This document shows positions 1 to 64,000 of a stretch of DNA of 64,000 nucleotides, one piece after another. The notes below the pieces were generated by a model that saw only the letters and a program-made list of their open reading frames with translations, was not told the origin of the DNA and did not search any database. The position numbers and the translations under genes are program-made. Source of the stretch: Deltaproteobacteria bacterium (GTDB taxonomy: Bacteria > Myxococcota_C > UBA6777); assembly GCA_002731275.1 (NCBI GenBank), contig PCBK01000073.1, positions 1 to 64,000 of the forward strand, given 5' to 3'. The first letter of the stretch is position 1. Every line of letters begins with the position of its first letter.

Positions 1-498
1 CTCGAAAGGCTTGAGAGGAGGGATGTCACGAAGTGACAGGGTGGAGAGTTTGTTGAGGCGGATGATTGCAAGTGAAGACGCAAAAAACCCACTGCAAGCT
101 CGCGAGCAAAAGGGAATCCAAGGATATGGCCTTGCTATATCCGCCTGGAAGAAAGGGATTGTAGAGTGGAATCAGGGGAGTTTGCGGAGACACAAGTGCA
201 ACGTCCGCCGGAAACGCAATGTGGATTGGAACAGCATTCTCACACCACAACAATGGGGGGGTATCATTACATATCATGACAGAGGTTGTTTTTTCAGCCG
301 AGATCAGACTTGACAGCCCCTGTTGAATGGGTTAAGTTCCCCGAAAAGGAGTATGTTGCCTCCCCCAAGGGAGCAACCCAAGATGCCTGAACGCATATTG
401 GCAAGGTGCTGCCTTTCCTGGCGGCCTTCTCGTTGTTTTCCCTTCTTCCAACGTGTTTGGAATGAAGGCCTGTAGATCTATACGGAGAATTGAGAAAC
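1..498. other. Upstream intergenic region without a convincing gene
   Basis: A frame open on the plus strand up to base 313 has no recognisable motif, no ribosome site and unusual composition, so I do not call it. The stretch holds a small perfect hairpin (TGTCAC at 24-29, GAA loop, GTGACA at 33-38) and a 10-bp palindrome GCTCGCGAGC near 95. A perfect -35 hexamer TTGACA lies at 310-315, but the bases 17 downstream match a -10 box poorly, so a promoter for the aconitase gene there is only a possibility. A GGAG ribosome site at 484-487 serves the ATG at 499. Confidence 0.4.
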
Positions 499-3231
499 AT
501 GCATAATTTCCAAGCTACTCTCGATGCTTATGTCCAACACGTTGAAGAACGTGCCAACTTGCCCTACGCTCACGAGTGTATTGGCCGAGGCATCGATCCA
601 AAACCCATCCAAGACGCCGAAACTGCCGAGGCTATCCTGGCTGTTTTGAGAGGGAAGCACGAATACGTTGGCGAAAAGTCAATGGAATTCTGGTACGATA
701 CCTTTGATGGTGGCATCTTCCCTTCAACAGAAGCATCCACTGTTAAAGCTGTGGCCTTGGAAGAAGCTGCCAAAGGTGAAGGCGACGCCATCCACGGCTA
801 TACTCCTGTTCAAGCTGTCGAAGCACTCGGTCGTATGCGTGGCGGAAAAGCCATCGTTTGCTTGACCAACCTCCTCAAGGGCGACAACACAGACATCGCA
901 AAAGCTGCTGCTGAGCAGCTCAAAACCATGGCTCTCGCAGTCCACGACTGGGAAGCTGTCTACGAATTGTCCGAGACAAACGAATACGCGAAGTCCGTCG
1001 TTGATAGCTGGGGTGACGCTGAGTGGTTCCAAAAAGGCGAAGATATGCCCGACTCCGTTGAAGTCGTCGTCTGTCTGATCCCCGAAGGAAACACAGAGCC
1101 CCTGTCCCCCGCGACACAAGCACACACTCGTGAAGACCTCTCCTACCACAGTCTCGCGTGGATGAAAAAAGTCGATCCCAACGCGATCCGTGAAGTCCTC
1201 GCGCTGAAAGATAAACACCCAGGCAAATTGATCATGCCTGTCTTCACCAAAAAAGCCTTCGCTGGTTCCTCCCGCGCCACTGGTGCTTGGAACACTGTCC
1301 GTTGGTTTGGTGAGATGAAAAAATCCCTCCCCGGCTTCTGGTGGGGCGGAATCGTCGCTGCATCCGTCATCGACGCAAAAGGATACAACGCACTCCTCGG
1401 TATCGGTACCATCCCCGTTCAAATCGGCGAAGACTACAAAAACCTCGAAACAGGTCAAGTCGTCCGCGTCAACTTGAAAGATGGCAAAATCGAAGACGCT
1501 GGCTCCGACAAAGAATTGGCGACATTCAGCCTGACCAAAGTTGAGCGCATTACCTACAAAGCAGGTGGTTCCAGTAACTTCCTCGCAGGTCGTCTCCTCA
1601 CTGGTGCTGTCCGCGCGAAACTCGGTCTCTCCGAGTACGACTGGGGCATCCCCGGATTGTTGGAAACTGAGAACGGAAAATACACCGCGCTCCAAAAATT
1701 GTTCGGTACAAAAGTCGGTCTGACCTCCGGTGGTGTCGCTCCTGGCAGCTCCGGCTTGTTTGACGTCGACCTGATGGCAAGTCAGGACACCACAGGAACC
1801 ATCACACGTCTGGCGCTTCGTCTGCTCGCGTGTGAAAAATTCGTTCCACCCGTCCTCCAAACACTCTGCCACACCAGCGCACACCCCAAACCAAACGACA
1901 TCCTGAACTTCGAAACACTTCCCAAGTTCTTCAAGGACAGAGAAGGTATCGGACTCCTCCGTGGTGACGGTGTCATCCACTCTTGGTTGAAGAAAATGAG
2001 CGCCCTCGGTTGGCTCATCGTCATCGGTGACTCCCACGGACGTAACGTCTTCGGTGCTGCTGTCCCCGGTGACTCCCTCCTCGTCGCGACTGCTGGTGCG
2101 TTTGGTAAAATTCCATACACCATCCCCAAATCCATTCGCGTGGAATTCAAAGGTGATTGGACCAAGCAAAAACCCCGCGACATCCAACTCGCGCTGATCG
2201 AAAAACTCCTCTCACTCGACCTCGTCGACCAGTACGACGAAAAGAACATCTTGAACGGTCTGCTCGTTGAGATCTATGGTCTCGATGAAATGCCCAGTGA
2301 GAAGAAATTCGAGATCATGAACGCAATGGGTGAGTACGGTCCCGCATCACAGTGGATCTATACTCCCACTGAAGTCGCTGTCCGCGAAGTCAAAGAGTTC
2401 ATCGCGTTCTGGGAAGGTTACAAAGGCACAGGCCGTGGTGATGTCGGTATCCAAAAGCTCATCGACAGACTCCAAGCATGGGTTGACAACCCTGTTAACC
2501 CCGTCGAAGACGAAGGTGCAGAGTACCACTACAAACTCGAACTCGATCTCGACCGCAAAGAGCCCCTCGTCACCCTCCCCGGTGTGACCAAAGAAGGCAA
2601 ACCCGGTAACAGTTACCTCAACGTTCGTCGCCTCAGCGAAGTGCCAGAGAAGGTCTCCAACCCTGCGCACCTCGAAGTCGAAGAAGGTATGGTCCTCTCC
2701 TGTGTGTCTCGTACAGACCACTTCATCGACTCGATGGCGACTGTCATCGGTTATGTTGAAAAGAACGGTAAAGTCGGTGGAGATCGCCTCTGGTACTCCG
2801 CACCTACTGTTGACATCGAAAAAGAGATCCGCGAGATGGGCCTCGTCGACAAACTGCGCAAGACAGTTGAAGATGCTGGACTCGTGTTCTGGGACTTCTT
2901 GAACGATCCTTACGATCAAAGACAACCCGCAAACTTCCGTTGGGAGATGCCCGGATGTAGTCTCTGTATGGGTAACCAAGAGACCATCAACGTCGAAGAA
3001 GCGAAGCTCATCAACGGCGTCGAAAAAGTCCGTGACATCCGTGTTGTTTGGGGAAGTAACACCCGTAACAACGACGGTCGTGTTGGACCCAAAGGAGAGA
3101 CCTTCTCCTTTATCTGCGATCCCTTCCTCGCGACTTGTGCGTTCCTCCTGAGAAAACCACCCACAGTCGATGAGTACTTCGAGCTCGAAACATTGAGAGA
3201 CGAATCCAAACAAAAACTCGTCCAACAATAA
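499..3231 (+). CDS. acnB: Aconitate hydratase B (AcnB family), divergent
   Basis: Probable TCA-cycle aconitase interconverting citrate and isocitrate (AcnB enzymes can also act on 2-methyl-cis-aconitate). It has 910 residues; E. coli AcnB has 865. The 4Fe-4S ligands are visible as C735 (LSCVSR) and C820/C823 in PGCSLCMGNQ. GDGVIHSW and a GDSH motif at 510-513 are also present. The GDSH motif continues GR rather than the usual TR, and several core blocks differ from the enterobacterial sequence, so this is a distant member. The in-frame TTG at 490 is rejected because the GGAG site is correctly spaced only for ATG 499. Codon use looks strongly biased, consistent with high expression. It stands alone in its transcription unit. 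Confidence 0.92.
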   Translation: MHNFQATLDAYVQHVEERANLPYAHECIGRGIDPKPIQDAETAEAILAVLRGKHEYVGEKSMEFWYDTFDGGIFPSTEASTVKAVALEEAAKGEGDAIHGYTPVQAVEALGRMRGGKAIVCLTNLLKGDNTDIAKAAAEQLKTMALAVHDWEAVYELSETNEYAKSVVDSWGDAEWFQKGEDMPDSVEVVVCLIPEGNTEPLSPATQAHTREDLSYHSLAWMKKVDPNAIREVLALKDKHPGKLIMPVFTKKAFAGSSRATGAWNTVRWFGEMKKSLPGFWWGGIVAASVIDAKGYNALLGIGTIPVQIGEDYKNLETGQVVRVNLKDGKIEDAGSDKELATFSLTKVERITYKAGGSSNFLAGRLLTGAVRAKLGLSEYDWGIPGLLETENGKYTALQKLFGTKVGLTSGGVAPGSSGLFDVDLMASQDTTGTITRLALRLLACEKFVPPVLQTLCHTSAHPKPNDILNFETLPKFFKDREGIGLLRGDGVIHSWLKKMSALGWLIVIGDSHGRNVFGAAVPGDSLLVATAGAFGKIPYTIPKSIRVEFKGDWTKQKPRDIQLALIEKLLSLDLVDQYDEKNILNGLLVEIYGLDEMPSEKKFEIMNAMGEYGPASQWIYTPTEVAVREVKEFIAFWEGYKGTGRGDVGIQKLIDRLQAWVDNPVNPVEDEGAEYHYKLELDLDRKEPLVTLPGVTKEGKPGNSYLNVRRLSEVPEKVSNPAHLEVEEGMVLSCVSRTDHFIDSMATVIGYVEKNGKVGGDRLWYSAPTVDIEKEIREMGLVDKLRKTVEDAGLVFWDFLNDPYDQRQPANFRWEMPGCSLCMGNQETINVEEAKLINGVEKVRDIRVVWGSNTRNNDGRVGPKGETFSFICDPFLATCAFLLRKPPTVDEYFELETLRDESKQKLVQQ

Positions 3232-3594
3232 TCTTCCCCTCCAACTTCCCTCCCCAGCCAATCTTCTTTTCTCTCCAATATAACTTTTCCCTTTACTGAA
3301 GCCAACACATTGCGTCCGCAAGTTCTTTGTAGAAGACGTGCACCCAAAACAACGATGGCAGAAGACCTTCCAGCATACTGGACACCATACGTCCGCTATC
3401 ATGGAACCTTACCACGATGATAGCGCATGAATCCACCGATATATCTGCGAAGTCTTCGAAAGGCAAAGGGATGGTTGTCTGTCAGGAGAAGGCATCCTTT
3501 TTGCTTTTGGCTTTACCCGCGAGCAAGAGAATGGATGTCTTCACATGAGTGGACATTCTGGCGAAGGAGCGAAAAGCCTAAGAGGAGATGAAAG
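3232..3594. other. Intergenic region with a 9-bp inverted repeat
   Basis: No coding frame is supported in these 363 bases. A perfect inverted repeat CGCTATCAT (3394-3402) / ATGATAGCG (3417-3425) encloses a 14-base loop. An 11-base palindrome CGAAGTCTTCG lies at about 3448-3458. Neither is followed by a T-run, so they are not ordinary intrinsic terminators. They may be an operator or an RNA hairpin. Confidence 0.4.
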
Positions 3595-4548
3595 ATGACA
3601 AGATGGCTGTGTGGATGTATTTTCGGTGTGTGTCTGTTGTTTTGTTCGGGCTGTAGTCTATTCCGAGCATACGATGACGTGAATCGCTGGGGGTTGGGTG
3701 TGCAAGGTATCCAACAACACGACGTCAGGCTTTCGACCGGAAAGATGCGCTATTACCAGAGCAAAAAAGCTGCGAAAAAGAGCAACAAGCCACCCATCTT
3801 GTTTGTGCACGGATTTGGTACGAACGCGACGATGACTTGGTCCAATCAGTTGCCTGTCTTTGCGAACGAACGGACTGTCATCGCGCCCGATCTGTATTGG
3901 TCGGGTGGGAGTCTGCCTAGCGCAAAGGGGACAATGCACTCACCAGCAGCACAAGCCGATGCGTTGGCTGAGCTGCTCAACGTGTTGGAGGTCAAGAAGG
4001 TCCACGTCGTTGGGACGTCTTTTGGTGGATATGTTTCGATGCAATTGGCGCTTCGTCATCCCAAGAAGGTCACACGTCTGTCCTTGATCAACTCCGCAGG
4101 ATTAGAGCCTAGCGACGCTGAACGCAAGGGGATTGAGAAGCGGTTTCCCTACGCAAAGGGTGAGTTCTCACGATTGATTATCCCTGAAACCCCCGAAGAT
4201 TTGCGTGTCTTTTTGCGACAGACAACCTACAAAAAGTACCCACTGCCTTCGTTTGTGTTGAAGGATGTCATGGAGCAAGAGTTTTGGCTGCATAAAGAGG
4301 AGCGCAAGAAGATGGCAAAGCATCTGGAGAAGCACTTTTTGTCAGCGCGTCGGCTCAAAAAACTTCGTGTACCGACGCAGGTGATTTGGGGACGCCACGA
4401 CCACCTGCTTCCGCTGAGTTATGGGAAGAGGTTGTCCCGCTTGATCGCGAACGCTTCCTTTCATATTGTCGAGCGCGCCGGACATGTCCCGATTGTGGAA
4501 CAACACACCAAGACCAACCAGCTCCTCAAGGCGTTTCTCGACAAGTAG
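3595..4548 (+). CDS. Alpha/beta-fold hydrolase lipoprotein
   Basis: A 317-residue exported hydrolase, probably anchored in the envelope through a lipid on Cys20 (signal peptide ending CSGC). The alpha/beta-hydrolase core shows the oxyanion-hole HGFG at 72-75, the nucleophile elbow GTSFGG at 140-145 (Ser142), and a probable acid and base at Asp269 (GRHDHLLP) and His297 (GHVPI). This completes a Ser-Asp-His triad. The substrate cannot be told from sequence; family members include esterases, lipases and C-C bond hydrolases. A GGAG-type ribosome site precedes the ATG. It is isolated between acnB and a VOC gene. Confidence 0.85.
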   Translation: MTRWLCGCIFGVCLLFCSGCSLFRAYDDVNRWGLGVQGIQQHDVRLSTGKMRYYQSKKAAKKSNKPPILFVHGFGTNATMTWSNQLPVFANERTVIAPDLYWSGGSLPSAKGTMHSPAAQADALAELLNVLEVKKVHVVGTSFGGYVSMQLALRHPKKVTRLSLINSAGLEPSDAERKGIEKRFPYAKGEFSRLIIPETPEDLRVFLRQTTYKKYPLPSFVLKDVMEQEFWLHKEERKKMAKHLEKHFLSARRLKKLRVPTQVIWGRHDHLLPLSYGKRLSRLIANASFHIVERAGHVPIVEQHTKTNQLLKAFLDK

Positions 4549-4648
4549 AGGAAACAACCGAAGGAGGGGATGGTTTGTTGCGATACGAGATGGTGAACTT
4601 TTGTTGGGGCGTGTCTTTTGTTATATTCTGAGCATCTGTACAGAGGAG

Positions 4649-4679
4649 AACATCTGAGCACGTGTCAGAAGATGTTTTT
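4649..4679 (+). terminator. Hairpin followed by T5, possible terminator or attenuator
   Basis: AACATCT (4649-4655) pairs perfectly with AGATGTT (4670-4676), and a T5 run covers 4675-4679. It lies about 100 bases after the hydrolase stop and about 27 bases before the VOC start. It could end the first transcript or attenuate the second. The loop of 14 bases makes it only moderately convincing. Confidence 0.4.
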
Positions 4680-4705
4680 CTTTCCAATGGCCCAAGGAGA
4701 AGCAA

Positions 4706-5110
4706 ATGGCAAAAGTGACTGGAATTGGTGGTATCTTTTTCAAGAGTCGTGGTGACAGCAAGGCGCTCTCTGCCTGGTATCAAAAACATCTTGGTATCTC
4801 TCTTGAGCCCTGGGGTGGGGCGATTTTGAAGTGGACAGAGGACAACGCTTCAGATGGTGGGGTGACTGTGTGGAATGTTGCGGCGAAAGAGAGTGAGTGG
4901 TTCAGTCCGAGTGATTCGCCGTTTATGATCAATTACAGGGTGGACGATCTCGATGCGTTGCTTGCAAAGCTGCGTGAGGACGGGGTTGAGCAAGTCAAAG
5001 AAGCCGAATCCCATGAGAACGGAAAGTTTGCCTGGATCATGGATCCTGATGGCAACAAGGTCGAGCTGTGGGAGCCAATGGCTTGGGATGAAAAGAACAA
5101 GGAGCAGTAG
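4706..5110 (+). CDS. VOC-family (glyoxalase/bleomycin-resistance fold) protein
   Basis: A 134-residue single-domain vicinal-oxygen-chelate protein. It shows the typical opening (GIGGIFFKS, then WYQKHLGI), a central FMINYRVDDLDALLAKLR helix and the closing block FAWIMDPDGNKVELWEP, in which a metal-binding Glu is usual. VOC proteins of this size dimerise and act as isomerases, dioxygenases or drug-binding proteins; the substrate is not predictable here. The start follows AAGGAG with good spacing (aaggagaagcaaATG). It converges on the large EGF-like lipoprotein gene. Confidence 0.85.
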   Translation: MAKVTGIGGIFFKSRGDSKALSAWYQKHLGISLEPWGGAILKWTEDNASDGGVTVWNVAAKESEWFSPSDSPFMINYRVDDLDALLAKLREDGVEQVKEAESHENGKFAWIMDPDGNKVELWEPMAWDEKNKEQ

Positions 5111-5148
5111 AGGCTATCTGTTGGTTTGAGGGAAAGTTCACAGGGATT

Positions 5149-8100
5149 CTATTTGATCTCCACACATGTCTGAAGATACCGATAGCCATTGAGTTGGGAA
5201 TCAGTGCCCTTTGTGAGCGGCACTGTGTTGTAGTCGTAATCCCAGTTGCGACGGTAAAGTAAATGGTAGACACCAGGGATGATTTTGCTGTCGTAGGCGT
5301 CACTGTCAAGGCTATAGTTGCCCGTGCTGATGCGATTGTAGCTGTAGCTTGAAAAGAAGTGGGCTGCGCTTGTATCGATGGCCTTCAAGTAGAAGCTGCC
5401 GCCGTAGTACGTCGTGTTTTTAGGCGGCAGGGGATTGCCATCCAGTGTCATCTTCCCTGTGAGCCGTGCTACTGGGATATCGAGGTTGAGGGTCTGGCTT
5501 CCAGAAGTGACGACAACATTGGTCTTAAGAATCCTGTAACCGTTGAGTTGTGTGTCTGTACCATTTGTGAGCGTCACTGTGTTGTACTTCGAATCCCAAT
5601 TACGTCGATACAACAGTTCATAGACGCCGGGAATCATCCTGCTGTCGTACGTGTCACCTGCGAGGGCATAATTGCTCGTGCTGATACGATTGTAACTGTA
5701 ACTCGCGAGGAAGTGGGCAGCGCCCGTGTCCTTCGCCTTTAAATAGAAGCTACCACCGTAGTACGTCGTATTTTTAGGCGGCAGGGGATTTCCTCCGAGT
5801 GTCATCTTCCCTGTGAGCCGTGCTACTGGGATATCGAGGTTGAGAGTCTGGCTTCCAGAAGTGATGACAACGTTGGTCTTGAGGATTCTGTAACCGTTGA
5901 GCTGTGTATCAGTGCCGTTTGTGAGTGTCACTGTGTTGTACTTCGAATCCCAATTGCGTCGGTATAGCAGGTCATATGTTCCAGGGAGCATCCTGCTGTC
6001 ATACGTGTCACCTGCGAGAGTGTAATTGCTCGTGCTGATGCGATTGTAGCTGTAGCTCGCGAGGAAGTGGGCAGCGCCTGTATCTTTCGCCTTTAGGTAG
6101 AAGCTACCACCGTAGTACGTCGTATTTTTGGGCGGCAGGGGATTTCCTCCGAGTGTCATCTTCCCTGTGAGCCGTGCAACAGGGATATCGAGGTTGAGAG
6201 TCTGGCTTCCAGAAGCGATGACAACGTTGGTTTTGAGGATTCTGTAACCGTTGAGCTGTGTGTCTGTACCATTTGTGAGCGTCACTGTGTTATATGTTGA
6301 ATCCCAATTGCGCCGGTATAGCAAGTCGTAGACGCCGGGAATCATCCTGCTGTCGTACGTGTCACCTGCGAGGGCATAATTGCTCGTGCTGATACGATTG
6401 TAACTGTAGCTCGCGAGGAAGTGGGCAGCGCCCGTGTCCTTCGCCTTTAAATAGAAGCTACCACCGTAGTACGTCGTATTTTTGGGCGGCAGGGGATTTC
6501 CTCCGAGTGTCATCTTTCCTGTGAGTCGTGCTACTGGGATATCGAGGTTGAGAGTCTGGCTTCCAGAAGCGATGACAACGTTGGTCTTGAGGATTCTGTA
6601 ACCATTGAGTTGGGAATCAGTGCCCTTTGTGAGTGTCACTGTGTTGTACTTCGAATCCCAATTACGTCGATACAGCAGGTCATATGTTCCAGGGATGATT
6701 TTGCTGTCGTATGTGTCACCTGCGAGAGCGTAATTGCTCGTGCTGATGCGATTGTAACTGTAGCTTGCGAGGAAGTGGGCAGCGCCCGTATCTTTCGCCT
6801 TCAAATAGAAGCTGCCGCCGTAGTACGTCGTGTTTTTGGGCGGCAGGGGATTTCCTCCGAGTGTCATCTTTCCTGTGAGTCGTGCTACTGGGATGTCGAT
6901 ATTGAGGGTGTTTGGACCTCTACCGATAAGTATGTTTGTCTTGAGGATTCTGTATCCGTTGAGTTGTGTGTCTGTACCATTTGTGAGCGTCACTGTGTTG
7001 TACTTTGAATCCCAGTTGCGTCGATACAGAAGGTCGTAGACACCGGGGATAATCTTACTATCGTATGTGTCACCTGCGAGAGCATAATTGCTCGTGCTGA
7101 TGCGATTGTAACTGTAGCTCGCGAGGAAGTGGGCAGCGCCTGTATCTTTCGCCTTCAAATAGAAGCTGCCGCCGTAGTACGTCGTGTTTTTAGGTGGTAG
7201 GGGGTTGCCACCAAGTGTCATCTTCCCTGTGAGCCGTGCTACTGGGATATCAAGCGTTGTATTGAGTGGCTGCGTTGTTTGGCATGACTGGAGTGTTCCA
7301 CATTGTGCAGTGGGTGTGCCGAGGCAGCCGCCTTGTGCGTTACATTTATCTTGTTGTGTACAGGGGATACCGTCGTCACAAGAGGCGCCGGGTGCTTTTT
7401 TGGTCAGCGGGAAGCTTTTGCTTGCTTCATCACAAGCACCGTAGGAAGCACAGGGGCCTGGGTCGGCAGGCTTTTGGGGGACTTGAGTGGTAATACATCC
7501 TTTGGCGTCGGCGTTGGCGTCTTTGGGGGCACAGGTTTCCACGCCAGTACAGTACAATGTGTCGTCACAACGGGCATCATTTGGTGTATGGCTTGCGACT
7601 CCTTGATTGCATACATCGACAGTACACGCGAAGCCATCATCAGGGACGAGTGTGTCGTCCTGGGTGTACTGGCATCCTTTGACTGGATCACATACGTTAC
7701 GTGTGCAGGGATTTTTGTCGTCACAAACTGTTGCTGTTCCGCCTTGACAGACACCAGCCTTACACGTTTGTTGTTGTGTACAGAGGGTCGTCGAACAGGC
7801 TGTGTTGTCAGGGAGTTTTGTGAAGACACACTTTCCGGCTTGTAGGGTATCTGTTGTGCAGGGATTGTTGTCATTGCAAGTTGGTGTGTAGCATTCGGCG
7901 ATACCGTTGTTATCCCGGCAGGCTTTGTTTTGGGCTGTGCAGGGATTGGGCAGGCAAGGATCTTGCGTACATCCGCCTGTCCCGTCGTCGTGGTAGCCTG
8001 TGTTACATGAGCACTGCGCGACACTGCCAGATGCTTTGCATTGTGTTTTGTTTGCCACTTTGCAGGGATTGGGAAGACATGGATCGTTGGTACAGCCGCC

Positions 8101-9681
8101 TTTTCCATCGTCATGGTAGCCGCTCGCTTTGTCACACCCATTACAGGAGTCTCCTGTATATCCGGTGTTACACGTACACTGTACTTTTCCTGTGACGACG
8201 GTACATGTACCATGTCCGCTACAGCTCTGGGGGGTGCAGACTTCGTCTTTGACGCAGGAGTTGCCGTCAAGATGGTATCCACTTATACAGAGACATTGGT
8301 GCTGAAGGCCTGTCGCTTTGCACTGTGTTTGGTTGGCGAGTGTACAGGGGTTGGGTGTACATGGATCTTGTGTGCAACCGCCTTGTCCGTCTGTATGGTA
8401 ATTGTTGCTCTTGTCACAGTCCTTACAAAAGGAGCCAGTGTAGCCTTTATCGCACTTACATGAGACGACGCCGTTGTTTGCGGAACATGTGCCATGACTG
8501 TTGCAGGTGTTGGTCTCGCACTTGCGGTCGATGACACACTTTCCACCTTCGTCGTGTGTGCCGGGGTCACAGAGACATTGTGCTTTACCAGCAGAGGCTT
8601 TGCACTGTGTTTGGTTGGTGTCTTTGCAGGGGTTTGGTGTGCAGGGATCATTGGTGCAACTACCTTTTCCGTCGGGGTGATAGCCCGTTGCAGCGTCACA
8701 ATCAGCACAGGATTTCCCTGTAAAGCCTGTCTGACATGTACAAGACAACACGCCATTTTCGACTTTACACGTCCCATGTCCGTTGCACGTATTGCTCTTG
8801 CAGACCTCATCTTTGACGCATTGTCCGTTCTCTTCGTGGTGTCCTGCATCACAGAGACATGTCGCCTTTTTGTCTTTTACAAAGCAGTTTGTGCGATTGG
8901 CTTGTGTACAGGGATTGGGGAGGCAGGGATCATCAGTGCAGGCACCATTCCCATCGGGGTGGTAGCCCTTTGTCTCATCACATTTGTCGCAAAACGTCCC
9001 CTGGTATCCTTGATCACATAAACAAGTGACGTTGTCGTTAGATTCTTCGCAGACACCGTGTCCATTGCAGGTGTTTGCGTTGCACGTCTTGTCTGGGACA
9101 CATTTTCCGCCTTCATCGTGTGTACCGGCGTTGCATTGACATTCGGCTTTGCCTTGTTCCATGCGACAGAGTTGTCTGGAGGGCTCTTTGCAGGGGTTGG
9201 GATCACAGAGATTTTGTGTACACGCGCCTTTTCCATCTGGATAGTAGCCACTGTTGGTATCACACTCATCGCAGAAAGTGCCTTGGTAGCCGGCGTTACA
9301 TTCACATGAGAGTGTACCTTCTTGAAGACGACATGTTCCCTGTCCTTTACACGTATTGGCTTTGCACTCTTGGTCTTCGACACAGGCATCACCTTCTTTG
9401 TGCGTTCCTGCTTTGCATCGACAATCGAAGCTGTCACCTTCTTCGACACACACTGTGTTGGCGATGGTGTCACATGGATTGGGTAAGCATTTGCTGCTCG
9501 TGCAACCTCCCTTACCATCATCGTGTTGTCCTTCTGGGCAGGTTGTGCGTTCGGTGTTGCTGCCTCCATCAGTTTGTTGGCTGGGGACATCACACTGGCA
9601 ACCTGTCATGGAGGTGAGCAAGAGCATCAGTGACAGGGTGACTATGGCAAGAATCGATTGTTTATGTGGGGTTGTTGTCAT
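5149..9681 (-). CDS. Large surface lipoprotein: EGF-like modules plus six 118-residue repeats
   Basis: 1510 residues with a lipobox-like signal ending at Cys28 (SMTGC). Residues about 40-600 hold alternating Cys-rich modules: seven NPC-containing blocks (such as CTPNPC) and five EGF-like blocks with the pattern NTCNGHGTC...CxCxxGYxGxxC. A further Cys-rich part runs to about residue 800. The C-terminal half is six tandem units of 118 residues starting DIPVARLTGKMTLGGNPLPP. They look beta-rich and loosely like carboxypeptidase-regulatory/PEGA-type domains, but I do not recognise the family. The last unit is the most divergent. Probable role: extracellular adhesion or structure; no catalytic motif seen. 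It is divergent from the gene at 9911. Confidence 0.85.
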   Translation of the reverse strand: MTTTPHKQSILAIVTLSLMLLLTSMTGCQCDVPSQQTDGGSNTERTTCPEGQHDDGKGGCTSSKCLPNPCDTIANTVCVEEGDSFDCRCKAGTHKEGDACVEDQECKANTCKGQGTCRLQEGTLSCECNAGYQGTFCDECDTNSGYYPDGKGACTQNLCDPNPCKEPSRQLCRMEQGKAECQCNAGTHDEGGKCVPDKTCNANTCNGHGVCEESNDNVTCLCDQGYQGTFCDKCDETKGYHPDGNGACTDDPCLPNPCTQANRTNCFVKDKKATCLCDAGHHEENGQCVKDEVCKSNTCNGHGTCKVENGVLSCTCQTGFTGKSCADCDAATGYHPDGKGSCTNDPCTPNPCKDTNQTQCKASAGKAQCLCDPGTHDEGGKCVIDRKCETNTCNSHGTCSANNGVVSCKCDKGYTGSFCKDCDKSNNYHTDGQGGCTQDPCTPNPCTLANQTQCKATGLQHQCLCISGYHLDGNSCVKDEVCTPQSCSGHGTCTVVTGKVQCTCNTGYTGDSCNGCDKASGYHDDGKGGCTNDPCLPNPCKVANKTQCKASGSVAQCSCNTGYHDDGTGGCTQDPCLPNPCTAQNKACRDNNGIAECYTPTCNDNNPCTTDTLQAGKCVFTKLPDNTACSTTLCTQQQTCKAGVCQGGTATVCDDKNPCTRNVCDPVKGCQYTQDDTLVPDDGFACTVDVCNQGVASHTPNDARCDDTLYCTGVETCAPKDANADAKGCITTQVPQKPADPGPCASYGACDEASKSFPLTKKAPGASCDDGIPCTQQDKCNAQGGCLGTPTAQCGTLQSCQTTQPLNTTLDIPVARLTGKMTLGGNPLPPKNTTYYGGSFYLKAKDTGAAHFLASYSYNRISTSNYALAGDTYDSKIIPGVYDLLYRRNWDSKYNTVTLTNGTDTQLNGYRILKTNILIGRGPNTLNIDIPVARLTGKMTLGGNPLPPKNTTYYGGSFYLKAKDTGAAHFLASYSYNRISTSNYALAGDTYDSKIIPGTYDLLYRRNWDSKYNTVTLTKGTDSQLNGYRILKTNVVIASGSQTLNLDIPVARLTGKMTLGGNPLPPKNTTYYGGSFYLKAKDTGAAHFLASYSYNRISTSNYALAGDTYDSRMIPGVYDLLYRRNWDSTYNTVTLTNGTDTQLNGYRILKTNVVIASGSQTLNLDIPVARLTGKMTLGGNPLPPKNTTYYGGSFYLKAKDTGAAHFLASYSYNRISTSNYTLAGDTYDSRMLPGTYDLLYRRNWDSKYNTVTLTNGTDTQLNGYRILKTNVVITSGSQTLNLDIPVARLTGKMTLGGNPLPPKNTTYYGGSFYLKAKDTGAAHFLASYSYNRISTSNYALAGDTYDSRMIPGVYELLYRRNWDSKYNTVTLTNGTDTQLNGYRILKTNVVVTSGSQTLNLDIPVARLTGKMTLDGNPLPPKNTTYYGGSFYLKAIDTSAAHFFSSYSYNRISTGNYSLDSDAYDSKIIPGVYHLLYRRNWDYDYNTVPLTKGTDSQLNGYRYLQTCVEIK
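5150..7260 (-). repeat. Six tandem coding repeats with exact 354-bp period
   Basis: An anchor in each unit (gtacgtcgt on the plus strand) starts at 5407, 5761, 6115, 6469, 6823 and 7177, giving a constant spacing of 354 bp (118 codons). Units are nearly identical at DNA level, so duplication or gene conversion is recent or continuing. The unit nearest the stop codon differs most. The region is open to copy-number change by recombination and could collapse in short-read assemblies. Confidence 0.95.
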
Positions 9682-9910
9682 GTTCTGTTCCCGGTACAGG
9701 TGATATTTGTGAAGAGAATCTGGTCTGATGATCCGTGTTCCTCTTCAATTGTCAAGGCTTCCACGGCAGACTTTGGAGTGAGGTGTGAAAGTCGTTATTG
9801 TGTCGGACGAGTGTCCCTTTGCTTTGTCGCGATGAGCACGAAATAAATAGATATGGTAGGATGTTCACTGTTGTATCTGCGAACCCATCGAGAATATGAG
9901 GAGTGATTGA

Positions 9911-10522
9911 ATGAGAGTGAGATACTGTCTTTTGATGTTGTTGTCTGTGTTCTTTTTGCAAGGCGCGAAGAACCCAAAGCGCAAGAAGGTCATCACCATC
10001 AAGCCAAAGACGTTTCGACTGACTGTGACGATGGATGGCAAAAAGTTCGTGTTTTCAGGCACGCCGAACGGAATGACTGTAAAGGACGATCTGCCCATGG
10101 ACTTTAAGAAGGGCAGTGGAAATGGTTATTACGAGACGACCTGGATCAGTACATTGTCCCGTCAAAAGGGTCCATCGTTCTATTGTATGTTTCACGCACC
10201 GATCAAGACGGGACAAAAGATTACATCGACGACATGGGGGTATCCCCCACAGGAGGGGAAGCCATTTGCGCGCTGTGCCATTCAATTGAAGAAGCCGAAG
10301 ACGGACTGTGTGCTCGTGGTCGAACCCAAAACGCCTTACCAGATTGTCGATGGTATCGATGCCAAAAAGAACGATAAGATCCACTTTAAGGGGATGACGA
10401 CGAAAGCCAATTGCTATCCCAAGAAGCAATTCTTCAAAAAGGTCCGATTTGATTGGAGCCTTACTGCTGACACACGGGCTGTTCCTGTCCACCAAAAACT
10501 CCCCAAAAAACGCAAGAAGTAA
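9911..10522 (+). CDS. Hypothetical secreted protein
   Basis: 203 residues, not recognised. A short hydrophobic N-terminus (RYCLLMLLSVFFLQGA) looks like a signal peptide. The mature part is basic, with an apparent beta-rich pattern (KTFRLTVTMDGKKFVFSG) and four cysteines (FYCMF, ARCAI, TDCVL, ANCYP) that could form two disulfides. The C-terminus is very Lys-rich (KLPKKRKK). It is read divergently from the EGF-like lipoprotein across a 229-base gap, so the two may share a regulatory region. No function can be assigned. Confidence 0.7.
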   Translation: MRVRYCLLMLLSVFFLQGAKNPKRKKVITIKPKTFRLTVTMDGKKFVFSGTPNGMTVKDDLPMDFKKGSGNGYYETTWISTLSRQKGPSFYCMFHAPIKTGQKITSTTWGYPPQEGKPFARCAIQLKKPKTDCVLVVEPKTPYQIVDGIDAKKNDKIHFKGMTTKANCYPKKQFFKKVRFDWSLTADTRAVPVHQKLPKKRKK

Positions 10523-10610
10523 GAGCGTCGGATGCAAAAATGACATAGAGAAAGGAATGTCTGCCTGGAAGAGACTCTTTCATCGGGTGAGTGGTTTGTG
10601 GGGGAGATGA

Positions 10611-11069
10611 TTACCAACCCATTTGTGGCGGTTTGATATCGAATCGTTGTGCGATGACATCCAAAAAGACTTGTGCTGGATATGCACATGGTCTGGCTGC
10701 CTGGATCTCTTTGAGGATATTTTCCATTTCAAGTGTCGTTGTGATCGATTGTCTTTTACACATGTACGCGAGCGCGACCGCAACACTTCGACTTGCCCCT
10801 GCTGTGCAATGGACAAGTGTTTTGGCGTCTTCGTTTTTTTTCAGAAAACGCATCGCGAGGGGAAGTTTTCTTTTGAACGCTCGCCCATCTCCATCAGAAA
10901 ATGGAACCCATAAATAGTTATTGTATTCGAGGGACATACCTTCATGTTTTTCTTCTGTGAGGTTGAGAATGGCTGAAAAGTGCTGCCAACACGCAGGAGG
11001 AGTTGCTGAGTATTCGTCACCGACAGCGAGTGTCGTCGTAAGCCAGTGAAAGTGGTGTTCGAGTTCCAT
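10611..11069 (-). CDS. Dual-specificity protein phosphatase family protein
   Basis: 152 residues, the size of a minimal dual-specificity phosphatase domain. The signature HCTAGASRS (87-95) supplies the cysteine nucleophile C88 and phosphate-binding R94. The likely general acid is in FSDGDG (Asp59 or Asp61). It should dephosphorylate Ser/Thr/Tyr phosphoproteins or a small phosphorylated ligand in the cytoplasm, since no signal peptide is visible. Two Ser/Thr kinases lie within 15 kb, so a role in reversing their phosphorylation is possible but not shown. It is read divergently from the gene at 11230. Confidence 0.85.
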   Translation of the reverse strand: MELEHHFHWLTTTLAVGDEYSATPPACWQHFSAILNLTEEKHEGMSLEYNNYLWVPFSDGDGRAFKRKLPLAMRFLKKNEDAKTLVHCTAGASRSVAVALAYMCKRQSITTTLEMENILKEIQAARPCAYPAQVFLDVIAQRFDIKPPQMGW

Positions 11070-11229
11070 CCCGACTCCTTTTTAAAGATGTTTTTGCGTA
11101 TCAGGATATCACGATCTCAGCATCTTTCTCAATCACCCAAGTCGCTTGACATCGTCTATTTTTCGGGAAAGGATGGGGTGTGTCTTTGCTCTTTTTTTCT
11201 TGGAGCAACCTCAAACACAGGTGGGATCG

Positions 11230-12918
11230 ATGAAGAGTCAATGGATAGTGTCTGCGTTTCTTGTTATGTGTTGCTTGCAATGGGGTGGGGTGATCTCTTG
11301 TACGCCACCCCCAAAAGACGAACCCACCAAAGAAGCCCCAGCCGAAACATCAGCCGAACCCCAACGCGAATCCGCAAAGGAGACACAACAGGAGGATACG
11401 CCGAAGGAGAGAACTTCTGAAAAGACTGCCGAACCGAACGTTGAGCTGCCTGTTGAGAGCATCGTTGAGCTGCCTGCCGAGCCGAACGCTGATGTCCCTC
11501 ATGAACGAACTCCAAGAGATACATTTGAGCAACAACAAGAACCTATCGCCGACGCTGCCGTCGCCGAACAGCCTCCCGAGCCTGCTACCCCTGAGCCTGC
11601 TACTCCTGAGCCTGTTATCCCTGAGCCTTCTCAGGAGAGGATGACGCCAGATTGGGGGACTCCTGATGATATTCTCCTGGAGAAAGTACAGTCCAATATC
11701 AATTGGGCAAGTTTGCAGTGGCCGCCTTCTGTGACGTTTAAGGAGGGAAAGGCGAGCAGGGCGATTTATGGACAAGTGTACGTGAAGGGGCTGACTGACA
11801 CTGTGAAGGCTGCGCATCCTGGGCTTCGGGCGGAGCTTGGATTTGGACCGTGGGGGACGACGCCACACAGCCATCCGGCGCAATGGAAGTGGGTCAGCGC
11901 TACCTACGTCAAGAACACCGGTCTTGGCAGCAACAACCACGAATACAGCGCGACACTCCCGGCGCAACAAGCTGGTCTGTATCATTACGCCTATCGGTAT
12001 TCTCTGTACAAAGGCCCGTGGCAAGTCGCTGATCGTAGTGATTATGGGCGTAAAGGGACGGACGATGGTGTGACACTTCGTGAGCTGGGTGTAGCTGTGG
12101 TCGTCAAAGTGGGCGCGACATTCAGGATCGGCGCGATGAATTTACATTGTCTGATCGAATCTCCAAACACGCGATTCCAGGCGTTGGCCAAACAGTGGGC
12201 GACATTGCAGTTGGACGTGATTGGCCTACAAGAGGTCTGTGCTCCGAGCGCCGGAGGTGCCGACTCCGCGAAGACACTCGCCACGTTGCTCAAAAAGGCC
12301 GGAGCGGGGACATACCATTCGATCTTTGTGCCGACACACACGGCGACACATGGCGGTGTTTCCTACCAAGAAGGGCTGGGATTGCTCACGAGAGTGCCTG
12401 TCATTGAACACCATCACACACCGCTCCCTGCAACGGGGACACCACCAACAGGCGCGTTCCCACGTAAGATGTTGTGGGCGCGTCTTGCGACACCTGTTGG
12501 CGTCGTATCATTGGGTTCGATCCACCTCTCTTATAGGAGCGACCATGAGAGCTGGCGTGTGAAACAAGTCGATACATTAAAGGATGTATTGTCTTCAAAC
12601 GAGGCGTGGGGGAATGCGCGGATCGTGGTGGGAGATTTTAACGCCAAACAACAAACGACACCCATCACGAATATGGGCAAACAAAACCAACCAACAGGCG
12701 CGATGGCCTTTTCCGATCTGCTGAAGGGATACGATACAGGACTTACATTTCCTGCAAAGAATCCATCTATACGGATTGATTTCTTGTTTATGGCGCAACC
12801 GTCAGCGGCGCTTCCTTTACAAGCGAAGGACGGCAAGCGGCTTTTCTTGAAACCTTTGTCTGGTGGGATCTACCTCTCCGACCATCTCGGCTTGCGAGCA
12901 ACATTAGGTGTCCAGTAG
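11230..12918 (+). CDS. Endonuclease/exonuclease/phosphatase (EEP) family lipoprotein
   Basis: 562 residues. The signal peptide ends VISC, so Cys24 is probably lipidated; an upstream in-frame ATG at 11146 would bury this signal and is rejected. Residues 25-140 are a Pro/Glu-rich stalk (many PEPATPEP-like units) of a kind that holds domains away from a membrane. A beta-rich region follows, then an EEP domain from about residue 300 with GAMNLHC, DVIGLQEVC (catalytic Glu), VGDFNAKQ and a terminal SDHLGL. EEP enzymes cleave phosphodiester or phosphomonoester bonds (DNases, sphingomyelinases, inositol phosphatases); which applies is unknown. Confidence 0.85.
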   Translation: MKSQWIVSAFLVMCCLQWGGVISCTPPPKDEPTKEAPAETSAEPQRESAKETQQEDTPKERTSEKTAEPNVELPVESIVELPAEPNADVPHERTPRDTFEQQQEPIADAAVAEQPPEPATPEPATPEPVIPEPSQERMTPDWGTPDDILLEKVQSNINWASLQWPPSVTFKEGKASRAIYGQVYVKGLTDTVKAAHPGLRAELGFGPWGTTPHSHPAQWKWVSATYVKNTGLGSNNHEYSATLPAQQAGLYHYAYRYSLYKGPWQVADRSDYGRKGTDDGVTLRELGVAVVVKVGATFRIGAMNLHCLIESPNTRFQALAKQWATLQLDVIGLQEVCAPSAGGADSAKTLATLLKKAGAGTYHSIFVPTHTATHGGVSYQEGLGLLTRVPVIEHHHTPLPATGTPPTGAFPRKMLWARLATPVGVVSLGSIHLSYRSDHESWRVKQVDTLKDVLSSNEAWGNARIVVGDFNAKQQTTPITNMGKQNQPTGAMAFSDLLKGYDTGLTFPAKNPSIRIDFLFMAQPSAALPLQAKDGKRLFLKPLSGGIYLSDHLGLRATLGVQ

Positions 12919-12922
12919 GGGG

Positions 12923-13300
12923 TCAGGAGAGTTTGTTTGCGATGTAGTAGCTGAGGCCAATCATCACAAAGCCGACGACAAATACGATGATTGTTGCGAG
13001 GGCTTCTCGGACGGGAGAATAATGTACAACCTTGCCGTTTTTTGGGTTCACTGAGAGGGGGATGCGAGCGCCTGGCTGACAGGTGGTCTTGAGGAGGATA
13101 CTCTGCGAACGTTGCTCTCCTCGAAAAGAATACGTCACTGTGCCGTGTAAGTGTTTCTTTTGGTGGGGTGAACCTTCTGCGACTTTGTATTCAACGAGGT
13201 CTACATGTGCTTGTATCTTTGGTTGTGCGATTTGCCTGAGGAGGAGCACCAACATGATACAGCCTGCAATGACTGTGATACCACCCATGACTGCGATCAT
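12923..13300 (-). CDS. DUF3592-like two-helix membrane protein
   Basis: 125 residues with a transmembrane helix at each end (about 5-22 and 97-118). Between them lies an extracytoplasmic beta domain (VTYSFRGEQRSQSI, then SVNPKNGKVV), the layout of DUF3592 proteins, whose function is unknown. The start ATGA overlaps the stop of the upstream gene by 4 bp, so the two are translationally coupled. It ends 4 bp from the converging EEP gene. Confidence 0.75.
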   Translation of the reverse strand: MIAVMGGITVIAGCIMLVLLLRQIAQPKIQAHVDLVEYKVAEGSPHQKKHLHGTVTYSFRGEQRSQSILLKTTCQPGARIPLSVNPKNGKVVHYSPVREALATIIVFVVGFVMIGLSYYIANKLS

Positions 13301-14181
13301 TTTGACTCCTTTGAGGTTGGGTTGTTTTGTGGTCCAGGCTGAAGATATGTGTGTGGAAGTTTGGGGGCGAGAGAGAAGGAGCGATACTCCATGATATGCA
13401 TCCAGTCCTTCTCACTTTGTGGTTTGCTCATGACTTTCCAACGATGTGCGAGCAACAGCCCATCGGTCTTTTTGTACTTCGACGCTTTGCCTGTTCCTGT
13501 GATACTCGCGAGCATATCACGAACCGTGTACTGTACAAAGTGGACATGCTTGGTTTTGCGTTCGATCCAGATCAGGTATTGGTCCATCTTGCGGTGGGGT
13601 TTGTACGTTTTCCATGTGGCAAAGACGAGGTCGTAGGTCTTGCCATGTAGTGTTCGTTCACCGGCGTAGGCGATGAGTTGTGCCTCAAGCAGGTAAAATG
13701 GCATGAACATGAAGTATTGGTATGTTGGGAGATAAAATCGAATGCTGTTGTCCTTTTTCCATTTGGTGTTGCCTTGTTTGTCGACGGTGTAGGTCGCGCC
13801 TTGCTTGATGCCCCACTCCGTACCCTTGCGTGGTCCTTCGAGAAATCGCAAGCGGCTGTTTCTCTCTTTGGGACGGAAAAAGAGCTGCATTTGTTTTTTG
13901 TTGATGTGTTTGGGCAGGACGAGACTGACCATAAAGCTCGGCTTCCACGTATCTTTGATCTCCACACGGACGATCTTTTCTCTGTACGCTTGCCAGCGCT
14001 TCCATCCCCCCAGCGCCTCGATACTTGCCTTGAGCAATGTGCGCCCCTTTTCTTCGGCCTGTTTGGTGACACCTTTCTTTAGCTCTGGTGTCCGCAAGTC
14101 GGACAATCGATTGATCATCACCGCACCTATCACACCGAGCACGACAAGAATCCCAAGTCCCCATAACACGATCTTTTTCAT
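13297..14181 (-). CDS. Membrane-anchored hypothetical protein, TetR-regulon candidate
   Basis: 294 residues: an N-terminal transmembrane segment (about 4-22), then an extracytoplasmic domain that is probably beta-rich, with a conserved-looking GGWKRWQAYREK block. The overall pattern is reminiscent of LolA-like or DUF6503 proteins, but I cannot place it firmly. The start at 14181 has AGGAG seven bases upstream; an in-frame ATG at 14241 would run through the operator palindrome and is rejected. The stop overlaps the DUF3592 gene. A palindrome at 14197-14218 sits directly in front and matches one before the tetR gene, suggesting repression by that regulator. Confidence 0.7.
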   Translation of the reverse strand: MKKIVLWGLGILVVLGVIGAVMINRLSDLRTPELKKGVTKQAEEKGRTLLKASIEALGGWKRWQAYREKIVRVEIKDTWKPSFMVSLVLPKHINKKQMQLFFRPKERNSRLRFLEGPRKGTEWGIKQGATYTVDKQGNTKWKKDNSIRFYLPTYQYFMFMPFYLLEAQLIAYAGERTLHGKTYDLVFATWKTYKPHRKMDQYLIWIERKTKHVHFVQYTVRDMLASITGTGKASKYKKTDGLLLAHRWKVMSKPQSEKDWMHIMEYRSFSLAPKLPHTYLQPGPQNNPTSKESK

Positions 14182-14196
14182 CTGTATCTCCTTTGT

Positions 14197-14218
14197 TCTT
14201 GGAATCATCGTTCCAAGA
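14197..14218. promoter_or_regulatory. Candidate TetR operator, downstream copy
   Basis: Perfect inverted repeat TCTTGGAA (14197-14204) / TTCCAAGA (14211-14218) with a 6-base spacer. The core TTGGAA-N6-TTCCAA matches the palindrome in front of tetR in arm sequence and spacing. It is 16 bases upstream of the start at 14181, where repressor binding would block transcription or early elongation. Confidence 0.65.
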
Positions 14219-14255
14219 TGGGGTAAAAAAACACCGCACACGACCTCATGCGAGC

Positions 14256-14840
14256 TTACTGGAAGAGTGAGTTGAACATGTCATCTGCGATTTGTTGAAG
14301 TGTTGCGATTGAAGGGAGCGCGACACCCATGAGGACGAGTCCTTGCATATTTGTTTGGAGCAGACGTGCAGCTTGTTCGGGGTCGCGTTCTTTCGGGAAG
14401 TCGCCTTCTTGTTGTGCTCTTTGCAAAGTCTCTGTTAAAAGACGGATGTTCTGTGTGACGGCGTTTGTTGCGATGTCTTCGGACTCTTTATCGTGTATGG
14501 CTCGTTCGATAATGGTGTTCCCGATGAGACATCCGAGGCGTCCGTTTGTGCCCTGACTCATACCGGCGATGTGGCCGAGGAGTGTCTTGATACCTGATTT
14601 GGCAGTAGGGGCTTCTTCGAGCAATTGCTTCATCTGTTGGAATTGTTGGTGGTGGTAATTTTTAAGCGCTGCGATATAGAGGGCTTGTTTGTTTCCAAAT
14701 GTGTCGTAAAGACTCCCTCGACTGATCCCCAATGTGCCGACAATGTCTTGCATGGAGGTTGCTGTAAAGCCTTTGCACTGGAACAGCACTGTTGCCTTAT
14801 CAAGGACCTCTTGTGGATCGAATTGTTTGATACCTGTCAC
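14256..14840 (-). CDS. TetR/AcrR-family transcriptional regulator
   Basis: 194 residues from a GTG start with AGAGG five bases before it; a longer frame from 14909 would cross the operator. The N-terminal DNA-binding domain has the usual helix-turn-helix (about 30-49: MQDIVGTLGISRGSLYDTFG). The C-terminal ligand domain resembles AcrR-like regulators (GCLIGNTIIE). It is the first gene of a three-gene minus-strand set (tetR, membrane protein, DUF3592 protein). Palindromes with the same arms stand before the first and second genes, implying autoregulation and control of the pair. The inducer is unknown. Confidence 0.88.
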   Translation of the reverse strand: MTGIKQFDPQEVLDKATVLFQCKGFTATSMQDIVGTLGISRGSLYDTFGNKQALYIAALKNYHHQQFQQMKQLLEEAPTAKSGIKTLLGHIAGMSQGTNGRLGCLIGNTIIERAIHDKESEDIATNAVTQNIRLLTETLQRAQQEGDFPKERDPEQAARLLQTNMQGLVLMGVALPSIATLQQIADDMFNSLFQ

Positions 14841-14859
14841 GATCGCCTCTGTATGTTTT

Positions 14860-14877
14860 CTGGAACGAGCATTCCAG
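14860..14877. promoter_or_regulatory. Candidate TetR operator, autoregulatory copy
   Basis: CTGGAA (14860-14865) and TTCCAG (14872-14877) form a perfect inverted repeat with a 6-base spacer, 20 bases upstream of the tetR GTG start. The architecture YTGGAA-N6-TTCCAR is shared with the site at 14197-14218. Confidence 0.65.
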
Positions 14878-14950
14878 GATAGGATATAAACCTGTGTGGT
14901 AGGTGTCAAGTGGTGTGTCGAGCATTTTTGTGGTGGTTGATGTTACTTTG

Positions 14951-16846
14951 TTAGCAGGTGCGTAAGAGTCCAAGGATCATGAGCATGAATCCGAAAAACA
15001 GGAGCGTCCAGGGGAGGATATTGAGGACCACTTCTTTGCGGCCTTCGGGGGTTTGAGCATGTTCTTTCATCTCTGAGAACCAGAGCGTGAGGTCTTCAGC
15101 TTTGAGTTTGAGCTTGTCCTGGAATGTCTCAGGGGTTTCATCCCATGACATGCGTGCTCTTCGTGGTGCTCTTTTTGGAGGGGTCGGTTCATTGATGGGG
15201 TTGCCGTTGTCATCGTATTCAACCATCATCTCAGGCGTGACGACCTGTTGGATGGTCTCTGCGACGTTGCCTGGGGCAGGGACAACCTGAATGCTCTCGT
15301 AGGTTGGGTCGGCTTTTTGGGCAGGTAACCCCATGTCTTCAGGGGGGATGGGTTTGAGCTCTGTCGGCTCGATATGATCGTCATCGATATCATCGAGGTC
15401 TACCATCCCGTCGAGATAATTTTCTTTGGTGTTTGTGTCCTGCACAGCCGCAGTGAATGGGTTCGTCTTGTCTTTCTCTTCTTGCCGACCAAATGCAGCG
15501 TCGATGCTTTGTGAGAGCGGAGTTGAGCCTTGTGAGGATGGAAATCCAAAGGACGCTGCGGCCGAAAAAGATGTTGGAGCGTCATCATCTTTGGAGACCG
15601 TCGGAGGACGTGGAAGCGCTGTCAAATCTGTGCCACTTGGGGGCTCTGGGGGTGCGGTGGTATCAAACGCCGACGAGGGCTTGGCGGGCGAAGGGGTCTC
15701 GACCTGGGGCGGTGGTGGGAGTGGCTTTGGGGAGCTGGTGGATTCGTCTGGAGCAGGTGTTTGGACCTCTGGAGGTGGTGGGAGCGTGTCCGCTGTGTGT
15801 TTGTTCTTTTCCTGCTGTGCGTTGGCTGGCTGTTGGGAGGAGACTTGTTGGAGCATCCCGTCCTGGAAAGTCTTCAACATCTCGAAAGAGGTGGGAGGCG
15901 CAAATTGTGCGACGGCGTCCCACAGCTCTCTAGCGGAAGCGTAACGTTTTTTGGGATCTTTACTCAGGGCTTTTTGGAGCGCATTGTCCAGGCCTTCTTG
16001 GATGTCGAGATCGGGACGAGTTGTGCGCATGAGAGGTGCAGGTTTGGTGACCTGCGCTTGCAAGACGGGGAGGGCTGAACCGCCGGCGTTCTTTTTCTCC
16101 TCGTGATAGGGGGTGACACCTGTGAGCAGTCGATACAACAAGATCGCGAGAGAGTACACATCAGAACGTGCGTCAACTGCGCGGTTGAGACATTGTTCGG
16201 GGGACATGTAATCAGGTGTCCCGATCGCCTGTTTGGTGACGTCTTCGTTGTGTTTATCGATGATGGGGCGGGCAATACCAAAGTCGAGGAGCTTGACGAA
16301 GAATGGGTTGGTCTCGCGCTGGATCAAGAAGATATTGGCAGGCTTGAGATCCCTGTGGACGATGTCTCGGAGATGGGCTGCGTGGAGCGCAAAGCACAGC
16401 TGGCGGAAGATGTGGAAGGCCAGCTTGACGTCGAGTTCTTTGCCTTTTCGGAGGATGTGTTTGAGCGTACAGCCGCGCAACTTCTCCATGACAAAGTAGC
16501 AGCCGAGATTGGGGATTTGTCCGAAGTCGTCGAATATCTGAACGATGTGTTCATTTTCGAGGGAGAGCAACATCGTCAGCTCGACCTCGCGCTCGAAGCG
16601 GACTTGCTCTTCACCTTCGTCGAAGAGATCTGACTTGAGGACCTTGATGACGCGCTTGTTGCCTTGGGAGAGACCTGTGTGTGTGGCTTCGTAGAGGAGG
16701 GAGAAGCCGCCTTTGTCGAGGAGTGTTTCGAATTGGTATTTGCCCGCGACGAGCATCAGAGGGAAGCGGCAGGAGGGGCAAAACTGTGTTCGCGAGTTGC
16801 GAAGATCTTCACCACATTGTGGGCACTCCGGGCGTTCCTTGATCAT
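14951..16846 (-). CDS. Ser/Thr protein kinase with N-terminal zinc ribbon and C-terminal membrane anchor
   Basis: 631 residues from the chosen ATG, which has GGAAGG about 10 bases upstream; an ATG 51 bases further up is possible but lacks a ribosome site. A zinc ribbon has cysteines 8, 11, 23 and 26. The kinase domain follows: glycine loop (DKGGFSLLYEA), Lys68, HRD 164-166, DFG 188-190 and SPE 215-217, all consistent with activity. Residues about 340-600 are a low-complexity Pro/Ser/Thr-rich linker, and one transmembrane helix ends the protein (about 606-627). The kinase therefore faces the cytoplasm. The NlpC/P60 gene lies upstream on the same strand. Confidence 0.88.
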   Translation of the reverse strand: MIKERPECPQCGEDLRNSRTQFCPSCRFPLMLVAGKYQFETLLDKGGFSLLYEATHTGLSQGNKRVIKVLKSDLFDEGEEQVRFEREVELTMLLSLENEHIVQIFDDFGQIPNLGCYFVMEKLRGCTLKHILRKGKELDVKLAFHIFRQLCFALHAAHLRDIVHRDLKPANIFLIQRETNPFFVKLLDFGIARPIIDKHNEDVTKQAIGTPDYMSPEQCLNRAVDARSDVYSLAILLYRLLTGVTPYHEEKKNAGGSALPVLQAQVTKPAPLMRTTRPDLDIQEGLDNALQKALSKDPKKRYASARELWDAVAQFAPPTSFEMLKTFQDGMLQQVSSQQPANAQQEKNKHTADTLPPPPEVQTPAPDESTSSPKPLPPPPQVETPSPAKPSSAFDTTAPPEPPSGTDLTALPRPPTVSKDDDAPTSFSAAASFGFPSSQGSTPLSQSIDAAFGRQEEKDKTNPFTAAVQDTNTKENYLDGMVDLDDIDDDHIEPTELKPIPPEDMGLPAQKADPTYESIQVVPAPGNVAETIQQVVTPEMMVEYDDNGNPINEPTPPKRAPRRARMSWDETPETFQDKLKLKAEDLTLWFSEMKEHAQTPEGRKEVVLNILPWTLLFFGFMLMILGLLRTC

Positions 16847-16995
16847 CGAGAGTTCGCCTTCCTTTGCGGGTCTTCTTGGCTGGGGACCATCCATCAAGAC
16901 GAGGTTATCTACGAAACAGGGCTGGTATATGCAAGCTCGTCGCTCACAGGGTATTCTTTGTTCTAGCGGCTCTTGCGAGCCGTGTCAAACCGCGC

Positions 16996-18216
16996 TCACT
17001 TTCCAGGACAACGAGAGAGTGTCCCGAAGCCTGCGAAGAGTTCGCCTGTTGTGCGGCCAAGGTGAGGGCGTCTGGTGCTCTTGCCTCCGACGAGGATGCT
17101 GTTGTATGTCCGTGTGTGTGTTGCGACAGGGGCGCCGAGCATCGTGAAGCTCTTGACCTTCTTTGTTTTGCACAGCAGCCGTCGTTGGTGTTGTTGTGTG
17201 CGGCAGTCTTTACCACTGAGTCGGCAGAGGCTCAGCTCTTGCTTGGCGCGACGGCACTTGTGGGGGTGTTCGAGTCGCGTGACGATACGCATCTGGATCT
17301 TGGCTTTTTGTGTGGGTCTCGCTCGTCTCGATGCGAGTTCTTTCTTATGGAGAGAGGGGTTGCGTAGATACATATAGATGCGGTGGACACCCGGTTTGGG
17401 TTTGTAGCCCGTGTGAAGAATACGTACACGTCCGTCTGGATCGACACCTTCGACGAGTCCTACGTGTGTGAGGGGGTCGTCATCGAGGCGGCCGTTCTTG
17501 TTGCGGTCGATTGTGCCATGCCAAAAGACGAGGTCACCGGCGGCAGGCGTGCCACGATGCATAAAGCCGTGTGACTTGATGTAGTTGTATAACAAGTAGG
17601 TGCCACTTCGTGCACGTACACCTGGGACGTAAAACAGGTCGACGCCGAAGTGTGCGTATACACATCGAACCCAACCTGAGCAGTCGTTGCGGTAGCGGAT
17701 CGCACGAGCATGTCGCGTTGAACATTTAAATACGCGGCGGCCGATGTCGTAGCGTGCGCGGGTCAGGATTTTGGGACGGCAGCTACGCAGGGAGGGCGAG
17801 GAGAAGGGCGTGAGTTTCTGCGCCCACTGATGCAGAGGCATCATCGCGCGCAGATCGTACGGAAGCTCTGGATGCTGCTGGCTGCTGTTGGGTTGGTAGC
17901 GTTGCAGGTATTGTTGTGTGAAGACAAGCGGAGGTTGCGCGTCTTTATCCCGCTCCCTGGGCTGTGTGGTTTGATGTTGGACTTGCTTGACCTGGAGCGC
18001 TCGTTTATGGCTCGCGAGCATCGGCTCGTAGAAGGCGGGCGCAGTCTGTACACTTTGGTAATCGAGCCACATCATCGGCTTCGTCGGCTTCGTGACCTCT
18101 GGTGTGCGGAGAGTTTGTTGTGTGCCTTGGCAGCTCGTGAGCAGGAGCAAGGCCACCGCAAGGAAAAAAGTGTATGTGTTGTGTGATACTCGTCGTTTAC
18201 TCAATGCTTCACCCAT
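16996..18216 (-). CDS. NlpC/P60-family wall hydrolase lipoprotein
   Basis: 406 residues with a lipoprotein signal (lipobox LTSC, Cys29). The NlpC/P60 domain shows catalytic Cys179 in RNDCSGWVRC and His251 in THVGLVEG. Between them is a calcium-loop-like stretch (DRNKNGRLDDD, about 237-247). Such enzymes cut peptide bonds in peptidoglycan stems, so a periplasmic or outer-membrane-linked wall endopeptidase is likely. The last 130 residues are basic and Cys-containing without a recognisable fold. The frame extends upstream to 18462, but only the start at 18216 places the signal peptide at the N-terminus. Confidence 0.82.
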   Translation of the reverse strand: MGEALSKRRVSHNTYTFFLAVALLLLTSCQGTQQTLRTPEVTKPTKPMMWLDYQSVQTAPAFYEPMLASHKRALQVKQVQHQTTQPRERDKDAQPPLVFTQQYLQRYQPNSSQQHPELPYDLRAMMPLHQWAQKLTPFSSPSLRSCRPKILTRARYDIGRRVFKCSTRHARAIRYRNDCSGWVRCVYAHFGVDLFYVPGVRARSGTYLLYNYIKSHGFMHRGTPAAGDLVFWHGTIDRNKNGRLDDDPLTHVGLVEGVDPDGRVRILHTGYKPKPGVHRIYMYLRNPSLHKKELASRRARPTQKAKIQMRIVTRLEHPHKCRRAKQELSLCRLSGKDCRTQQHQRRLLCKTKKVKSFTMLGAPVATHTRTYNSILVGGKSTRRPHLGRTTGELFAGFGTLSRCPGK

Positions 18217-18499
18217 GTTTGGGGTCTCTTGATGTGGGGGATAGACACCCACTTTCGTTGTTGTTGTCGCTGGATTATAGCAGATTTTTGTGAAATGTGG
18301 ACCCGCTGTTGCTGATTCTGGTGCTCTCTCCATTTGGTGGGGGATTGCGCACTTTGGTGGTTGTTCTTTTTTTGGGGAGTGAGGGGATCCTGTGTATGAT
18401 GGACGTGTACAAGGAAGAATGTTTGCGGTGTTTGTTGTGTCATCTTGTAAGGTGAGCGGCACAAACAGACACGTTGATTGCTTTGTTGGTGAGGATACT

Positions 18500-19153
18500 G
18501 TGACTGAACTGACGACCTATGAACCCCAACTCTTGTTCTCGATGCATTGTGAGATCACACAATTTGCCATCGACACGTTGCTCAAAGAGCTCGACTACTC
18601 CCTGACACTTGAGAAGTACGTCGAACAACATCGCCGTGGATACTACTTGAAGGTCGGAGGGCCCATGAGGCTGCACGACTTTAGCCTCTCCATCGCTGAC
18701 GGTAAGGGGCATCCAAGTCTTGAGATCACAAATGAGTTTAAATTTTACTGCCGCGTCCCGTTGCTCGGAGAGCGGCAATTTGAGTCGCTGCCCTTTAAGC
18801 TCTATGCACCCTCTGTCGGGGTCGCCCTGAGCGCCAAAGGCTCGAAAGGTTACGCTGTGCTCCATCTCAACAGCTTGCGGATGGAGATGGGAGAATTTAG
18901 TCAGTCTGCAAAACCACGTCTCTTCGATGAAATGTGGGGGTTTGCCAAGCAAAGTGTGCAGATCATCTTGCAGGAGTTGACGTCCGCAATCAATGAGCGT
19001 CTACGGCAAGAACCTTTCGAACTGTTCGACCTTGCGCGCACACAAATCCCACTTGGAGAGGGCAAAGAGATCGACGCACAGATCGTCTTCGACCGTTTCC
19101 AATTTGAAGATGACAAACTCGTCGCGGCGCTGCGCTTTTTGACGATCCCATAG
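18500..19153 (+). CDS. Hypothetical protein
   Basis: 217 residues, not recognised. I chose the GTG at 18500 because GGTGAGG lies just upstream; a longer frame from 18392 has no such site. There is no signal peptide. The sequence looks like a mixed alpha/beta protein with a long amphipathic helix in the second half (FAKQSVQIILQELTSAINERL). The next gene starts 9 bases after the stop, so the two probably form an operon. They are divergent from the NlpC/P60 gene. No function can be proposed. Confidence 0.65.
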   Translation: MTELTTYEPQLLFSMHCEITQFAIDTLLKELDYSLTLEKYVEQHRRGYYLKVGGPMRLHDFSLSIADGKGHPSLEITNEFKFYCRVPLLGERQFESLPFKLYAPSVGVALSAKGSKGYAVLHLNSLRMEMGEFSQSAKPRLFDEMWGFAKQSVQIILQELTSAINERLRQEPFELFDLARTQIPLGEGKEIDAQIVFDRFQFEDDKLVAALRFLTIP

Positions 19154-19161
19154 AGGTAAAG

Positions 19162-19443
19162 ATGTCTGGTAAGCAATCCAAAGAAAACGAACAGATCGTC
19201 GGTCTTATCAAGTCCTTCTCCTGGCCACAATCACTCAAGGGCAAGTGTCGCTGGTACTTCGAAGGCCGCGATGGCAGGTTGCCTTACGTGATGGTGTCAG
19301 AAGATGGGGCGATGATGTTGCGCAGCGGAGACGCGGCGATCGTACAATCACCACAGTGTTCCTTTTCCATCGTTGATCGTGCGTTGGCTGAACGTATTGA
19401 AGGGCTGGATCATCGATGGGTGCGTTTTTGGAATCGCATGTGA
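19162..19443 (+). CDS. Small hypothetical protein
   Basis: 93 residues, not recognised. A clear GAGG ribosome site precedes the ATG, and the gap from the preceding gene is only 8 bases, so co-translation is likely. The protein has no signal peptide or membrane segment. It contains a compact beta-like core (CRWYFEGRDGRLPYVMVSEDG) and two cysteines. It converges on pnp, whose stop is 20 bases away. Confidence 0.6.
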   Translation: MSGKQSKENEQIVGLIKSFSWPQSLKGKCRWYFEGRDGRLPYVMVSEDGAMMLRSGDAAIVQSPQCSFSIVDRALAERIEGLDHRWVRFWNRM

Positions 19444-19462
19444 ATGTCTTTGAGAGGCTGTC

Positions 19463-21511
19463 TCAGGGGATGTAGTTGAGCGCGTCTGTGTGGGGATATT
19501 CTTCTTTAGAGGGCATGCGAAAGGTCAATTGGCCTTGGGGATCGACTCCCGTTGGGATGACCATGATCTCTGCACCCACTTGGAGGTTTGTGTCTTCGCA
19601 GCCCTGAATGGTTCCGATGTGACTTCCGATGCGAAATGAGATGTTCTCTTGTTCGACGCTGAAGACGAGACCGAGGTAAGGTTTGTCTTTGTGAAGGTCG
19701 AGGGTAAGCGCCTTGAGTTGGCTTCGGACGACACGGATGAGGGGTTTTTGTTTTGTCCTGAGCTCTGCCTGTCCATTGCGTTCGATACGAAGTCTGATGG
19801 GCAGGAGGGCTTCGAGTGCTTTGATGTTGCTCCCACCTGGACCGATGACTCTGCCGATCTGTGAGCGTTTGACCTGAAATTGTAGTTGGTGTTCAGCTTG
19901 TTCTGGTTGGACTTCCCGCACACGTGGTGTGGGGAGGCATTCATCCATCTTTGTGAGCAAAGTGTCGAGTCCTGCACGTGCTCGTTCGAGGGCTTGTTGT
20001 AAGAGTGGGATAGGGAGCCCGTGGCACTTCAGGTCGAGCTGTAGCGCTGTGAATCCGCCTTTGTGTCCTGTGACTTTCAGATCCATATCACCGTAAAAAT
20101 CTTCGAGTTCACAGATGTCCGTGAGGAAGAGTGTTTGTTCATCGTCCTGGATCATACCGACGGAGACGCCGGCGATGTGTTGATCGAGGGGGAGGCCTGC
20201 GTCCATCATCGCGAGGCTCGCGCCACAGACCGTCGCCATAGAGGAAGAGCCATCAGAGGAGGTGATGTCCGAGGCGATCCTGAGTGTGTATTGTGCCAAA
20301 AAGCGTTTGGGGAGCGCGTGTAAGAGCGCCTTTCTCGCGAGGTGTCCGTGACCATGTTCGCGAAATCCCGTCGCCTGGAAGGGGTTGGCGTTGTTGACCG
20401 CGAATCCAGGGAAGTTGTAGTGGACGATCAGAGCTTGGCTGTAACGTCCCTGGAGGCTTTGGTGCTCTTGTGAGAGTTTGGCATCCGCGACGACTGCGGT
20501 GACAAGCGCCTGTGTGAGTCCTCTCGCGAAGAACGCAGAGCCTTGTGCCATAGGGAGCATCGTGGTCTCGGCATCCAACGCTCGAAGTTGATCTGCCGCG
20601 CGACCGTCAAGGCGACCATGATCAAGCGTTTGTCGGCGGACAAAGTGCTTGAGTTCGTCCTGGAAGTGCTCTTCGTCGAGTATCGGATCGTCCTCTTTGA
20701 GAGCGTTGTACAATGTGTGACTCTCTTTATAAAACGATCGTTTATCGTACTGTCCCCAATTGTCCATGTGCGCTTGGAGGGCGTCAAAGAGCGAGGTCTT
20801 CGTCGCAGGAAGGGGGGCTTGAGAAGAGGGGGAGGTGAGGTCTCGCTGGAGTTGTGTAAGCAACGGCGTGAGCGCTTCTTGTGCGAACGTACATGATTCG
20901 ATGATTTGCTGTGTGGAGTGGTTGGCGAGGGGGCCATCGAGCATCGTCACACCGTGCTCACTCATGGCGACAAAGAGACCTTGATCTGTAGGCAATTGAT
21001 GACCTGAGAAGGAAGGTTTGTCGAACGTGCATCCTTTTGATGGATGATGAAAGACGCGACATCCTGCGACGAGTGTGTCGACGGGAAGAGGTGAGATGTA
21101 GAGTGTGAGGCCCGCTGCGAGGAGGGCTAGAGCTTCGATGTCAGAGGTGGGATCGGCGCTATAGATGATAATGTGGAGATGGGGATCGCCTTCGTAATGG
21201 CTTGGGAAGGCTGGACGAATGGCACGTGCGATCATGCGTCCGATCAGGATCTCGTGTTCACTTGGACGCGCCTCACGACGAAAGTAATTGCCTGGGATCA
21301 GATCGGCCGCTGATAAACGCTCTCGATACTCAACGGAGAGAGTATTCTGTCCTTTTTTCATGGGCTTATATGGGATCGTCAGCGTCGATAAGATCATGCT
21401 TTTTTTGTGACGGAGAACAAGCGAGGTGTCTGCTTGGGGTGCAAGCCTACCAGTCTCTATACTGATCTCTTGTGTGGCGAGATGTACCTGAATGTGTTGG
21501 GAAATGTCCAT
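19463..21511 (-). CDS. pnp: Polyribonucleotide nucleotidyltransferase (PNPase)
   Basis: 682 residues, the usual PNPase length. Two RNase PH-like domains come first. The second carries DGSSSMATVCGASLAMMDAG and the metal-binding stretch FYGDMDLKVTGHKGG. A KH domain follows (GRVIGPGGSNIKALE from 553), then an S1 domain (about 611-670). The enzyme degrades RNA 3' to 5' by phosphorolysis and acts in mRNA turnover and small-RNA stability in the cytoplasm. The sequence is noticeably divergent around the first RNase PH domain. It is read divergently from the candidate noncoding RNA that begins about 200 bases upstream, an interesting pairing because PNPase commonly handles structured RNAs. Confidence 0.93.
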   Translation of the reverse strand: MDISQHIQVHLATQEISIETGRLAPQADTSLVLRHKKSMILSTLTIPYKPMKKGQNTLSVEYRERLSAADLIPGNYFRREARPSEHEILIGRMIARAIRPAFPSHYEGDPHLHIIIYSADPTSDIEALALLAAGLTLYISPLPVDTLVAGCRVFHHPSKGCTFDKPSFSGHQLPTDQGLFVAMSEHGVTMLDGPLANHSTQQIIESCTFAQEALTPLLTQLQRDLTSPSSQAPLPATKTSLFDALQAHMDNWGQYDKRSFYKESHTLYNALKEDDPILDEEHFQDELKHFVRRQTLDHGRLDGRAADQLRALDAETTMLPMAQGSAFFARGLTQALVTAVVADAKLSQEHQSLQGRYSQALIVHYNFPGFAVNNANPFQATGFREHGHGHLARKALLHALPKRFLAQYTLRIASDITSSDGSSSMATVCGASLAMMDAGLPLDQHIAGVSVGMIQDDEQTLFLTDICELEDFYGDMDLKVTGHKGGFTALQLDLKCHGLPIPLLQQALERARAGLDTLLTKMDECLPTPRVREVQPEQAEHQLQFQVKRSQIGRVIGPGGSNIKALEALLPIRLRIERNGQAELRTKQKPLIRVVRSQLKALTLDLHKDKPYLGLVFSVEQENISFRIGSHIGTIQGCEDTNLQVGAEIMVIPTGVDPQGQLTFRMPSKEEYPHTDALNYIP

Positions 21512-21742
21512 GACGCGGGCCTTTCTATTGCTTCGTAACTTAGCGGAGAGCAGATGTGTTCTTATCTATGAGCAACAAGCACAAGAGGCAAGCTCTTTTT
21601 GGCGTGGATGATAGCCGTGACGTTTCGTCTCACGTGCGTCACATGTGGTCTTTGTGCAAATATACGGTGTCTTTTTTCTTTATATAAATAAGTTGCTTAT
21701 CGGATTCGTTCTGCTGTGTGACGATGGTGTGACGATGTATTC
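21512..21742. other. Region between pnp and the candidate RNA
   Basis: No gene is seen. The region contains an inverted repeat GTGACG (21617-21622) / CGTCAC (21637-21642), an AT-rich stretch with a TATAAA hexamer at 21683-21688, and an 11-bp direct tandem repeat GTGTGACGATG at 21716-21726 and 21727-21737. These are candidates for divergent promoter and operator elements serving pnp and the RNA. I cannot name a good -35 partner. Confidence 0.35.
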
Positions 21743-22190
21743 TTACAACAAAACCATAGTCTGTTTCAAAGCGAACCAAGAAACAGCCCATACGAAAACA
21801 AGCATCCATTGAGACATGCAACAGCTCAATCATTTCGATAAACGATGCTTGAGAAGATCTGACACGATCTTCGGCCCTGATGGTCCCCGAGAAAACCATC
21901 AAGGGTGATACAAAACGCACCAGGGAGACCTGGTGATAGAGGTCCATATCCGGCAACAGGAGGTTATCATGAACACCAAAAAGCAACGAAGTAAACGGGA
22001 GTGATCCTGTGAAATACAGTCTCAACAAACTGTATTTCAATGACCTCCTACGTTGTAAAGTGGATGGGACGTCTCGTTTGGGAGTGGCTTGAGAAACCAC
22101 GTTGAGCAAACGATATCATACGTTTCATAGTTCTCGGTACAGACAACCCCAACCAGAGCTCCTGGTTGGGGTTGGTTGTGTCGTTTTTTT
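21743..22190 (+). ncRNA. Candidate large structured noncoding RNA with terminator
   Basis: About 450 bases without a believable gene but with a consistent, non-clashing set of helices. P1: 21743-49/22052-58 closes a multibranch domain. P2: 21761-67/21780-86. P3: 21799-806/21844-851, containing P3a 21808-13/21825-30. P4: 21853-59/21866-72. P5: 21875-84/21895-905 with one bulge. P6: 21918-24/21929-35 with a GAGA tetraloop. P7: 21958-67/22040-49, flush with the 11-bp P8 22010-20/22029-39. P9: 22075-80/22107-12 with inner 22084-87/22097-100. Two loop pairings fit: P5 loop 21887-93 with 22131-37, and P8 loop 22021-26 with 22101-06. An intrinsic terminator follows. No gene lies downstream on this strand, so a trans-acting RNA is more likely than a leader. 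It matches no class I know (not RNase P, tmRNA, 6S or SRP RNA by motif). The 5' end is undetermined. Confidence 0.7.
22144..22190 (+). terminator. Strong intrinsic terminator of the candidate RNA
   Basis: A perfect 13-bp stem, CAACCCCAACCAG (22144-22156) with CTGGTTGGGGTTG (22162-22174), and a 5-base loop. A T7 run lies at 22184-22190. The T-run is on the plus-strand side only, so it ends rightward transcription and is not the terminator of the minus-strand gene that stops at 22208. Confidence 0.85.
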
Positions 22191-22207
22191 GTTCTCCCCA
22201 CAGCTCT

Positions 22208-23281
22208 TCACTTCTTTTTCTTCTCATCTTTATCATCTTGTTCCAAGACAATCTGTTGTGAGCGGTACATGTGCACAAGCGCTTCTTGTTTGGAAGGTGC
22301 GATCGCCGCAGACGTGATCAACGACGTGACACCTGCGAGCAGCAACGCGCCCCCTGTGATCCACGACGCGAGGGCGGCCTGTCTCCACTGACGACCTTCA
22401 ACAGGGCTGTACTTCTTTTGTTCATCTTGGATCACCCAGGCATCTGATTCGAGATGAAGCCCAACACCAGCCACACCACAGACGACACCCAGCCCAACCC
22501 CGATCCAACCTGCGATGTGAAGACGTTGGCTGACCAGCGCCCTTTGTCGGCGCTCTCGTTGCCATCTGTCGTACATGTTTTGTGCCTTAAATAGGCGTAG
22601 CGCTTGTGTTTTGAACGTTTTCTTCATGGTGAGCTGCATCTTGCGGATCTCTTTCAGGCGCTTGGTCGCCTCCTGATCTTGTTTGGAGAGCTTCACACGA
22701 CGTCGTCGCTTCCACCCTTTGATGAGTCTTTTGAGCCGAAAAACGCGCAGCTTTACGATGGAGAGTCTATTGCGCAGGATCCCCTCCTGACTGAGTGTGT
22801 TGACGAGGGCGAGGGCTTCTTTGGTTTTGAGTCGCTTGCTCAATGAGCGAAAGAGTTTGTTGTACTGTTCTAGGTGAAACAGCCCCTTCGTGAAGTGTGT
22901 CTGTGTGCGTTGGAGTTGTCGCAGATCGTGTTGGATTTCTTGTTTGTCATGATACGCTTCGAGCGCTCGGGAGGGGGGCAGCGCTCCTTTGTTCATAAAG
23001 TATTTGTAACGGAGCAGGTGATACCACAGCACGGCGTTGTCAAAGGAGGGGACACCTGGATGGGGGCCGTAGGTCTTGAGCAGATCTTCGGCCTGGACGA
23101 GTTGCCGTCTCATACTATCAAATCGCCTCGTCGCGAAGTCTTGGCGAGCTTTGCTGAGCAAGCGATTCATCTTGATCACGAAGGAGCGGTCAATGGGTCG
23201 TTTGGCCTGTGACAAGGAAGGCTGGAGTGTCAACACAAACACAACAACCACAAAGAAGCGACAACACTGAAACACAAACAT
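22208..23281 (-). CDS. Hypothetical exported protein with coiled coil and two membrane helices
   Basis: 357 residues, not recognised. An N-terminal signal peptide (FFVVVVFVLTLQPSLSQA) is followed by about 210 residues that are helical and highly charged, rich in Arg/Lys/Leu, and probably coiled coil. Two hydrophobic segments near 250-270 and 305-330 and a Lys/Asp-rich tail end the protein. It lies 144 bases downstream of a Ser/Thr kinase gene on the same strand and may be the last gene of that operon. Proteins of this layout are common next to kinases in this type of genome, but no role is known. Confidence 0.75.
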   Translation of the reverse strand: MFVFQCCRFFVVVVFVLTLQPSLSQAKRPIDRSFVIKMNRLLSKARQDFATRRFDSMRRQLVQAEDLLKTYGPHPGVPSFDNAVLWYHLLRYKYFMNKGALPPSRALEAYHDKQEIQHDLRQLQRTQTHFTKGLFHLEQYNKLFRSLSKRLKTKEALALVNTLSQEGILRNRLSIVKLRVFRLKRLIKGWKRRRRVKLSKQDQEATKRLKEIRKMQLTMKKTFKTQALRLFKAQNMYDRWQRERRQRALVSQRLHIAGWIGVGLGVVCGVAGVGLHLESDAWVIQDEQKKYSPVEGRQWRQAALASWITGGALLLAGVTSLITSAAIAPSKQEALVHMYRSQQIVLEQDDKDEKKKK

Positions 23282-23425
23282 ACTTCTCTCTTTGGTTTAA
23301 GGCCGCCGGATGGAAAAAAGGAAACGGAAAACGAGACGAACACAAAGGGCAGCCTAAAGCCGTTGGATGACAAAAGGGTACGGCCTTACAAAAAACAAAC
23401 TATACCACATCTCCACAGGAACAGC

Positions 23426-24856
23426 TCAAGGCAGTGTGTCTTCGAGACCTGGTCGTCGGACTTGCGGGAAGCGACGGCGAATCGTGCGTCTTCTCTTGAG
23501 AGGTCTGTTTCGTCGTTTGACGGGAGGAGTGTATCGTTTGGTGACGATCTTGCGGCGCTGTGAAGGAGACACTGTTCGTGCTGAGGGGCGTTTCTGTGGA
23601 GGGGGTGTGATGGCTTTGGGTTGTTGTTCCTTTTTGGTCTGGCGCTTTGTCGGTGGGGTCTTTTGTGTCGCGTTGTGTTGTGGTTGTCGTGAGAGAAAAG
23701 ACCACACCCCAAGCAAAACACCGATGATCAACACACCGAACACGACAACATATAGAGGACGCGTTCGGGGGGCAGATGGTGTTTGTGTGGTTGGAGTCTC
23801 GTGGATTGGTTGTGAAGAGGTGACGCGGGCAGGAGGCTCTTCTTCTTTGTCTTCTTCGTGTGGTGTGTTTTTGTCTTCTTTGTCGAACTGGACAAGAGGA
23901 GAGTAAATCTGGAAGACTGGCGGGACCTGTGTTTGCCGCGCATCATCCCGCGCTTGCGAGAAGATCTCACCTGTCGGTAAACCATAATGTGGCAAGGCTT
24001 TGTGAGCGTCTGTGGCGTCCTCGAAGCGATCTTCTGGATCTTTCTCTGTGATCTCTTCGGCCCAATCGTTGATCGCCTCAGCGAGCGCCCTGTCAACATC
24101 TTCAAAGCGTTCCTGTAAGACGTCGACGAGATCGGGCATTGGATTGTGCAGGTGTTGGAACATCAACTGATGAGGTGTGCCGATGAAGGGCAACTCTCCT
24201 GCGAGTAATTCATATGCGAGAATACCGATCTGATAGAGGTCTGTGCGTTCATCGATATCGTCTCCACGCCACATCTCCGGTGGCATGTAGCCGGGGGAAC
24301 CGAGGACCGTTCCTGTTTGTGTTTCGACGGTCAAACTCGTCAGATCCAGCTCGGAAAACCAACGAGCGATCCCAAAGTCGATGATCTTCAGTTGGAGCGG
24401 TTTGGTCTCAGGTAAACACAGAATGTTGGAGGGCTTAAGATCCCTGTGGACGAGCTTCTCTTGGTGGACAGCTTGTAAGCCCAGCAAGAGCTCGCGCAAG
24501 ATATGAAGGAGCGATTCGACGGAGGGATTGTGTTGCTCGGCGTATTCTTTGAGGGTGATACAGTGGGGGAGCAGCTCCATAGTGTAGTAGACACCGAGCT
24601 GTTCGTCTCGGCCTGCGTCGAACAGGCGGATAATCCGCGAATCATTGACGAGGCGGAGAGCGTTGATCTCGCGCTGCATCCGCTTCTCTAATTCTTTGAT
24701 ATGTGTCGCGTCTTCAGGGAATTTGAGCAGCTTGAGCGCGACGAGGTCTTCTTGTTGTGTGTCGTAGGCTTCAAAGACGTTGCCCATCCCACCTTTCCCT
24801 ACAAGTTGACGAAGCTGGTAACGTCCTGCGACGGTCTGGTTGCGCACATCTGTCAT
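23426..24856 (-). CDS. Membrane-anchored Ser/Thr protein kinase
   Basis: 476 residues. The start ATG overlaps the stop of the upstream regulator gene (ATGA); a longer frame inside that gene is rejected. The kinase domain covers about 12-290: GKGGMGNV 20-27, Lys42, HRDLKPSN from 137, DFG 160-162 and PPE 192-194, all needed residues being present. A Pro/Glu linker leads to one transmembrane helix (about 368-388). A strongly basic extracytoplasmic tail of about 85 residues follows, rich in Arg/Lys/Pro (KRRNRPLKRRRTIRRR), which might bind wall polymers or nucleic acid outside the cell. Coupling to the BTAD/AAA/TPR regulator suggests that the kinase and regulator work together. Confidence 0.88.
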   Translation of the reverse strand: MTDVRNQTVAGRYQLRQLVGKGGMGNVFEAYDTQQEDLVALKLLKFPEDATHIKELEKRMQREINALRLVNDSRIIRLFDAGRDEQLGVYYTMELLPHCITLKEYAEQHNPSVESLLHILRELLLGLQAVHQEKLVHRDLKPSNILCLPETKPLQLKIIDFGIARWFSELDLTSLTVETQTGTVLGSPGYMPPEMWRGDDIDERTDLYQIGILAYELLAGELPFIGTPHQLMFQHLHNPMPDLVDVLQERFEDVDRALAEAINDWAEEITEKDPEDRFEDATDAHKALPHYGLPTGEIFSQARDDARQTQVPPVFQIYSPLVQFDKEDKNTPHEEDKEEEPPARVTSSQPIHETPTTQTPSAPRTRPLYVVVFGVLIIGVLLGVWSFLSRQPQHNATQKTPPTKRQTKKEQQPKAITPPPQKRPSARTVSPSQRRKIVTKRYTPPVKRRNRPLKRRRTIRRRFPQVRRPGLEDTLP

Positions 24857-27800
24857 GACAGCTCTTGTCTCTTCTCTTTTGGGAGGAGTTTTTTGGCCCG
24901 CTTGAGCAGTGAACGAGACTTTGGTGCTCTCATTTGCTTGGGAAGTGCGGGCAAATCGAGTGGTGTCGTCTGGAGCAGGGTGTGGACAAAGTGATAGGGG
25001 AGCGTGGAGGGGGGTGTGTACTTTGTGCCCGACATGGTGATCTGTTCGAGCGCTGTCTGAGCGTCTTGGGGACGATTGAGGGCTGTGTAGATGTGCCTCA
25101 TCGTGTCGTATTGTAGCAGCCTCTCTGTCGGCGTTGCGTCGGAGAAGGTGTGTTCGAGTGAAGTGATGATCTCGTCTGTATCGGGTGTTGGGGTAGAGGT
25201 CATGGCAAGCTCTGCCTGGAGACATGCTGTCCAGAGGGAGAGGTCACGTGCCTGGAGAGATGTTGTGTTGAGCTTGATGCACTCGGACAATGGTGTATTG
25301 GGATCAGGCAAGCCTTGTCTGTGTCGACGCCAGGCCTGGATGTAGAGCCCTTCTGCTTGTTGGTAAAACAGGCCGTGTTCTGTACACAGTATCTGCGCGA
25401 GTGAAAAGAACGCGTCGAAGTCGTCATCGAGCTGTTGTCGGGCTTGGAGAGAGAGCATTTCGTTGAGCGCATCGACGACGAGGTCGGGGGATTTGAGGTC
25501 GAGTCCCATGGAGAGTTTGTAGGCGAAGCAGGTGTAAGCCTGTGGGAGGGCACCGAGCTGACAGTAAAGTTGTCCGATATTTCCGGCGGCTTTGCAGATC
25601 CCTGGGATGCTGAATTGGCGTGTCGCGAGGGCGAAGTGTTGTTGAAGAAAGTCGAGGGCGCGTTCGACATTGCCCATCCAAACGTGCCACTTACTGAGAT
25701 GTTCGAGTCCACGGCGCAGGCGAGCTTCTTCACCAGCTTCATCGAGCCACATCATCTGCTCTTCAAAGTACTGAAGGGCTTCGATGTACTTATCTTGCTC
25801 GTTGGCAAAGAAGCCGGAGGAGCCCATAATCCGACTGATCGTGAATTGACTTTCGTCACCAAAGGACAGCTGCTCTTCTTCGTGCAGGAGCTGTTCTTCT
25901 TCGTCGATGGCGAGCTGAAGGGTCTTTTCAAACGTCTCCAGTGCGCGCTCAAAGGCACCTTGTTGGATGTAGATGCTGCCGAGCGCGGCGTAGCCTTCTG
26001 AGAGATAGCGGTTGTTGCTGAGTTGTTGCGCGAGGTCGATCTTCTGTTGGCTGTATTGGAGCGCGCTGTCGAACAGACCTTCTTGTCGGTCACTTTTGAT
26101 CAGGCTGTTGAGCACCTGGATCTCCAGATCGTGAAGGTCTTTGCTTTGGGCAAAGTGTAGAGCTTTTCGCAGCCAACGGCGGGCGGAGCTGTGTTCTCCT
26201 TGGCGTCTGTACAGGCGACCATTGGCGAGTGTGCTCAAGAGGATATGTTCATCATCTCGCAGTGAGCGGGCTTGTGAGGCGTATTCTTTGAGTAGGGGTT
26301 GGGCAAGTGTGAATTGTCGCTGTGCCATGTAGATCTCTGCCAGATCCTTGTAAAAGGGCAGCGCGGCTGTGGTCCCTTTGCAAATGAATAGACCTCGCTT
26401 AAGCCATTGGATCGCCTCTTCGTAGGCTTTTTGTGTGCGGGCTGTGTCGATCACGAGCTGGAGGTAGGTGCGCTCTTTCTCTGTGTCACCGGCATAGCGC
26501 CAATGGTGTGCGAGTTGTGTGGGATGCCCTTTGGTTTGTTCGAGGGCGAGGGCGATACGTTTGTGGAGAAGTTGCTTTCGTACAGGGCTGATCTGTTCAC
26601 GTAAGGTGTGTTGAAGCAGGATGTGGCGGAATCCGTAGGTCCTGTTGGAGGGTTGTCCGTGGGATAGGAGCAGATGTTTTTGAAGCCCACGCTCGACAGC
26701 GCGCATGACATCTTCTTCGCTGAGCTGACTTGCGCGCTGAAGCTGTGTGAAGTGAACGGGGTGTGCAAAGAGGGCGATACATTCGATACATTGTCGGTGG
26801 GCTTGTGGGAATGTATCGAGCGCTTGTTGGAGTACGGACTGGATTTTTTCGGAGACAGGGACAAAGTCATTGGGTTGGGAGGGGTCCCATTGTTCGAGGT
26901 ATTCTTGTGTGTAGAGCGCGTTGCCTTTGGTGTAGGTGAGGATCTTGTCACAGAGCGCTGTGTGTTCATCTTGTTGGAGGGCTGGAAAGGATGACTGGAG
27001 CGCAGGGAGCAGGTCATCTTGTGTGAGTGGTGGGAGCTTGATGAGTTGAATCTGTTCGTCTGTGCGGGACTTTTGTTTGATATTTTGCAACAAGGGGTGG
27101 GTGTCTTCGTCTCTCATGCACCCGATGAGCAGGCTTCCATGTGGTTGATTGGCGGGGTGATTGAGCAGGAAGTCGAACAATTCGAGGCTGGCTTCATCGG
27201 CCCAGTGGAGGTCATCGAGAAAGATCACGATGGGGCGACCTTCTTTTGAGGTCAGGAGTGTGGAGAGGGCGGTGAAGAAGCGGTAGGTGTCTTCTGGTGT
27301 GTGTGGGAGGGGTTGAGGTGGCTGATCGACGTGTTGCATTCCCCATTGTGGGAAGAGTCGGATGACTTGTTCGAGGACAAATGAGTGGGAGGTGCCCGTC
27401 TGTACAAGAAGATCATCGAGTAAGGGACGTAGCAATCGGCTCCAGACCATGTAGGGAAGCTGTTGGTCACCTGGTTGGCAACGCTCTTCGAGCAGGTCGG
27501 GTGAGTGATGTGTCGTGAACTCTCGAACCAGCGCGGTCTTGCCGTTGCCTGATTCCGCTTCGATCAGGACACAGTGGTGTTGTCCTTGCTGTGTTTGTTG
27601 CCAGCGTTCGAGGAGTTGTTGTTGTTGCGTTGCGCGGCCGAGGAGTGTCGTTGTTGGCGTGGCTGCCTGTGTCTTGGGTTGTGTCGTGCCGAGGAATGAG
27701 GTGTAAGTGGGGCTGAAGTCACCTTCGAGCACTTGTTGATAGAGTTCTTCTGTTTCGTCGGTCAGCTCGATGTCGAGTTGTTCTTGTCTGAGTTGTTTGC

Positions 27801-28440
27801 ACAACTCGTATTGTTGGATTGCGGCGTCACGTTGGCCATTTCGAGCGTAAAGCCACATCAAGAGGCTGTGTATCTCTTCTCTGAGGGGGTCCAATTCGAG
27901 GATTCGTTGTGACCACTTGATGGCCTCTGTGTGGTGTGCTTGCTCGACGAGTTGTTGGATGAGGATTTTTGTGCCTTTTTCGTAGAGGAGCGCGAGTCGG
28001 CTCCGTTCACCGGAGAGCCAGATCTCGAAGTGCGGGGCTTGTTTGAGGTTAAAGCCCTTGAGAAATTCGCCTTGATAGAGTTCGAGTGCGGTTTGAAGTT
28101 GTGCGGTGGTACGTTGTTCGAGATCTGTGGAGAGTGTGTGTTCAAATTGATGGATATCGGTGTGTTCTCGTGGGTATTGGATGGAGAGTCGAGGGCCGTC
28201 AGCGTGGAGGAATTCTTTTCCGAGATCTTTGCGGATGCGGCTGAGGTGCCAGCGGAGGGAGGCGGCGCGGTCATCGGTTTCGGAGCAGAACAGCTCAGCG
28301 AGCACTTGCCTGGGCTGTGGACGGGCATTGCAGGCGAGGTATGCGACCATCGCGAGGGTCTTACCGCGAAGTTTCGATGATGCAGGCGCGTTGTCTTCGA
28401 GGATCTCGAAGTGTCCAAAAAAGCGGAATGAATAACTCAT
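24853..28440 (-). CDS. BTAD-domain transcriptional regulator with AAA ATPase and TPR repeats
   Basis: 1195 residues. An N-terminal winged-helix/OmpR-like part (1-90) is followed by a bacterial transcriptional activator domain (about 95-240). The AAA/NACHT-like ATPase has Walker A AESGNGKT (295-302) and Walker B IVIFLDD (404-410). From about 650 to the end are tetratricopeptide repeats (for example GYAALGSIYIQQGAFERAL). This is the SARP/AfsR-like or MalT-like plan, in which the ATPase and TPR part senses a signal and controls DNA binding. It heads an operon with a Ser/Thr kinase (4-bp overlap), the same pairing logic as AfsR with AfsK in Streptomyces. Targets are unknown. Confidence 0.87.
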   Translation of the reverse strand: MSYSFRFFGHFEILEDNAPASSKLRGKTLAMVAYLACNARPQPRQVLAELFCSETDDRAASLRWHLSRIRKDLGKEFLHADGPRLSIQYPREHTDIHQFEHTLSTDLEQRTTAQLQTALELYQGEFLKGFNLKQAPHFEIWLSGERSRLALLYEKGTKILIQQLVEQAHHTEAIKWSQRILELDPLREEIHSLLMWLYARNGQRDAAIQQYELCKQLRQEQLDIELTDETEELYQQVLEGDFSPTYTSFLGTTQPKTQAATPTTTLLGRATQQQQLLERWQQTQQGQHHCVLIEAESGNGKTALVREFTTHHSPDLLEERCQPGDQQLPYMVWSRLLRPLLDDLLVQTGTSHSFVLEQVIRLFPQWGMQHVDQPPQPLPHTPEDTYRFFTALSTLLTSKEGRPIVIFLDDLHWADEASLELFDFLLNHPANQPHGSLLIGCMRDEDTHPLLQNIKQKSRTDEQIQLIKLPPLTQDDLLPALQSSFPALQQDEHTALCDKILTYTKGNALYTQEYLEQWDPSQPNDFVPVSEKIQSVLQQALDTFPQAHRQCIECIALFAHPVHFTQLQRASQLSEEDVMRAVERGLQKHLLLSHGQPSNRTYGFRHILLQHTLREQISPVRKQLLHKRIALALEQTKGHPTQLAHHWRYAGDTEKERTYLQLVIDTARTQKAYEEAIQWLKRGLFICKGTTAALPFYKDLAEIYMAQRQFTLAQPLLKEYASQARSLRDDEHILLSTLANGRLYRRQGEHSSARRWLRKALHFAQSKDLHDLEIQVLNSLIKSDRQEGLFDSALQYSQQKIDLAQQLSNNRYLSEGYAALGSIYIQQGAFERALETFEKTLQLAIDEEEQLLHEEEQLSFGDESQFTISRIMGSSGFFANEQDKYIEALQYFEEQMMWLDEAGEEARLRRGLEHLSKWHVWMGNVERALDFLQQHFALATRQFSIPGICKAAGNIGQLYCQLGALPQAYTCFAYKLSMGLDLKSPDLVVDALNEMLSLQARQQLDDDFDAFFSLAQILCTEHGLFYQQAEGLYIQAWRRHRQGLPDPNTPLSECIKLNTTSLQARDLSLWTACLQAELAMTSTPTPDTDEIITSLEHTFSDATPTERLLQYDTMRHIYTALNRPQDAQTALEQITMSGTKYTPPSTLPYHFVHTLLQTTPLDLPALPKQMRAPKSRSLLKRAKKLLPKEKRQELS

Positions 28441-28540
28441 TAGGCTCCCAATCCTGTCAGGGCATGTTGACTCATGAGCGTCATCATACCGCGCATCTAT
28501 GTGATCGGGAAAGCCTTAAATGTTGGAGATGGCCGTAACC

Positions 28541-29305
28541 TTATGATTTTCCCTGGAAGAGGGTGAAGGTTGAGCCGTTGGGATCGTCGATTACGGAGAA
28601 GGAGCCGACACCAATATCAGTGATGGGGACACAGATCTTGCCGCCCAGCTCTTCCACTTTTTTGCAGGAAGCTTCGATATCTTTGACGTCGAAGTAGATC
28701 ATCCAGTGTGCAGGCATCTCACCCCATTGTTCGTTCATCTGGATGATCCCACCAAAGTCTTTGTCTCCCTGCGTCAACGTTGTGTAGGAGGTGTGGGGCA
28801 TCTCTTCAGTCTTCCCTTCCCAACCAAGGAGCTCCTTGAAGAAGGTGAGGCTTGTTTGGGGTTCACGTGTCGCGAGCTCAAACCAGCACGCTGTGTGTTC
28901 TTCTCCAAAAGCATCGAATCCTTTGTGACCATCAGCTTCCCAGAGACCGACGATTGCACCTGTAGGCTCCGCGATCATCGCGACACGGCCTGAGTCTCCG
29001 ATCTTGGCGGGGGGCATGATCACCTTCCCACCCAATGCTTCCACTTTTTTGACGGTCTCATCGGCGTTGTCTGTTGCGATGTAAGACGTCCATACAGTTG
29101 GCGCGCCGTTATCGACCATCTCTTGTGTGAGGAGTCCTGCGCCGCCGACGTGTTTTCCGTCTTTGGTGAAGAAAATGTAATGTTGATCTTCGCTGTGTGC
29201 TTCGACTGTTTGCCAACCAAAGAGGCTGCCGTAAAACTCGATGGTGCTTCCCATGTCAGTCGTTGTGAGATCGGCCCAACAAAATGTTCCTGTGGATTGA
29301 GACAT
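28541..29305 (-). CDS. Two-domain VOC-family protein
   Basis: 254 residues forming two VOC modules (about 5-120 and 130-252). Each begins with the ADLTTTDMGSTIEFYG / FELATREPQTSLTFFK pattern and ends with an EPTGAIVGLWE or DPNGSTFTLFQ strand. Proteins of this type are often annotated as glyoxalase or hydroxylase-like, but the substrate is not predictable. A GGGAG site precedes the start. It lies downstream of an AraC regulator on the same strand with a large imperfect palindrome between them, so regulation by that protein is plausible. Confidence 0.87.
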   Translation of the reverse strand: MSQSTGTFCWADLTTTDMGSTIEFYGSLFGWQTVEAHSEDQHYIFFTKDGKHVGGAGLLTQEMVDNGAPTVWTSYIATDNADETVKKVEALGGKVIMPPAKIGDSGRVAMIAEPTGAIVGLWEADGHKGFDAFGEEHTACWFELATREPQTSLTFFKELLGWEGKTEEMPHTSYTTLTQGDKDFGGIIQMNEQWGEMPAHWMIYFDVKDIEASCKKVEELGGKICVPITDIGVGSFSVIDDPNGSTFTLFQGKS

Positions 29306-29362
29306 TGATATTCTCCCTTTTCGTTTGAAGGATTGTGATTTGGATCGTGACTCATTTTAACT

Positions 29363-29391
29363 GAACATGTGTCATATCGTGACATATGTTC
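29363..29391. promoter_or_regulatory. Imperfect 12-bp-arm palindrome upstream of the VOC gene
   Basis: GAACATGTGTCA (29363-29374) and TGACATATGTTC (29380-29391) are inverted with one mismatch and a 5-base spacer. A further CTGAACAT copy lies at 29395-29402. It sits about 60-85 bases before the VOC start and just after the AraC stop. No T-run follows on either side, so an operator is more likely than a terminator. Confidence 0.5.
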
Positions 29392-29430
29392 ATCTGAACA
29401 TTGAACGAGTAGGGAGAGGTGCTGAGATGT

Positions 29431-30234
29431 TTACAATTGGCTGGCGTAACGTGCAGGTGGGACGCCGATAATGGACTTAAAATCCCTGGTGAAATGGGCT
29501 TGATCGAAGTATTCGAGTTCGAGGGCGAGCTGGGATAGGTCCGTATCAGGGGCGTTGGCGATACGTTCAGCGGCTTCAAGTAGGCGATAGCGTTTGATCG
29601 CCCACTTGGGGGACACACCGAGATAGTGTTTAAACAACCTTTGTAAGGAGCGGACGCTGCGATCTGTTTGTGCCGCGAGGTCTTCGACTTTGAGGAGGGT
29701 GGGGGTGTTTGCCAACAGGTCGATGAGCGAACAGAGGTCTTCAATGATCGGATCGTATGAGGTGAGGACGCTCCGCCAAAAGTCCGCCATGAGGAGCGTC
29801 ATCTCTTCCTCTGTGTCTTTGGACAGGACGTCGGCTTCGAGTGTGTGGGCGCGAGGACCAAAGAGGTGTTCGAGTGGGTATTCTTTGTCCGTCAATGACG
29901 ACATGGGTTGGTTCCAAAGGTCGACAAACGCGCCGGGCTTGAATTTGGTCCCAAAGACGACGCCTTGCTCTTCTAATGTATAGGAGAAGATCCCACTGAC
30001 AGGGCCGACGATGCGAGAGGCTTTGTCTTCGATGGAGACGCCGACGTTGGGATGTGGGAGGATCTGTTGTGTGTAAGGTGGTTGATCGCGAAGATCCCAC
30101 CGGACCGCCCAGAAATTCTCGATCCAGGGGACGAGATCTGCGGGAGGGGCCTGACGGAACAGTTGGAACCGCTCGAAGCCTTTTTGTTGTTTGAGGATCC
30201 CACGCGCATGTGGAAGAGATGTCTGCGAAGCCAT
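29431..30234 (-). CDS. AraC-family transcriptional regulator
   Basis: 267 residues from ATG 30234, which has AGGA eight bases upstream; longer starts to 30387 run into the shared divergent promoter region. An N-terminal sensing domain of the DUF6597 type (about 20-150, including PHPNVGVSIED and FKPGAFVDLW) is followed by a two-helix-turn-helix AraC domain (about 175-265: LAAQTDRSVRSLQRLFKHYL, then AHFTRDFKSIIGVPPARY). It is divergent from the DUF3224 gene and upstream of the VOC gene, so it may control both. Confidence 0.88.
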   Translation of the reverse strand: MASQTSLPHARGILKQQKGFERFQLFRQAPPADLVPWIENFWAVRWDLRDQPPYTQQILPHPNVGVSIEDKASRIVGPVSGIFSYTLEEQGVVFGTKFKPGAFVDLWNQPMSSLTDKEYPLEHLFGPRAHTLEADVLSKDTEEEMTLLMADFWRSVLTSYDPIIEDLCSLIDLLANTPTLLKVEDLAAQTDRSVRSLQRLFKHYLGVSPKWAIKRYRLLEAAERIANAPDTDLSQLALELEYFDQAHFTRDFKSIIGVPPARYASQL

Positions 30235-30376
30235 CGCTTTATCCTGTATGTGTCGCATTTTTACAATACATAAGCACTCACTCTGTATATGTTCAGTGTC
30301 GTGCATTGATGTAGCACCAAAATGATTTGAGATCAACAAGAGCTGAGGCCGCTTGGTGGCCCAAAAGGAGATGAAG

Positions 30377-30778
30377 ATGGATATCACGATGACATACTCG
30401 TTTGACGGTTGGGATGAGAAGGCGATTCATGAGGCTGAAGGTGAGCTGAAGATGGCCCGCGCAGAGGTGAAGAAGTCGTACACGGGGGGCTTTGAGGGAA
30501 AGGGCATGCTAGAATACACGATGGTGTATCTCAAGGAAGGGAAGGCTTCGTACACAGGTCTTGAGCGAATGGTTGGGAGCATTGGTGACAAACAAGGGAG
30601 CTTTGTCGTCCGCGACATTGGAATATACGAAGACGCGAAGGCTGTTGGGCGCTTCGAGATCCTTGCGGAGTCGGGAACAGGGGACTTTGTGGGGATTCGC
30701 GGACAGGGAGAGTATGGACTTGGTGAGAGCGGTGGGGAGTATAAGATTACGTGGAAAGTAGCCTTCGTAAACTCTTGA
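30377..30778 (+). CDS. DUF3224-like protein
   Basis: 133 residues. AGGAG eight bases before ATG 30377 decides the start over an ATG six bases earlier. The pattern of a beta-barrel with paired SYTGLERMVGSIGDKQGSFV and FEILAESGTGDFVGIRG strands matches DUF3224, a small allene-oxide-cyclase-like fold of unknown bacterial function. It is cytoplasmic. It is divergent from the AraC regulator, suggesting shared control. Confidence 0.78.
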   Translation: MDITMTYSFDGWDEKAIHEAEGELKMARAEVKKSYTGGFEGKGMLEYTMVYLKEGKASYTGLERMVGSIGDKQGSFVVRDIGIYEDAKAVGRFEILAESGTGDFVGIRGQGEYGLGESGGEYKITWKVAFVNS

Positions 30779-30831
30779 GCGTCTGTTGTTTTTGTCAACG
30801 ATGGACCATTTGTTTTTAGTGGAGTGGTATC

Positions 30832-30871
30832 ATGTCTTAGGCCGTCGGATGCAAAAATCCTAACTAGACAT
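30832..30871. repeat. Intergenic inverted repeat containing a shared 16-mer
   Basis: ATGTCT (30832-30837) and AGACAT (30866-30871) flank a unit that contains GGAT/ATCC and TTAGG/CCTAA pairings. It includes CGTCGGATGCAAAAAT at 30843-30858, a 16-mer also found exactly at 10526-10541, four bases after another stop codon. It may be a dispersed 3'-end element. Confidence 0.4.
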
Positions 30872-30993
30872 CATACACATAGAAACAACTTGTGACTTTC
30901 AGTGGGGTGAGGTACGGTCGATCTTTACCGTTGAGCGGTTAAGATTTGCGATGTCCGCACACCTTGCATCACTCGACCTGCCACAGGTGTGCC

Positions 30994-31653
30994 ATGACAA
31001 GTCTTCGATTTCGTTACCAGACCATCGAATTCAGCGATGGGTTGGATATCCATGTTCGGACTTTGCGTGACAATATGCAATTCTATGATCCTGATGATAT
31101 CGCTCTTGAGCTCGGCATTTCAAACTCCTCCTGGCCCTTGTTTGGTATCGTTTGGGAGACTGGACGTTACCTCGCAGAGTTGATGCTCGACTTCGATATT
31201 CGAGGCAAGCGCATTCTTGAAGTTGGTTGTGGTATAGGTCTCGCAAGTCTTGTTCTTAACCATCGCCTCGCTGATATCACTTCGACTGACCAGCATCCCG
31301 ATGCTGAAGCGTTCATGCAAGAGAATGTACGTATCAATCATGGGCGTGACATCCCCTTCGTACGTACAGGGTGGGCCGATGAAGATAGTGGGATGGGTAC
31401 GTTTGATCTGCTCATCGCCAGTGATGTTTTGTATGAGCGCAGCTTCGCTGAGCCGTTGTCTTGTTTTCTGGACCAACACGCCAAGGCGACCTGTGAGATC
31501 ATCGTCATCGATCCGGGGCGTGGACATCACAGCGAGCTCAACAAAAAAATGATCGTGCTTGGGTTTGAACAAAGTCAGGAGCCGACTAAACACAAGCTGC
31601 TTCCAAGAGGAAAAGTTCTTCGTTATTGGCGTGTCGACACGTTGGAGGAGTGA
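30994..31653 (+). CDS. Class I SAM-dependent methyltransferase (Methyltransf_16-like)
   Basis: 219 residues from ATG 30994, preceded by AGGTG. The Rossmann fold shows motif I LEVGCGIGLASLVL, the acidic loop STDQHPDA and a SDVLYE motif. This combination is seen in seven-beta-strand protein lysine methyltransferases of the METTL/ETFB-KMT (Methyltransf_16) group. A protein substrate is therefore likely but not shown. The serine hydrolase gene begins 3 bases after the stop, so they form an operon. Confidence 0.8.
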   Translation: MTSLRFRYQTIEFSDGLDIHVRTLRDNMQFYDPDDIALELGISNSSWPLFGIVWETGRYLAELMLDFDIRGKRILEVGCGIGLASLVLNHRLADITSTDQHPDAEAFMQENVRINHGRDIPFVRTGWADEDSGMGTFDLLIASDVLYERSFAEPLSCFLDQHAKATCEIIVIDPGRGHHSELNKKMIVLGFEQSQEPTKHKLLPRGKVLRYWRVDTLEE

Positions 31654-31655
31654 AC

Positions 31656-32855
31656 ATGAGCGCTGCGTTGATCTTTGGAGAGGTTGCCGAAGGATTCGAG
31701 AAGGTGGAGCAGGTCTTTCGTCAGAACTTTGCGGACGGTAAGGAGTCTGGTGCTGCCTGTGCTGTATACTACGAGGGGAAGAAAGTCGTTGATTTGTGGG
31801 GTGGGTATCGGGATGAGTCTTCGGGGGCTGTGTGGCAAGAAGACACGATGGTGCCTGTGATGTCGACTTCCAAAGGTATCTCAAGTGTATCGATGTTGGT
31901 GGCCCATGCACGTGGTTATATCGACTTTGATCGGACGGTCTCTTCGTACTGGCCAGAGTTTGCACAGGAGGGGAAGGGAGATATCACTGTGCGCCAGTTG
32001 TTGTCTCATCAAGCGGGTTGTTGTGCGATCGATGAACCTCTTCGTATGGAAGATATTGCGGACACTGCGCGTTTGGAGTCGGCGCTTGCAAAGCAAAAGC
32101 CTCTTTGGAAGGCTGGTGAGTATCATGGATACCACGCGGTTACGTTGGGTTGGTTGGAGAGCGCGTTGATTCGTCGGTGTGATCCGAAGGGTCGTTCTTT
32201 GGGGCAGTTTTTTCAGGAGGAGATCGCAGAACCGCTTGGTGTGGAGTTCTATTTTGGTTTGCCTGAGGTGATCCCGGACGAACGCATCGCGGTGATGAAG
32301 ACCAAGCCATTGTGGACAAGTGTGTTTCAGTTAAACAAGATGCCCATTCGTTTTGTGGCGGCTTTGATGAACCCATTCTCTGTGCTCAACAAAACGGTGA
32401 AGAATCCGGCAGTGTTTAAAGATCCGAGGAATATTAACGATCGTGCGTTGATGTCATTAGAGGTTCCGGCGGTGTGTGGTTTGGGTCGTGTTGAGAGTAT
32501 GGCAAGGTTATATGGCCTGCTCGCTGTGGGTGGGGAGGCGCTTGGCTTAGGCGAAGAGACGATCAAGGCTGTAGAAGAAGCTGCTCGTCCACCTGCGCAT
32601 GGTTTGCTTGATCGGGTCCTTGCGCAGCCGACGTCGTTTTCGCTCGGTTATATGAAGCCTTTTCCTGGGTTTCCTTTTGGGAGTGATGCGCGGGCGTATG
32701 GGACGCCGGGGGCTGGGGGTTCTTTTGCGTATGCGGATCCAACGCTCCAGATGGGGTTTGCATATGGTTTGACGGAGATGGACTTCTATCTCTTCGATGA
32801 TCCAAGGGACAAAGCTCTTCGTGAAGCTGCGATTCGATGTATTCGAGCTATTTGA
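31656..32855 (+). CDS. Beta-lactamase-fold serine hydrolase (EstB/class C type)
   Basis: 399 residues, start with GGAGGAG seven bases upstream. The SxxK motif is S70-T-S-K73. The YHAVTLGW block supplies the usual tyrosine, and a C-terminal GTPGAGGSFAYADP block replaces the KTG triad, as in EstB-like esterases and beta-lactamase-related proteins. There is no signal peptide, so it is probably a cytoplasmic esterase or transesterase and not a resistance beta-lactamase. It is coupled to the preceding methyltransferase gene. Confidence 0.87.
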   Translation: MSAALIFGEVAEGFEKVEQVFRQNFADGKESGAACAVYYEGKKVVDLWGGYRDESSGAVWQEDTMVPVMSTSKGISSVSMLVAHARGYIDFDRTVSSYWPEFAQEGKGDITVRQLLSHQAGCCAIDEPLRMEDIADTARLESALAKQKPLWKAGEYHGYHAVTLGWLESALIRRCDPKGRSLGQFFQEEIAEPLGVEFYFGLPEVIPDERIAVMKTKPLWTSVFQLNKMPIRFVAALMNPFSVLNKTVKNPAVFKDPRNINDRALMSLEVPAVCGLGRVESMARLYGLLAVGGEALGLGEETIKAVEEAARPPAHGLLDRVLAQPTSFSLGYMKPFPGFPFGSDARAYGTPGAGGSFAYADPTLQMGFAYGLTEMDFYLFDDPRDKALREAAIRCIRAI

Positions 32856-32883
32856 GGGACATATTATAAGATCCACTGGTGTC

Positions 32884-33909
32884 TTATTTTGTCCACTTAC
32901 GAATCATGCTCATGAGTCCATCGATGACCCACGTCATGTGTCGCAGTTTGAGTTTATCGACTGTGTCCGTTTGTTTGTGATAGTGGGGATAACGATAAGG
33001 AGCTGTGTCCGTCACCATAATCGCTGGATAGCCAGCTTGCCAAAAAGACCAATGATCAGACCACCCCACACCTGGCAGCTCAGAGAATGTCGCAGCACCC
33101 TCTGAAGGGATTTTGGCATGTTGGCGAAATAAGCGAATGTTTTGGTGTAAAAAGGAACGAGACGAGAAATTGCTCACGAAACCAATAAAGTTGCCTTTTG
33201 ATGGGTAAAACAATCCCAGCGGAAAAGGGTATCGTTGACTTCCAGGCTTGTCCGAGAAATATCCTATCGTCTCCAAGCTGATCATGCCCTTGATCTTCTC
33301 CTTTTTCCCTTCAACGGTTCTGGCGTAGTATAGACTTCCCATCTTAGAGGAACGAAAATATGGAGGTTCCTCGTTTGCAAATCCTACAAAGCGCAAGGTG
33401 ATGTTGGACGTGTGCTGACGAAGCTGTTTTGCGAGCACGAGCACACCTGCGATCCCACTTGTATTATCATTTGCACCTGGACATCCAGGGACTGTGTCAT
33501 AGTGAGCCCCAATCACAAGAAGTTCCTTGTTATGTGTATGTCCGGGTTGGGTGGCTTCGATATTGTAGACCCACTTTTGTTTCCCTTTCGCAGCGCGCTT
33601 GTTCATAGGGAATCCAACTTTCCGTACCTTGTATCCAAGGCGCTGAAAGGTGTTGTGAATATAATGTTCTGCTCTCCTCATATTTTGCATCGCTCCGACA
33701 TGTCTCGCGCCGATCTTTTTGGAGAGTTGTGTGAGATGTTTACGCAGCTCTGTCTGTATGAGCTGTTGTGCGCTTCCCAAAGGCGGAAGCGGGCCGTTGT
33801 ATGAGCGGCCCGGTATAGAGTGTCTTGTCCAATAGACAAAGATACAGAGCACGACAAACATTGCGACGATCAACCCGACAATCCGTTTGATCCAGAGTCT
33901 ATTTTTCAT
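32884..33909 (-). CDS. M28-family metallopeptidase, membrane anchored
   Basis: 341 residues with an N-terminal signal anchor (about 9-27). The M28 zinc-binding set is visible: IGAHYDTV (His, Asp), GANDNTSG (bridging Asp), FANEEPP (catalytic Glu plus Glu) and a terminal HYHKQTDT (His). Such enzymes are aminopeptidases or glutaminyl cyclase-like and use two zinc ions. Acting outside the inner membrane, it probably trims peptides. It is divergent from the amidotransferase-like gene. Confidence 0.88.
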   Translation of the reverse strand: MKNRLWIKRIVGLIVAMFVVLCIFVYWTRHSIPGRSYNGPLPPLGSAQQLIQTELRKHLTQLSKKIGARHVGAMQNMRRAEHYIHNTFQRLGYKVRKVGFPMNKRAAKGKQKWVYNIEATQPGHTHNKELLVIGAHYDTVPGCPGANDNTSGIAGVLVLAKQLRQHTSNITLRFVGFANEEPPYFRSSKMGSLYYARTVEGKKEKIKGMISLETIGYFSDKPGSQRYPFPLGLFYPSKGNFIGFVSNFSSRSFLHQNIRLFRQHAKIPSEGAATFSELPGVGWSDHWSFWQAGYPAIMVTDTAPYRYPHYHKQTDTVDKLKLRHMTWVIDGLMSMIRKWTK

Positions 33910-34093
33910 CTTTTTCCTCTACGCTTTTTTCTATCCGACAGCCTTTAGGGAGGAGTTGTTCGTTTTTTATCACATATGCAAAGCGTTGGGTCAACGGGAT
34001 GTGTGTTGTGAGGGGTTGTGTTCATCTGTGTTGGGCGTATCTTGGTGGGGTGTTGTGCGATCTGGATGATATGTTTGACGAAAGGAAAAGGAA

Positions 34094-34798
34094 ATGCTTG
34101 TCGGAATCATCGGCGACTACAAAGAAAACAGTCTTACCCACGAGACCACTGAGGAGGCGTTGTTTCACGCGGCCCATCACCTCAACACCGAGATCGATCT
34201 CGTGTGGATCGACACCTCTGACGCAGGCGGTCTCTCACAAGAACAACTCGAAGTCTTTTCGGGTTTCTTGATGGCGCCTGGTACGTACAAAGATCCGGCT
34301 GGTGCTCTTCACGTGATCAAGTGGGCGAGGACACAACAGATCCCACTACTTGGGACATGTCAGGGATTTCAACATGTCGCCCTCGAATATGCACGACATG
34401 TCCTCGACATCACTGACGCACAACACGCCGAATACACCCCCAATGCCGAACAACTCGTCATCTCACCTCTTGGCTGTTCACTCGTCGGCGAGAGCGGTGA
34501 GATATTGCTTGAACCTACCTCCAACGCGGTAAAATGGTACGAGACCACACGTATCACCGAGGAATATCGTTGCGCCTTTGGATTGCATCCATCTTTTGAG
34601 GCGCGCTTTGAAGAACATGGCTTTTCTATCTCTGGACGCGATCAGGACGGTCAGGCAAGGCTCCTTGAGTTGCAAAGACACCCCTTCTTCCTCGCGACCC
34701 TCTTTGTCCCGCAGCTCTCCTCACTCTTTGAACTTCCTCACCCACTGTTCATTCGTTTTGTGCAGGCTGTCTCAGCCTCGTATGAATCGTTCCAGTGA
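34094..34798 (+). CDS. CTP synthase C-terminal-related amidotransferase-fold protein
   Basis: 234 residues resembling the glutaminase half of CTP synthase without the synthase half. The nucleophile elbow GTCQGFQH supplies Cys89. The place where CTP synthase has FHPE, carrying the catalytic His and Glu, reads FVPQ, so both are missing and ordinary glutaminase activity is doubtful. The blocks EYARHVL, DAQHAEY and PLGCSLVG recall a family described as CTP synthase C-terminal region-related, which includes selenoproteins. Here the SLVG block has Cys (TGC... codon family), not an internal stop. Its 3' end overlaps the converging channel gene by 27 bp. Confidence 0.75.
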   Translation: MLVGIIGDYKENSLTHETTEEALFHAAHHLNTEIDLVWIDTSDAGGLSQEQLEVFSGFLMAPGTYKDPAGALHVIKWARTQQIPLLGTCQGFQHVALEYARHVLDITDAQHAEYTPNAEQLVISPLGCSLVGESGEILLEPTSNAVKWYETTRITEEYRCAFGLHPSFEARFEEHGFSISGRDQDGQARLLELQRHPFFLATLFVPQLSSLFELPHPLFIRFVQAVSASYESFQ

Positions 34799-35869
34799 GG
34801 TAATCTGTACTGAAGTCCCGATGACAACGAGGACACTTCCTTCACGCAAGATCGAGGAGGGAGGTGGGTTATACGTGAAGTCGTCATCGTCGATATGTCC
34901 AATGGCGACGACCTGAAGTCCACAATGTCCATAGATGTCTGTGGCTTCGAGCGTTTTGTTCAGGTGGGGGCTGTGTTGGGTGACGGTGACCTCTGAGACA
35001 CGGACGGATTCGCCGTCTTGCTTGCTGCGGAGCATCTTGTCGAGGAAGCTCACGACGTGCGGTCGCAGCAATTCGGAGGCAAGGCGCATCCCACCGATGA
35101 AGTGGGGACTGACAACATAAGACGCGCCAGCACGTCGAAAGAGCTCGGTGTTGTGGTGCTCGACACATTTGACGGCGATCTTCATCGTTGGGTTGAAGAA
35201 GTGTGAGCTGACTGTCAAGAACATGTTCTCACTGTCGAGATGGAGCGCGGCGACCAATCCTTTGGCCCGGTCGATCCCCGCTTCGTGAAGGACCAGCTCC
35301 TCCATCGCGTTGCCCTTCACGTACAAGATCCCTGGAAATCGGACGCGAAGTTGTTCGAGGACCTCTTCGTTTTGCTCGATCAAGACAAAGGGTTGGTGGG
35401 TGTCGATGAATTCCTGAACGATGTGGCTGCCTGTGGAACCTCCGCCACAGACGATGAAATGATCTTGGATGAGTGCGAGTTCTTTCTTCATTTTGCGAAG
35501 CTCAAATAGGTGGTAAAGCTGTGATTCGACGACCAACGCCGTCAGGGAGGAGACACTGTAGAGGGTGACGCCCATCCCGGCGACGAGTAAGCCCATTGTG
35601 AAGACCTTGGCGCCGAGGTGGTTGTCGATGCCGAGGACATCACCGTAGCCGACGGTGGTCAGCGATATCGCGGTCATGTACGCACAGTCGATGAGGGACC
35701 AGCGACCGGCACCAATGATCATATACCCGGCTGTCCCAATGAGAAAGACACCCGCGAGCAGCATCAACGCGAAGATAAATTGGCGGATGATCCGGCTACC
35801 TTCTGTGGTTCCTCGTGAACGACTCACTGCAGAGCGTGTACTATGGCTCGCCTGTACGGCTTGTTTCAT
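34772..35869 (-). CDS. Two-helix potassium channel with RCK/TrkA domains
   Basis: 365 residues. The N-terminal channel unit has two transmembrane helices (about 30-52 and 88-110) around the K+ filter TVGYGD (72-77). An RCK_N/TrkA_N Rossmann domain (IVCGGGSTGSHIV) and a TrkA_C domain in the last 80 residues follow. It should tetramerise as a ligand-gated K+ channel of the MthK/Kch type. I chose ATG 35869 (AGGG eight bases upstream); frames to 35965 add only a polar extension. It is divergent from the small secreted protein gene. Confidence 0.88.
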   Translation of the reverse strand: MKQAVQASHSTRSAVSRSRGTTEGSRIIRQFIFALMLLAGVFLIGTAGYMIIGAGRWSLIDCAYMTAISLTTVGYGDVLGIDNHLGAKVFTMGLLVAGMGVTLYSVSSLTALVVESQLYHLFELRKMKKELALIQDHFIVCGGGSTGSHIVQEFIDTHQPFVLIEQNEEVLEQLRVRFPGILYVKGNAMEELVLHEAGIDRAKGLVAALHLDSENMFLTVSSHFFNPTMKIAVKCVEHHNTELFRRAGASYVVSPHFIGGMRLASELLRPHVVSFLDKMLRSKQDGESVRVSEVTVTQHSPHLNKTLEATDIYGHCGLQVVAIGHIDDDDFTYNPPPSSILREGSVLVVIGTSVQITSLERFIRG

Positions 35870-36052
35870 TCTTTCACCCTGTGTTTTGTGTCGGTGCAAA
35901 TCTACCATATCCTCGCACAAAGACAAACCCAATGTTGTTTTTTGGGAACCAGATCCAAACAACATGGACTACCTCTACGATGACAGGGCACGCGCGCCTA
36001 TACAAAGCTGTTTGAATCGTATTTGTTCACTACCCCGAAGAGGAGTTGTCTG

Positions 36053-36313
36053 ATGAGAAAGATTGGCTGGATGGGTGCGTTTGCCTTCTTGTGTATGTGT
36101 GTGTTTGGACTGCAACATGCCGAGGCATCGCCCAAAAAGAAACGAAAACGCCCACCGACGATCGTCCTGAAGAAACAAATTGTACGTGGAAAGCGCCACA
36201 AACCACAGGCGTTCTACATCCTCCATCGCGCACCTTTCCACTTCAAGATGATGAAGCGCAAAAGAAATGTCCTCCAACGTGTCATTCGTTCCGTGAACAA
36301 CAAACCCTTTTGA
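36053..36313 (+). CDS. Small basic secreted protein
   Basis: 86 residues with a clear signal peptide (GWMGAFAFLCMCVFGLQHAEA) and GAGGAG seven bases before ATG 36053. The mature 60 residues are highly basic (KKKRKRPP, KKQIVRGKRHK) and end VNNKPF. The family is not recognised. It could bind anionic envelope polymers or simply be a small periplasmic protein. The large binding-protein gene follows 160 bases later on the same strand. Confidence 0.68.
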   Translation: MRKIGWMGAFAFLCMCVFGLQHAEASPKKKRKRPPTIVLKKQIVRGKRHKPQAFYILHRAPFHFKMMKRKRNVLQRVIRSVNNKPF

Positions 36314-36473
36314 AGTTTTGTCTTGTCTTCTTTTTTCTTGCTGTGGACAAAAGGGATGCTTCTGGTCTCGCCTACACAAAGTTGGTAGAAAGAATGTTCG
36401 TATGGGAAGAAGGAAACCTTAGAGACAATACCTTCTTCTTCTCTACCTTTGACTCTATGATGCCGGTGGTGCC

Positions 36474-38300
36474 ATGAACAGACAAGGTCCTCTCCCTGTC
36501 CTCTTTTCTCTTCTTTTGTTGGCCTTTGGTGGTGTCATTGGCTACTTGATCGGTTCGGCCCAGGTCGGACGCCAGTGTTCGCTTCGGTATGAAGCGCGAT
36601 TGCACCGCTGTCTCGAAAAAAAGCGCGCGACCACACAGCACAAAGCGATCCACAAGACAAAGACACGTAGCTCTTTACCTGTCCGTCGCATCACAGCGCC
36701 CAAGAAGCATGATGACATGTCATTTTTGACAGGACCCATCAACGCACCGACAGTCATCGTCTCAAAGCAACTACGAGCCGCGCCGATGTTAAAGCCGACT
36801 GTGTTGAAGGTGTTTGCGGCGTTACCTTCGCGGTCGTTCACGTACGCCGAGAATGAAGTACCCTCAACACTTCACCCTTACCTCGCGCGCAAACCTGTCG
36901 AACGACGTTTGGCGCGGTTGATGTTTGAGCCGCTCATTGGAAAAGATCATGTCGGTCGGCCCATCCCGATGCTCGCGTCCTCCTGGAAGAGATTGGACGA
37001 CAAGACGTTGCGTTTGCGCCTTCGTGAGAAGGTCGTTTGGCACGATGGTCACGCCTTCACAGCGTACGATGTGGGCTGGACGATCTCCTGTATGGCGCGT
37101 CTTCCGCAAACACTACGACAACGTCGTCTCCTGCAAGCGCTCCACAAGGTCGTCCTGGTCGATCGAAGCACTGTGGAGTTTGTGTTCAAGACATCACCCA
37201 GCGCTCCGCTCCCCTTGTTGGACTTTCCGATCCTGCCCAAACGTCCCTTTCCAAAGAAGACCCCGACAAATGAGGACTTTATGCGGGCTCATCGTTCGTT
37301 TGGTAAGAAACCTCTAGGGACCGGAGCCTTTCAACTACACTCTTGGCGGAAAGCTCGGATGATACGCTTGAAGCGTACTCTTTCTTATTGGCGGCGTGTC
37401 TCTCCGCAAGAAGGCAGCAGGTGGATCGGCAAGGTGAACGCACAAGTCATTCCTTCGAGGGAAGTGCAGGCTGGTGTGTTCAACTATGGTGCGCTACAGG
37501 GGATGTTGCATCTATTGCCCCACGAGGCCGCGGTCTTGAAGGATGTCTCCAACGCGAACATCCACCGGGTAGAGGGGCGACGAAGGCAGTGGGTGTTGTG
37601 GTTGAATCACGAGGGGTTACTCGGTGAATATGTCCTTCGTAAGGCGCTGTCGATGTCTCTCCCACGTGACGTCTTGGCAAAACTCTATACACCCCGTGCA
37701 GATCAACGCTCCGGTCCTCTTGGGGCTGCGATGAAGTCCCTCTACGCACCGGAGAAGGCCGAGGCGCTACTCGACAAAGCAGGTTGGAAGATGACCGTCA
37801 CAGGGTTTCGCGACAGGATGCCTGAGCTGTTATCTTTGCGGATGATCCTGTGTAAAGAGTGGAAGGACATGAAGAAGATGTTCGATGTGATCGAGCGTTC
37901 TTTTCATAAGCTCGGTGTGAGGATGGAGGTCAAGTGGTTGTCACGTAAGGAGTGGGAGCGTGCGGTCTACGAAGAGCGCGAGTTTGATATCACCTTCATG
38001 ACCCATCAGATAGACGATCTACGTGATCTGATGAGATATCTCCATCACGCTGGTGACAAAGCCCTCGCGAAGATGAAAGGGCGTGTATGGGAGACGTGGT
38101 TCGAGAAGACATATAAAGGTCGACATGTTTCGGCGACAGCGTTACGTCAGCAATTTGCATCCCACTACGACAAGACGTTGCCTTTTTTGTTCTTGTGGTC
38201 GACACCTGCGTATGTATTGCTCGACAAGTCACTGATGAACGTGGTCTTTGGTGTGGATTCATTGTTTTCTTTTGTCGATCGCTGGCATGTTGTGAAGTGA
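36474..38300 (+). CDS. Oligopeptide/nickel-type ABC transporter substrate-binding protein (SBP_bac_5)
   Basis: 608 residues with an N-terminal signal anchor (about 9-28) and a 90-residue basic linker. The SBP_bac_5 fold follows: FEPLIGKDHVGRPIPMLASS, then LREKVVWHDGHAFTAYDVGW, which is characteristic of DppA/OppA-like binding proteins. These deliver peptides or similar ligands to an ABC permease, but no permease or ATPase gene lies nearby. It may therefore be an orphan or partner a distant transporter. No lipobox is visible, so it is probably anchored by the N-terminal helix. Confidence 0.82.
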   Translation: MNRQGPLPVLFSLLLLAFGGVIGYLIGSAQVGRQCSLRYEARLHRCLEKKRATTQHKAIHKTKTRSSLPVRRITAPKKHDDMSFLTGPINAPTVIVSKQLRAAPMLKPTVLKVFAALPSRSFTYAENEVPSTLHPYLARKPVERRLARLMFEPLIGKDHVGRPIPMLASSWKRLDDKTLRLRLREKVVWHDGHAFTAYDVGWTISCMARLPQTLRQRRLLQALHKVVLVDRSTVEFVFKTSPSAPLPLLDFPILPKRPFPKKTPTNEDFMRAHRSFGKKPLGTGAFQLHSWRKARMIRLKRTLSYWRRVSPQEGSRWIGKVNAQVIPSREVQAGVFNYGALQGMLHLLPHEAAVLKDVSNANIHRVEGRRRQWVLWLNHEGLLGEYVLRKALSMSLPRDVLAKLYTPRADQRSGPLGAAMKSLYAPEKAEALLDKAGWKMTVTGFRDRMPELLSLRMILCKEWKDMKKMFDVIERSFHKLGVRMEVKWLSRKEWERAVYEEREFDITFMTHQIDDLRDLMRYLHHAGDKALAKMKGRVWETWFEKTYKGRHVSATALRQQFASHYDKTLPFLFLWSTPAYVLLDKSLMNVVFGVDSLFSFVDRWHVVK

Positions 38301-38472
38301 GCAGCCTTAGGCTATTCCAAGTCAAAAAGTAGATTGTAAAAATGGCGCACGTAGAGTTTGTTGTTGGAGCCTGATGCTGTGTGATTCGTCGTCGCAGTGG
38401 TGATGCCACGGCTCCTTCTCAGGCAAGGCATGAGACTACCCTCTTTCGTGCGCTTTTTTCCTTGGAAAGGCC

Positions 38473-38916
38473 TTACTCTTCCTTGAGTGAGGAGAGGAGG
38501 CGTTGCAGATTGTTGGGGGGGATATGAGTGAGCTCGTCGAGGTTGTACTGTTTTAAGGTGTCGAGGAAGGCGTTTTGGGCGTCACGTAGAATGTGTTTGA
38601 GGCGGCAATCTGGTAGCAGCACACAATTTCTCTTTGAAGCGTCAAAGCACTCGACAATATGAAAGTGGGGTTCGACTTGTTCGATGAGTGTGCCGATGTT
38701 GATATCGGCAGGAGACTTACCTAGAGTAATGCCACCGCCTTTGCCACGGATACTGTTAATGTATCCGAGGGTAGAGAGTTTGTGGACCACTTTGGTGACG
38801 TGGTTACGGGATATATCGTAGTAGTCTGTGAGTTCTTGTATGGTGCATTTTTCATCTCTGACGGCGAGATATATCAAAACGCGGAGGGCATAGTCTGTGA
38901 ATGAGGTGAGCTGCAT
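38473..38916 (-). CDS. nsrR: NsrR, Rrf2-family nitric-oxide-sensing repressor
   Basis: 147 residues beginning MQLTSFTDYALRVLIYLA, the hallmark of NsrR; a longer frame from 38961 adds a non-homologous extension. Winged-helix DNA binding at the N-terminus is followed by three Fe-S ligands C90, C98 and C104 (VEC...NC...DC). NO damages the cluster and releases DNA. It is the last gene on a minus strand running globin, membrane protein, NO reductase, nsrR. Two NsrR-type boxes stand before the globin gene, implying that it represses the set. Confidence 0.9.
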   Translation of the reverse strand: MQLTSFTDYALRVLIYLAVRDEKCTIQELTDYYDISRNHVTKVVHKLSTLGYINSIRGKGGGITLGKSPADINIGTLIEQVEPHFHIVECFDASKRNCVLLPDCRLKHILRDAQNAFLDTLKQYNLDELTHIPPNNLQRLLSSLKEE

Positions 38917-39156
38917 CTTTGTACCAGATGGTTTGAGGTCGCTGTGAAAGCGATTCATCATCGCAGTGGCTGCAGCTTGTTGTGTCAGAGCTTGGGATGT
39001 ATATGTGGCAACAGCTTCAGCGACCTGGGTTCAGGTGTTTGCGTTGCGTACGCTCGTACATACTACACACTCTGACTTGCCTGTTCAAGGCACAGTGTCT
39101 CTGATTGATGGAGGAGAGGACCCCTTCCTGAGGCTGATGCCGAAGGTGGAGATAGT
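38917..39156. other. Gap between NO reductase and nsrR
   Basis: 240 bases without a gene. I see no NsrR-type box and no clear terminator, so nsrR could be transcribed from the upstream operon or from its own weak promoter here. Confidence 0.3.
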
Positions 39157-41421
39157 TCACTTTTCAGCAGATGGTTGTGGTGGTGGGGTGCGCTTTGCTT
39201 TGTAGAGGTCGTAGAGAAACCACACCAGAGCGAGTCCACCAATGCCAAAGATTGTATCTCCAATGGCTCGTAGCCATCGTAGTGTTTGCATTGTCGGGGT
39301 CTGTAGGAATTCCATAGAACGTGCGTACCACATGCTGTGTTCGACGCTCGCCCAGGTCTGCAATAAGCCAACAGGGAGTAAGCTCATCAAAACCATCAAG
39401 GCGAGGCCGATATTGAGTCCCCAGAAGCTGACAAATAAGGCTCGTTCATTCCAGTCTCTGTCTGCGTATGCGGTGCGGAAGCAAAAGAGCATCAAGCCGA
39501 TGCCGAGCATCCCGTAGACGCCAAAGAGTGCTGAGTGACCGTGGACAGGAGTGGTGTTGAGACCCTGCATGTAGTACAGCGACAAGGGTGGGTTGATCAG
39601 GAAACCGAATAAGCCGGCTCCGACCATATTCCAGAAGGCGACGGCGACAAAGAACAAGATCGGCCACTTGTATTTTTTCACCCAGGAAGCCTTCTCGACG
39701 AGTGTATAGTTTTCATGTGCTTCAAATCCGATCAACGTCAGAGGGACGACTTCGAGCGCACTAAACATCGCGCCAAGCGCCATGATCGGGACAGTTGTTC
39801 CCGCAAAGTAGAGGTGGTGGAAGGTTCCGAGGATCCCGCCTGTCAGAAAGATCGTCGTCGCGAACAATGTGGCTTTGGTCGCCGTTTTTATGCTTAACAA
39901 TCCCATCTTGGCAAATAGAAACGCGATGACCACCGTCGCGAAGACCTCAAAGAAGCCTTCCACCCAAAGGTGAACGACCCACCAACGCCAGTATTCAGCG
40001 ATGCTCAGATGTGTGTGTTGTCCCCACATCAGGCCTGCGCCGTAAAATAAGGGGATGGCTGCGGAGGCGAGGACAAACAACAATAGCAGATGTTTGCTCT
40101 CTGTCGATTTACGAAGGGAGGGTAAAAGAGCCCGGACCATCAAGAACAACCACAAGAATAAACCGATAAACAAGAAGATCTGCCAAAAGCGGCCGAGTTC
40201 TACATATTCGTATCCTTGATGTCCGAACCAAAAGTTGGTCGTGAGACCCATTTTTTGCCTCGTCGCGTACCAAGTCCCAAATAGCGATCCTGCGACGATG
40301 AGCAGGAGGCAACAAAATAAAAGCAACACGCCTTTGTTTTGGTGAACGGGTTCTTTTCCCGAGACATTTGGAGCGATGTATAAGCCCGTTGCAAGCCACG
40401 CGGTCGCGATCCAGAAGATGCCAAGCTGTATGTGCCAGGTTCTTGTGACAGTGTAAGGAAATAGTTTGGCGAGTGGGATGCCGTAGAATGCTGTCCCTTC
40501 GACGCCGTAGTGTGCTGTGAGTACACCGAGGCAAAGCTGCAACAAGATGAGCGCGATGACCACCCAAAAATACATTAAAGAGGACTTCATCGATGCGGTC
40601 AGAGGAGTCTCCAAGAAGGGGTCTGTTGATGGCACATCGTGTTTCTCATGTTCTTCTTTTTTGTAGAACGCCATGTACCACACCATCGCTGAGATGCCGG
40701 CGAGTAGAAAGATGACACTGAGGATGGACCACAAAAAGAGTGAGGAAGTTGGTTTGTTACCAACAAGCGGCTCGGGGGGCCAATTGTGTGTGTAGCTGAT
40801 TGTCTGCTGTGGGCGTTGTGTGACACACGACCATGAAGCCCAAAAGAAGAACGCGGCCAGTTTTTTCCGTCTCGATGCATCAGGAACAACATCATCTGGC
40901 ATAGCGTATGCTTCTCTTGTTTTTTTGAGTGACTTGTCCGAGGAGAATAGCTTTGCATAGTAACGCTCTAGCGAGCGAATGGCGCGCGCTCGGTCGTTGG
41001 AGACAAGTAAGATCTTTGTTCGAGGGGAGTATGTGTTCTTTCGCAGCTCGCCCTGGACTCGCGAACGAAGAGCGGCCTTTTGCTCGGCGTGTAACTTTGC
41101 AAAAGGCCGATTGTGTCGTGCTTGGGACCAGTGATTGAGTAACCACATCGCCTCTCTGTGGAGCCAATCTGCGCTCCAGTCTGGAGCTGTGTAGGCGCCG
41201 TGTCCCCAGATACTTCCTAGCTGCTGCCCACCAAATGATTGCCACACCTGCTGCCCCTCCTGGATGTCTTTTTTGGTGTACAACACATCACCTGAGGGCG
41301 TTTGGACGGTCTTTGGGAGCGGTGGAGCCTTTTGGTAAAGCTCGTATCCATAATATCCGAGAACTGAAAAAGAGATGATGACGACGCCTGCAAACGCAAG
41401 CCAGTATGTTGTGTACTTCAT
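39157..41421 (-). CDS. norZ: Quinol-dependent nitric oxide reductase (qNOR)
   Basis: 754 residues, the qNOR length in which the NorC-like part is fused to the NorB-like haem-copper core. The N-terminal extracytoplasmic part contains QGQQVWQSFGGQQLGSIWGHGAY. Around twelve or more transmembrane helices follow, with HLWVEGFFEVFATVVIAF (haem/FeB His and Glu region) and GTFHHLYFAG. It reduces 2 NO to N2O with electrons from quinol at the cytoplasmic membrane and detoxifies NO. The start overlaps the preceding gene (ATGA), deciding ATG 41421 over an upstream ATG at 41454. Confidence 0.92.
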   Translation of the reverse strand: MKYTTYWLAFAGVVIISFSVLGYYGYELYQKAPPLPKTVQTPSGDVLYTKKDIQEGQQVWQSFGGQQLGSIWGHGAYTAPDWSADWLHREAMWLLNHWSQARHNRPFAKLHAEQKAALRSRVQGELRKNTYSPRTKILLVSNDRARAIRSLERYYAKLFSSDKSLKKTREAYAMPDDVVPDASRRKKLAAFFFWASWSCVTQRPQQTISYTHNWPPEPLVGNKPTSSLFLWSILSVIFLLAGISAMVWYMAFYKKEEHEKHDVPSTDPFLETPLTASMKSSLMYFWVVIALILLQLCLGVLTAHYGVEGTAFYGIPLAKLFPYTVTRTWHIQLGIFWIATAWLATGLYIAPNVSGKEPVHQNKGVLLLFCCLLLIVAGSLFGTWYATRQKMGLTTNFWFGHQGYEYVELGRFWQIFLFIGLFLWLFLMVRALLPSLRKSTESKHLLLLFVLASAAIPLFYGAGLMWGQHTHLSIAEYWRWWVVHLWVEGFFEVFATVVIAFLFAKMGLLSIKTATKATLFATTIFLTGGILGTFHHLYFAGTTVPIMALGAMFSALEVVPLTLIGFEAHENYTLVEKASWVKKYKWPILFFVAVAFWNMVGAGLFGFLINPPLSLYYMQGLNTTPVHGHSALFGVYGMLGIGLMLFCFRTAYADRDWNERALFVSFWGLNIGLALMVLMSLLPVGLLQTWASVEHSMWYARSMEFLQTPTMQTLRWLRAIGDTIFGIGGLALVWFLYDLYKAKRTPPPQPSAEK

Positions 41422-41849
41422 GTGTTTTGACTTTCTATCTTTTTTAGACCCCATACACCCAAAGATATGAGGGCTACGAGTTTGAAACATTCAAGTGCAA
41501 TGTACGTTTGATGATGCCATGTCGCAGGGGGATGGGCGCCACGTATGATCTGGTCGGTTCGTGTGGCCATAGTAGGATACAACCCGTACTGTTGAGCGAT
41601 GCACAGTAGGATAATGCACGCGAATACAAGGAGCATTTGCCGGCGTCGGTTCCATAGACAGTCAACGCAGATCACCAGAATAAAGATCTGTTCTATCCAA
41701 TGAAGTGCCCGAAATACCAGGCGCCCAATCCCAAGTCCTATCGGTAGTGTGACGCCTGGAGCCTGGAACTTCAGAGGGGTCTCTATACAAGAAAGTCCCA
41801 AAGCCAAGCCAAACCAAATCAACAATATCGCGAGACTTAAACGTGTCAT
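41418..41849 (-). CDS. Four-helix membrane protein in the NO operon
   Basis: 143 residues with about four transmembrane helices (around 5-22, 50-66, 72-90 and 118-137) and a conserved-looking KFQAPGVTLPIGLGIGRLVF stretch. The family is not named with confidence. It is coupled by 4-bp overlaps both to the globin before it and to the NO reductase after it. A role in NO handling, for example assisting the reductase or membrane redox flow, is therefore likely by context only. Confidence 0.75.
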   Translation of the reverse strand: MTRLSLAILLIWFGLALGLSCIETPLKFQAPGVTLPIGLGIGRLVFRALHWIEQIFILVICVDCLWNRRRQMLLVFACIILLCIAQQYGLYPTMATRTDQIIRGAHPPATWHHQTYIALECFKLVALISLGVWGLKKIESQNT

Positions 41850-42232
41850 CTCACGCGCTTCAATGTCGCTTTTAAGACCGCCGCGATCGCACGACTTTTG
41901 TTCATAAAGAGCGCCGAAATTTCCTGTGAAAACAATTCCCTAGTACTCTCTTCAAAGAGTACCAACCAGTGCTCGAATAACATCAGATCAAAGGGTTCTA
42001 GCTCCATGTGTACCTTTTTTGGATTTCCCTTGTACCAACCCTCTCCACACATCACTGAACGCCAAAAACTAACCATCCTGTCGTTGTGTTGACTCCATGC
42101 CTCCTCCGACAACAACACCTCATGAAAGAGTGGACCAAGCTGCCTGTCTTCCCGAACTTTTCTGTAGAACAATGTGACCAGACGTTCGATCTCTTGATGG
42201 CCTATCGAATGACTTGAAACAGATGAATTCAT
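41846..42232 (-). CDS. Group III truncated haemoglobin
   Basis: 128 residues, the usual size. The group III pattern is clear: IERLVTLFYRKVREDRQLGPLF, then WSQHNDRMVSFWRSVMCG, then GNPKKVHMELEP with proximal His75, and FEHWLVLFEEST. Start ATG 42232 has GGGAGGAG seven bases upstream; the longer frame to 42268 lacks it. It probably binds O2/NO and either dioxygenates NO or supplies NO to the reductase. It is the first gene of the NsrR-controlled operon, with a 4-bp overlap to the next gene. Confidence 0.88.
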   Translation of the reverse strand: MNSSVSSHSIGHQEIERLVTLFYRKVREDRQLGPLFHEVLLSEEAWSQHNDRMVSFWRSVMCGEGWYKGNPKKVHMELEPFDLMLFEHWLVLFEESTRELFSQEISALFMNKSRAIAAVLKATLKRVR

Positions 42233-42279
42233 CGTTGACTCCTCCCTTATATCATGTGCTGAATCCATGCTTTGACTTT

Positions 42280-42302
42280 AACGTGCATTCTTAATGCATC
42301 TT
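42280..42302. promoter_or_regulatory. NsrR box 1
   Basis: A 23-bp imperfect palindrome whose halves read AACGTGCATTC and AATGCATCTT around TT. It is very close to the NsrR consensus built on ATGCATTT/AAATGCAT. It lies about 50-70 bases before the globin start. Confidence 0.8.
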
Positions 42303-42312
42303 TTGCATGGTT

Positions 42313-42335
42313 AATATGTATTTAAAATGCATGTT
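42313..42335. promoter_or_regulatory. NsrR box 2
   Basis: A second 23-bp site with halves AATATGTATTT and AATGCATGTT, centred 33 bp (about three helical turns) from box 1. The two sites are themselves arranged as a larger inverted repeat, each flanked on its outer side by TTGACTTTAAC (one per strand). The minus-strand TTGACT can serve as the -35 of the globin operon, so repressor on these sites would cover the promoter. Confidence 0.78.
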
Positions 42336-42401
42336 AAAGTCAAGTTTCTTTTTTGGAGGAGTGCGTATGTCTTTGTTTTTTATGGTGTTGTTTGGGGGGG
42401 C

Positions 42402-43349
42402 TTAGGGGGTGGTGTTGGAGAAGTAAGCGATGACAGGGAAGTGGTCGGATGCTGCGTCTGGGAGCACTTTGGCGTAGTGGCATTTGAGGGCTTTGCTGAA
42501 CATGATGTGGTCATATCGCGCCCTGAGTGTGATGTGGAAGGGGCCTTTCTTCACGGGCCAGTGCCATGTTGGGGTGGAGCGGTCGTATTGTGCGAGGGCG
42601 CTCTTCATGTGTTGTGTTCGTTTGAGCCATTTGTACGCCATCCCACCTTCATCTTCGTTGAAGTCTCCAAGCACCATCAATCGCTTGCGTTGTTTGGTGG
42701 GGATCAGCTTTTGGGTGGACTGGATGTACGATGTGAGTTCTTTTTGTCGGATTTTAGGTGTTTTAAAAAGGTATGCCGAAGCTGTTGAGAGGACGTCTCT
42801 TTTGCGGCTGAGTGGGGGACGTAGATGAAGGTTGAGCATATGGACTTTGCCGAGTGGTGTCTTGATGGAGGCGAGGAGTGAGGGGAACCAGCCTTCTTTG
42901 GGGGGCTGGAGTTGTTTGCCAAAGGTGATGGGGTACCTTGACAGAAAGCCAAGATCGCTCCCCGTTTTGGTGGCAAAGAGCATATGTGGGTGTGTCTTTT
43001 TGAAGGCTCTTTTGAGCAGCCGTTCCCAGTAAGGTGTTATCTCCTGAAGTGCGATCACGTCGGCCTTCGAGTCGAGAATCCTTTTGATCGTGAGGGCTGG
43101 GTTGACGGCACCATAGTTGACGTTCAAGGTCATGACTCGCAGAGGGGGGTTTGTGGCCTTATGGTTTGGTTTGTTCATCTTTTGGAGCAACATTTTGGGG
43201 AGCGCTTTGCTCTCTGGGCATCGAAAGGACGCGGTGTTGCGACACAGGCCTCCTGGGATCGCGAGGCTGCTTTGTGTGGACATGACGAGGGTCGTGGATA
43301 TTGTGAGGAGCAGCAAACATCCACACCAAGTGTATCTTTTCAGTCTCAT
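42402..43349 (-). CDS. Secreted EEP-family nuclease/phosphatase
   Basis: 315 residues with a signal peptide (CGCLLLLTISTTLVMSTQSSLA) and AGGAG seven bases before the ATG. The EEP fold shows VMTLNVNYG, VIALQEITPYW (catalytic Glu), LNLHLRPP, VLGDFNEDEGG and a terminal ASDHFPVIA, a full catalytic set for a metal-dependent phosphodiesterase. It lacks a lipobox and is probably periplasmic or released. It is a distant paralogue of the lipoprotein at 11230-12918. The substrate is unknown; DNase-like activity is the simplest guess. Confidence 0.87.
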   Translation of the reverse strand: MRLKRYTWCGCLLLLTISTTLVMSTQSSLAIPGGLCRNTASFRCPESKALPKMLLQKMNKPNHKATNPPLRVMTLNVNYGAVNPALTIKRILDSKADVIALQEITPYWERLLKRAFKKTHPHMLFATKTGSDLGFLSRYPITFGKQLQPPKEGWFPSLLASIKTPLGKVHMLNLHLRPPLSRKRDVLSTASAYLFKTPKIRQKELTSYIQSTQKLIPTKQRKRLMVLGDFNEDEGGMAYKWLKRTQHMKSALAQYDRSTPTWHWPVKKGPFHITLRARYDHIMFSKALKCHYAKVLPDAASDHFPVIAYFSNTTP

Positions 43350-43493
43350 GGAGGGTCTCCTTTGTGTTTTTGTGGCATGATGAACATCTTTGTCAAAACG
43401 TACACAAATGAGCTGTGATGTGGTGCGAGAGCTGTCAGGGCTTTGTCAGAGTTATGTAAGCAGCGCAACGAATCCAACAGGTATGGAGTGTCG

Positions 43494-44885
43494 ATGGAAA
43501 ACAGCGATTGGTCAGCGTTTGAAGATGAAGGACAATCCTTTACGCCGAATGAAGCGCTGGAGAGGCTACGTTCCTTTTTGTACAAGAGCCGCCCAACGAA
43601 GATACACTGGCTCCAGCTCTGTCGTATCCTGTCGAAGTGGCCGGAGGATAGAGCGAGTCTCCTGACGGCGATTCAATACATTCGCGCACACACCAGCGAG
43701 TGGCCTGCGTCCATTCGTACCGTACCTGTGGAGTGGTTTCGCGCAGCTGAGGAGCAGCCACCTTATCCGGTGGAACCTGTTGTACATCAGGTCCGGTTTG
43801 AGCTGATCAAAGCCTTCGCGTCGCTTGGTTGTGATCCTGCGTCGGTGTTTGTGCGGGAGTGTCTTGGTGAGCTTCCTAGCCCCGAATTGTCGACATGGCC
43901 ACATCATGGTTGGGTTGAGATCCCTTATCCGGCTGTAGAGGCACCTGTTGAGAAGGAGGTGAATGCGCACCGGACGACGGTGATGGCGATGAGTGTCGCG
44001 TCTGAAGCTGGAAGGCTCGCGACGGTTGACTTTGACGGTCACTGGGCGATTTGGGATGAACAATCGATGGCGCTCTTACATCATGGTGGTGTAGGGGGGT
44101 GCGGTCGAGGGATCTCCATCTCACCGGATGGTACATTGATCGTCGTGAAGACACAGCCAAGTGGTGTCTCTGTGGATGATTCGTATTCGTTGATCGACTG
44201 CGCATCTGGTGAAGTCCTCACCGTTATAAACGGCATGTTCAGCGCGGATGTCAGTTGGGTTGGGGAGTATATTGTCTTGGCGAGTGGGTTGTTGCTTGCG
44301 GTCTTGCAGAGAGATGGGACACAGGTCGATGTGTTGTCACTGGGTAGGCACTCCATACGCAAGGTTATTCCAGCACATGGACCGGGGGCGTGGGTTCTTG
44401 AAGAAGGGGCATTGACCTACGTGGAGGCGCTGACAGGGGCGGAGATGATGTTTTTGTCCGGCCTGGATCAGGCGCGCTGTCCATCTGCTGGCTGGGAGTC
44501 TGGTCATTTTTCGAGGCCGAAGGAGAGTCCATTGTCCCCACTGGGGAGGATGTTACTTGGAGAAGTGGACGACCGTTATTTGGTCGTCAGGGAGCTTGCG
44601 ACAGGTGCATCCTTGCTCTCGTTTCGACCTGTGCGTGAGGAGTGGCCGGAGATTGTGTGGGTGATGGGATCATTTTCTCGTGATGAAGAGTGTTTGTTGG
44701 TGTCGTTCATGCACATTATGGCGGAGCAGTGTACGTATTTTCTGTACCATCGAACAAAAGGTCTACTGCCTGTTCGTATCTCTGTGGAGGGTGAGTGGGT
44801 AAGCCATTCCTTTGGTGTTTTCTCTTCAAATGGGGATAGTGTGTTTGTGACAGAAGGTCCGGTGATCAAGAAAATCCATCTGTGA
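43494..44885 (+). CDS. Hypothetical beta-propeller-like protein
   Basis: 463 residues. The first 150 are helical (NEALERLRSFLYKSRPTKIHW) with no recognised domain. The rest has WD40/propeller-like strands: TTVMAMSVASEAGRLATVDFD followed by GHWAIWDEQSMALL, and ISISPDGTLIVVK. GGAG five bases upstream decides ATG 43494. No signal peptide is visible, so it is probably cytoplasmic and scaffold-like. It is divergent from the EEP gene and converges on the vWA-like lipoprotein gene. No catalytic residues seen. Confidence 0.72.
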   Translation: MENSDWSAFEDEGQSFTPNEALERLRSFLYKSRPTKIHWLQLCRILSKWPEDRASLLTAIQYIRAHTSEWPASIRTVPVEWFRAAEEQPPYPVEPVVHQVRFELIKAFASLGCDPASVFVRECLGELPSPELSTWPHHGWVEIPYPAVEAPVEKEVNAHRTTVMAMSVASEAGRLATVDFDGHWAIWDEQSMALLHHGGVGGCGRGISISPDGTLIVVKTQPSGVSVDDSYSLIDCASGEVLTVINGMFSADVSWVGEYIVLASGLLLAVLQRDGTQVDVLSLGRHSIRKVIPAHGPGAWVLEEGALTYVEALTGAEMMFLSGLDQARCPSAGWESGHFSRPKESPLSPLGRMLLGEVDDRYLVVRELATGASLLSFRPVREEWPEIVWVMGSFSRDEECLLVSFMHIMAEQCTYFLYHRTKGLLPVRISVEGEWVSHSFGVFSSNGDSVFVTEGPVIKKIHL

Positions 44886-44924
44886 TGACATCTACATGGA
44901 GGCAGGTCTTGTTGTGAGACAGCC

Positions 44925-46454
44925 TTAGTCGGTTTTGTGTTTGTAGCTGATCTCGATATGTGCGGTGTTTTTTGGGAATTGCTGTGCGTTTCCGCTGAGG
45001 GCGATACGAGGGCGGCTATGTTTTTCATTGGGTGGGAGATAGACCCAGCCATTGCCACGACATCGTTTCTCTTGTTGGTCACAGATCCTGTTGTCTTCAC
45101 AGTGTTTGTTTTTCTGACAGTTGTTGCTGTTGACGGGAAACTCTGCGCGAGGGATCGTTGTGTAGTTCTCTTGTCTGTCTGCGAGTCTGACCGTGATCTC
45201 GGGCTCATCGCCTGTTGGTTGTTTGCTGAGCACGAAGAAGCGCACGGAGTCGGTGATCTCTTCGGCAAAACTCTCAAATGCTCGGTTGTATTGGTTCTCC
45301 TGGCAAAAGGAGAACCAGTGTTCAGCTTCGCCAAAGGTGTTGATCAGATCCAGGTAGCGGTATCCTGGTGCGGCTTTGAGTGTTTGGTATGTACAGCCTC
45401 CACAGCGTCGTTTGTTGGGGCTGACATAGTAGCATTGTTCATAGCCAATGTCGTTGGGGTCGCCGAGTAGTCCGTTGACAAGGATCTGGTGACCATCTTG
45501 TTCGAGTTGTTTGAGGTAGTCGATGTAGCGTTGGGTGGAGTGGAGGTGCTGCATTTGTCCGGGGATGGGCTGGCCATCTTGATCGAGCTTGTCCGTACCT
45601 TCTTGGTCTTTGAGATTGCGACGAGCTGGCAAGTGACAGAGTGTGTGGAGATCATCGGGGGAGAGGGAAGCAGGAGGTGTGAGCTTCCCGTTATGAGAGC
45701 AGTCATTTTCACGGCTGATGAAGATAATGGAGACCAACGAACGTTTGCGCAGGAGGATTTGTCCTGTTGGGTTGTTTTGTGTGGAGAGGATGTCTCGAAG
45801 CGCTTCAAGGCTTCTGTTTGTAAAGTGTGTGGGACGTGTCTCAAGGCTGAATTGTTGTTGAAAGATGTGCAAGAATGACATCTCAAGTGCATCCAGCGAG
45901 AGCTGTGGAGAGGTCAGAGAGGATGGGAGCGATGTGGATGTTGGTTGTTTGAAGGCCGCAAATGGATCGACTGTGGGGAGCTTTGTGTGAAGAGGGAGCG
46001 TCGAAGTGTTGGTGTAAAGGGGACGCCAAAGATGTGTGTGTTCGGTCTCTTTCCACTTGAGCGCGTCGTGTAAGAACCCCACCTGTAAATTTCCGATCCC
46101 TCTTTTGGACAGCTCTTGGATAAGAGTCCAACCACCCTTCGCGAGGGCACGACCGGAGGATTTATTGATACCATAACGATCGGAGATGAAGAGGATGTCG
46201 ACTTTTCTCTCGGAGGGGAGCGCAAAACGTTCGGTCAATCGAGTGGGTTGGTTGCTGATGGAGTCATTTTGGGAGTCGATACAGCTGCCGAGGTGGCAGG
46301 TCTTGTTGGCGTCAAAACAATCGGCATTGACGCGACATTCGTAATCCCATAGTTCACATCCCATAAACAGACACGCGACCATACAGAGTAATGTGTACAC
46401 AAAGAGGTGTGTGTATCTTTCGTACTTTGTGGTCTGTGAATCCTTGATCATCAT
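44925..46454 (-). CDS. Cys-containing lipoprotein with degenerate von Willebrand A-like domain
   Basis: 509 residues starting at a double ATG with GTGAGAG upstream; longer frames are rejected because they displace the signal. Lipobox LFMGC gives lipid on Cys33. A small Cys-rich motif (CRVNADCFDANKTC) precedes a region resembling a vWA domain, but the metal site is altered (VDILFISDRYGINKSSG where VDILFVIDDSGSM would be typical). MIDAS metal binding is therefore probably lost. A second Cys cluster (KNKHCEDNRICDQQEKRC) is near the C-terminus. Probably a surface binding protein. Confidence 0.72.
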   Translation of the reverse strand: MMIKDSQTTKYERYTHLFVYTLLCMVACLFMGCELWDYECRVNADCFDANKTCHLGSCIDSQNDSISNQPTRLTERFALPSERKVDILFISDRYGINKSSGRALAKGGWTLIQELSKRGIGNLQVGFLHDALKWKETEHTHLWRPLYTNTSTLPLHTKLPTVDPFAAFKQPTSTSLPSSLTSPQLSLDALEMSFLHIFQQQFSLETRPTHFTNRSLEALRDILSTQNNPTGQILLRKRSLVSIIFISRENDCSHNGKLTPPASLSPDDLHTLCHLPARRNLKDQEGTDKLDQDGQPIPGQMQHLHSTQRYIDYLKQLEQDGHQILVNGLLGDPNDIGYEQCYYVSPNKRRCGGCTYQTLKAAPGYRYLDLINTFGEAEHWFSFCQENQYNRAFESFAEEITDSVRFFVLSKQPTGDEPEITVRLADRQENYTTIPRAEFPVNSNNCQKNKHCEDNRICDQQEKRCRGNGWVYLPPNEKHSRPRIALSGNAQQFPKNTAHIEISYKHKTD

Positions 46455-46700
46455 TGCGCTCTCACTTGTATCGCGTCTACTTAAGAACAGGTTCGATTGC
46501 ATGTTCGGCAAAGTCAATGGGAGAGGTTCTTTTGTGTGCCGAGGGGGACTGCTCGATCGTCGGTGTGCTGAATGGTTTGTACGACATACGACAACAGGCC
46601 CAACAAGGTAAACACCACAGGTGGGCGTCATGTGACAAAAAGATTTTCTTTTTTTGGGGAGGTGTTGAAGAGAAAAACCTGTATTTTCTAGATTCAGGTC

Positions 46701-47585
46701 TTAGAGAGGGGGCTGTAGTGTGACAAAACGATAGCCTCGTTCTTTGATGCGTGTGATGAGCTTCGGAAGCGCTGCTCTCGACGCTCTTCGAGAGGGCATC
46801 ATGACATGTAGCAGGATAATGCTCCCTGGGCGTAATCGTTTGAGGATATGCTCGACGATTTTTTCGGATGAACGGGATACTGCAGCATATGTTTCGGGCT
46901 CAATATCCCACATGATCGTGCGTTTCTTTTGTCTGTAGAGCAGCCAGGGGAGGACGAAGAGTTTTTTGCCGTAGGGAGGACGAAAGTCGATGGGGCCTTT
47001 GTATCCAGCCGCACGAATAGCCTTGTCCGTCTCTGAGATCTCATATCTGACAAAAGATGGGGACTTGAGGACCATACGCTTATGCGAAAATGAATGGTTC
47101 CCTACAGCATGACCGTGCCTCACGATCGATTTCAACGCCTCTTGGTATGTTTTGGCGGATTTTCCTGTGACAAAGAACGTCGCTTTGACATTGTGTTTGT
47201 CCAAGAGAGAGAGGATTGGCTTGGTGTAGGCGGGATGTGGACCATCATCGAAGGTCAACGCGACGACCTTCTGTGATGTGTTGAGTCGGTACACAAGCTC
47301 TCCAAAGAGCTGAAAGGTTCTGGATTTGGCGATGAACCATGCACCGATGCATGCGAGCAAGAGCGCACTACAGACCAGCCATACATATCGTTTCTTTTTC
47401 TTTTTCAAGTTCTTCCTCTTTGTTGTGAGTGCGGGAGGGGGTGAGTACTCGATCTTGATGAAGGGGTTGTGAAGATATGATGAGTCGTGTGAGAAATGTG
47501 TGTTTTCTGAAGAGACGGAGGGGTCACTTTCTTCGCTCTTAGGAATTGTCTGGCTTTGCGCGTATCTTCCCTTTAGAAAAGGCAT
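46701..47585 (-). CDS. Polysaccharide deacetylase, membrane anchored
   Basis: 294 residues from ATG 47585; another in-frame ATG at 47624 is possible and both ribosome sites are weak. A cytoplasmic basic stretch leads to one transmembrane helix (about 67-86). The NodB domain follows: TFDDGPHP (111-118), NHSFSH (His164, His168), DFRPPYG and a terminal LHVMMPSRR. All NodB metal and base motifs are present. It should remove N-acetyl groups from peptidoglycan or another amino-sugar polymer in the periplasm. Confidence 0.88.
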   Translation of the reverse strand: MPFLKGRYAQSQTIPKSEESDPSVSSENTHFSHDSSYLHNPFIKIEYSPPPALTTKRKNLKKKKKRYVWLVCSALLLACIGAWFIAKSRTFQLFGELVYRLNTSQKVVALTFDDGPHPAYTKPILSLLDKHNVKATFFVTGKSAKTYQEALKSIVRHGHAVGNHSFSHKRMVLKSPSFVRYEISETDKAIRAAGYKGPIDFRPPYGKKLFVLPWLLYRQKKRTIMWDIEPETYAAVSRSSEKIVEHILKRLRPGSIILLHVMMPSRRASRAALPKLITRIKERGYRFVTLQPPL

Positions 47586-47728
47586 TTTTCTTCTTTGGGA
47601 GGTTGTCTTGAGGGCACGAGGCATGTACGATGGGATGGTGTTCTCTTGTGCCTCTAAAAGTTATAGGTGCGACGGGTCTTTCTTGAGATCGGTTGACCAA
47701 ACACCTCCCACGCCGAAGGAATGAAGTG

Positions 47729-48664
47729 ATGTCTCTTCCTCTTTCTTTAAAGATGCTTCCCATTTGTCTGGTGGCTTTTGCACTGTTTGTACAATGCCAA
47801 CCCACTGTCCCCCTCGAACGAAAGCAGTCTCTCTTGAGACAAACCGCTGTTGGTCCTTCCAATCAGTTCCTTGTGACCCCTCGCTGGTCTCCTGATGGTC
47901 AGCGGCTGCTCGCGTCAGGCTATCACGGGAAGGGGCTCTTTGTTGTCGACAGAAAGACCTCTGTTGCGCGGGAGTGGTTGCCCAACTTTGTTGGGCGCGC
48001 TCGTTGGCGTGGTGATCATGCGATCGAGCTCTTTGTGTTCTCCAGTGCGAACCAGGCGACGTCACCTCACACGCTGCTCGATCTCAAGACGGGACAGGTC
48101 CGAGACAGTAAGCCAACCCTCAGACAGTGGGTCTCGCCAGAGGATCACCTTTTGTATGAACAACTTTGGGAGCGTGATGGGCGAAAGATCAGCTACCAGT
48201 GGTTTCAGCAGCTGCTCCAGATCAAAGTCGGTGATGAAGTCCTGATGAAGCAACAGGGGGTGTGGGGAGTGAGTGTCTCTCCTGATGGCCGTATGGTCGC
48301 GTTTAGCACGGGGCTACTTGCGCGGGGACAGCTCCACGTTCACGACGGCAAGACGATACACGATCTGGGAGCTGGTATTCATCCCACGTGGTCGCCAGAT
48401 GGTCGATGGCTCATCTATTCTCGACCAAAAGCCAGTGACAACGAGACCTCAGCGTCCGACCTCAGGAAAGGGCAGCTCGAATTGATAGGTGCAGATCTTT
48501 ACGCAGTGCAGCTACCTGAAAAGCGTTTTGTTCCACTCACAGAAACACCCCATCAATTTGAGCTGGAGCCTGCCGTCTCTCCTGACGGTAATCACATCGC
48601 GTGTGCGGACTGGAAAAGTGGAAGACTGCTCCTTTTGCCATTTGGTATCGGAGGAAAACGATGA
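47729..48664 (+). CDS. TolB-like PD40 beta-propeller lipoprotein
   Basis: 311 residues with signal peptide and lipobox FVQC (Cys23); start ATG 47729 follows AAGGA. At least four PD40/WD40-like blades are readable: TPRWSPDGQRLLASG, VSVSPDGRMVAFS, TWSPDGRWLIYS and AVSPDGNHIACADW. TolB-like propellers are periplasmic protein-binding platforms. The stop overlaps the ATG of the CHAP protein gene (ATGA), so the two are co-translated and may act as partners at the wall or outer membrane. Confidence 0.83.
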   Translation: MSLPLSLKMLPICLVAFALFVQCQPTVPLERKQSLLRQTAVGPSNQFLVTPRWSPDGQRLLASGYHGKGLFVVDRKTSVAREWLPNFVGRARWRGDHAIELFVFSSANQATSPHTLLDLKTGQVRDSKPTLRQWVSPEDHLLYEQLWERDGRKISYQWFQQLLQIKVGDEVLMKQQGVWGVSVSPDGRMVAFSTGLLARGQLHVHDGKTIHDLGAGIHPTWSPDGRWLIYSRPKASDNETSASDLRKGQLELIGADLYAVQLPEKRFVPLTETPHQFELEPAVSPDGNHIACADWKSGRLLLLPFGIGGKR

Positions 48665-50451
48665 GCACCTGTATTCGTTCTTGCGTGAAGATCTCTGTTT
48701 TTGTCTGCTTGTTTTGGTGTGTTCCTTTCCTCGCAAAAAGCTACGCAGCGACCTCATGTGGCGGGAAGACAAACAAAACGTCTTATTGTGGTCGAAGTAA
48801 CTTCTGTATTTGTTGTACCAGTCGGAGTTGCAGTGGTGGGGGCAATTGTGTCTGGTGGGCGTGGGAAGCTGCCTGCCGCAATTGGAAATTTGCTTTCGCA
48901 ACGTGTAACAACGCGCACCGTTGGAATGAGCAGGCTAGGAGCCGAAACATCCCCACCGGTAACAGCCCCCGGGATAGCTCTGTGTTTGTCTGTGAAAATG
49001 GTGGTAGCTGTAGCTATAAGTACGGACACGTCGGCTGGGTCGTCAAGGCTCATGCCAACGGTTCATTTTCGACGACCGAGCAATCTTGCTCGACCTACTG
49101 TGGGACGAGCTCCAAGACACGCCCCAAAGGTTACGCGACGGGAGGGTTTATTTACAACCCCAAAGCTCCCCAACTCAAGGCGTCATTTGTGAGCCAGTCA
49201 ACGAGCGCTGGAGGAGCCTCTGGAGGGGCCCAACACTCCCTTTGTCCGGGGCAGTCATTCACCTTCTCGTTTAAGCTCAAAAACACAGGGAATGTCAACT
49301 GGATCGATAATGGAAAGTACACAACTGGAAATGCGGTCCGGTTGGGTTTTCGTAGTGGTGAAAAGTTTCAGGGTGCCGATAGAATCAGCGTCAAGTCGAC
49401 GAGCAATACGCAGGTGAAGCCGGGCGAGTCCGTGGCCTTCAATATACAGGGAACCGCTCCGACAAAGGGAGGTGTGTACAAATCAGAGTGGCAACTCGTG
49501 AGCGAAAAAGTGGCCTGGTTTGGTCCCAAGGTCTGGTTGTCCTTTCACGTCACCTCAACACCGCCGGGACTCGGTGACAACTGCAATCTCTCAGGCCAAT
49601 CCCCCGGATGTGAGAAGGGGACCAAGCAGTGCACTGCGAAGGGTGTCACTTGCGTTGGTGTCGGAGGCTCAGAGGAGGTCTGTGACAAGAAAGATAACGA
49701 CTGTAACGGGAAAATCGACGATCTTGAGAGAAAGTGCTACCAGGGCCCCGACGGCACACAAGACCAAGGGAGCTGTAAGAGCGGTACGCAGACTTGTAAG
49801 GACGGAGAGTGGGGAGAATGTGTTGGAGAAGTCCTCCCTACCAAGGAGATCTGTGGTAACGAACTCGATGACAACTGCGACGGACAGGTCGACGAACAAT
49901 GCCCCACCTGTGAAGACAAAGACAAGGATGGATACCGCGCTGGAGCTGCGTGTACCGGCGAACAAGATTGTGATGACAACGATCCCAATGTTTATCCTGG
50001 TGCACCTGAGATCTGTGGCAACGCCAAGGACGACGACTGTCGGGGGGGTGATAACCCCTGCAATACAGGGCAACAAAAGCCGATTGGTACGACAGGTTGC
50101 GTCCAGAACGCCGACTGTCAGACGTCTTATTGTGGTCAGGTTGGAACGATCGCACGCTGTACAAAACATTGTATGAGCGACAGCGACTGTCCCAACAATT
50201 TGATGTGTATGAACCAGATGTGTTGGCCTTACCAGAAGACTTCTTCGGGAGCAACGGTTACATTGGAGCCTTGTGATCCTGCGAAGTGCGAAAAAGGAAG
50301 CGTCTGTGTCGATAACGAATGCACAAAGATGAAAGGATATGGTTGTGACTCTCTGTCCTCAACCTTACAAACAGTCGGTCCTCTCTGGTTCCTGTTGCTC
50401 CTCCTTGTGCCCTTTGTGTTGTCTCGTCGCAAAGCAGCGATGAATGGCTGA
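48661..50451 (+). CDS. Secreted CHAP-domain protein with MopE-like repeats and MYXO-CTERM-like tail
   Basis: 596 residues with a signal peptide cleaved near residue 30. A CHAP amidase/peptidase domain (about 45-165) has Cys63 in GGNCVWWAW and His123 in YGHVGWVV. A beta-sandwich resembling the NBR1/next-to-BRCA1 Ig-like domain follows (SFTFSFKLKNTGNVNW). Three MopE-like calcium-type motifs then appear (CDKKDNDCNGKIDD, ELDDNCDGQVDE, DCDDNDPNVYPGAPEICG). The C-terminus has GCDSL, a hydrophobic stretch (PLWFLLLLLVPFVLS) and RRK, matching the MYXO-CTERM sorting plan. Probable role: a peptidoglycan-cleaving surface protein processed at its tail. It is coupled to the propeller lipoprotein. Confidence 0.83.
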   Translation: MSTCIRSCVKISVFVCLFWCVPFLAKSYAATSCGGKTNKTSYCGRSNFCICCTSRSCSGGGNCVWWAWEAACRNWKFAFATCNNAHRWNEQARSRNIPTGNSPRDSSVFVCENGGSCSYKYGHVGWVVKAHANGSFSTTEQSCSTYCGTSSKTRPKGYATGGFIYNPKAPQLKASFVSQSTSAGGASGGAQHSLCPGQSFTFSFKLKNTGNVNWIDNGKYTTGNAVRLGFRSGEKFQGADRISVKSTSNTQVKPGESVAFNIQGTAPTKGGVYKSEWQLVSEKVAWFGPKVWLSFHVTSTPPGLGDNCNLSGQSPGCEKGTKQCTAKGVTCVGVGGSEEVCDKKDNDCNGKIDDLERKCYQGPDGTQDQGSCKSGTQTCKDGEWGECVGEVLPTKEICGNELDDNCDGQVDEQCPTCEDKDKDGYRAGAACTGEQDCDDNDPNVYPGAPEICGNAKDDDCRGGDNPCNTGQQKPIGTTGCVQNADCQTSYCGQVGTIARCTKHCMSDSDCPNNLMCMNQMCWPYQKTSSGATVTLEPCDPAKCEKGSVCVDNECTKMKGYGCDSLSSTLQTVGPLWFLLLLLVPFVLSRRKAAMNG

Positions 50452-50461
50452 GGAGTGTGGT

Positions 50462-51433
50462 GTGAAGATCTTGTTAGTTGGTGCTGGGGCTGTGGGGCAA
50501 GTCTTTGGTCGACATCTACAAAAAGGAGGCGCAGAGGTCAGCTTTTACGTGCGCGAAAAATACGCAGAGGAGGCTCGTGGAGGATTCACGATGTATGCCT
50601 GGAATGAGCATCGCGATGCGCTAAAACATCCTTTGCGGTTTGAGGGATTTGGTGTCCTGACGACCCTTGAGGAGGTCGCTTCGACGACGTGGGATCAGGT
50701 CTACCTATGTGTCTCTTCGACGGCGCTTCGGGCTGGATGGCTCGGTGACTTTGTGGCGCAGTTGGGAGCCGCGACGCTTGTGTGTCTTCAGCCTGGTATG
50801 CACGACAAAGCCTATCTTTTGCAGTATATCTCCGAAGAGCGTGTGGTGATGGGGACAATTGGCTTCAACAGCTATTATGCGCCAATGCCCGGAGAAGAGG
50901 TCGAAGAAGAAGGCGTCGCCTATTGGTTCCCGTTCTTCTCACCCTCGCCGTTCTCTGGAAGCGAGCGAGTACGTTTACAAGGGGTGTTGCGTGCGTTGCG
51001 TGCGGGGAAGCTTCCTTGTATGAAGATGAGAGATGTTGTCGAAGGCTCCGTATACATTTCGGCTGTGTTGATGTTTGTGGTGACTGCGCTTGAGTGTCAT
51101 GAGTGGTCCTTCAGCAAGCTCTCTAAGAGCCCCTTGTTGCGCGACATTCCAAAGGCTTCTTTTGAGGTGTTTGCGGTGCTTTCAAAGACATATCGACCTC
51201 CTGCGCCGTTGTGGTTGGTGAAGTTGGTGTTGCGTCCTTTTGCCTTGCGCTTCGGGTTATGGCTCGCGCCGCGCTTGATTCCATTTGATATTGAACAATT
51301 TTTCCGCGCACATTTCGAGAAGGTGGGAGATCAAACGGAGCTGTATCTTCTGGAGTATCTCGACGCTGGTGGTGAGCATCAGACCAAGACAGTTGCGGAT
51401 TGGCTGTCTCGACTTCGTCAGTGTCGGGGCTGA
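50462..51433 (+). CDS. Ketopantoate reductase-like (ApbA/PanE family) oxidoreductase
   Basis: 323 residues from GTG 50462, which has AGGAG six bases upstream and yields the standard VKILLVGAGAVG start; an ATG 18 bases earlier overlaps the previous gene and is less likely. The NAD(P)-binding Rossmann motif is GAGAVGQVFG. A typical VYLCVSST strand is seen, but the C-terminal catalytic region is divergent, so pantothenate synthesis cannot be assumed. It is 10 bases from the CHAP gene and probably in the same operon. Its 3' end overlaps the converging gene. Confidence 0.78.
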   Translation: MKILLVGAGAVGQVFGRHLQKGGAEVSFYVREKYAEEARGGFTMYAWNEHRDALKHPLRFEGFGVLTTLEEVASTTWDQVYLCVSSTALRAGWLGDFVAQLGAATLVCLQPGMHDKAYLLQYISEERVVMGTIGFNSYYAPMPGEEVEEEGVAYWFPFFSPSPFSGSERVRLQGVLRALRAGKLPCMKMRDVVEGSVYISAVLMFVVTALECHEWSFSKLSKSPLLRDIPKASFEVFAVLSKTYRPPAPLWLVKLVLRPFALRFGLWLAPRLIPFDIEQFFRAHFEKVGDQTELYLLEYLDAGGEHQTKTVADWLSRLRQCRG

Positions 51434-52257
51434 TGGGACCGTTCGCTTCGAGTGTAATGTAACCACATCCCTGGGGATTCTGTGATTGTGTAATGATGTG
51501 TGATGTTGCAGGCTTCGATGATCTTGTATAGGTGTGCCTCCATCGTAGCCCTGGAACCAGATTCTCCGATGGATCGTATGGTTTGGTGTTCACCTTGTTG
51601 TTCTTTGGGGGGAAGGTGAAGGAACATCGACCAGTCATCCATATCTTGTCCAGCCATATGTGTTGCCTGTCCAGCCGATAAAGAGAAGGATTGGATGTCT
51701 TCGAGTGGGAGTTGAAACAGACATATTGCGTAGGCTGGTGGACCCGCGTACAGAGAGAATGTTTGTTGTGCCGAGTCTATACACACGTATCGTGGTGGGA
51801 TAAAGGGGAGCAAGAGGTCGCGAACGGTCTGATACACGCCTCGTTCGAGGATATGAGCGGAGAGAGGGAGTAAAAGGACCATCAGCCATAAGATGTTGGG
51901 GAGGATGCTCCAGAGACCTGTCTTGTGCCAGCTCAGAAGATTGTAAATCGCCAACCAGGTGATGAGGATCGCCACACATAACAACACCGCGGAAAAGATG
52001 AGCGCACCATAACTGATGCCCTGTACACGTATGTATTGTGGTTGTGTATTTGTGATCGATTGTCTCAATGGTGGGGTTGGTGTTGTCACTTTGTCTGGGT
52101 TCCTTTGCTCTTTCGAAGGCGGTTGGGATGCCATTGATGGGGTACTTCTTTCGGATTGTTTGGGTGATGATTGATGATACAAGTGGCGTTTGACCGCCAA
52201 GTGCAAATGAGCGTACGAAGAATGGAATGTCTCTATTGGGGGTTCGTTTTTGCACAT
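51418..52257 (-). CDS. Hypothetical membrane protein
   Basis: 279 residues. AAGG six bases before ATG 52257 supports that start, though the first 65 residues are polar and a start at 52134 is possible. Two adjacent transmembrane helices (about 85-108 and 118-138) are followed by a cytoplasmic or periplasmic alpha/beta region of about 130 residues (CLFQLPLEDIQSFSLSAG). The arrangement resembles membrane proteins with a PH-like domain, but I cannot assign a family. It is divergent from the M50 protease gene. Confidence 0.65.
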   Translation of the reverse strand: MCKNEPPIETFHSSYAHLHLAVKRHLYHQSSPKQSERSTPSMASQPPSKEQRNPDKVTTPTPPLRQSITNTQPQYIRVQGISYGALIFSAVLLCVAILITWLAIYNLLSWHKTGLWSILPNILWLMVLLLPLSAHILERGVYQTVRDLLLPFIPPRYVCIDSAQQTFSLYAGPPAYAICLFQLPLEDIQSFSLSAGQATHMAGQDMDDWSMFLHLPPKEQQGEHQTIRSIGESGSRATMEAHLYKIIEACNITHHYTITESPGMWLHYTRSERSHQPRH

Positions 52258-52345
52258 TTTGTGCCTTAAGTGGTCTTATCTGTCTTTGTCCCTTTGTGCT
52301 ATGATGTCGCGAAGAGAACGTGGACAGAGCTTGTAGGAGTTGTAG

Positions 52346-53794
52346 ATGGATTGGTTTACACTGATCGGTGTGTTTCTCGGATTTATGGGGGTGATGTACA
52401 TCTCTATCTTTGTGCATGAGTTTGGGCATGCGGTGCTTGGTCGTTTGGTTGGGGGGACTGTGACGTCGTTTGGTGTTGGCTTTGGCAAACCTTATTTGAC
52501 GATGAATTGGGGAGAAACGAGGGTCTATTTGTGTCGCGCGCGTCCTTTTGGTGGGCTGACGTATGTGGTGTTTCCAGAACTTTTTTCACCACTTCGCAAG
52601 ACGATTTGGATGTACGCGGGGGGATTTGTATGTAACCTGTTTGTCGCGTTACTTGCGGCTGGATGTGCGTTCTTTTATGCTGGTTTGGTTGCGTATTGGT
52701 GTTGGATTGTGGCGCTGGTGAATGTGTTGCTCTTTTTGGGGTCGGCGTTTCCCTATCGTGGATTTATGGGGGACGCGCCTGTGATGTCGGATGGTGCGTT
52801 GATTTGGATGTTGTGGTCGCAAAAGGAGTACGACCTGCTGCCTTCGAGTCAGCTTACACAGAGCGAAGTGCTAGGGGGATTGTTCGAAGAGGTCGGTGAC
52901 CGTAGAGGACGGGAGATGCTCAGGCTCATGGGGATCGCGTCGTGGTTACAACTACAAGTGCCCGAAGAGGCGCAGGCTCTCTCCGCATCTATGGATGAGA
53001 AGATCCTCCAAAAACTCCCCATCATGGAGAGTTTTTCCTACCTCTTACGTGGGATGGTCGAGACGGAGAGACAACAGTGTGAAGAGGCGATGGAGTCGTT
53101 CTCGAAAGCCCGCTTGCTTTTGGAGAAGCTCGGTGATGAAGGAGGGCTCTTTTTATGTCGTTTGAGTGTGCTCGAATGTGACATCGCACAGGGGCAATAT
53201 GAAGACGCAAAGCGCGAGCTAGCGCGTCTCGAAGAGGCACCCATTCGTCAGCAATTCAGGCGCCTTGAGCTGGCTTGGCACGTCGCGCGACTCTCGCTCG
53301 CGTATGCCACACAAGACGAAGCCTCTATTCTCGAAGCATCCGAAGCGTACAGGCAACAACAAGCGCTTTATAAGATGCCGTCGTTCGATTTTAATGTGCT
53401 CCTGTTACGCGCTCGCTACGCAGAGGAGACCGCTGATAAGGAGGCGTTGGAAGAGGTCATGTTGGCGCTCGTCGCGAACCTTGAGCGCTTGTTACGTGGA
53501 TTCCAACTTCCGGCCCATCAGGAGACGTTTTTGCAGGCACACCGCGCTCGGCTGATGCGGGCGAAGGAAGTTGTGGAGGCGATGGAGGGGAACGAGGACG
53601 CGAGGCTGGAAGCACTAGACAGTATCGACAGGATGGTGTCTTGGGAAGCGCTGACGCCAGAGGAGCGAATGGGGATGCGTTTACGACCACAGAAGACTTT
53701 CCGACAGAAGCTCAAAAGATACATGCTGTTTGCGCTCATATGGTGCATCTGGGTTGCCATCTGGATTGTCATCCAGGTTTGGACTTCGCTGTGA
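52346..53794 (+). CDS. M50-like membrane metalloprotease with helical repeat region
   Basis: 482 residues, start with AGGAG six bases upstream. The zinc motif HEFGH (His24, Glu25, His28) lies in the first helix of a five-to-six helix membrane domain, as in site-2 proteases. The later block FPYRGFMGDAPVMSDG stands where the second metal-ligand LDGG-type motif is expected. Residues about 180-440 are helical, TPR-like and soluble (EEAMESFSKARLLLEKLGDEGG), and a final transmembrane helix ends the protein. It probably cleaves within a membrane-spanning substrate; the substrate is unknown. Confidence 0.8.
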   Translation: MDWFTLIGVFLGFMGVMYISIFVHEFGHAVLGRLVGGTVTSFGVGFGKPYLTMNWGETRVYLCRARPFGGLTYVVFPELFSPLRKTIWMYAGGFVCNLFVALLAAGCAFFYAGLVAYWCWIVALVNVLLFLGSAFPYRGFMGDAPVMSDGALIWMLWSQKEYDLLPSSQLTQSEVLGGLFEEVGDRRGREMLRLMGIASWLQLQVPEEAQALSASMDEKILQKLPIMESFSYLLRGMVETERQQCEEAMESFSKARLLLEKLGDEGGLFLCRLSVLECDIAQGQYEDAKRELARLEEAPIRQQFRRLELAWHVARLSLAYATQDEASILEASEAYRQQQALYKMPSFDFNVLLLRARYAEETADKEALEEVMLALVANLERLLRGFQLPAHQETFLQAHRARLMRAKEVVEAMEGNEDARLEALDSIDRMVSWEALTPEERMGMRLRPQKTFRQKLKRYMLFALIWCIWVAIWIVIQVWTSL

Positions 53795-54131
53795 CAGCTC
53801 CGATGACTGTAAACTGCTCCGTCCCTGGACGGAGCTACGCTCGTGTGTACATACGGTGAGCGAGCGCGGGCACTTCGTGTGTATACATTTTGTATGGAGC
53901 TGTGGCTCCATTTGCAGCGACAGGATCGTGTGAGGGGCGTGCAAGAAATCTTACGGACACTCGCCGCGAAGCGGTGAGTGGGTGTTGTGTGCACGATCTG
54001 TCTGGTTTTCCTCAGAAATCTTCTAGCCAATCTTCTTTTGGTTGTGCTACATTTAATGTGTCTTTTTGGAATGGTTTCCAGGATGGTTGTCTTCCTGGTG
54101 TTTGTTTATTTGTGGAATTGAGGCAGAGATC
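53795..54131. other. Hairpin-rich intergenic region, possible structured RNA or leader
   Basis: No gene. Four compact helices occur in 190 bases. A: 53816-53823/53828-53835 (8 bp). B: 53838-53842/53858-53862. C: ATGGAGC 53894-53900 / GCTCCAT 53905-53911 with loop TGTG. D: GATCGTG 53924-53930 / CACGATC 53992-53998 enclosing a 10-bp stem 53958-53967/53971-53980 capped by GAA. GACAG/CTGTC (53793-53797/53998-54002) may close the whole. No T-run terminator follows. It lies after the M50 gene and before the Cys-rich lipoprotein gene. Confidence 0.45.
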
Positions 54132-56045
54132 ATGTTTTTTTGGAGCAAACGACTGGCTTTGTTGTGTGTATTGATTGTCCTCGCCATTGGAGCGTGTTCG
54201 TCCAACGGTGAGCTCTGTACAGAGGACTCGGATTGTAAAGAGGCGCAGCACTACTGCAAAGTTGTAGAGGGCAAGTGTGTTCAGGACTGCAAGCTTCCCA
54301 TTGACTGCAAGGTCGACGAAAATTGCTCCGATACAGGACGCTGTGTCCCCAAAATCGGCACCTGCCAACTCAACGCTGAGAGGCGCTGTGTGGGGGGCAA
54401 GATGAGGTGGTATGACAGCTGTGGTTTTCAGCAGGATATCGCCGAAGACTGTGGGGCTGATGGTTGCGATGATACAGGCTGTAAACGTCCCGCCATTCAG
54501 TGCGGTGATGGCTCCTGTCAGGTCGGTGAAGACTGTGTCTCTTGTGCACAAGACTGTCCTTGTCAGGGGGGCAAAACGTGTGACGCTGCCACCGCAAAGT
54601 GTCTGGACGCCAACGCCAACTGTGGTAACGGAACATGTGACACTGCCCAAGGTGAGAGCTGCGCGAGCTGTCCTGCCGATTGTAAGTGTGCCGCCGATCA
54701 GATCTGTGATGCCCAGACGTCTTCTTGTGTCGCCTCCACAAAACTGTGTGGTAACGGTACCTGTGATGCCGCGAAAGGCGAAAACTGTTCTTCTTGCCCC
54801 GGTGATTGTAAGTGCGCTACAGGGCAAGGGTGTGACAATGGACAGTGTAAAGTTCTCTGTGGCAACGGTGTCTGCGAGCGTAGCAAAAACGAAAATTGCT
54901 CGACTTGTGCATCCGATTGTAAGTGCAACACCGGCGAAAAGTGTGACGCTGGACAGTGCAAGCCTGACCTTCGCTGTGGTGATGGCAATTGTGACGACAG
55001 TCAGGGCGAAAACTGCCAAACATGTGCACAAGATTGTAAGTGCAACAGTGGTCAACAGTGTTCCAACGGTCTGTGTGTTGTGAGCTGCGGTAACGGCCAA
55101 TGTCAGGCCAGCCTCAACGAAAATTGCTCAACGTGTCCACAAGATTGTAAATGCACGAGTAACCAAAACTGCAGCAGTGGTCAGTGCAAAACGTGTGTCT
55201 GTAAACCAGGAGACCGTCGATGTAGCGGAAACAGTATCCAACAGTGCAATGCAAACTGTCTGGGATACTCCACCATCCAATCCTGTAGTGGTAGCCAACA
55301 GTGTAAAAATGGTTCTTGTCAGGCGAGTTGTGGGAATGGCTCTTGTGATGCCGGTGAGAACTGCAACACGTGTGCACAAGATTGTAAGTGCAGTAGCAAC
55401 CAGTACTGCAACGCAGGAAGCTGCCAGAGTTGCACCTGTACGCCTGGCTCTCGACGCTGTTTTGGTGGCAAAGTGCAGGAGTGTAACGTCGACTGCCGTA
55501 GCTACAAGCTGATCGAAGAGTGTAAGTCTTCGGATAACCGAACTTGTAACTCGGTCACCAAAAAATGCCAATGTAAGACTGTCGCTGGATGTAGCTCCTC
55601 AACCTACTTCGATTATCGCTGTGTTTCTGCCAACAAGACGGATCGTGAGTATTGCTCAAAGAACGGATTTGGCTGCTACTATTGGAGAAAGAGTACACTA
55701 CCTTGTACCAACGGGGAGAAGTGTGTGAAGGGTGACTGCTGTGTGTGTACACCTGGAGAGAAGAGGTGTTCAGGTCGTGATCTGCAAGAGTGTAAATCGA
55801 CTTGTGATGGTTGGACGACACTTGAGACTTGTGAGCTCGCCAACAGCCAATATTGTAGTACATTGTACAAGTCATGTCGTTGCTCCTTCTCGACGTGTTC
55901 ATCGAGCACATACGCTGACTATCGCTGCTCCTCAACTGGAGTGAGGGAGTTTTGTTCAAAGAACTCCAAGGGATGCTATCGCTGGGTGGAGAGCGCATTC
56001 CCCTGTGAGGCGACGGAGACTTGTGTTGGCGGTAAGTGTCAATAG
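54132..56045 (+). CDS. Cys-rich repeat lipoprotein
   Basis: 637 residues with a lipoprotein signal ending GAC (Cys22); ATG 54132 follows a GAGG site, and the frame from 54066 would displace the signal. The mature protein has an opening CTEDSDC-type module. Seven repeats of about 35-45 residues follow, with the pattern CGNGxCDxxxGENCxxCxxDCKC, then longer Cys modules such as CKPGDRRCSGNSIQQC near the C-terminus. All suggest disulfide-bonded, calcium- or ligand-binding surface modules. There is no enzymatic motif. The role is unknown; adhesion or surface coat is plausible. Confidence 0.82.
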   Translation: MFFWSKRLALLCVLIVLAIGACSSNGELCTEDSDCKEAQHYCKVVEGKCVQDCKLPIDCKVDENCSDTGRCVPKIGTCQLNAERRCVGGKMRWYDSCGFQQDIAEDCGADGCDDTGCKRPAIQCGDGSCQVGEDCVSCAQDCPCQGGKTCDAATAKCLDANANCGNGTCDTAQGESCASCPADCKCAADQICDAQTSSCVASTKLCGNGTCDAAKGENCSSCPGDCKCATGQGCDNGQCKVLCGNGVCERSKNENCSTCASDCKCNTGEKCDAGQCKPDLRCGDGNCDDSQGENCQTCAQDCKCNSGQQCSNGLCVVSCGNGQCQASLNENCSTCPQDCKCTSNQNCSSGQCKTCVCKPGDRRCSGNSIQQCNANCLGYSTIQSCSGSQQCKNGSCQASCGNGSCDAGENCNTCAQDCKCSSNQYCNAGSCQSCTCTPGSRRCFGGKVQECNVDCRSYKLIEECKSSDNRTCNSVTKKCQCKTVAGCSSSTYFDYRCVSANKTDREYCSKNGFGCYYWRKSTLPCTNGEKCVKGDCCVCTPGEKRCSGRDLQECKSTCDGWTTLETCELANSQYCSTLYKSCRCSFSTCSSSTYADYRCSSTGVREFCSKNSKGCYRWVESAFPCEATETCVGGKCQ

Positions 56046-56223
56046 TTCGATTGTAAGGACGACATCCCGCTCTTTTTCAGGTCTTTCCACAAGGTCCACT
56101 CCACAACAACCTCACCTCTCCACGCTCACTTTTTTGCATCCAACAGCCCAATACTCTTGACAAGTCTGACGAGACAAGGCATCAATAGTGCCCTTATCTA
56201 GCCCCAAGAAGGAGTCATTACAT

Positions 56224-56895
56224 ATGTCCAATTCGAATCAGAAGCCTCTGGTCTCTATCGTTATTTATACTGTCATCGGGTTGGTGGTGACGTTTGTTGC
56301 TTTCGCTGCGCTGGGTGGATTTATCTCTGTTCTCAACCCAAAGAATACCAAAAAACTCGTGCGCAAGATGGATTGTAAACGCGCGTATGGCGTCCTGAAG
56401 AAGGACAAAGCCTCCACCACGTTTAAGTGGGCCAAAAAATACATGACCACAGCAGAGACTTCGTTTGTTGCCTGCATGGCCAAAGGAAAGCTCGCGCCCA
56501 AAAAGATGTCCGCACCTCTTCCAAAAGACTTGCAGCAAGTCAACAAAAAAGACGCGGACAAAAAGGCCGAGAAGAAAGTCGAAAAAGCAACAGACACCAA
56601 GGCTGCTGCCAACAAAGACGAAAAGAAAGTCGAAAAGGCTGCCGACACGAAAACAGCAGACAACAAAGACGAAAAGAAAGTTGAAAAAGCGGCAGACAAA
56701 AAAGGCGAGAAAAAAGCCGACGCTCCTGCAAAACGCGACGTGAAAAAAGCACCTGTGAAGCGAGCGGTTGCGAAGAAAGCACCTTCCAAACGCGATGTGA
56801 AAAAGGCCAGCATGACCCCCAAACAACGCGAAGCAAAGTGTGCTCGTGCCAAAAAAGCCGCGTTCATGGCTGCTTGCGTCAAAGACATGAAGTGA
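56224..56895 (+). CDS. Membrane protein with Lys/Ala/Glu repeat tail
   Basis: 223 residues starting after AAGGAG. One transmembrane helix (about 13-35) is followed by about 75 residues of ordinary helical sequence. A low-complexity region then repeats KKVEKAADTK-like units three times before basic (KR)DVKKAP units and a Cys-containing end. The tail resembles histone H1-like or TolA-like Lys/Ala repeats, so nucleic-acid binding or a periplasmic spacer are both possible. No family is recognised. It stands alone. Confidence 0.7.
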   Translation: MSNSNQKPLVSIVIYTVIGLVVTFVAFAALGGFISVLNPKNTKKLVRKMDCKRAYGVLKKDKASTTFKWAKKYMTTAETSFVACMAKGKLAPKKMSAPLPKDLQQVNKKDADKKAEKKVEKATDTKAAANKDEKKVEKAADTKTADNKDEKKVEKAADKKGEKKADAPAKRDVKKAPVKRAVAKKAPSKRDVKKASMTPKQREAKCARAKKAAFMAACVKDMK

Positions 56896-57223
56896 ACCTG
56901 CTCACCCCGCAAGGAATGAACTTCTACAATCCCCACTTGAACACCTCTTCTTTTCCCTCAGAACCAACCTGATCTTTTCCCTCAGAACCAACCTGATCGT
57001 TTCGTTCTCTACAACTTCTTTTGCCGCCCAAGTCCACACAAATGTCCGCTTTGCTCGATACCAAAGGACCTGTGTTGTAAGGGGAGACGTTTCGATTGTA
57101 TCGAGTGTTTCAATTGAAGTTTGTGTGTCAGGTAGGAGGCGACGTCTCTATGAGGTGAGATGTCTTTGGATGCTACAGGGATGAGAAGGAAGAGGCGGTG
57201 GGATGCGGGGGGCGGAAGGAGCA
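56896..57223. other. Intergenic region with 24-bp tandem duplication
   Basis: No gene is supported in these 328 bases. A perfect direct tandem repeat of 24 bp covers 56951-56974 and 56975-56998 (each unit begins ttttccctcagaacc). I see no clear terminator for either converging gene. Confidence 0.5.
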
Positions 57224-59041
57224 CTACATAAGCGTGGGGACACGAAGGAGCGTAAGGACAGCTTTGACGATCCCGATGAGACCTTCACCTGCGACCATAC
57301 CCGACGCGACCGCGAAGCTGAGTCTGTCACAGCTGTCGGAGTCTGCGCGTTTCCAGACGACGAGGATCATCGCACCGATGAAGATGACGATGGAGTAGTA
57401 CGCGGGGATGATGAACGCGATACCAATGGCCAGACCACTTGGTACGTAAGGCTTGAGTACAGGGACTTTACGTAGGATGGGGATGAGCGCACCGACGATG
57501 AGACCGACGATGATCGCGTAAATAGCCATTGGTGGGAGCGCGGAGGTTCCTTTGGCGAGGAGCTCTGCGACGGCTTTCCAGGCTTTCGCGGCAGGCGCGG
57601 GAAGTTTTTCACCACCGAGCTTGTAAGCGCTTGTGACGAGGTAGTAGACGGGGATACAGAAGAAGACACCAGACGCGATCCCGATGAGCTGTGAGATAAA
57701 CTGCTTGCGTGGAGACGCGCCGAGCATCCAGCCCGTCTTCAGGTCTTGCATCATGTCGGCTGCTTGGGAAGCACCTGCAGCTGTGACTGCGGCGGCCATC
57801 AAGTTGGTCGAGGTGCTACCTGGCGCGAGACCACCGTAGGCGAGCTGCGTCACTTTTCCCATACCGCCGATGGGGTTGATGTCTGTTTCACCTGTGGAGC
57901 GCGTCGCAACCATCGCGAGGACTGCAGAGAGCGCGATCGCGATAATACCGAGGTGATAAGGAATTTTAAACAGGTAATTGGCGACGAAGATCGTGAACAC
58001 AGAGGAGACCGCGAGACCACCCATCCACCAACTGTTGGGGATTTGTTCGTTGGCTGGGATCAGATCTTTGACGTTATCACTCGTTTTGGCAGGCAAGAAC
58101 GTACGGATAAATGTTTTCCAGGAGAGGAGCAGAGAGGTGAGCGCCTCGGAGACCATGATGGCGACACCGGGCCACAGCAACCAGCCACGTGCACCTGTCT
58201 TGAGGCTCATCGTGGGACCTGATGCCCAGCCGATGTTTTGTACGATTGGACCGACGATCCCCCACGCGATGATCGCGCCGATCAGCAGCGAGGTCCCGAC
58301 ACGGGGTCCAATCAGGATCCCTGCACCCATCAACATGGGCCCAAGATACAGCTTGAATGTCCACGCAGCAGCGATACTGAGCAGGCTGATATTGAGCGCC
58401 TTGATAGGAGGCATCTCCAGTTGTGGGATAAAGTACGTCGCGAGCGTAAACGCACCTGCAAACAAGCCCGCTCTAAGCAACGCGCTGGATTTGGCGACGG
58501 CTTCTTCAGCCTCCGCGTTCATCGCCATAATCGTCTCAGCTGTCGCGGTCCCTGTGGGGAAGCGAAGTTTTTCGACGACAACCATCTGACGACGCAGTGG
58601 GACCGCAAAGAAGACACCCAGATATGCGACACTCAACGCCCACAAAAACAACCCGTACCAGGGCAGATTGTAGCCAAGCATGTTCATCGCTGGGATGGCC
58701 GCGAGCAAACCTGCTGCGGAGGCCATCGAACCAGCACCCGAACCTGAGGTCTGTGTGATGTTTGTTTCAAGGGGAGAGAGTTTTTGATTCATAACCGAGA
58801 AGGCCGAGTATCCAAGGATCGCGGCGATCAATGAACCGCCGAATCCCCAACCGATCTTCAAACCCATATAGATATTCATACACGAGACGAGTCCACCAAG
58901 CAGACAACCTGCGACAACCGCACGGACTGTAAGCTGGGCTTCGCCTGGTTGGGGGGCATATACCTGACCCTCTTCCAGTGCGGGGGCACCTGTCTCGGAT
59001 GCGTTCGCTTTAACTTCAGCATCAGCCTTTTGTTCTACCAT
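57224..59041 (-). CDS. OPT-family oligopeptide transporter
   Basis: 605 residues with about 14-16 transmembrane helices and GGAGG five bases before the ATG. OPT features are the opening RAVVAGCLLGGLVSCMNIYM, GLKIGWGFGGSLIAAILGY and TSGSGAGSMASAAGLLAAIP blocks, and the RFPTGTATAETI motif found in prokaryotic OPT proteins. These are secondary transporters of oligopeptides or metal-chelate compounds at the inner membrane. It is divergent from the glycosidase lipoprotein gene. Confidence 0.92.
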   Translation of the reverse strand: MVEQKADAEVKANASETGAPALEEGQVYAPQPGEAQLTVRAVVAGCLLGGLVSCMNIYMGLKIGWGFGGSLIAAILGYSAFSVMNQKLSPLETNITQTSGSGAGSMASAAGLLAAIPAMNMLGYNLPWYGLFLWALSVAYLGVFFAVPLRRQMVVVEKLRFPTGTATAETIMAMNAEAEEAVAKSSALLRAGLFAGAFTLATYFIPQLEMPPIKALNISLLSIAAAWTFKLYLGPMLMGAGILIGPRVGTSLLIGAIIAWGIVGPIVQNIGWASGPTMSLKTGARGWLLWPGVAIMVSEALTSLLLSWKTFIRTFLPAKTSDNVKDLIPANEQIPNSWWMGGLAVSSVFTIFVANYLFKIPYHLGIIAIALSAVLAMVATRSTGETDINPIGGMGKVTQLAYGGLAPGSTSTNLMAAAVTAAGASQAADMMQDLKTGWMLGASPRKQFISQLIGIASGVFFCIPVYYLVTSAYKLGGEKLPAPAAKAWKAVAELLAKGTSALPPMAIYAIIVGLIVGALIPILRKVPVLKPYVPSGLAIGIAFIIPAYYSIVIFIGAMILVVWKRADSDSCDRLSFAVASGMVAGEGLIGIVKAVLTLLRVPTLM

Positions 59042-59299
59042 TCAATCCTCCAGAATGTTTCTTTATTTCCGGGCAAAAACGCTGGAAAATTATCACATCC
59101 CCTCTCGAATTGCAATCCAATCCTCTCGACAATTGGAAACCCTCAGTACATGGATTGAAAAGCGACTTCTTTGTGGCCACATCACACGCCGATATCACAC
59201 ACTCTCCAAAATTATGGTAGGCTTGCAGCGTGGTCTCTACACACACCAAACATGGATATATAGCTCTTCGCTCCTATCAAACAAAAAAGGTTTTTGTTG

Positions 59300-62200
59300 A
59301 TGAATCGATACACATGGATTGTACTCTCCTTTGTATTTCTTGGTCTCCAACACTGTACACCACCTTCCCAAGATGAACCCAACCAAGAAACGACACCGCA
59401 AGAGCAAGTCGTCGAGCGAGAAGTTGTCTCTATCGAAGCCCGAAAGGAGGTGGAGAATGAGCCACCGAAGGAGACGGGGGATGAGCCTCCGAAGGAGTCT
59501 AATGAAAAGAAACAAGAGCCACAGGCTCACGACGCAGGTGAGCCACTCCAGCCTGAACCCGTCAAAGACACGCGAGACGCTTCACGCCCTGATATTCCCG
59601 AACAAGCAGATGATGATATTCCCGAAGGACAGGAAGGGGTCCCTGAGATGACGTCTCCTGAGCAGACGAAGGACACCGGTCCTGTCGATCCATGTCTCTC
59701 TTCTCCTTATAAGCAGACCTTCGACAATGACACTGTCTCTGTCTCCTGTACCTCCAACAGCAACGGGACAAGGGCGTACACGCTCTCGACAACTCACTCT
59801 CTGCGAGACAACGATCCGGCGAGCAAGCAGGTCCAGTTTACCGAGCGCAATAACACACCCAGCCTGATCTTGCGCTCCGGGAATGTGATGTTTGACGCGC
59901 TCTTTGCGATGGCGATCGAGGAGACATGGCAGAACAGTGTTTCAGCCGTACAGGACGGAAGCTTCAACAACAATCAACCTGTGACATGTGCGTGCTATCA
60001 AACTGGCGCAAAGTGGACGTGGGCCTGGACCCGTGACACTGCGTATGCGATTGATCTAGCCTTCGCTTCGTTTGATCCACAACGCTCTGTCGATACGTTA
60101 TTGTTCAAGATCTCACCGCGCAAAGCCAGCGCAGGTGGGCAGGACACACAGATCGTCCAGGATACGGGGACGGGTGGAAGTTGGCCTGTATCGAGCGATC
60201 GGGTTGTGTGGGCTTTGGGGGCGCGGCGTGTCGCGCAGATGCTCGCGCAGTCCGATCGACAGAGCTTTGTGCAAAAGGCGTATCCGGCCTTGGCCAACAC
60301 CATCGAGCTGGACCGCAAGATGATTTTCGACCCAGGGGATGGACTTTACCGAGGTGAACAGTCCTTTCTCGATTGGCGTGAACAGTCTTATCCCTCTTGG
60401 ACCAAGGAGCAGCTTTGGCATATCGCGATGTCCAAAGCGCTCTCGACGAATGTCACCCATTTGATCGCCATCGAGTTGGCTGCTTCGTTCGCCAAAGACC
60501 TCGGCAAGACACAGGAAGAGACGAAGTACACGACCTGGGCGAATGCCCTTCGAAAAGCCATTCAGAATCGGTTTTACCTCCCGTCTGTAGGACTTTACAG
60601 TACGATGATCACGACGACCCTCGATCCTGCAGCGGTGTACAAGTACGATCTGCTCGGGAGTGCTTTGACGATTCTTTCGGGGATTGCGGATGTCGCGACT
60701 GCAAAGAAGGTGATCTCTGGCTATCCTCATTCGGACAAAGGACCACCGGTGATATGGCCACAGCAACCATTTATCCCGATTTATCACAACCGTGCGCTGT
60801 GGCCTTTTGTGACCGCATACTGGCTGCGGGCGGCCAAGCGTGCAGGTCATGCTGAGGCGGTCACACACAATATGCGTTCGATGATACGGGGAGCTGCGCT
60901 GAATCTCTCCAATATGGAGAACTTCGAGTTTTTACAGGGCGCCAATTACGTTCAGGATGGACAATACTCTGGGCCTGTTGTGAATTCCCGACGCCAACTC
61001 TGGTCTGTCGCTGGCTATATCTCGATGATTCAGGATGTGCTCTTTGGTTTGGAGGTCAGTGAGCAGGGGGTGCGTTTTCAGCCTTTCTTTCCGCGAGCGA
61101 TACGGCAATCCTGGTTTGCACAGAGCAACGAGTTAACCCTTCGTGGTGTTGTGTACAAGGGAAAATCCTTTGATGTGACGTTGCGTTTGCCTGCCAAAGC
61201 CAGCGGCACTGCTGGAGCCTACGATGTCGATACAGTCGTGCTCAATGGCAGCGATGTCAAAGGCAAGTGGTTGACCGCTGCACAATTACAAGCACAGAAC
61301 ACATTGATCATCACACTCTCACAACCAGCCAATGCGACGAATGATGCTCTGACTATTGTGAAAAACAGCGCGGATTTTCGCTTGTTTTGGAGTCCTCGCG
61401 AGCCCTCCATCACGAAGATCGAGGAGGACACAAGCGGTTTGAAGTTGACGATCTCAAATAACGGTGAGCAGGGCGTGACACATGATATCTACCGCGATGG
61501 TGTGCGCGTCGCGACAGGGATCGCTGCTGGGACGTGGATCGACAAGACGGCGGCGGATGTCGCGAAGAGATCCTATTGCTACGCAGTAGACGCAGGTTTC
61601 ACCTCTTCGAAGAATCGCTCTCACCACTCTCTACCGACTTGTTACTTGGGCAAGAGCGAGGTGCGTCTCAAACAGTTGAGCGCGTATCGCTTTGAAGCCA
61701 AAGGTGGGAAGTGGGGGACATCTGGCAAAGAAGAGACGTATCTTCAGTGGGGGGATGGCACGGACTCTCTAGAGGTTGCTGCCATTCGTCCTGATTGGAC
61801 AGGGACATATGCACTTCAGATCTTGTATCGCAATCCCCACGGCAGCCTGACTTCGAGCATCGCTTGTGCGACAAAAAAGCTCCAAATCATCGACAACACA
61901 GACGGAAAAGTCGTGAAGGAAGGCTACGTGGTGATGCCGACAAGCCAACAGTTGTCACAGGCGCGTTCTAATGTGTTACGTGTTGATCTGCGCTCTGACC
62001 GGACATACCGTTTGAGGATTGAGAATGACAACATCGTCCACAACATGACGTACCTGGAACACTTCTCCTTGTTTACAGGTGGTCCAGGTGGGGGGACAAA
62101 GACCTTCAATCAGGTGGAGATCCAAGGGGTGCGGATGTTCCCACTGTCAGGTACAGAGACGACACGCACGACGGGGTCGCTGCTTGCGTTTAATGGGAAC

Positions 62201-62797
62201 AATGATCTGAACAAGTACGCATCGACACAGGTGAGTACGCCGGGCGTACTGCTCGAAACGTGGGAGCGTTTTGGTCTCGATTGGGATCAGGATTGGTTGT
62301 ACATTACCATCGTGAGCAAAGGTTTTGAAGCCGACCTCAAGGTCTTTACGCTCTACGTTGAGCCGGCGCAAGGCAGCTTCTCGGCGGCGACACAGAGCAA
62401 AGGGGTGACCTATCTAAACCAGACCGCGGAGCTTCCCTTTACACCGAAGTATATGTTGGGAGTACGCTTACGCGCGGACAACAGTGATGGTTTTGGTCCG
62501 TGGAATGGTGTGTGGCGGAAAGATACAAATGGATGGGTCTTACAGACACGGTGGCGAGCGGCGAAGGATTACTTTGTCGCAGGGGATAAACACACCATCT
62601 CGTACCGAGTCCATCGGGCCGAGTTGGGATGGCCACAGCGTATTCGTCTGGCTGGGCACCTAGTCAACGGGGTCGCAGCCAACGAGTGGAAGGTCACTGT
62701 CCCATCGAACCACACCCCCTGGAAAGCGTCAAATACAGGCTACTATGAGATCGTACTTGGGAGCCAAAAGGCCGTCTCTGTCTGGACGAAGAAGTGA
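59300..62797 (+). CDS. Glycosidase-like lipoprotein with acidic stalk
   Basis: 1166 residues. The signal ends LQHC (Cys19), an imperfect lipobox, followed by CTPP and a Glu/Pro-rich stalk (about 20-130) like the EEP lipoprotein at 11230. From about 140 to 620 the sequence looks like a six-hairpin (alpha/alpha)6 glycosidase: TWAWTRDTAYAIDLAF, FLDWREQSYPSW and HNRALWPFVTAYW. This recalls GH63/GH15/GH78-type amylo- or trehalase-like enzymes. Fibronectin-like and beta-sandwich regions make up the C-terminal half (DIYRDGVRVATGIAAGTW). It probably degrades an extracellular polysaccharide. ATG 59300 is preferred over a TTG six bases earlier. Confidence 0.78.
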   Translation: MNRYTWIVLSFVFLGLQHCTPPSQDEPNQETTPQEQVVEREVVSIEARKEVENEPPKETGDEPPKESNEKKQEPQAHDAGEPLQPEPVKDTRDASRPDIPEQADDDIPEGQEGVPEMTSPEQTKDTGPVDPCLSSPYKQTFDNDTVSVSCTSNSNGTRAYTLSTTHSLRDNDPASKQVQFTERNNTPSLILRSGNVMFDALFAMAIEETWQNSVSAVQDGSFNNNQPVTCACYQTGAKWTWAWTRDTAYAIDLAFASFDPQRSVDTLLFKISPRKASAGGQDTQIVQDTGTGGSWPVSSDRVVWALGARRVAQMLAQSDRQSFVQKAYPALANTIELDRKMIFDPGDGLYRGEQSFLDWREQSYPSWTKEQLWHIAMSKALSTNVTHLIAIELAASFAKDLGKTQEETKYTTWANALRKAIQNRFYLPSVGLYSTMITTTLDPAAVYKYDLLGSALTILSGIADVATAKKVISGYPHSDKGPPVIWPQQPFIPIYHNRALWPFVTAYWLRAAKRAGHAEAVTHNMRSMIRGAALNLSNMENFEFLQGANYVQDGQYSGPVVNSRRQLWSVAGYISMIQDVLFGLEVSEQGVRFQPFFPRAIRQSWFAQSNELTLRGVVYKGKSFDVTLRLPAKASGTAGAYDVDTVVLNGSDVKGKWLTAAQLQAQNTLIITLSQPANATNDALTIVKNSADFRLFWSPREPSITKIEEDTSGLKLTISNNGEQGVTHDIYRDGVRVATGIAAGTWIDKTAADVAKRSYCYAVDAGFTSSKNRSHHSLPTCYLGKSEVRLKQLSAYRFEAKGGKWGTSGKEETYLQWGDGTDSLEVAAIRPDWTGTYALQILYRNPHGSLTSSIACATKKLQIIDNTDGKVVKEGYVVMPTSQQLSQARSNVLRVDLRSDRTYRLRIENDNIVHNMTYLEHFSLFTGGPGGGTKTFNQVEIQGVRMFPLSGTETTRTTGSLLAFNGNNDLNKYASTQVSTPGVLLETWERFGLDWDQDWLYITIVSKGFEADLKVFTLYVEPAQGSFSAATQSKGVTYLNQTAELPFTPKYMLGVRLRADNSDGFGPWNGVWRKDTNGWVLQTRWRAAKDYFVAGDKHTISYRVHRAELGWPQRIRLAGHLVNGVAANEWKVTVPSNHTPWKASNTGYYEIVLGSQKAVSVWTKK

Positions 62798-62802
62798 TGT
62801 TC

Positions 62803-64000
62803 TCAGTGTACCTGGAAACCTTGTCTTTCGTATTGCCACAAGATAGAGCCTTTTGGATGGGTCAATCGAAGACGCATGGTTCGCCAAGGACGCTTGGGGC
62901 ACTCTATGATAGAGAGCGTTGCAGGGCCCTTTTTGGTCTGAACGGATAAAGATACACGTGAGCAAGAGAGTCGAAGCTTTTTGTGAAGACTTCCTTGTAT
63001 GCTCTCGATCTTTGGCGTGCTGGTTGAGACTCGAAAAGGCATGAAGACTTTGAGCCATTTCATGATCTGTTCGCGTTTGGAGATGGTTTTTTTCTTTTTG
63101 TCCCAAGCCCTCACGGCCTGACGTGACAACAACCATGAGCCTCGTGTTTTCCAGTTATCATTCATCAACAAAAAGAAAGTGTTGGTTTTGTTGGGGAGCT
63201 GAAGCTCTACTTTGAGTGTGACGGTTGATTTGGTTCGTGCTGTGACTGTCTCTACAACGTGGCGGTTTTTTGTAAGAGTAGTGCCACTTATCAAGAAAGT
63301 TGCTTTGTCCCCTTTTTTCCAGGGAGGCAATGACGCACCTGAAGACAGGAACAAAGCCTTCTTGAAAGGATCGAGGATCAGAACACGTCCCATCAGAAAG
63401 TCCATGCCCACGAGCCCAAAGCGTTTAAAATCTGTATACTTTTGTGCATCTTTTTCTTGCATGATGAGTGGATTGCGTAGGTGCCAGTCGATGGGGGGCA
63501 TGGAGATCTTGAGCGTAGACGTTGTGACCCAAGAAGTCGTGCTTTTCTTCCCCGCTGCAAGGGTTTTGCTCACCATCTTTTTGGGGAGTGGAGTCCCCAA
63601 TCGTTCGTAGCTTTCTTTAAAAAGGGTGGTTGCTGCACCTGTGTCAAGTGTGAAGGGTCGTTCGGGTCGTTTGCCAAAAGATAGAAAGACGACAGGGTTG
63701 AGTCCGCCAAACAGCCAGGGCATGGAGACAACTGCTTTTTCTTGAAAAGAACGTGGTGAGAGGGTCAGGGAGAAGCGTTGAAAATCAATTTTGACAGCGA
63801 ATGCTTCCCATGTCGTCTGTGGACTGATGATGCCACCGATGTTTCCGATGGGAAGATCGATGATTGAGACGGGGACACGGACTTGGTGTAATGAGCCCAT
63901 CGTGATGTCCACCAAAGCGCGGTATGTTTTGATCAGCCCACCAGGTGAATTCACGTAGTACATTTGTTCGGGGATAAGCGGAATCCCTAACTGCTTAGCC
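62803..64000 (-). CDS. Retropepsin-like aspartic protease, 5' end outside window
   Basis: At least 399 residues. The frame stays open through base 64000, reading in-frame codons for ...GIPLIPEQ before the first ATG at 63961-63963, so the true N-terminus lies beyond the window. The active-site signature is TLDTGAATTLF, and a matching LVGMDFLMGRVLILDP strand follows, as in retropepsin-like bacterial proteases. The C-terminal 170 residues are a basic beta-rich region with no assigned fold. An upstream half-domain (LVDITMGSLHQVRVPVSIID) suggests a two-lobed protease. It ends 6 bases from the converging glycosidase gene. Confidence 0.75.
   Translation of the reverse strand, partial: AKQLGIPLIPEQMYYVNSPGGLIKTYRALVDITMGSLHQVRVPVSIIDLPIGNIGGIISPQTTWEAFAVKIDFQRFSLTLSPRSFQEKAVVSMPWLFGGLNPVVFLSFGKRPERPFTLDTGAATTLFKESYERLGTPLPKKMVSKTLAAGKKSTTSWVTTSTLKISMPPIDWHLRNPLIMQEKDAQKYTDFKRFGLVGMDFLMGRVLILDPFKKALFLSSGASLPPWKKGDKATFLISGTTLTKNRHVVETVTARTKSTVTLKVELQLPNKTNTFFLLMNDNWKTRGSWLLSRQAVRAWDKKKKTISKREQIMKWLKVFMPFRVSTSTPKIESIQGSLHKKLRLSCSRVSLSVQTKKGPATLSIIECPKRPWRTMRLRLTHPKGSILWQYERQGFQVH

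Follow-up and report, generated by a model that had tools for sequence, protein, structure and literature searches.

Homo-oligomeric assembly is a feature of the large non-coding RNA classes OLE, ROOL and GOLLD. OLE RNA is about 600 nt in length (PMC9723947), the ROOL RNA env-120 has 659 nt, and GOLLD more than 800 nt (PMC12286853). The original prediction for the locus considered here, positions 21743-22190 on the plus strand of the window (that is, the whole 64,000-nt stretch of DNA that was analysed), was of a candidate RNA whose size and complexity are in the range of these rare classes. The comparison is one of general size and look only: the candidate, like OLE, ROOL and GOLLD, is long, densely paired and non-coding, with no obvious target gene after it. 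However, it is smaller, at about 440 nt, it matches no Rfam covariance model, and neither whole-RNA covariation nor a conserved set of representatives was found for it; where the known classes are recognized by covariation-supported structure over many representatives, here one arm has a second copy. In phages, moreover, tRNA islands are frequent neighbors of ROOL and GOLLD, whereas the candidate's window is without tRNA.

Another comparison is with the rare candidates of the GC-IGR pipeline, among them the smtA motif ("Soda Lake RNA"), for which strong covariation in multiple stems is reported (PMC11109978). Like smtA and others of its kind, our candidate is longer than 350 nt, has a complex fold, is restricted to one narrow lineage and lies in an intergenic region beside divergent genes (PMC11109978). 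Unlike smtA, it has two representatives, and those of one arm. Candidates graded "unnamed" or "low-ranking" in that pipeline usually have fewer than five representatives, and this one would fall in one of these grades until more representatives are found (PMC11109978).

The best-supported reading of 21743-22190 is a stand-alone, terminated, non-coding structured RNA that is lineage-restricted and divergent from the neighboring gene pnp2. This reading is based on a strand-specific fold excess, GNRA loops and a terminator, together with the absence of a coding signal, of a downstream plus-strand gene and of an Rfam match. The element is clearly non-random and most likely an RNA gene, and we judge it probable, if well short of certain, that a real structured RNA gene lies on the plus strand.

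The locus, its flanking genes and known RNA classes

The candidate lies in a 696-bp gap between two minus-strand genes, namely pnp2 (19463-21511), which is transcribed away from it, and a gene at 22208-23281. A strong plus-strand terminator had been predicted at its end, and is indeed found, by z-score (-5.6), fold and sequence, as a rho-independent terminator at 22135-22190, in which a 13-bp GC-rich stem in the outer helix is followed by GTTTTTTT and which finishes in seven T; a simple consensus terminator scan does not list it. The next gene after the RNA, 22208-23281, is on the minus strand, so that no plus-strand gene comes after it, as foreseen, and since the terminator is followed by no co-directional gene directly 3′, an mRNA leader or riboswitch can be set aside. 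The product of 22208-23281, of unknown family, has a signal-like N-terminus and six further relatives in the same genome, and there are some relatives in each of the four same-family genomes as well. Elsewhere in the window, at 42272-42343, an AT-rich inverted repeat with 31-nt arms (84% complementary) and a 10-nt loop lies between long frames.

On the other side of the candidate, at 21716-21737 (plus), a repeat search found two perfect 11-bp direct repeats, (GTGTGACGATG)x2, which make up a candidate activator site. A possible -10 element, TATTCT, was picked out by eye directly 3′ of the repeats at 21738-21743 (plus), and is not among the predictions of a promoter scan. Winged-helix activators, both OmpR/PhoB-like and SARP-like, typically have 11-bp direct repeats at -35 as their sites, and a SARP-type BTAD domain is encoded within the window, in the gene at 24853-28440. 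A near-copy of the repeats, with 2 mismatches, occurs once more in the genome (G000:C61:8279-8300; the reversed-pattern control gave 0), upstream of a gene that was judged by eye to be receiver-like. Together, the two sites might represent a small regulon of a tandem-binding activator.

The claim that the interval holds no believable gene is borne out, in that none of its reading frames has gene-like codon use. The longest frame, of 156 codons on the minus strand, scores 0.00 bits per codon, compared with 0.22-0.45 for the genes of the window, an absence of coding signal that is to be expected of a stand-alone non-coding RNA; the small plus-strand frames likewise give no codon-use signal. A possible 11-codon frame, MNTKKQRSKRE, at 21969-22004 (plus), stands after an AGGAGG that is paired in the long arm; codon use is uninformative at such a length, and the frame is probably incidental. 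With regard to known RNAs, the proposed Rfam scan (4227 models, gathering score) gave no match in the window, and at E<=10 the region 21500-22300 gave chance matches only, mostly to eukaryotic families and none to OLE, ROOL or GOLLD, so that no known class is matched. RNase P RNA and tmRNA were rightly excluded at the outset, as both genes were placed elsewhere in the genome, far above threshold. RNase P RNA, for which there is normally one gene per genome, is at C157:37215-37664 (RF00010, 240.5 bits), and tmRNA, of which none was found in the window, is at C3:567963-568295 (RF00023, 150.5 bits). A SAM-I-like CCGGCAAC receives no support from Rfam.

Fold strength, strand and helix architecture

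Measured against dinucleotide shuffles, the plus strand of 21735-22192 folds at -164.7 kcal/mol, compared with -115.6 for the average shuffle (z -8.2; 0/100 shuffles as low), and still reaches z -6.4 when the terminator is left out. The minus strand gives a weaker z of -5.2, and part of its excess is what any paired sequence passes to its complement; strand-specific structure beyond chance, at -8.2 versus -5.2, is again what a stand-alone non-coding RNA should have. The two domains 21797-21937 and 21937-22075 have z-scores of -6.9 and -6.4 on the plus strand and about -3.5 on the minus, and the stretch 22075-22135 is without significant structure (z +0.35). When both strands of the 64 kb were scanned in 200-nt pieces, the piece from 21841 (plus) ranked 2 of 638; the top of the same scan is 12441-12640 (plus, z -6.0), which falls within an open frame that encodes an Exo_endo_phos domain. 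GNRA tetraloops, GAGA and GTGA, cap two plus-strand stems (two such hairpins have P = 0.001 in shuffles), and no GNRA-capped hairpin was found on the minus strand of the interval, which favors plus as the working strand. The long arm folds at -34.1 on the plus strand versus -23.3 on the minus.

Each helix named in the original prediction is present at its place, among them P1 (TTACAAC 21743-49 / GTTGTAA 22052-58) and P7 (AGGAGGTTAT 21958-67 / ATGACCTCCT 22040-49), but not all are compatible in the best fold. The casualty is P1, which had been taken to close the domain: it is absent from the best full-length fold, where 22052-56 pairs with 21953-57 and so lengthens the P7 arm. Only in an RNA cut at 22062 does P1 form (p 0.81); on this folding model, it could be transient during transcription. 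In the full-length fold, it is the pairing of 21787-21795 with 22074-22082 that closes the multi-branch domain, with pair probabilities mostly > 0.85 (0.87-0.99 on the 5′ side). From 5′ to 3′, the order is a hairpin, the closing helix, four hairpins, the long arm, a pair of weak hairpins toward the 3′ end and, last, the terminator. The 5′ hairpin is CTGTTTC/GAAACAG at 21761-21786 (pair probability 0.97). The four hairpins are CAAGCATC/GATGCTTG, with a large loop, at 21799-21851 (0.99); GAAGATC/GATCTTC at 21853-21872 (1.0); GCCCTGATGGT/ACCATC.AGGGT at 21874-21906 (0.88-0.98); and CACCAGG-GAGA-CCTGGTG, with the first of the GNRA tetraloops, at 21918-21935 (1.0). The long arm, as defined by fold and sequence comparison, has its 5′ side at 21939-21967 and its 3′ side at 22040-22073, all on the plus strand. 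Its 72-nt loop holds two more hairpins, ACGGGA-GTGA-TCCTGT at 21995-22010 (0.95), with the other GNRA tetraloop, and P8 at 22011-22038 (1.0), which has 10 perfect pairs (GAAATACAGT 22011-20/ACTGTATTTC 22029-38) and a possible 11th, the flanking A-T 22010-22039.

A second copy of the long arm

The genome to which the window belongs (G000; 10.75 Mb in 200 contigs) was compared with four same-family genomes and with none of intermediate kinship. Neither DNA search nor two domain models found a whole-RNA copy in these four genomes, and DNA search of relatives, phages and plasmids returned a terminator-tail match only. The arm model R1 gave a weak match (E=0.45) to a second arm copy in the same genome, at G000:C154:37453-37525. 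The 5′ side of this copy is identical at 21/22 positions, AGAGGTCCAT[A/C]TCCGGCAACAG, with AGAGGTCCATnTCCGGCAACAG common to both copies, and its 3′ side is CTA[C/T]GTTGTA, with CTAnGTTGTA in common. The C154 copy is without 66 nt of the loop, and the Shine-Dalgarno sequence and ATG of the 11-codon frame are missing from it. A 5′ strand match of this quality is by itself expected about 0.4 times per genome (a BLAST value scaled to genome length), and the 3′ strand match is equalled by 0.17% of random genome segments (P=0.0017), so that both strands would be expected to match by chance roughly one time in a thousand. In the arm, 89% of the pair cells are kept between the two copies, versus 33-51% with the strands slid. 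There are 3 two-sided pair changes, from two sequences of which one supplied the structure, and 70/500 letter shuffles match the arm's pair conservation, which is that of two copies in one genome. Homologs with covarying helices had been proposed as a check; whole-length homologs were not found in the genome, phage, plasmid and viral-contig searches, and the covariation is that of two copies of one arm.

The C154 look-alike (L119; L123:9454-9526, minus strand) is located between a kinase/AAA/TPR gene and a gene for a Cys-rich protein. In its hairpin loop, GGCTTTTCTC can pair with GAGAAAAGCC, just 5′ of nine T on the other strand, in an arrangement that resembles an attenuator or two-way terminator. 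Several other candidates were rejected. Model R2, for the four-hairpin domain, gave weak matches in two same-family genomes, G002 and G001, and the one in G002 is inside a kinase gene, with helices broken. The retrained arm model R3, as sole model and with stricter filters, gave nothing credible in 386 genomes, and in the same-family genomes nothing else credible beyond the known arm copies; its equal weak matches in G004 and G002 represent one terminator-like hairpin 5′ of a tRNA gene. An exact-pattern search of viral contigs found no homolog, the arm-motif matches there being attributable to chance: they are in apparent phage coding sequence, are alike among themselves and have no model match. 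A coding origin for the motif that the two arms share (LLLPxMDL on the minus strand, RGPxPAT on the plus) was also discarded, as the frame, when read by eye, is lost on the 3′ strand and codon use carries no signal.

Competing readings and the relation to pnp2

The element was originally described as lying beside pnp, and it does adjoin a PNPase gene, but that gene encodes a second, divergent PNPase (NF008805, E 9e-144). Pnp2 keeps the GDMDLKV and SSS motifs, has no S1 domain match, and is 32-38% identical to the other PNPase of the genome (G000:C119:52082-54133). Two PNPases are also present in G001 and G003; an rpsO-like gene precedes a PNPase gene in G003 and G004, which is the canonical arrangement, and the rpsO-linked pnp is a gene other than pnp2. 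A search of the genome contigs with the Pnp2 protein gave a best identity of 34% and no close relative. Directly upstream of the nearest pnp2 relatives by sequence (G003, G001) there is other sequence and the RNA is absent. The neighborhood thus gives no conserved link, and the association of the RNA with pnp is positional, not conserved. There are, in addition, two local resemblances. The segment GGTTATCATGAACACCAAAAAG at 21962-21983 (plus), which lies in and beside the arm loop, for the most part in the open loop, is identical at 18/22 positions to the pnp2 leader segment GGCTATCATCCACGCCAAAAAG at 21595-21616 (minus); nowhere else in the window does it have a close copy. In addition, TGTGACGCACGTGAGACGA at 21625-21643 (minus), facing pnp2, is a look-alike of the 11-bp repeats (15/19 identical). 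These levels were reached by 0/300 shuffle pairs and 0/500 shuffles, respectively, counts that overstate the resemblances, both having been noticed after looking. The leader-like segment is missing from the C154 arm copy and is therefore not the reason that the arm itself is conserved.

The structure might be thought to work on the minus strand, either as a long pnp2 leader or as the 3′-terminal part of the transcript of 22208-23281. Some PNPase mRNAs do regulate themselves through leader structure, pnp2 and its upstream neighbor are both on the minus strand, and the minus-strand fold, too, beats chance. Nevertheless, the sole predicted promoter-like site for pnp2, 21688-21659, is downstream of the structure, and a leader begun there would exclude it; the plus strand gives better scores for both domains and for the terminator, it alone has the GNRA loops, and the arm is stronger on it; and the pnp2 relatives in G003 and G001 are without such a leader. 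A minus-strand role is, on balance, distinctly unlikely. Quite improbable is a translated messenger, that is, a structured micro-peptide mRNA with its ribosome site locked in the arm, in the manner of a dual-function or type I toxin-like RNA. An AGGAGG-5nt-ATG at 21958-21971 does open the 11-codon frame, and 4 nt after that frame comes a 27-codon GTG frame behind GGGAG, but gene-like codon use is absent, the frames are very short and overlap perfect hairpins, and neither the ribosome site nor the ATG is in the C154 copy.

A decayed or selfish DNA element, such as a hairpin repeat or an old mobile-element remnant, or else a functionless run of hairpins, would accord with a single whole copy that related genomes do not have. 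It would also accord with the one partial copy, which lies in an intergenic region of no relation to this one, as would be expected of a scattered repeat; the C154 hairpin, moreover, is flanked by A and T runs in the manner of a two-way terminator. Set against this are the low copy number, the arm occurring just twice and the remainder once in 10.75 Mb, the undecayed look of the perfect stems, GNRA loops and intact terminator, and the fact that long flanking repeats were not found in the interval. We consider this explanation unlikely.

If the preferred reading, a structured RNA gene on the plus strand, is adopted, a stable untranslated RNA of about 440 nt would be made divergently from pnp2, with transcription starting near 21750 and stopped by its own terminator. 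An activator may bind the two 11-bp repeats, and a similar site faces pnp2. The long arm could serve as a module that binds a partner, either protein or RNA. To judge from the one similarity to the pnp2 leader, the open loop of the arm might compete with pnp2 mRNA for that partner, in which case the RNA would be a decoy that tunes pnp2 and perhaps other transcripts. This decoy step, suggested by sequence resemblance, is doubtful. In its possible way of working only, the candidate would be like bacterial decoy or sponge RNAs, in that it repeats a target sequence in an open loop and lies beside the promoter of that target; unlike them, it has one motif copy rather than many. In the same restricted sense, it might be likened to the Deinococcus Y RNA with Ro and PNPase, as a structured RNA linked in thought to PNPase. 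Y RNAs, however, are far smaller than ~440 nt and act with Ro protein, and in the present case there is no Rfam Y RNA match and the proximity to pnp2 is not conserved. Just as tentative is the fuller proposal of a new class of ~440-nt RNA confined to an isolated lineage, with stems capped by GNRA loops and a probable tertiary fold, that would share an 11-bp-repeat activator with the second PNPase, act via the leader resemblance and have its arm reused elsewhere.

If transcribed, the element would be an additional structured RNA of considerable size in a lineage that has large genomes and almost no sequenced relatives. In such a lineage, RNA classes cannot be found by comparison and all evidence has to come from a single genome, and the locus is a fair test of fold statistics alone as a means of identifying RNA genes. 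The arrangement with pnp2 would, again if the RNA is transcribed, permit a direct test of an RNA tuning a neighboring RNA-degrading enzyme.
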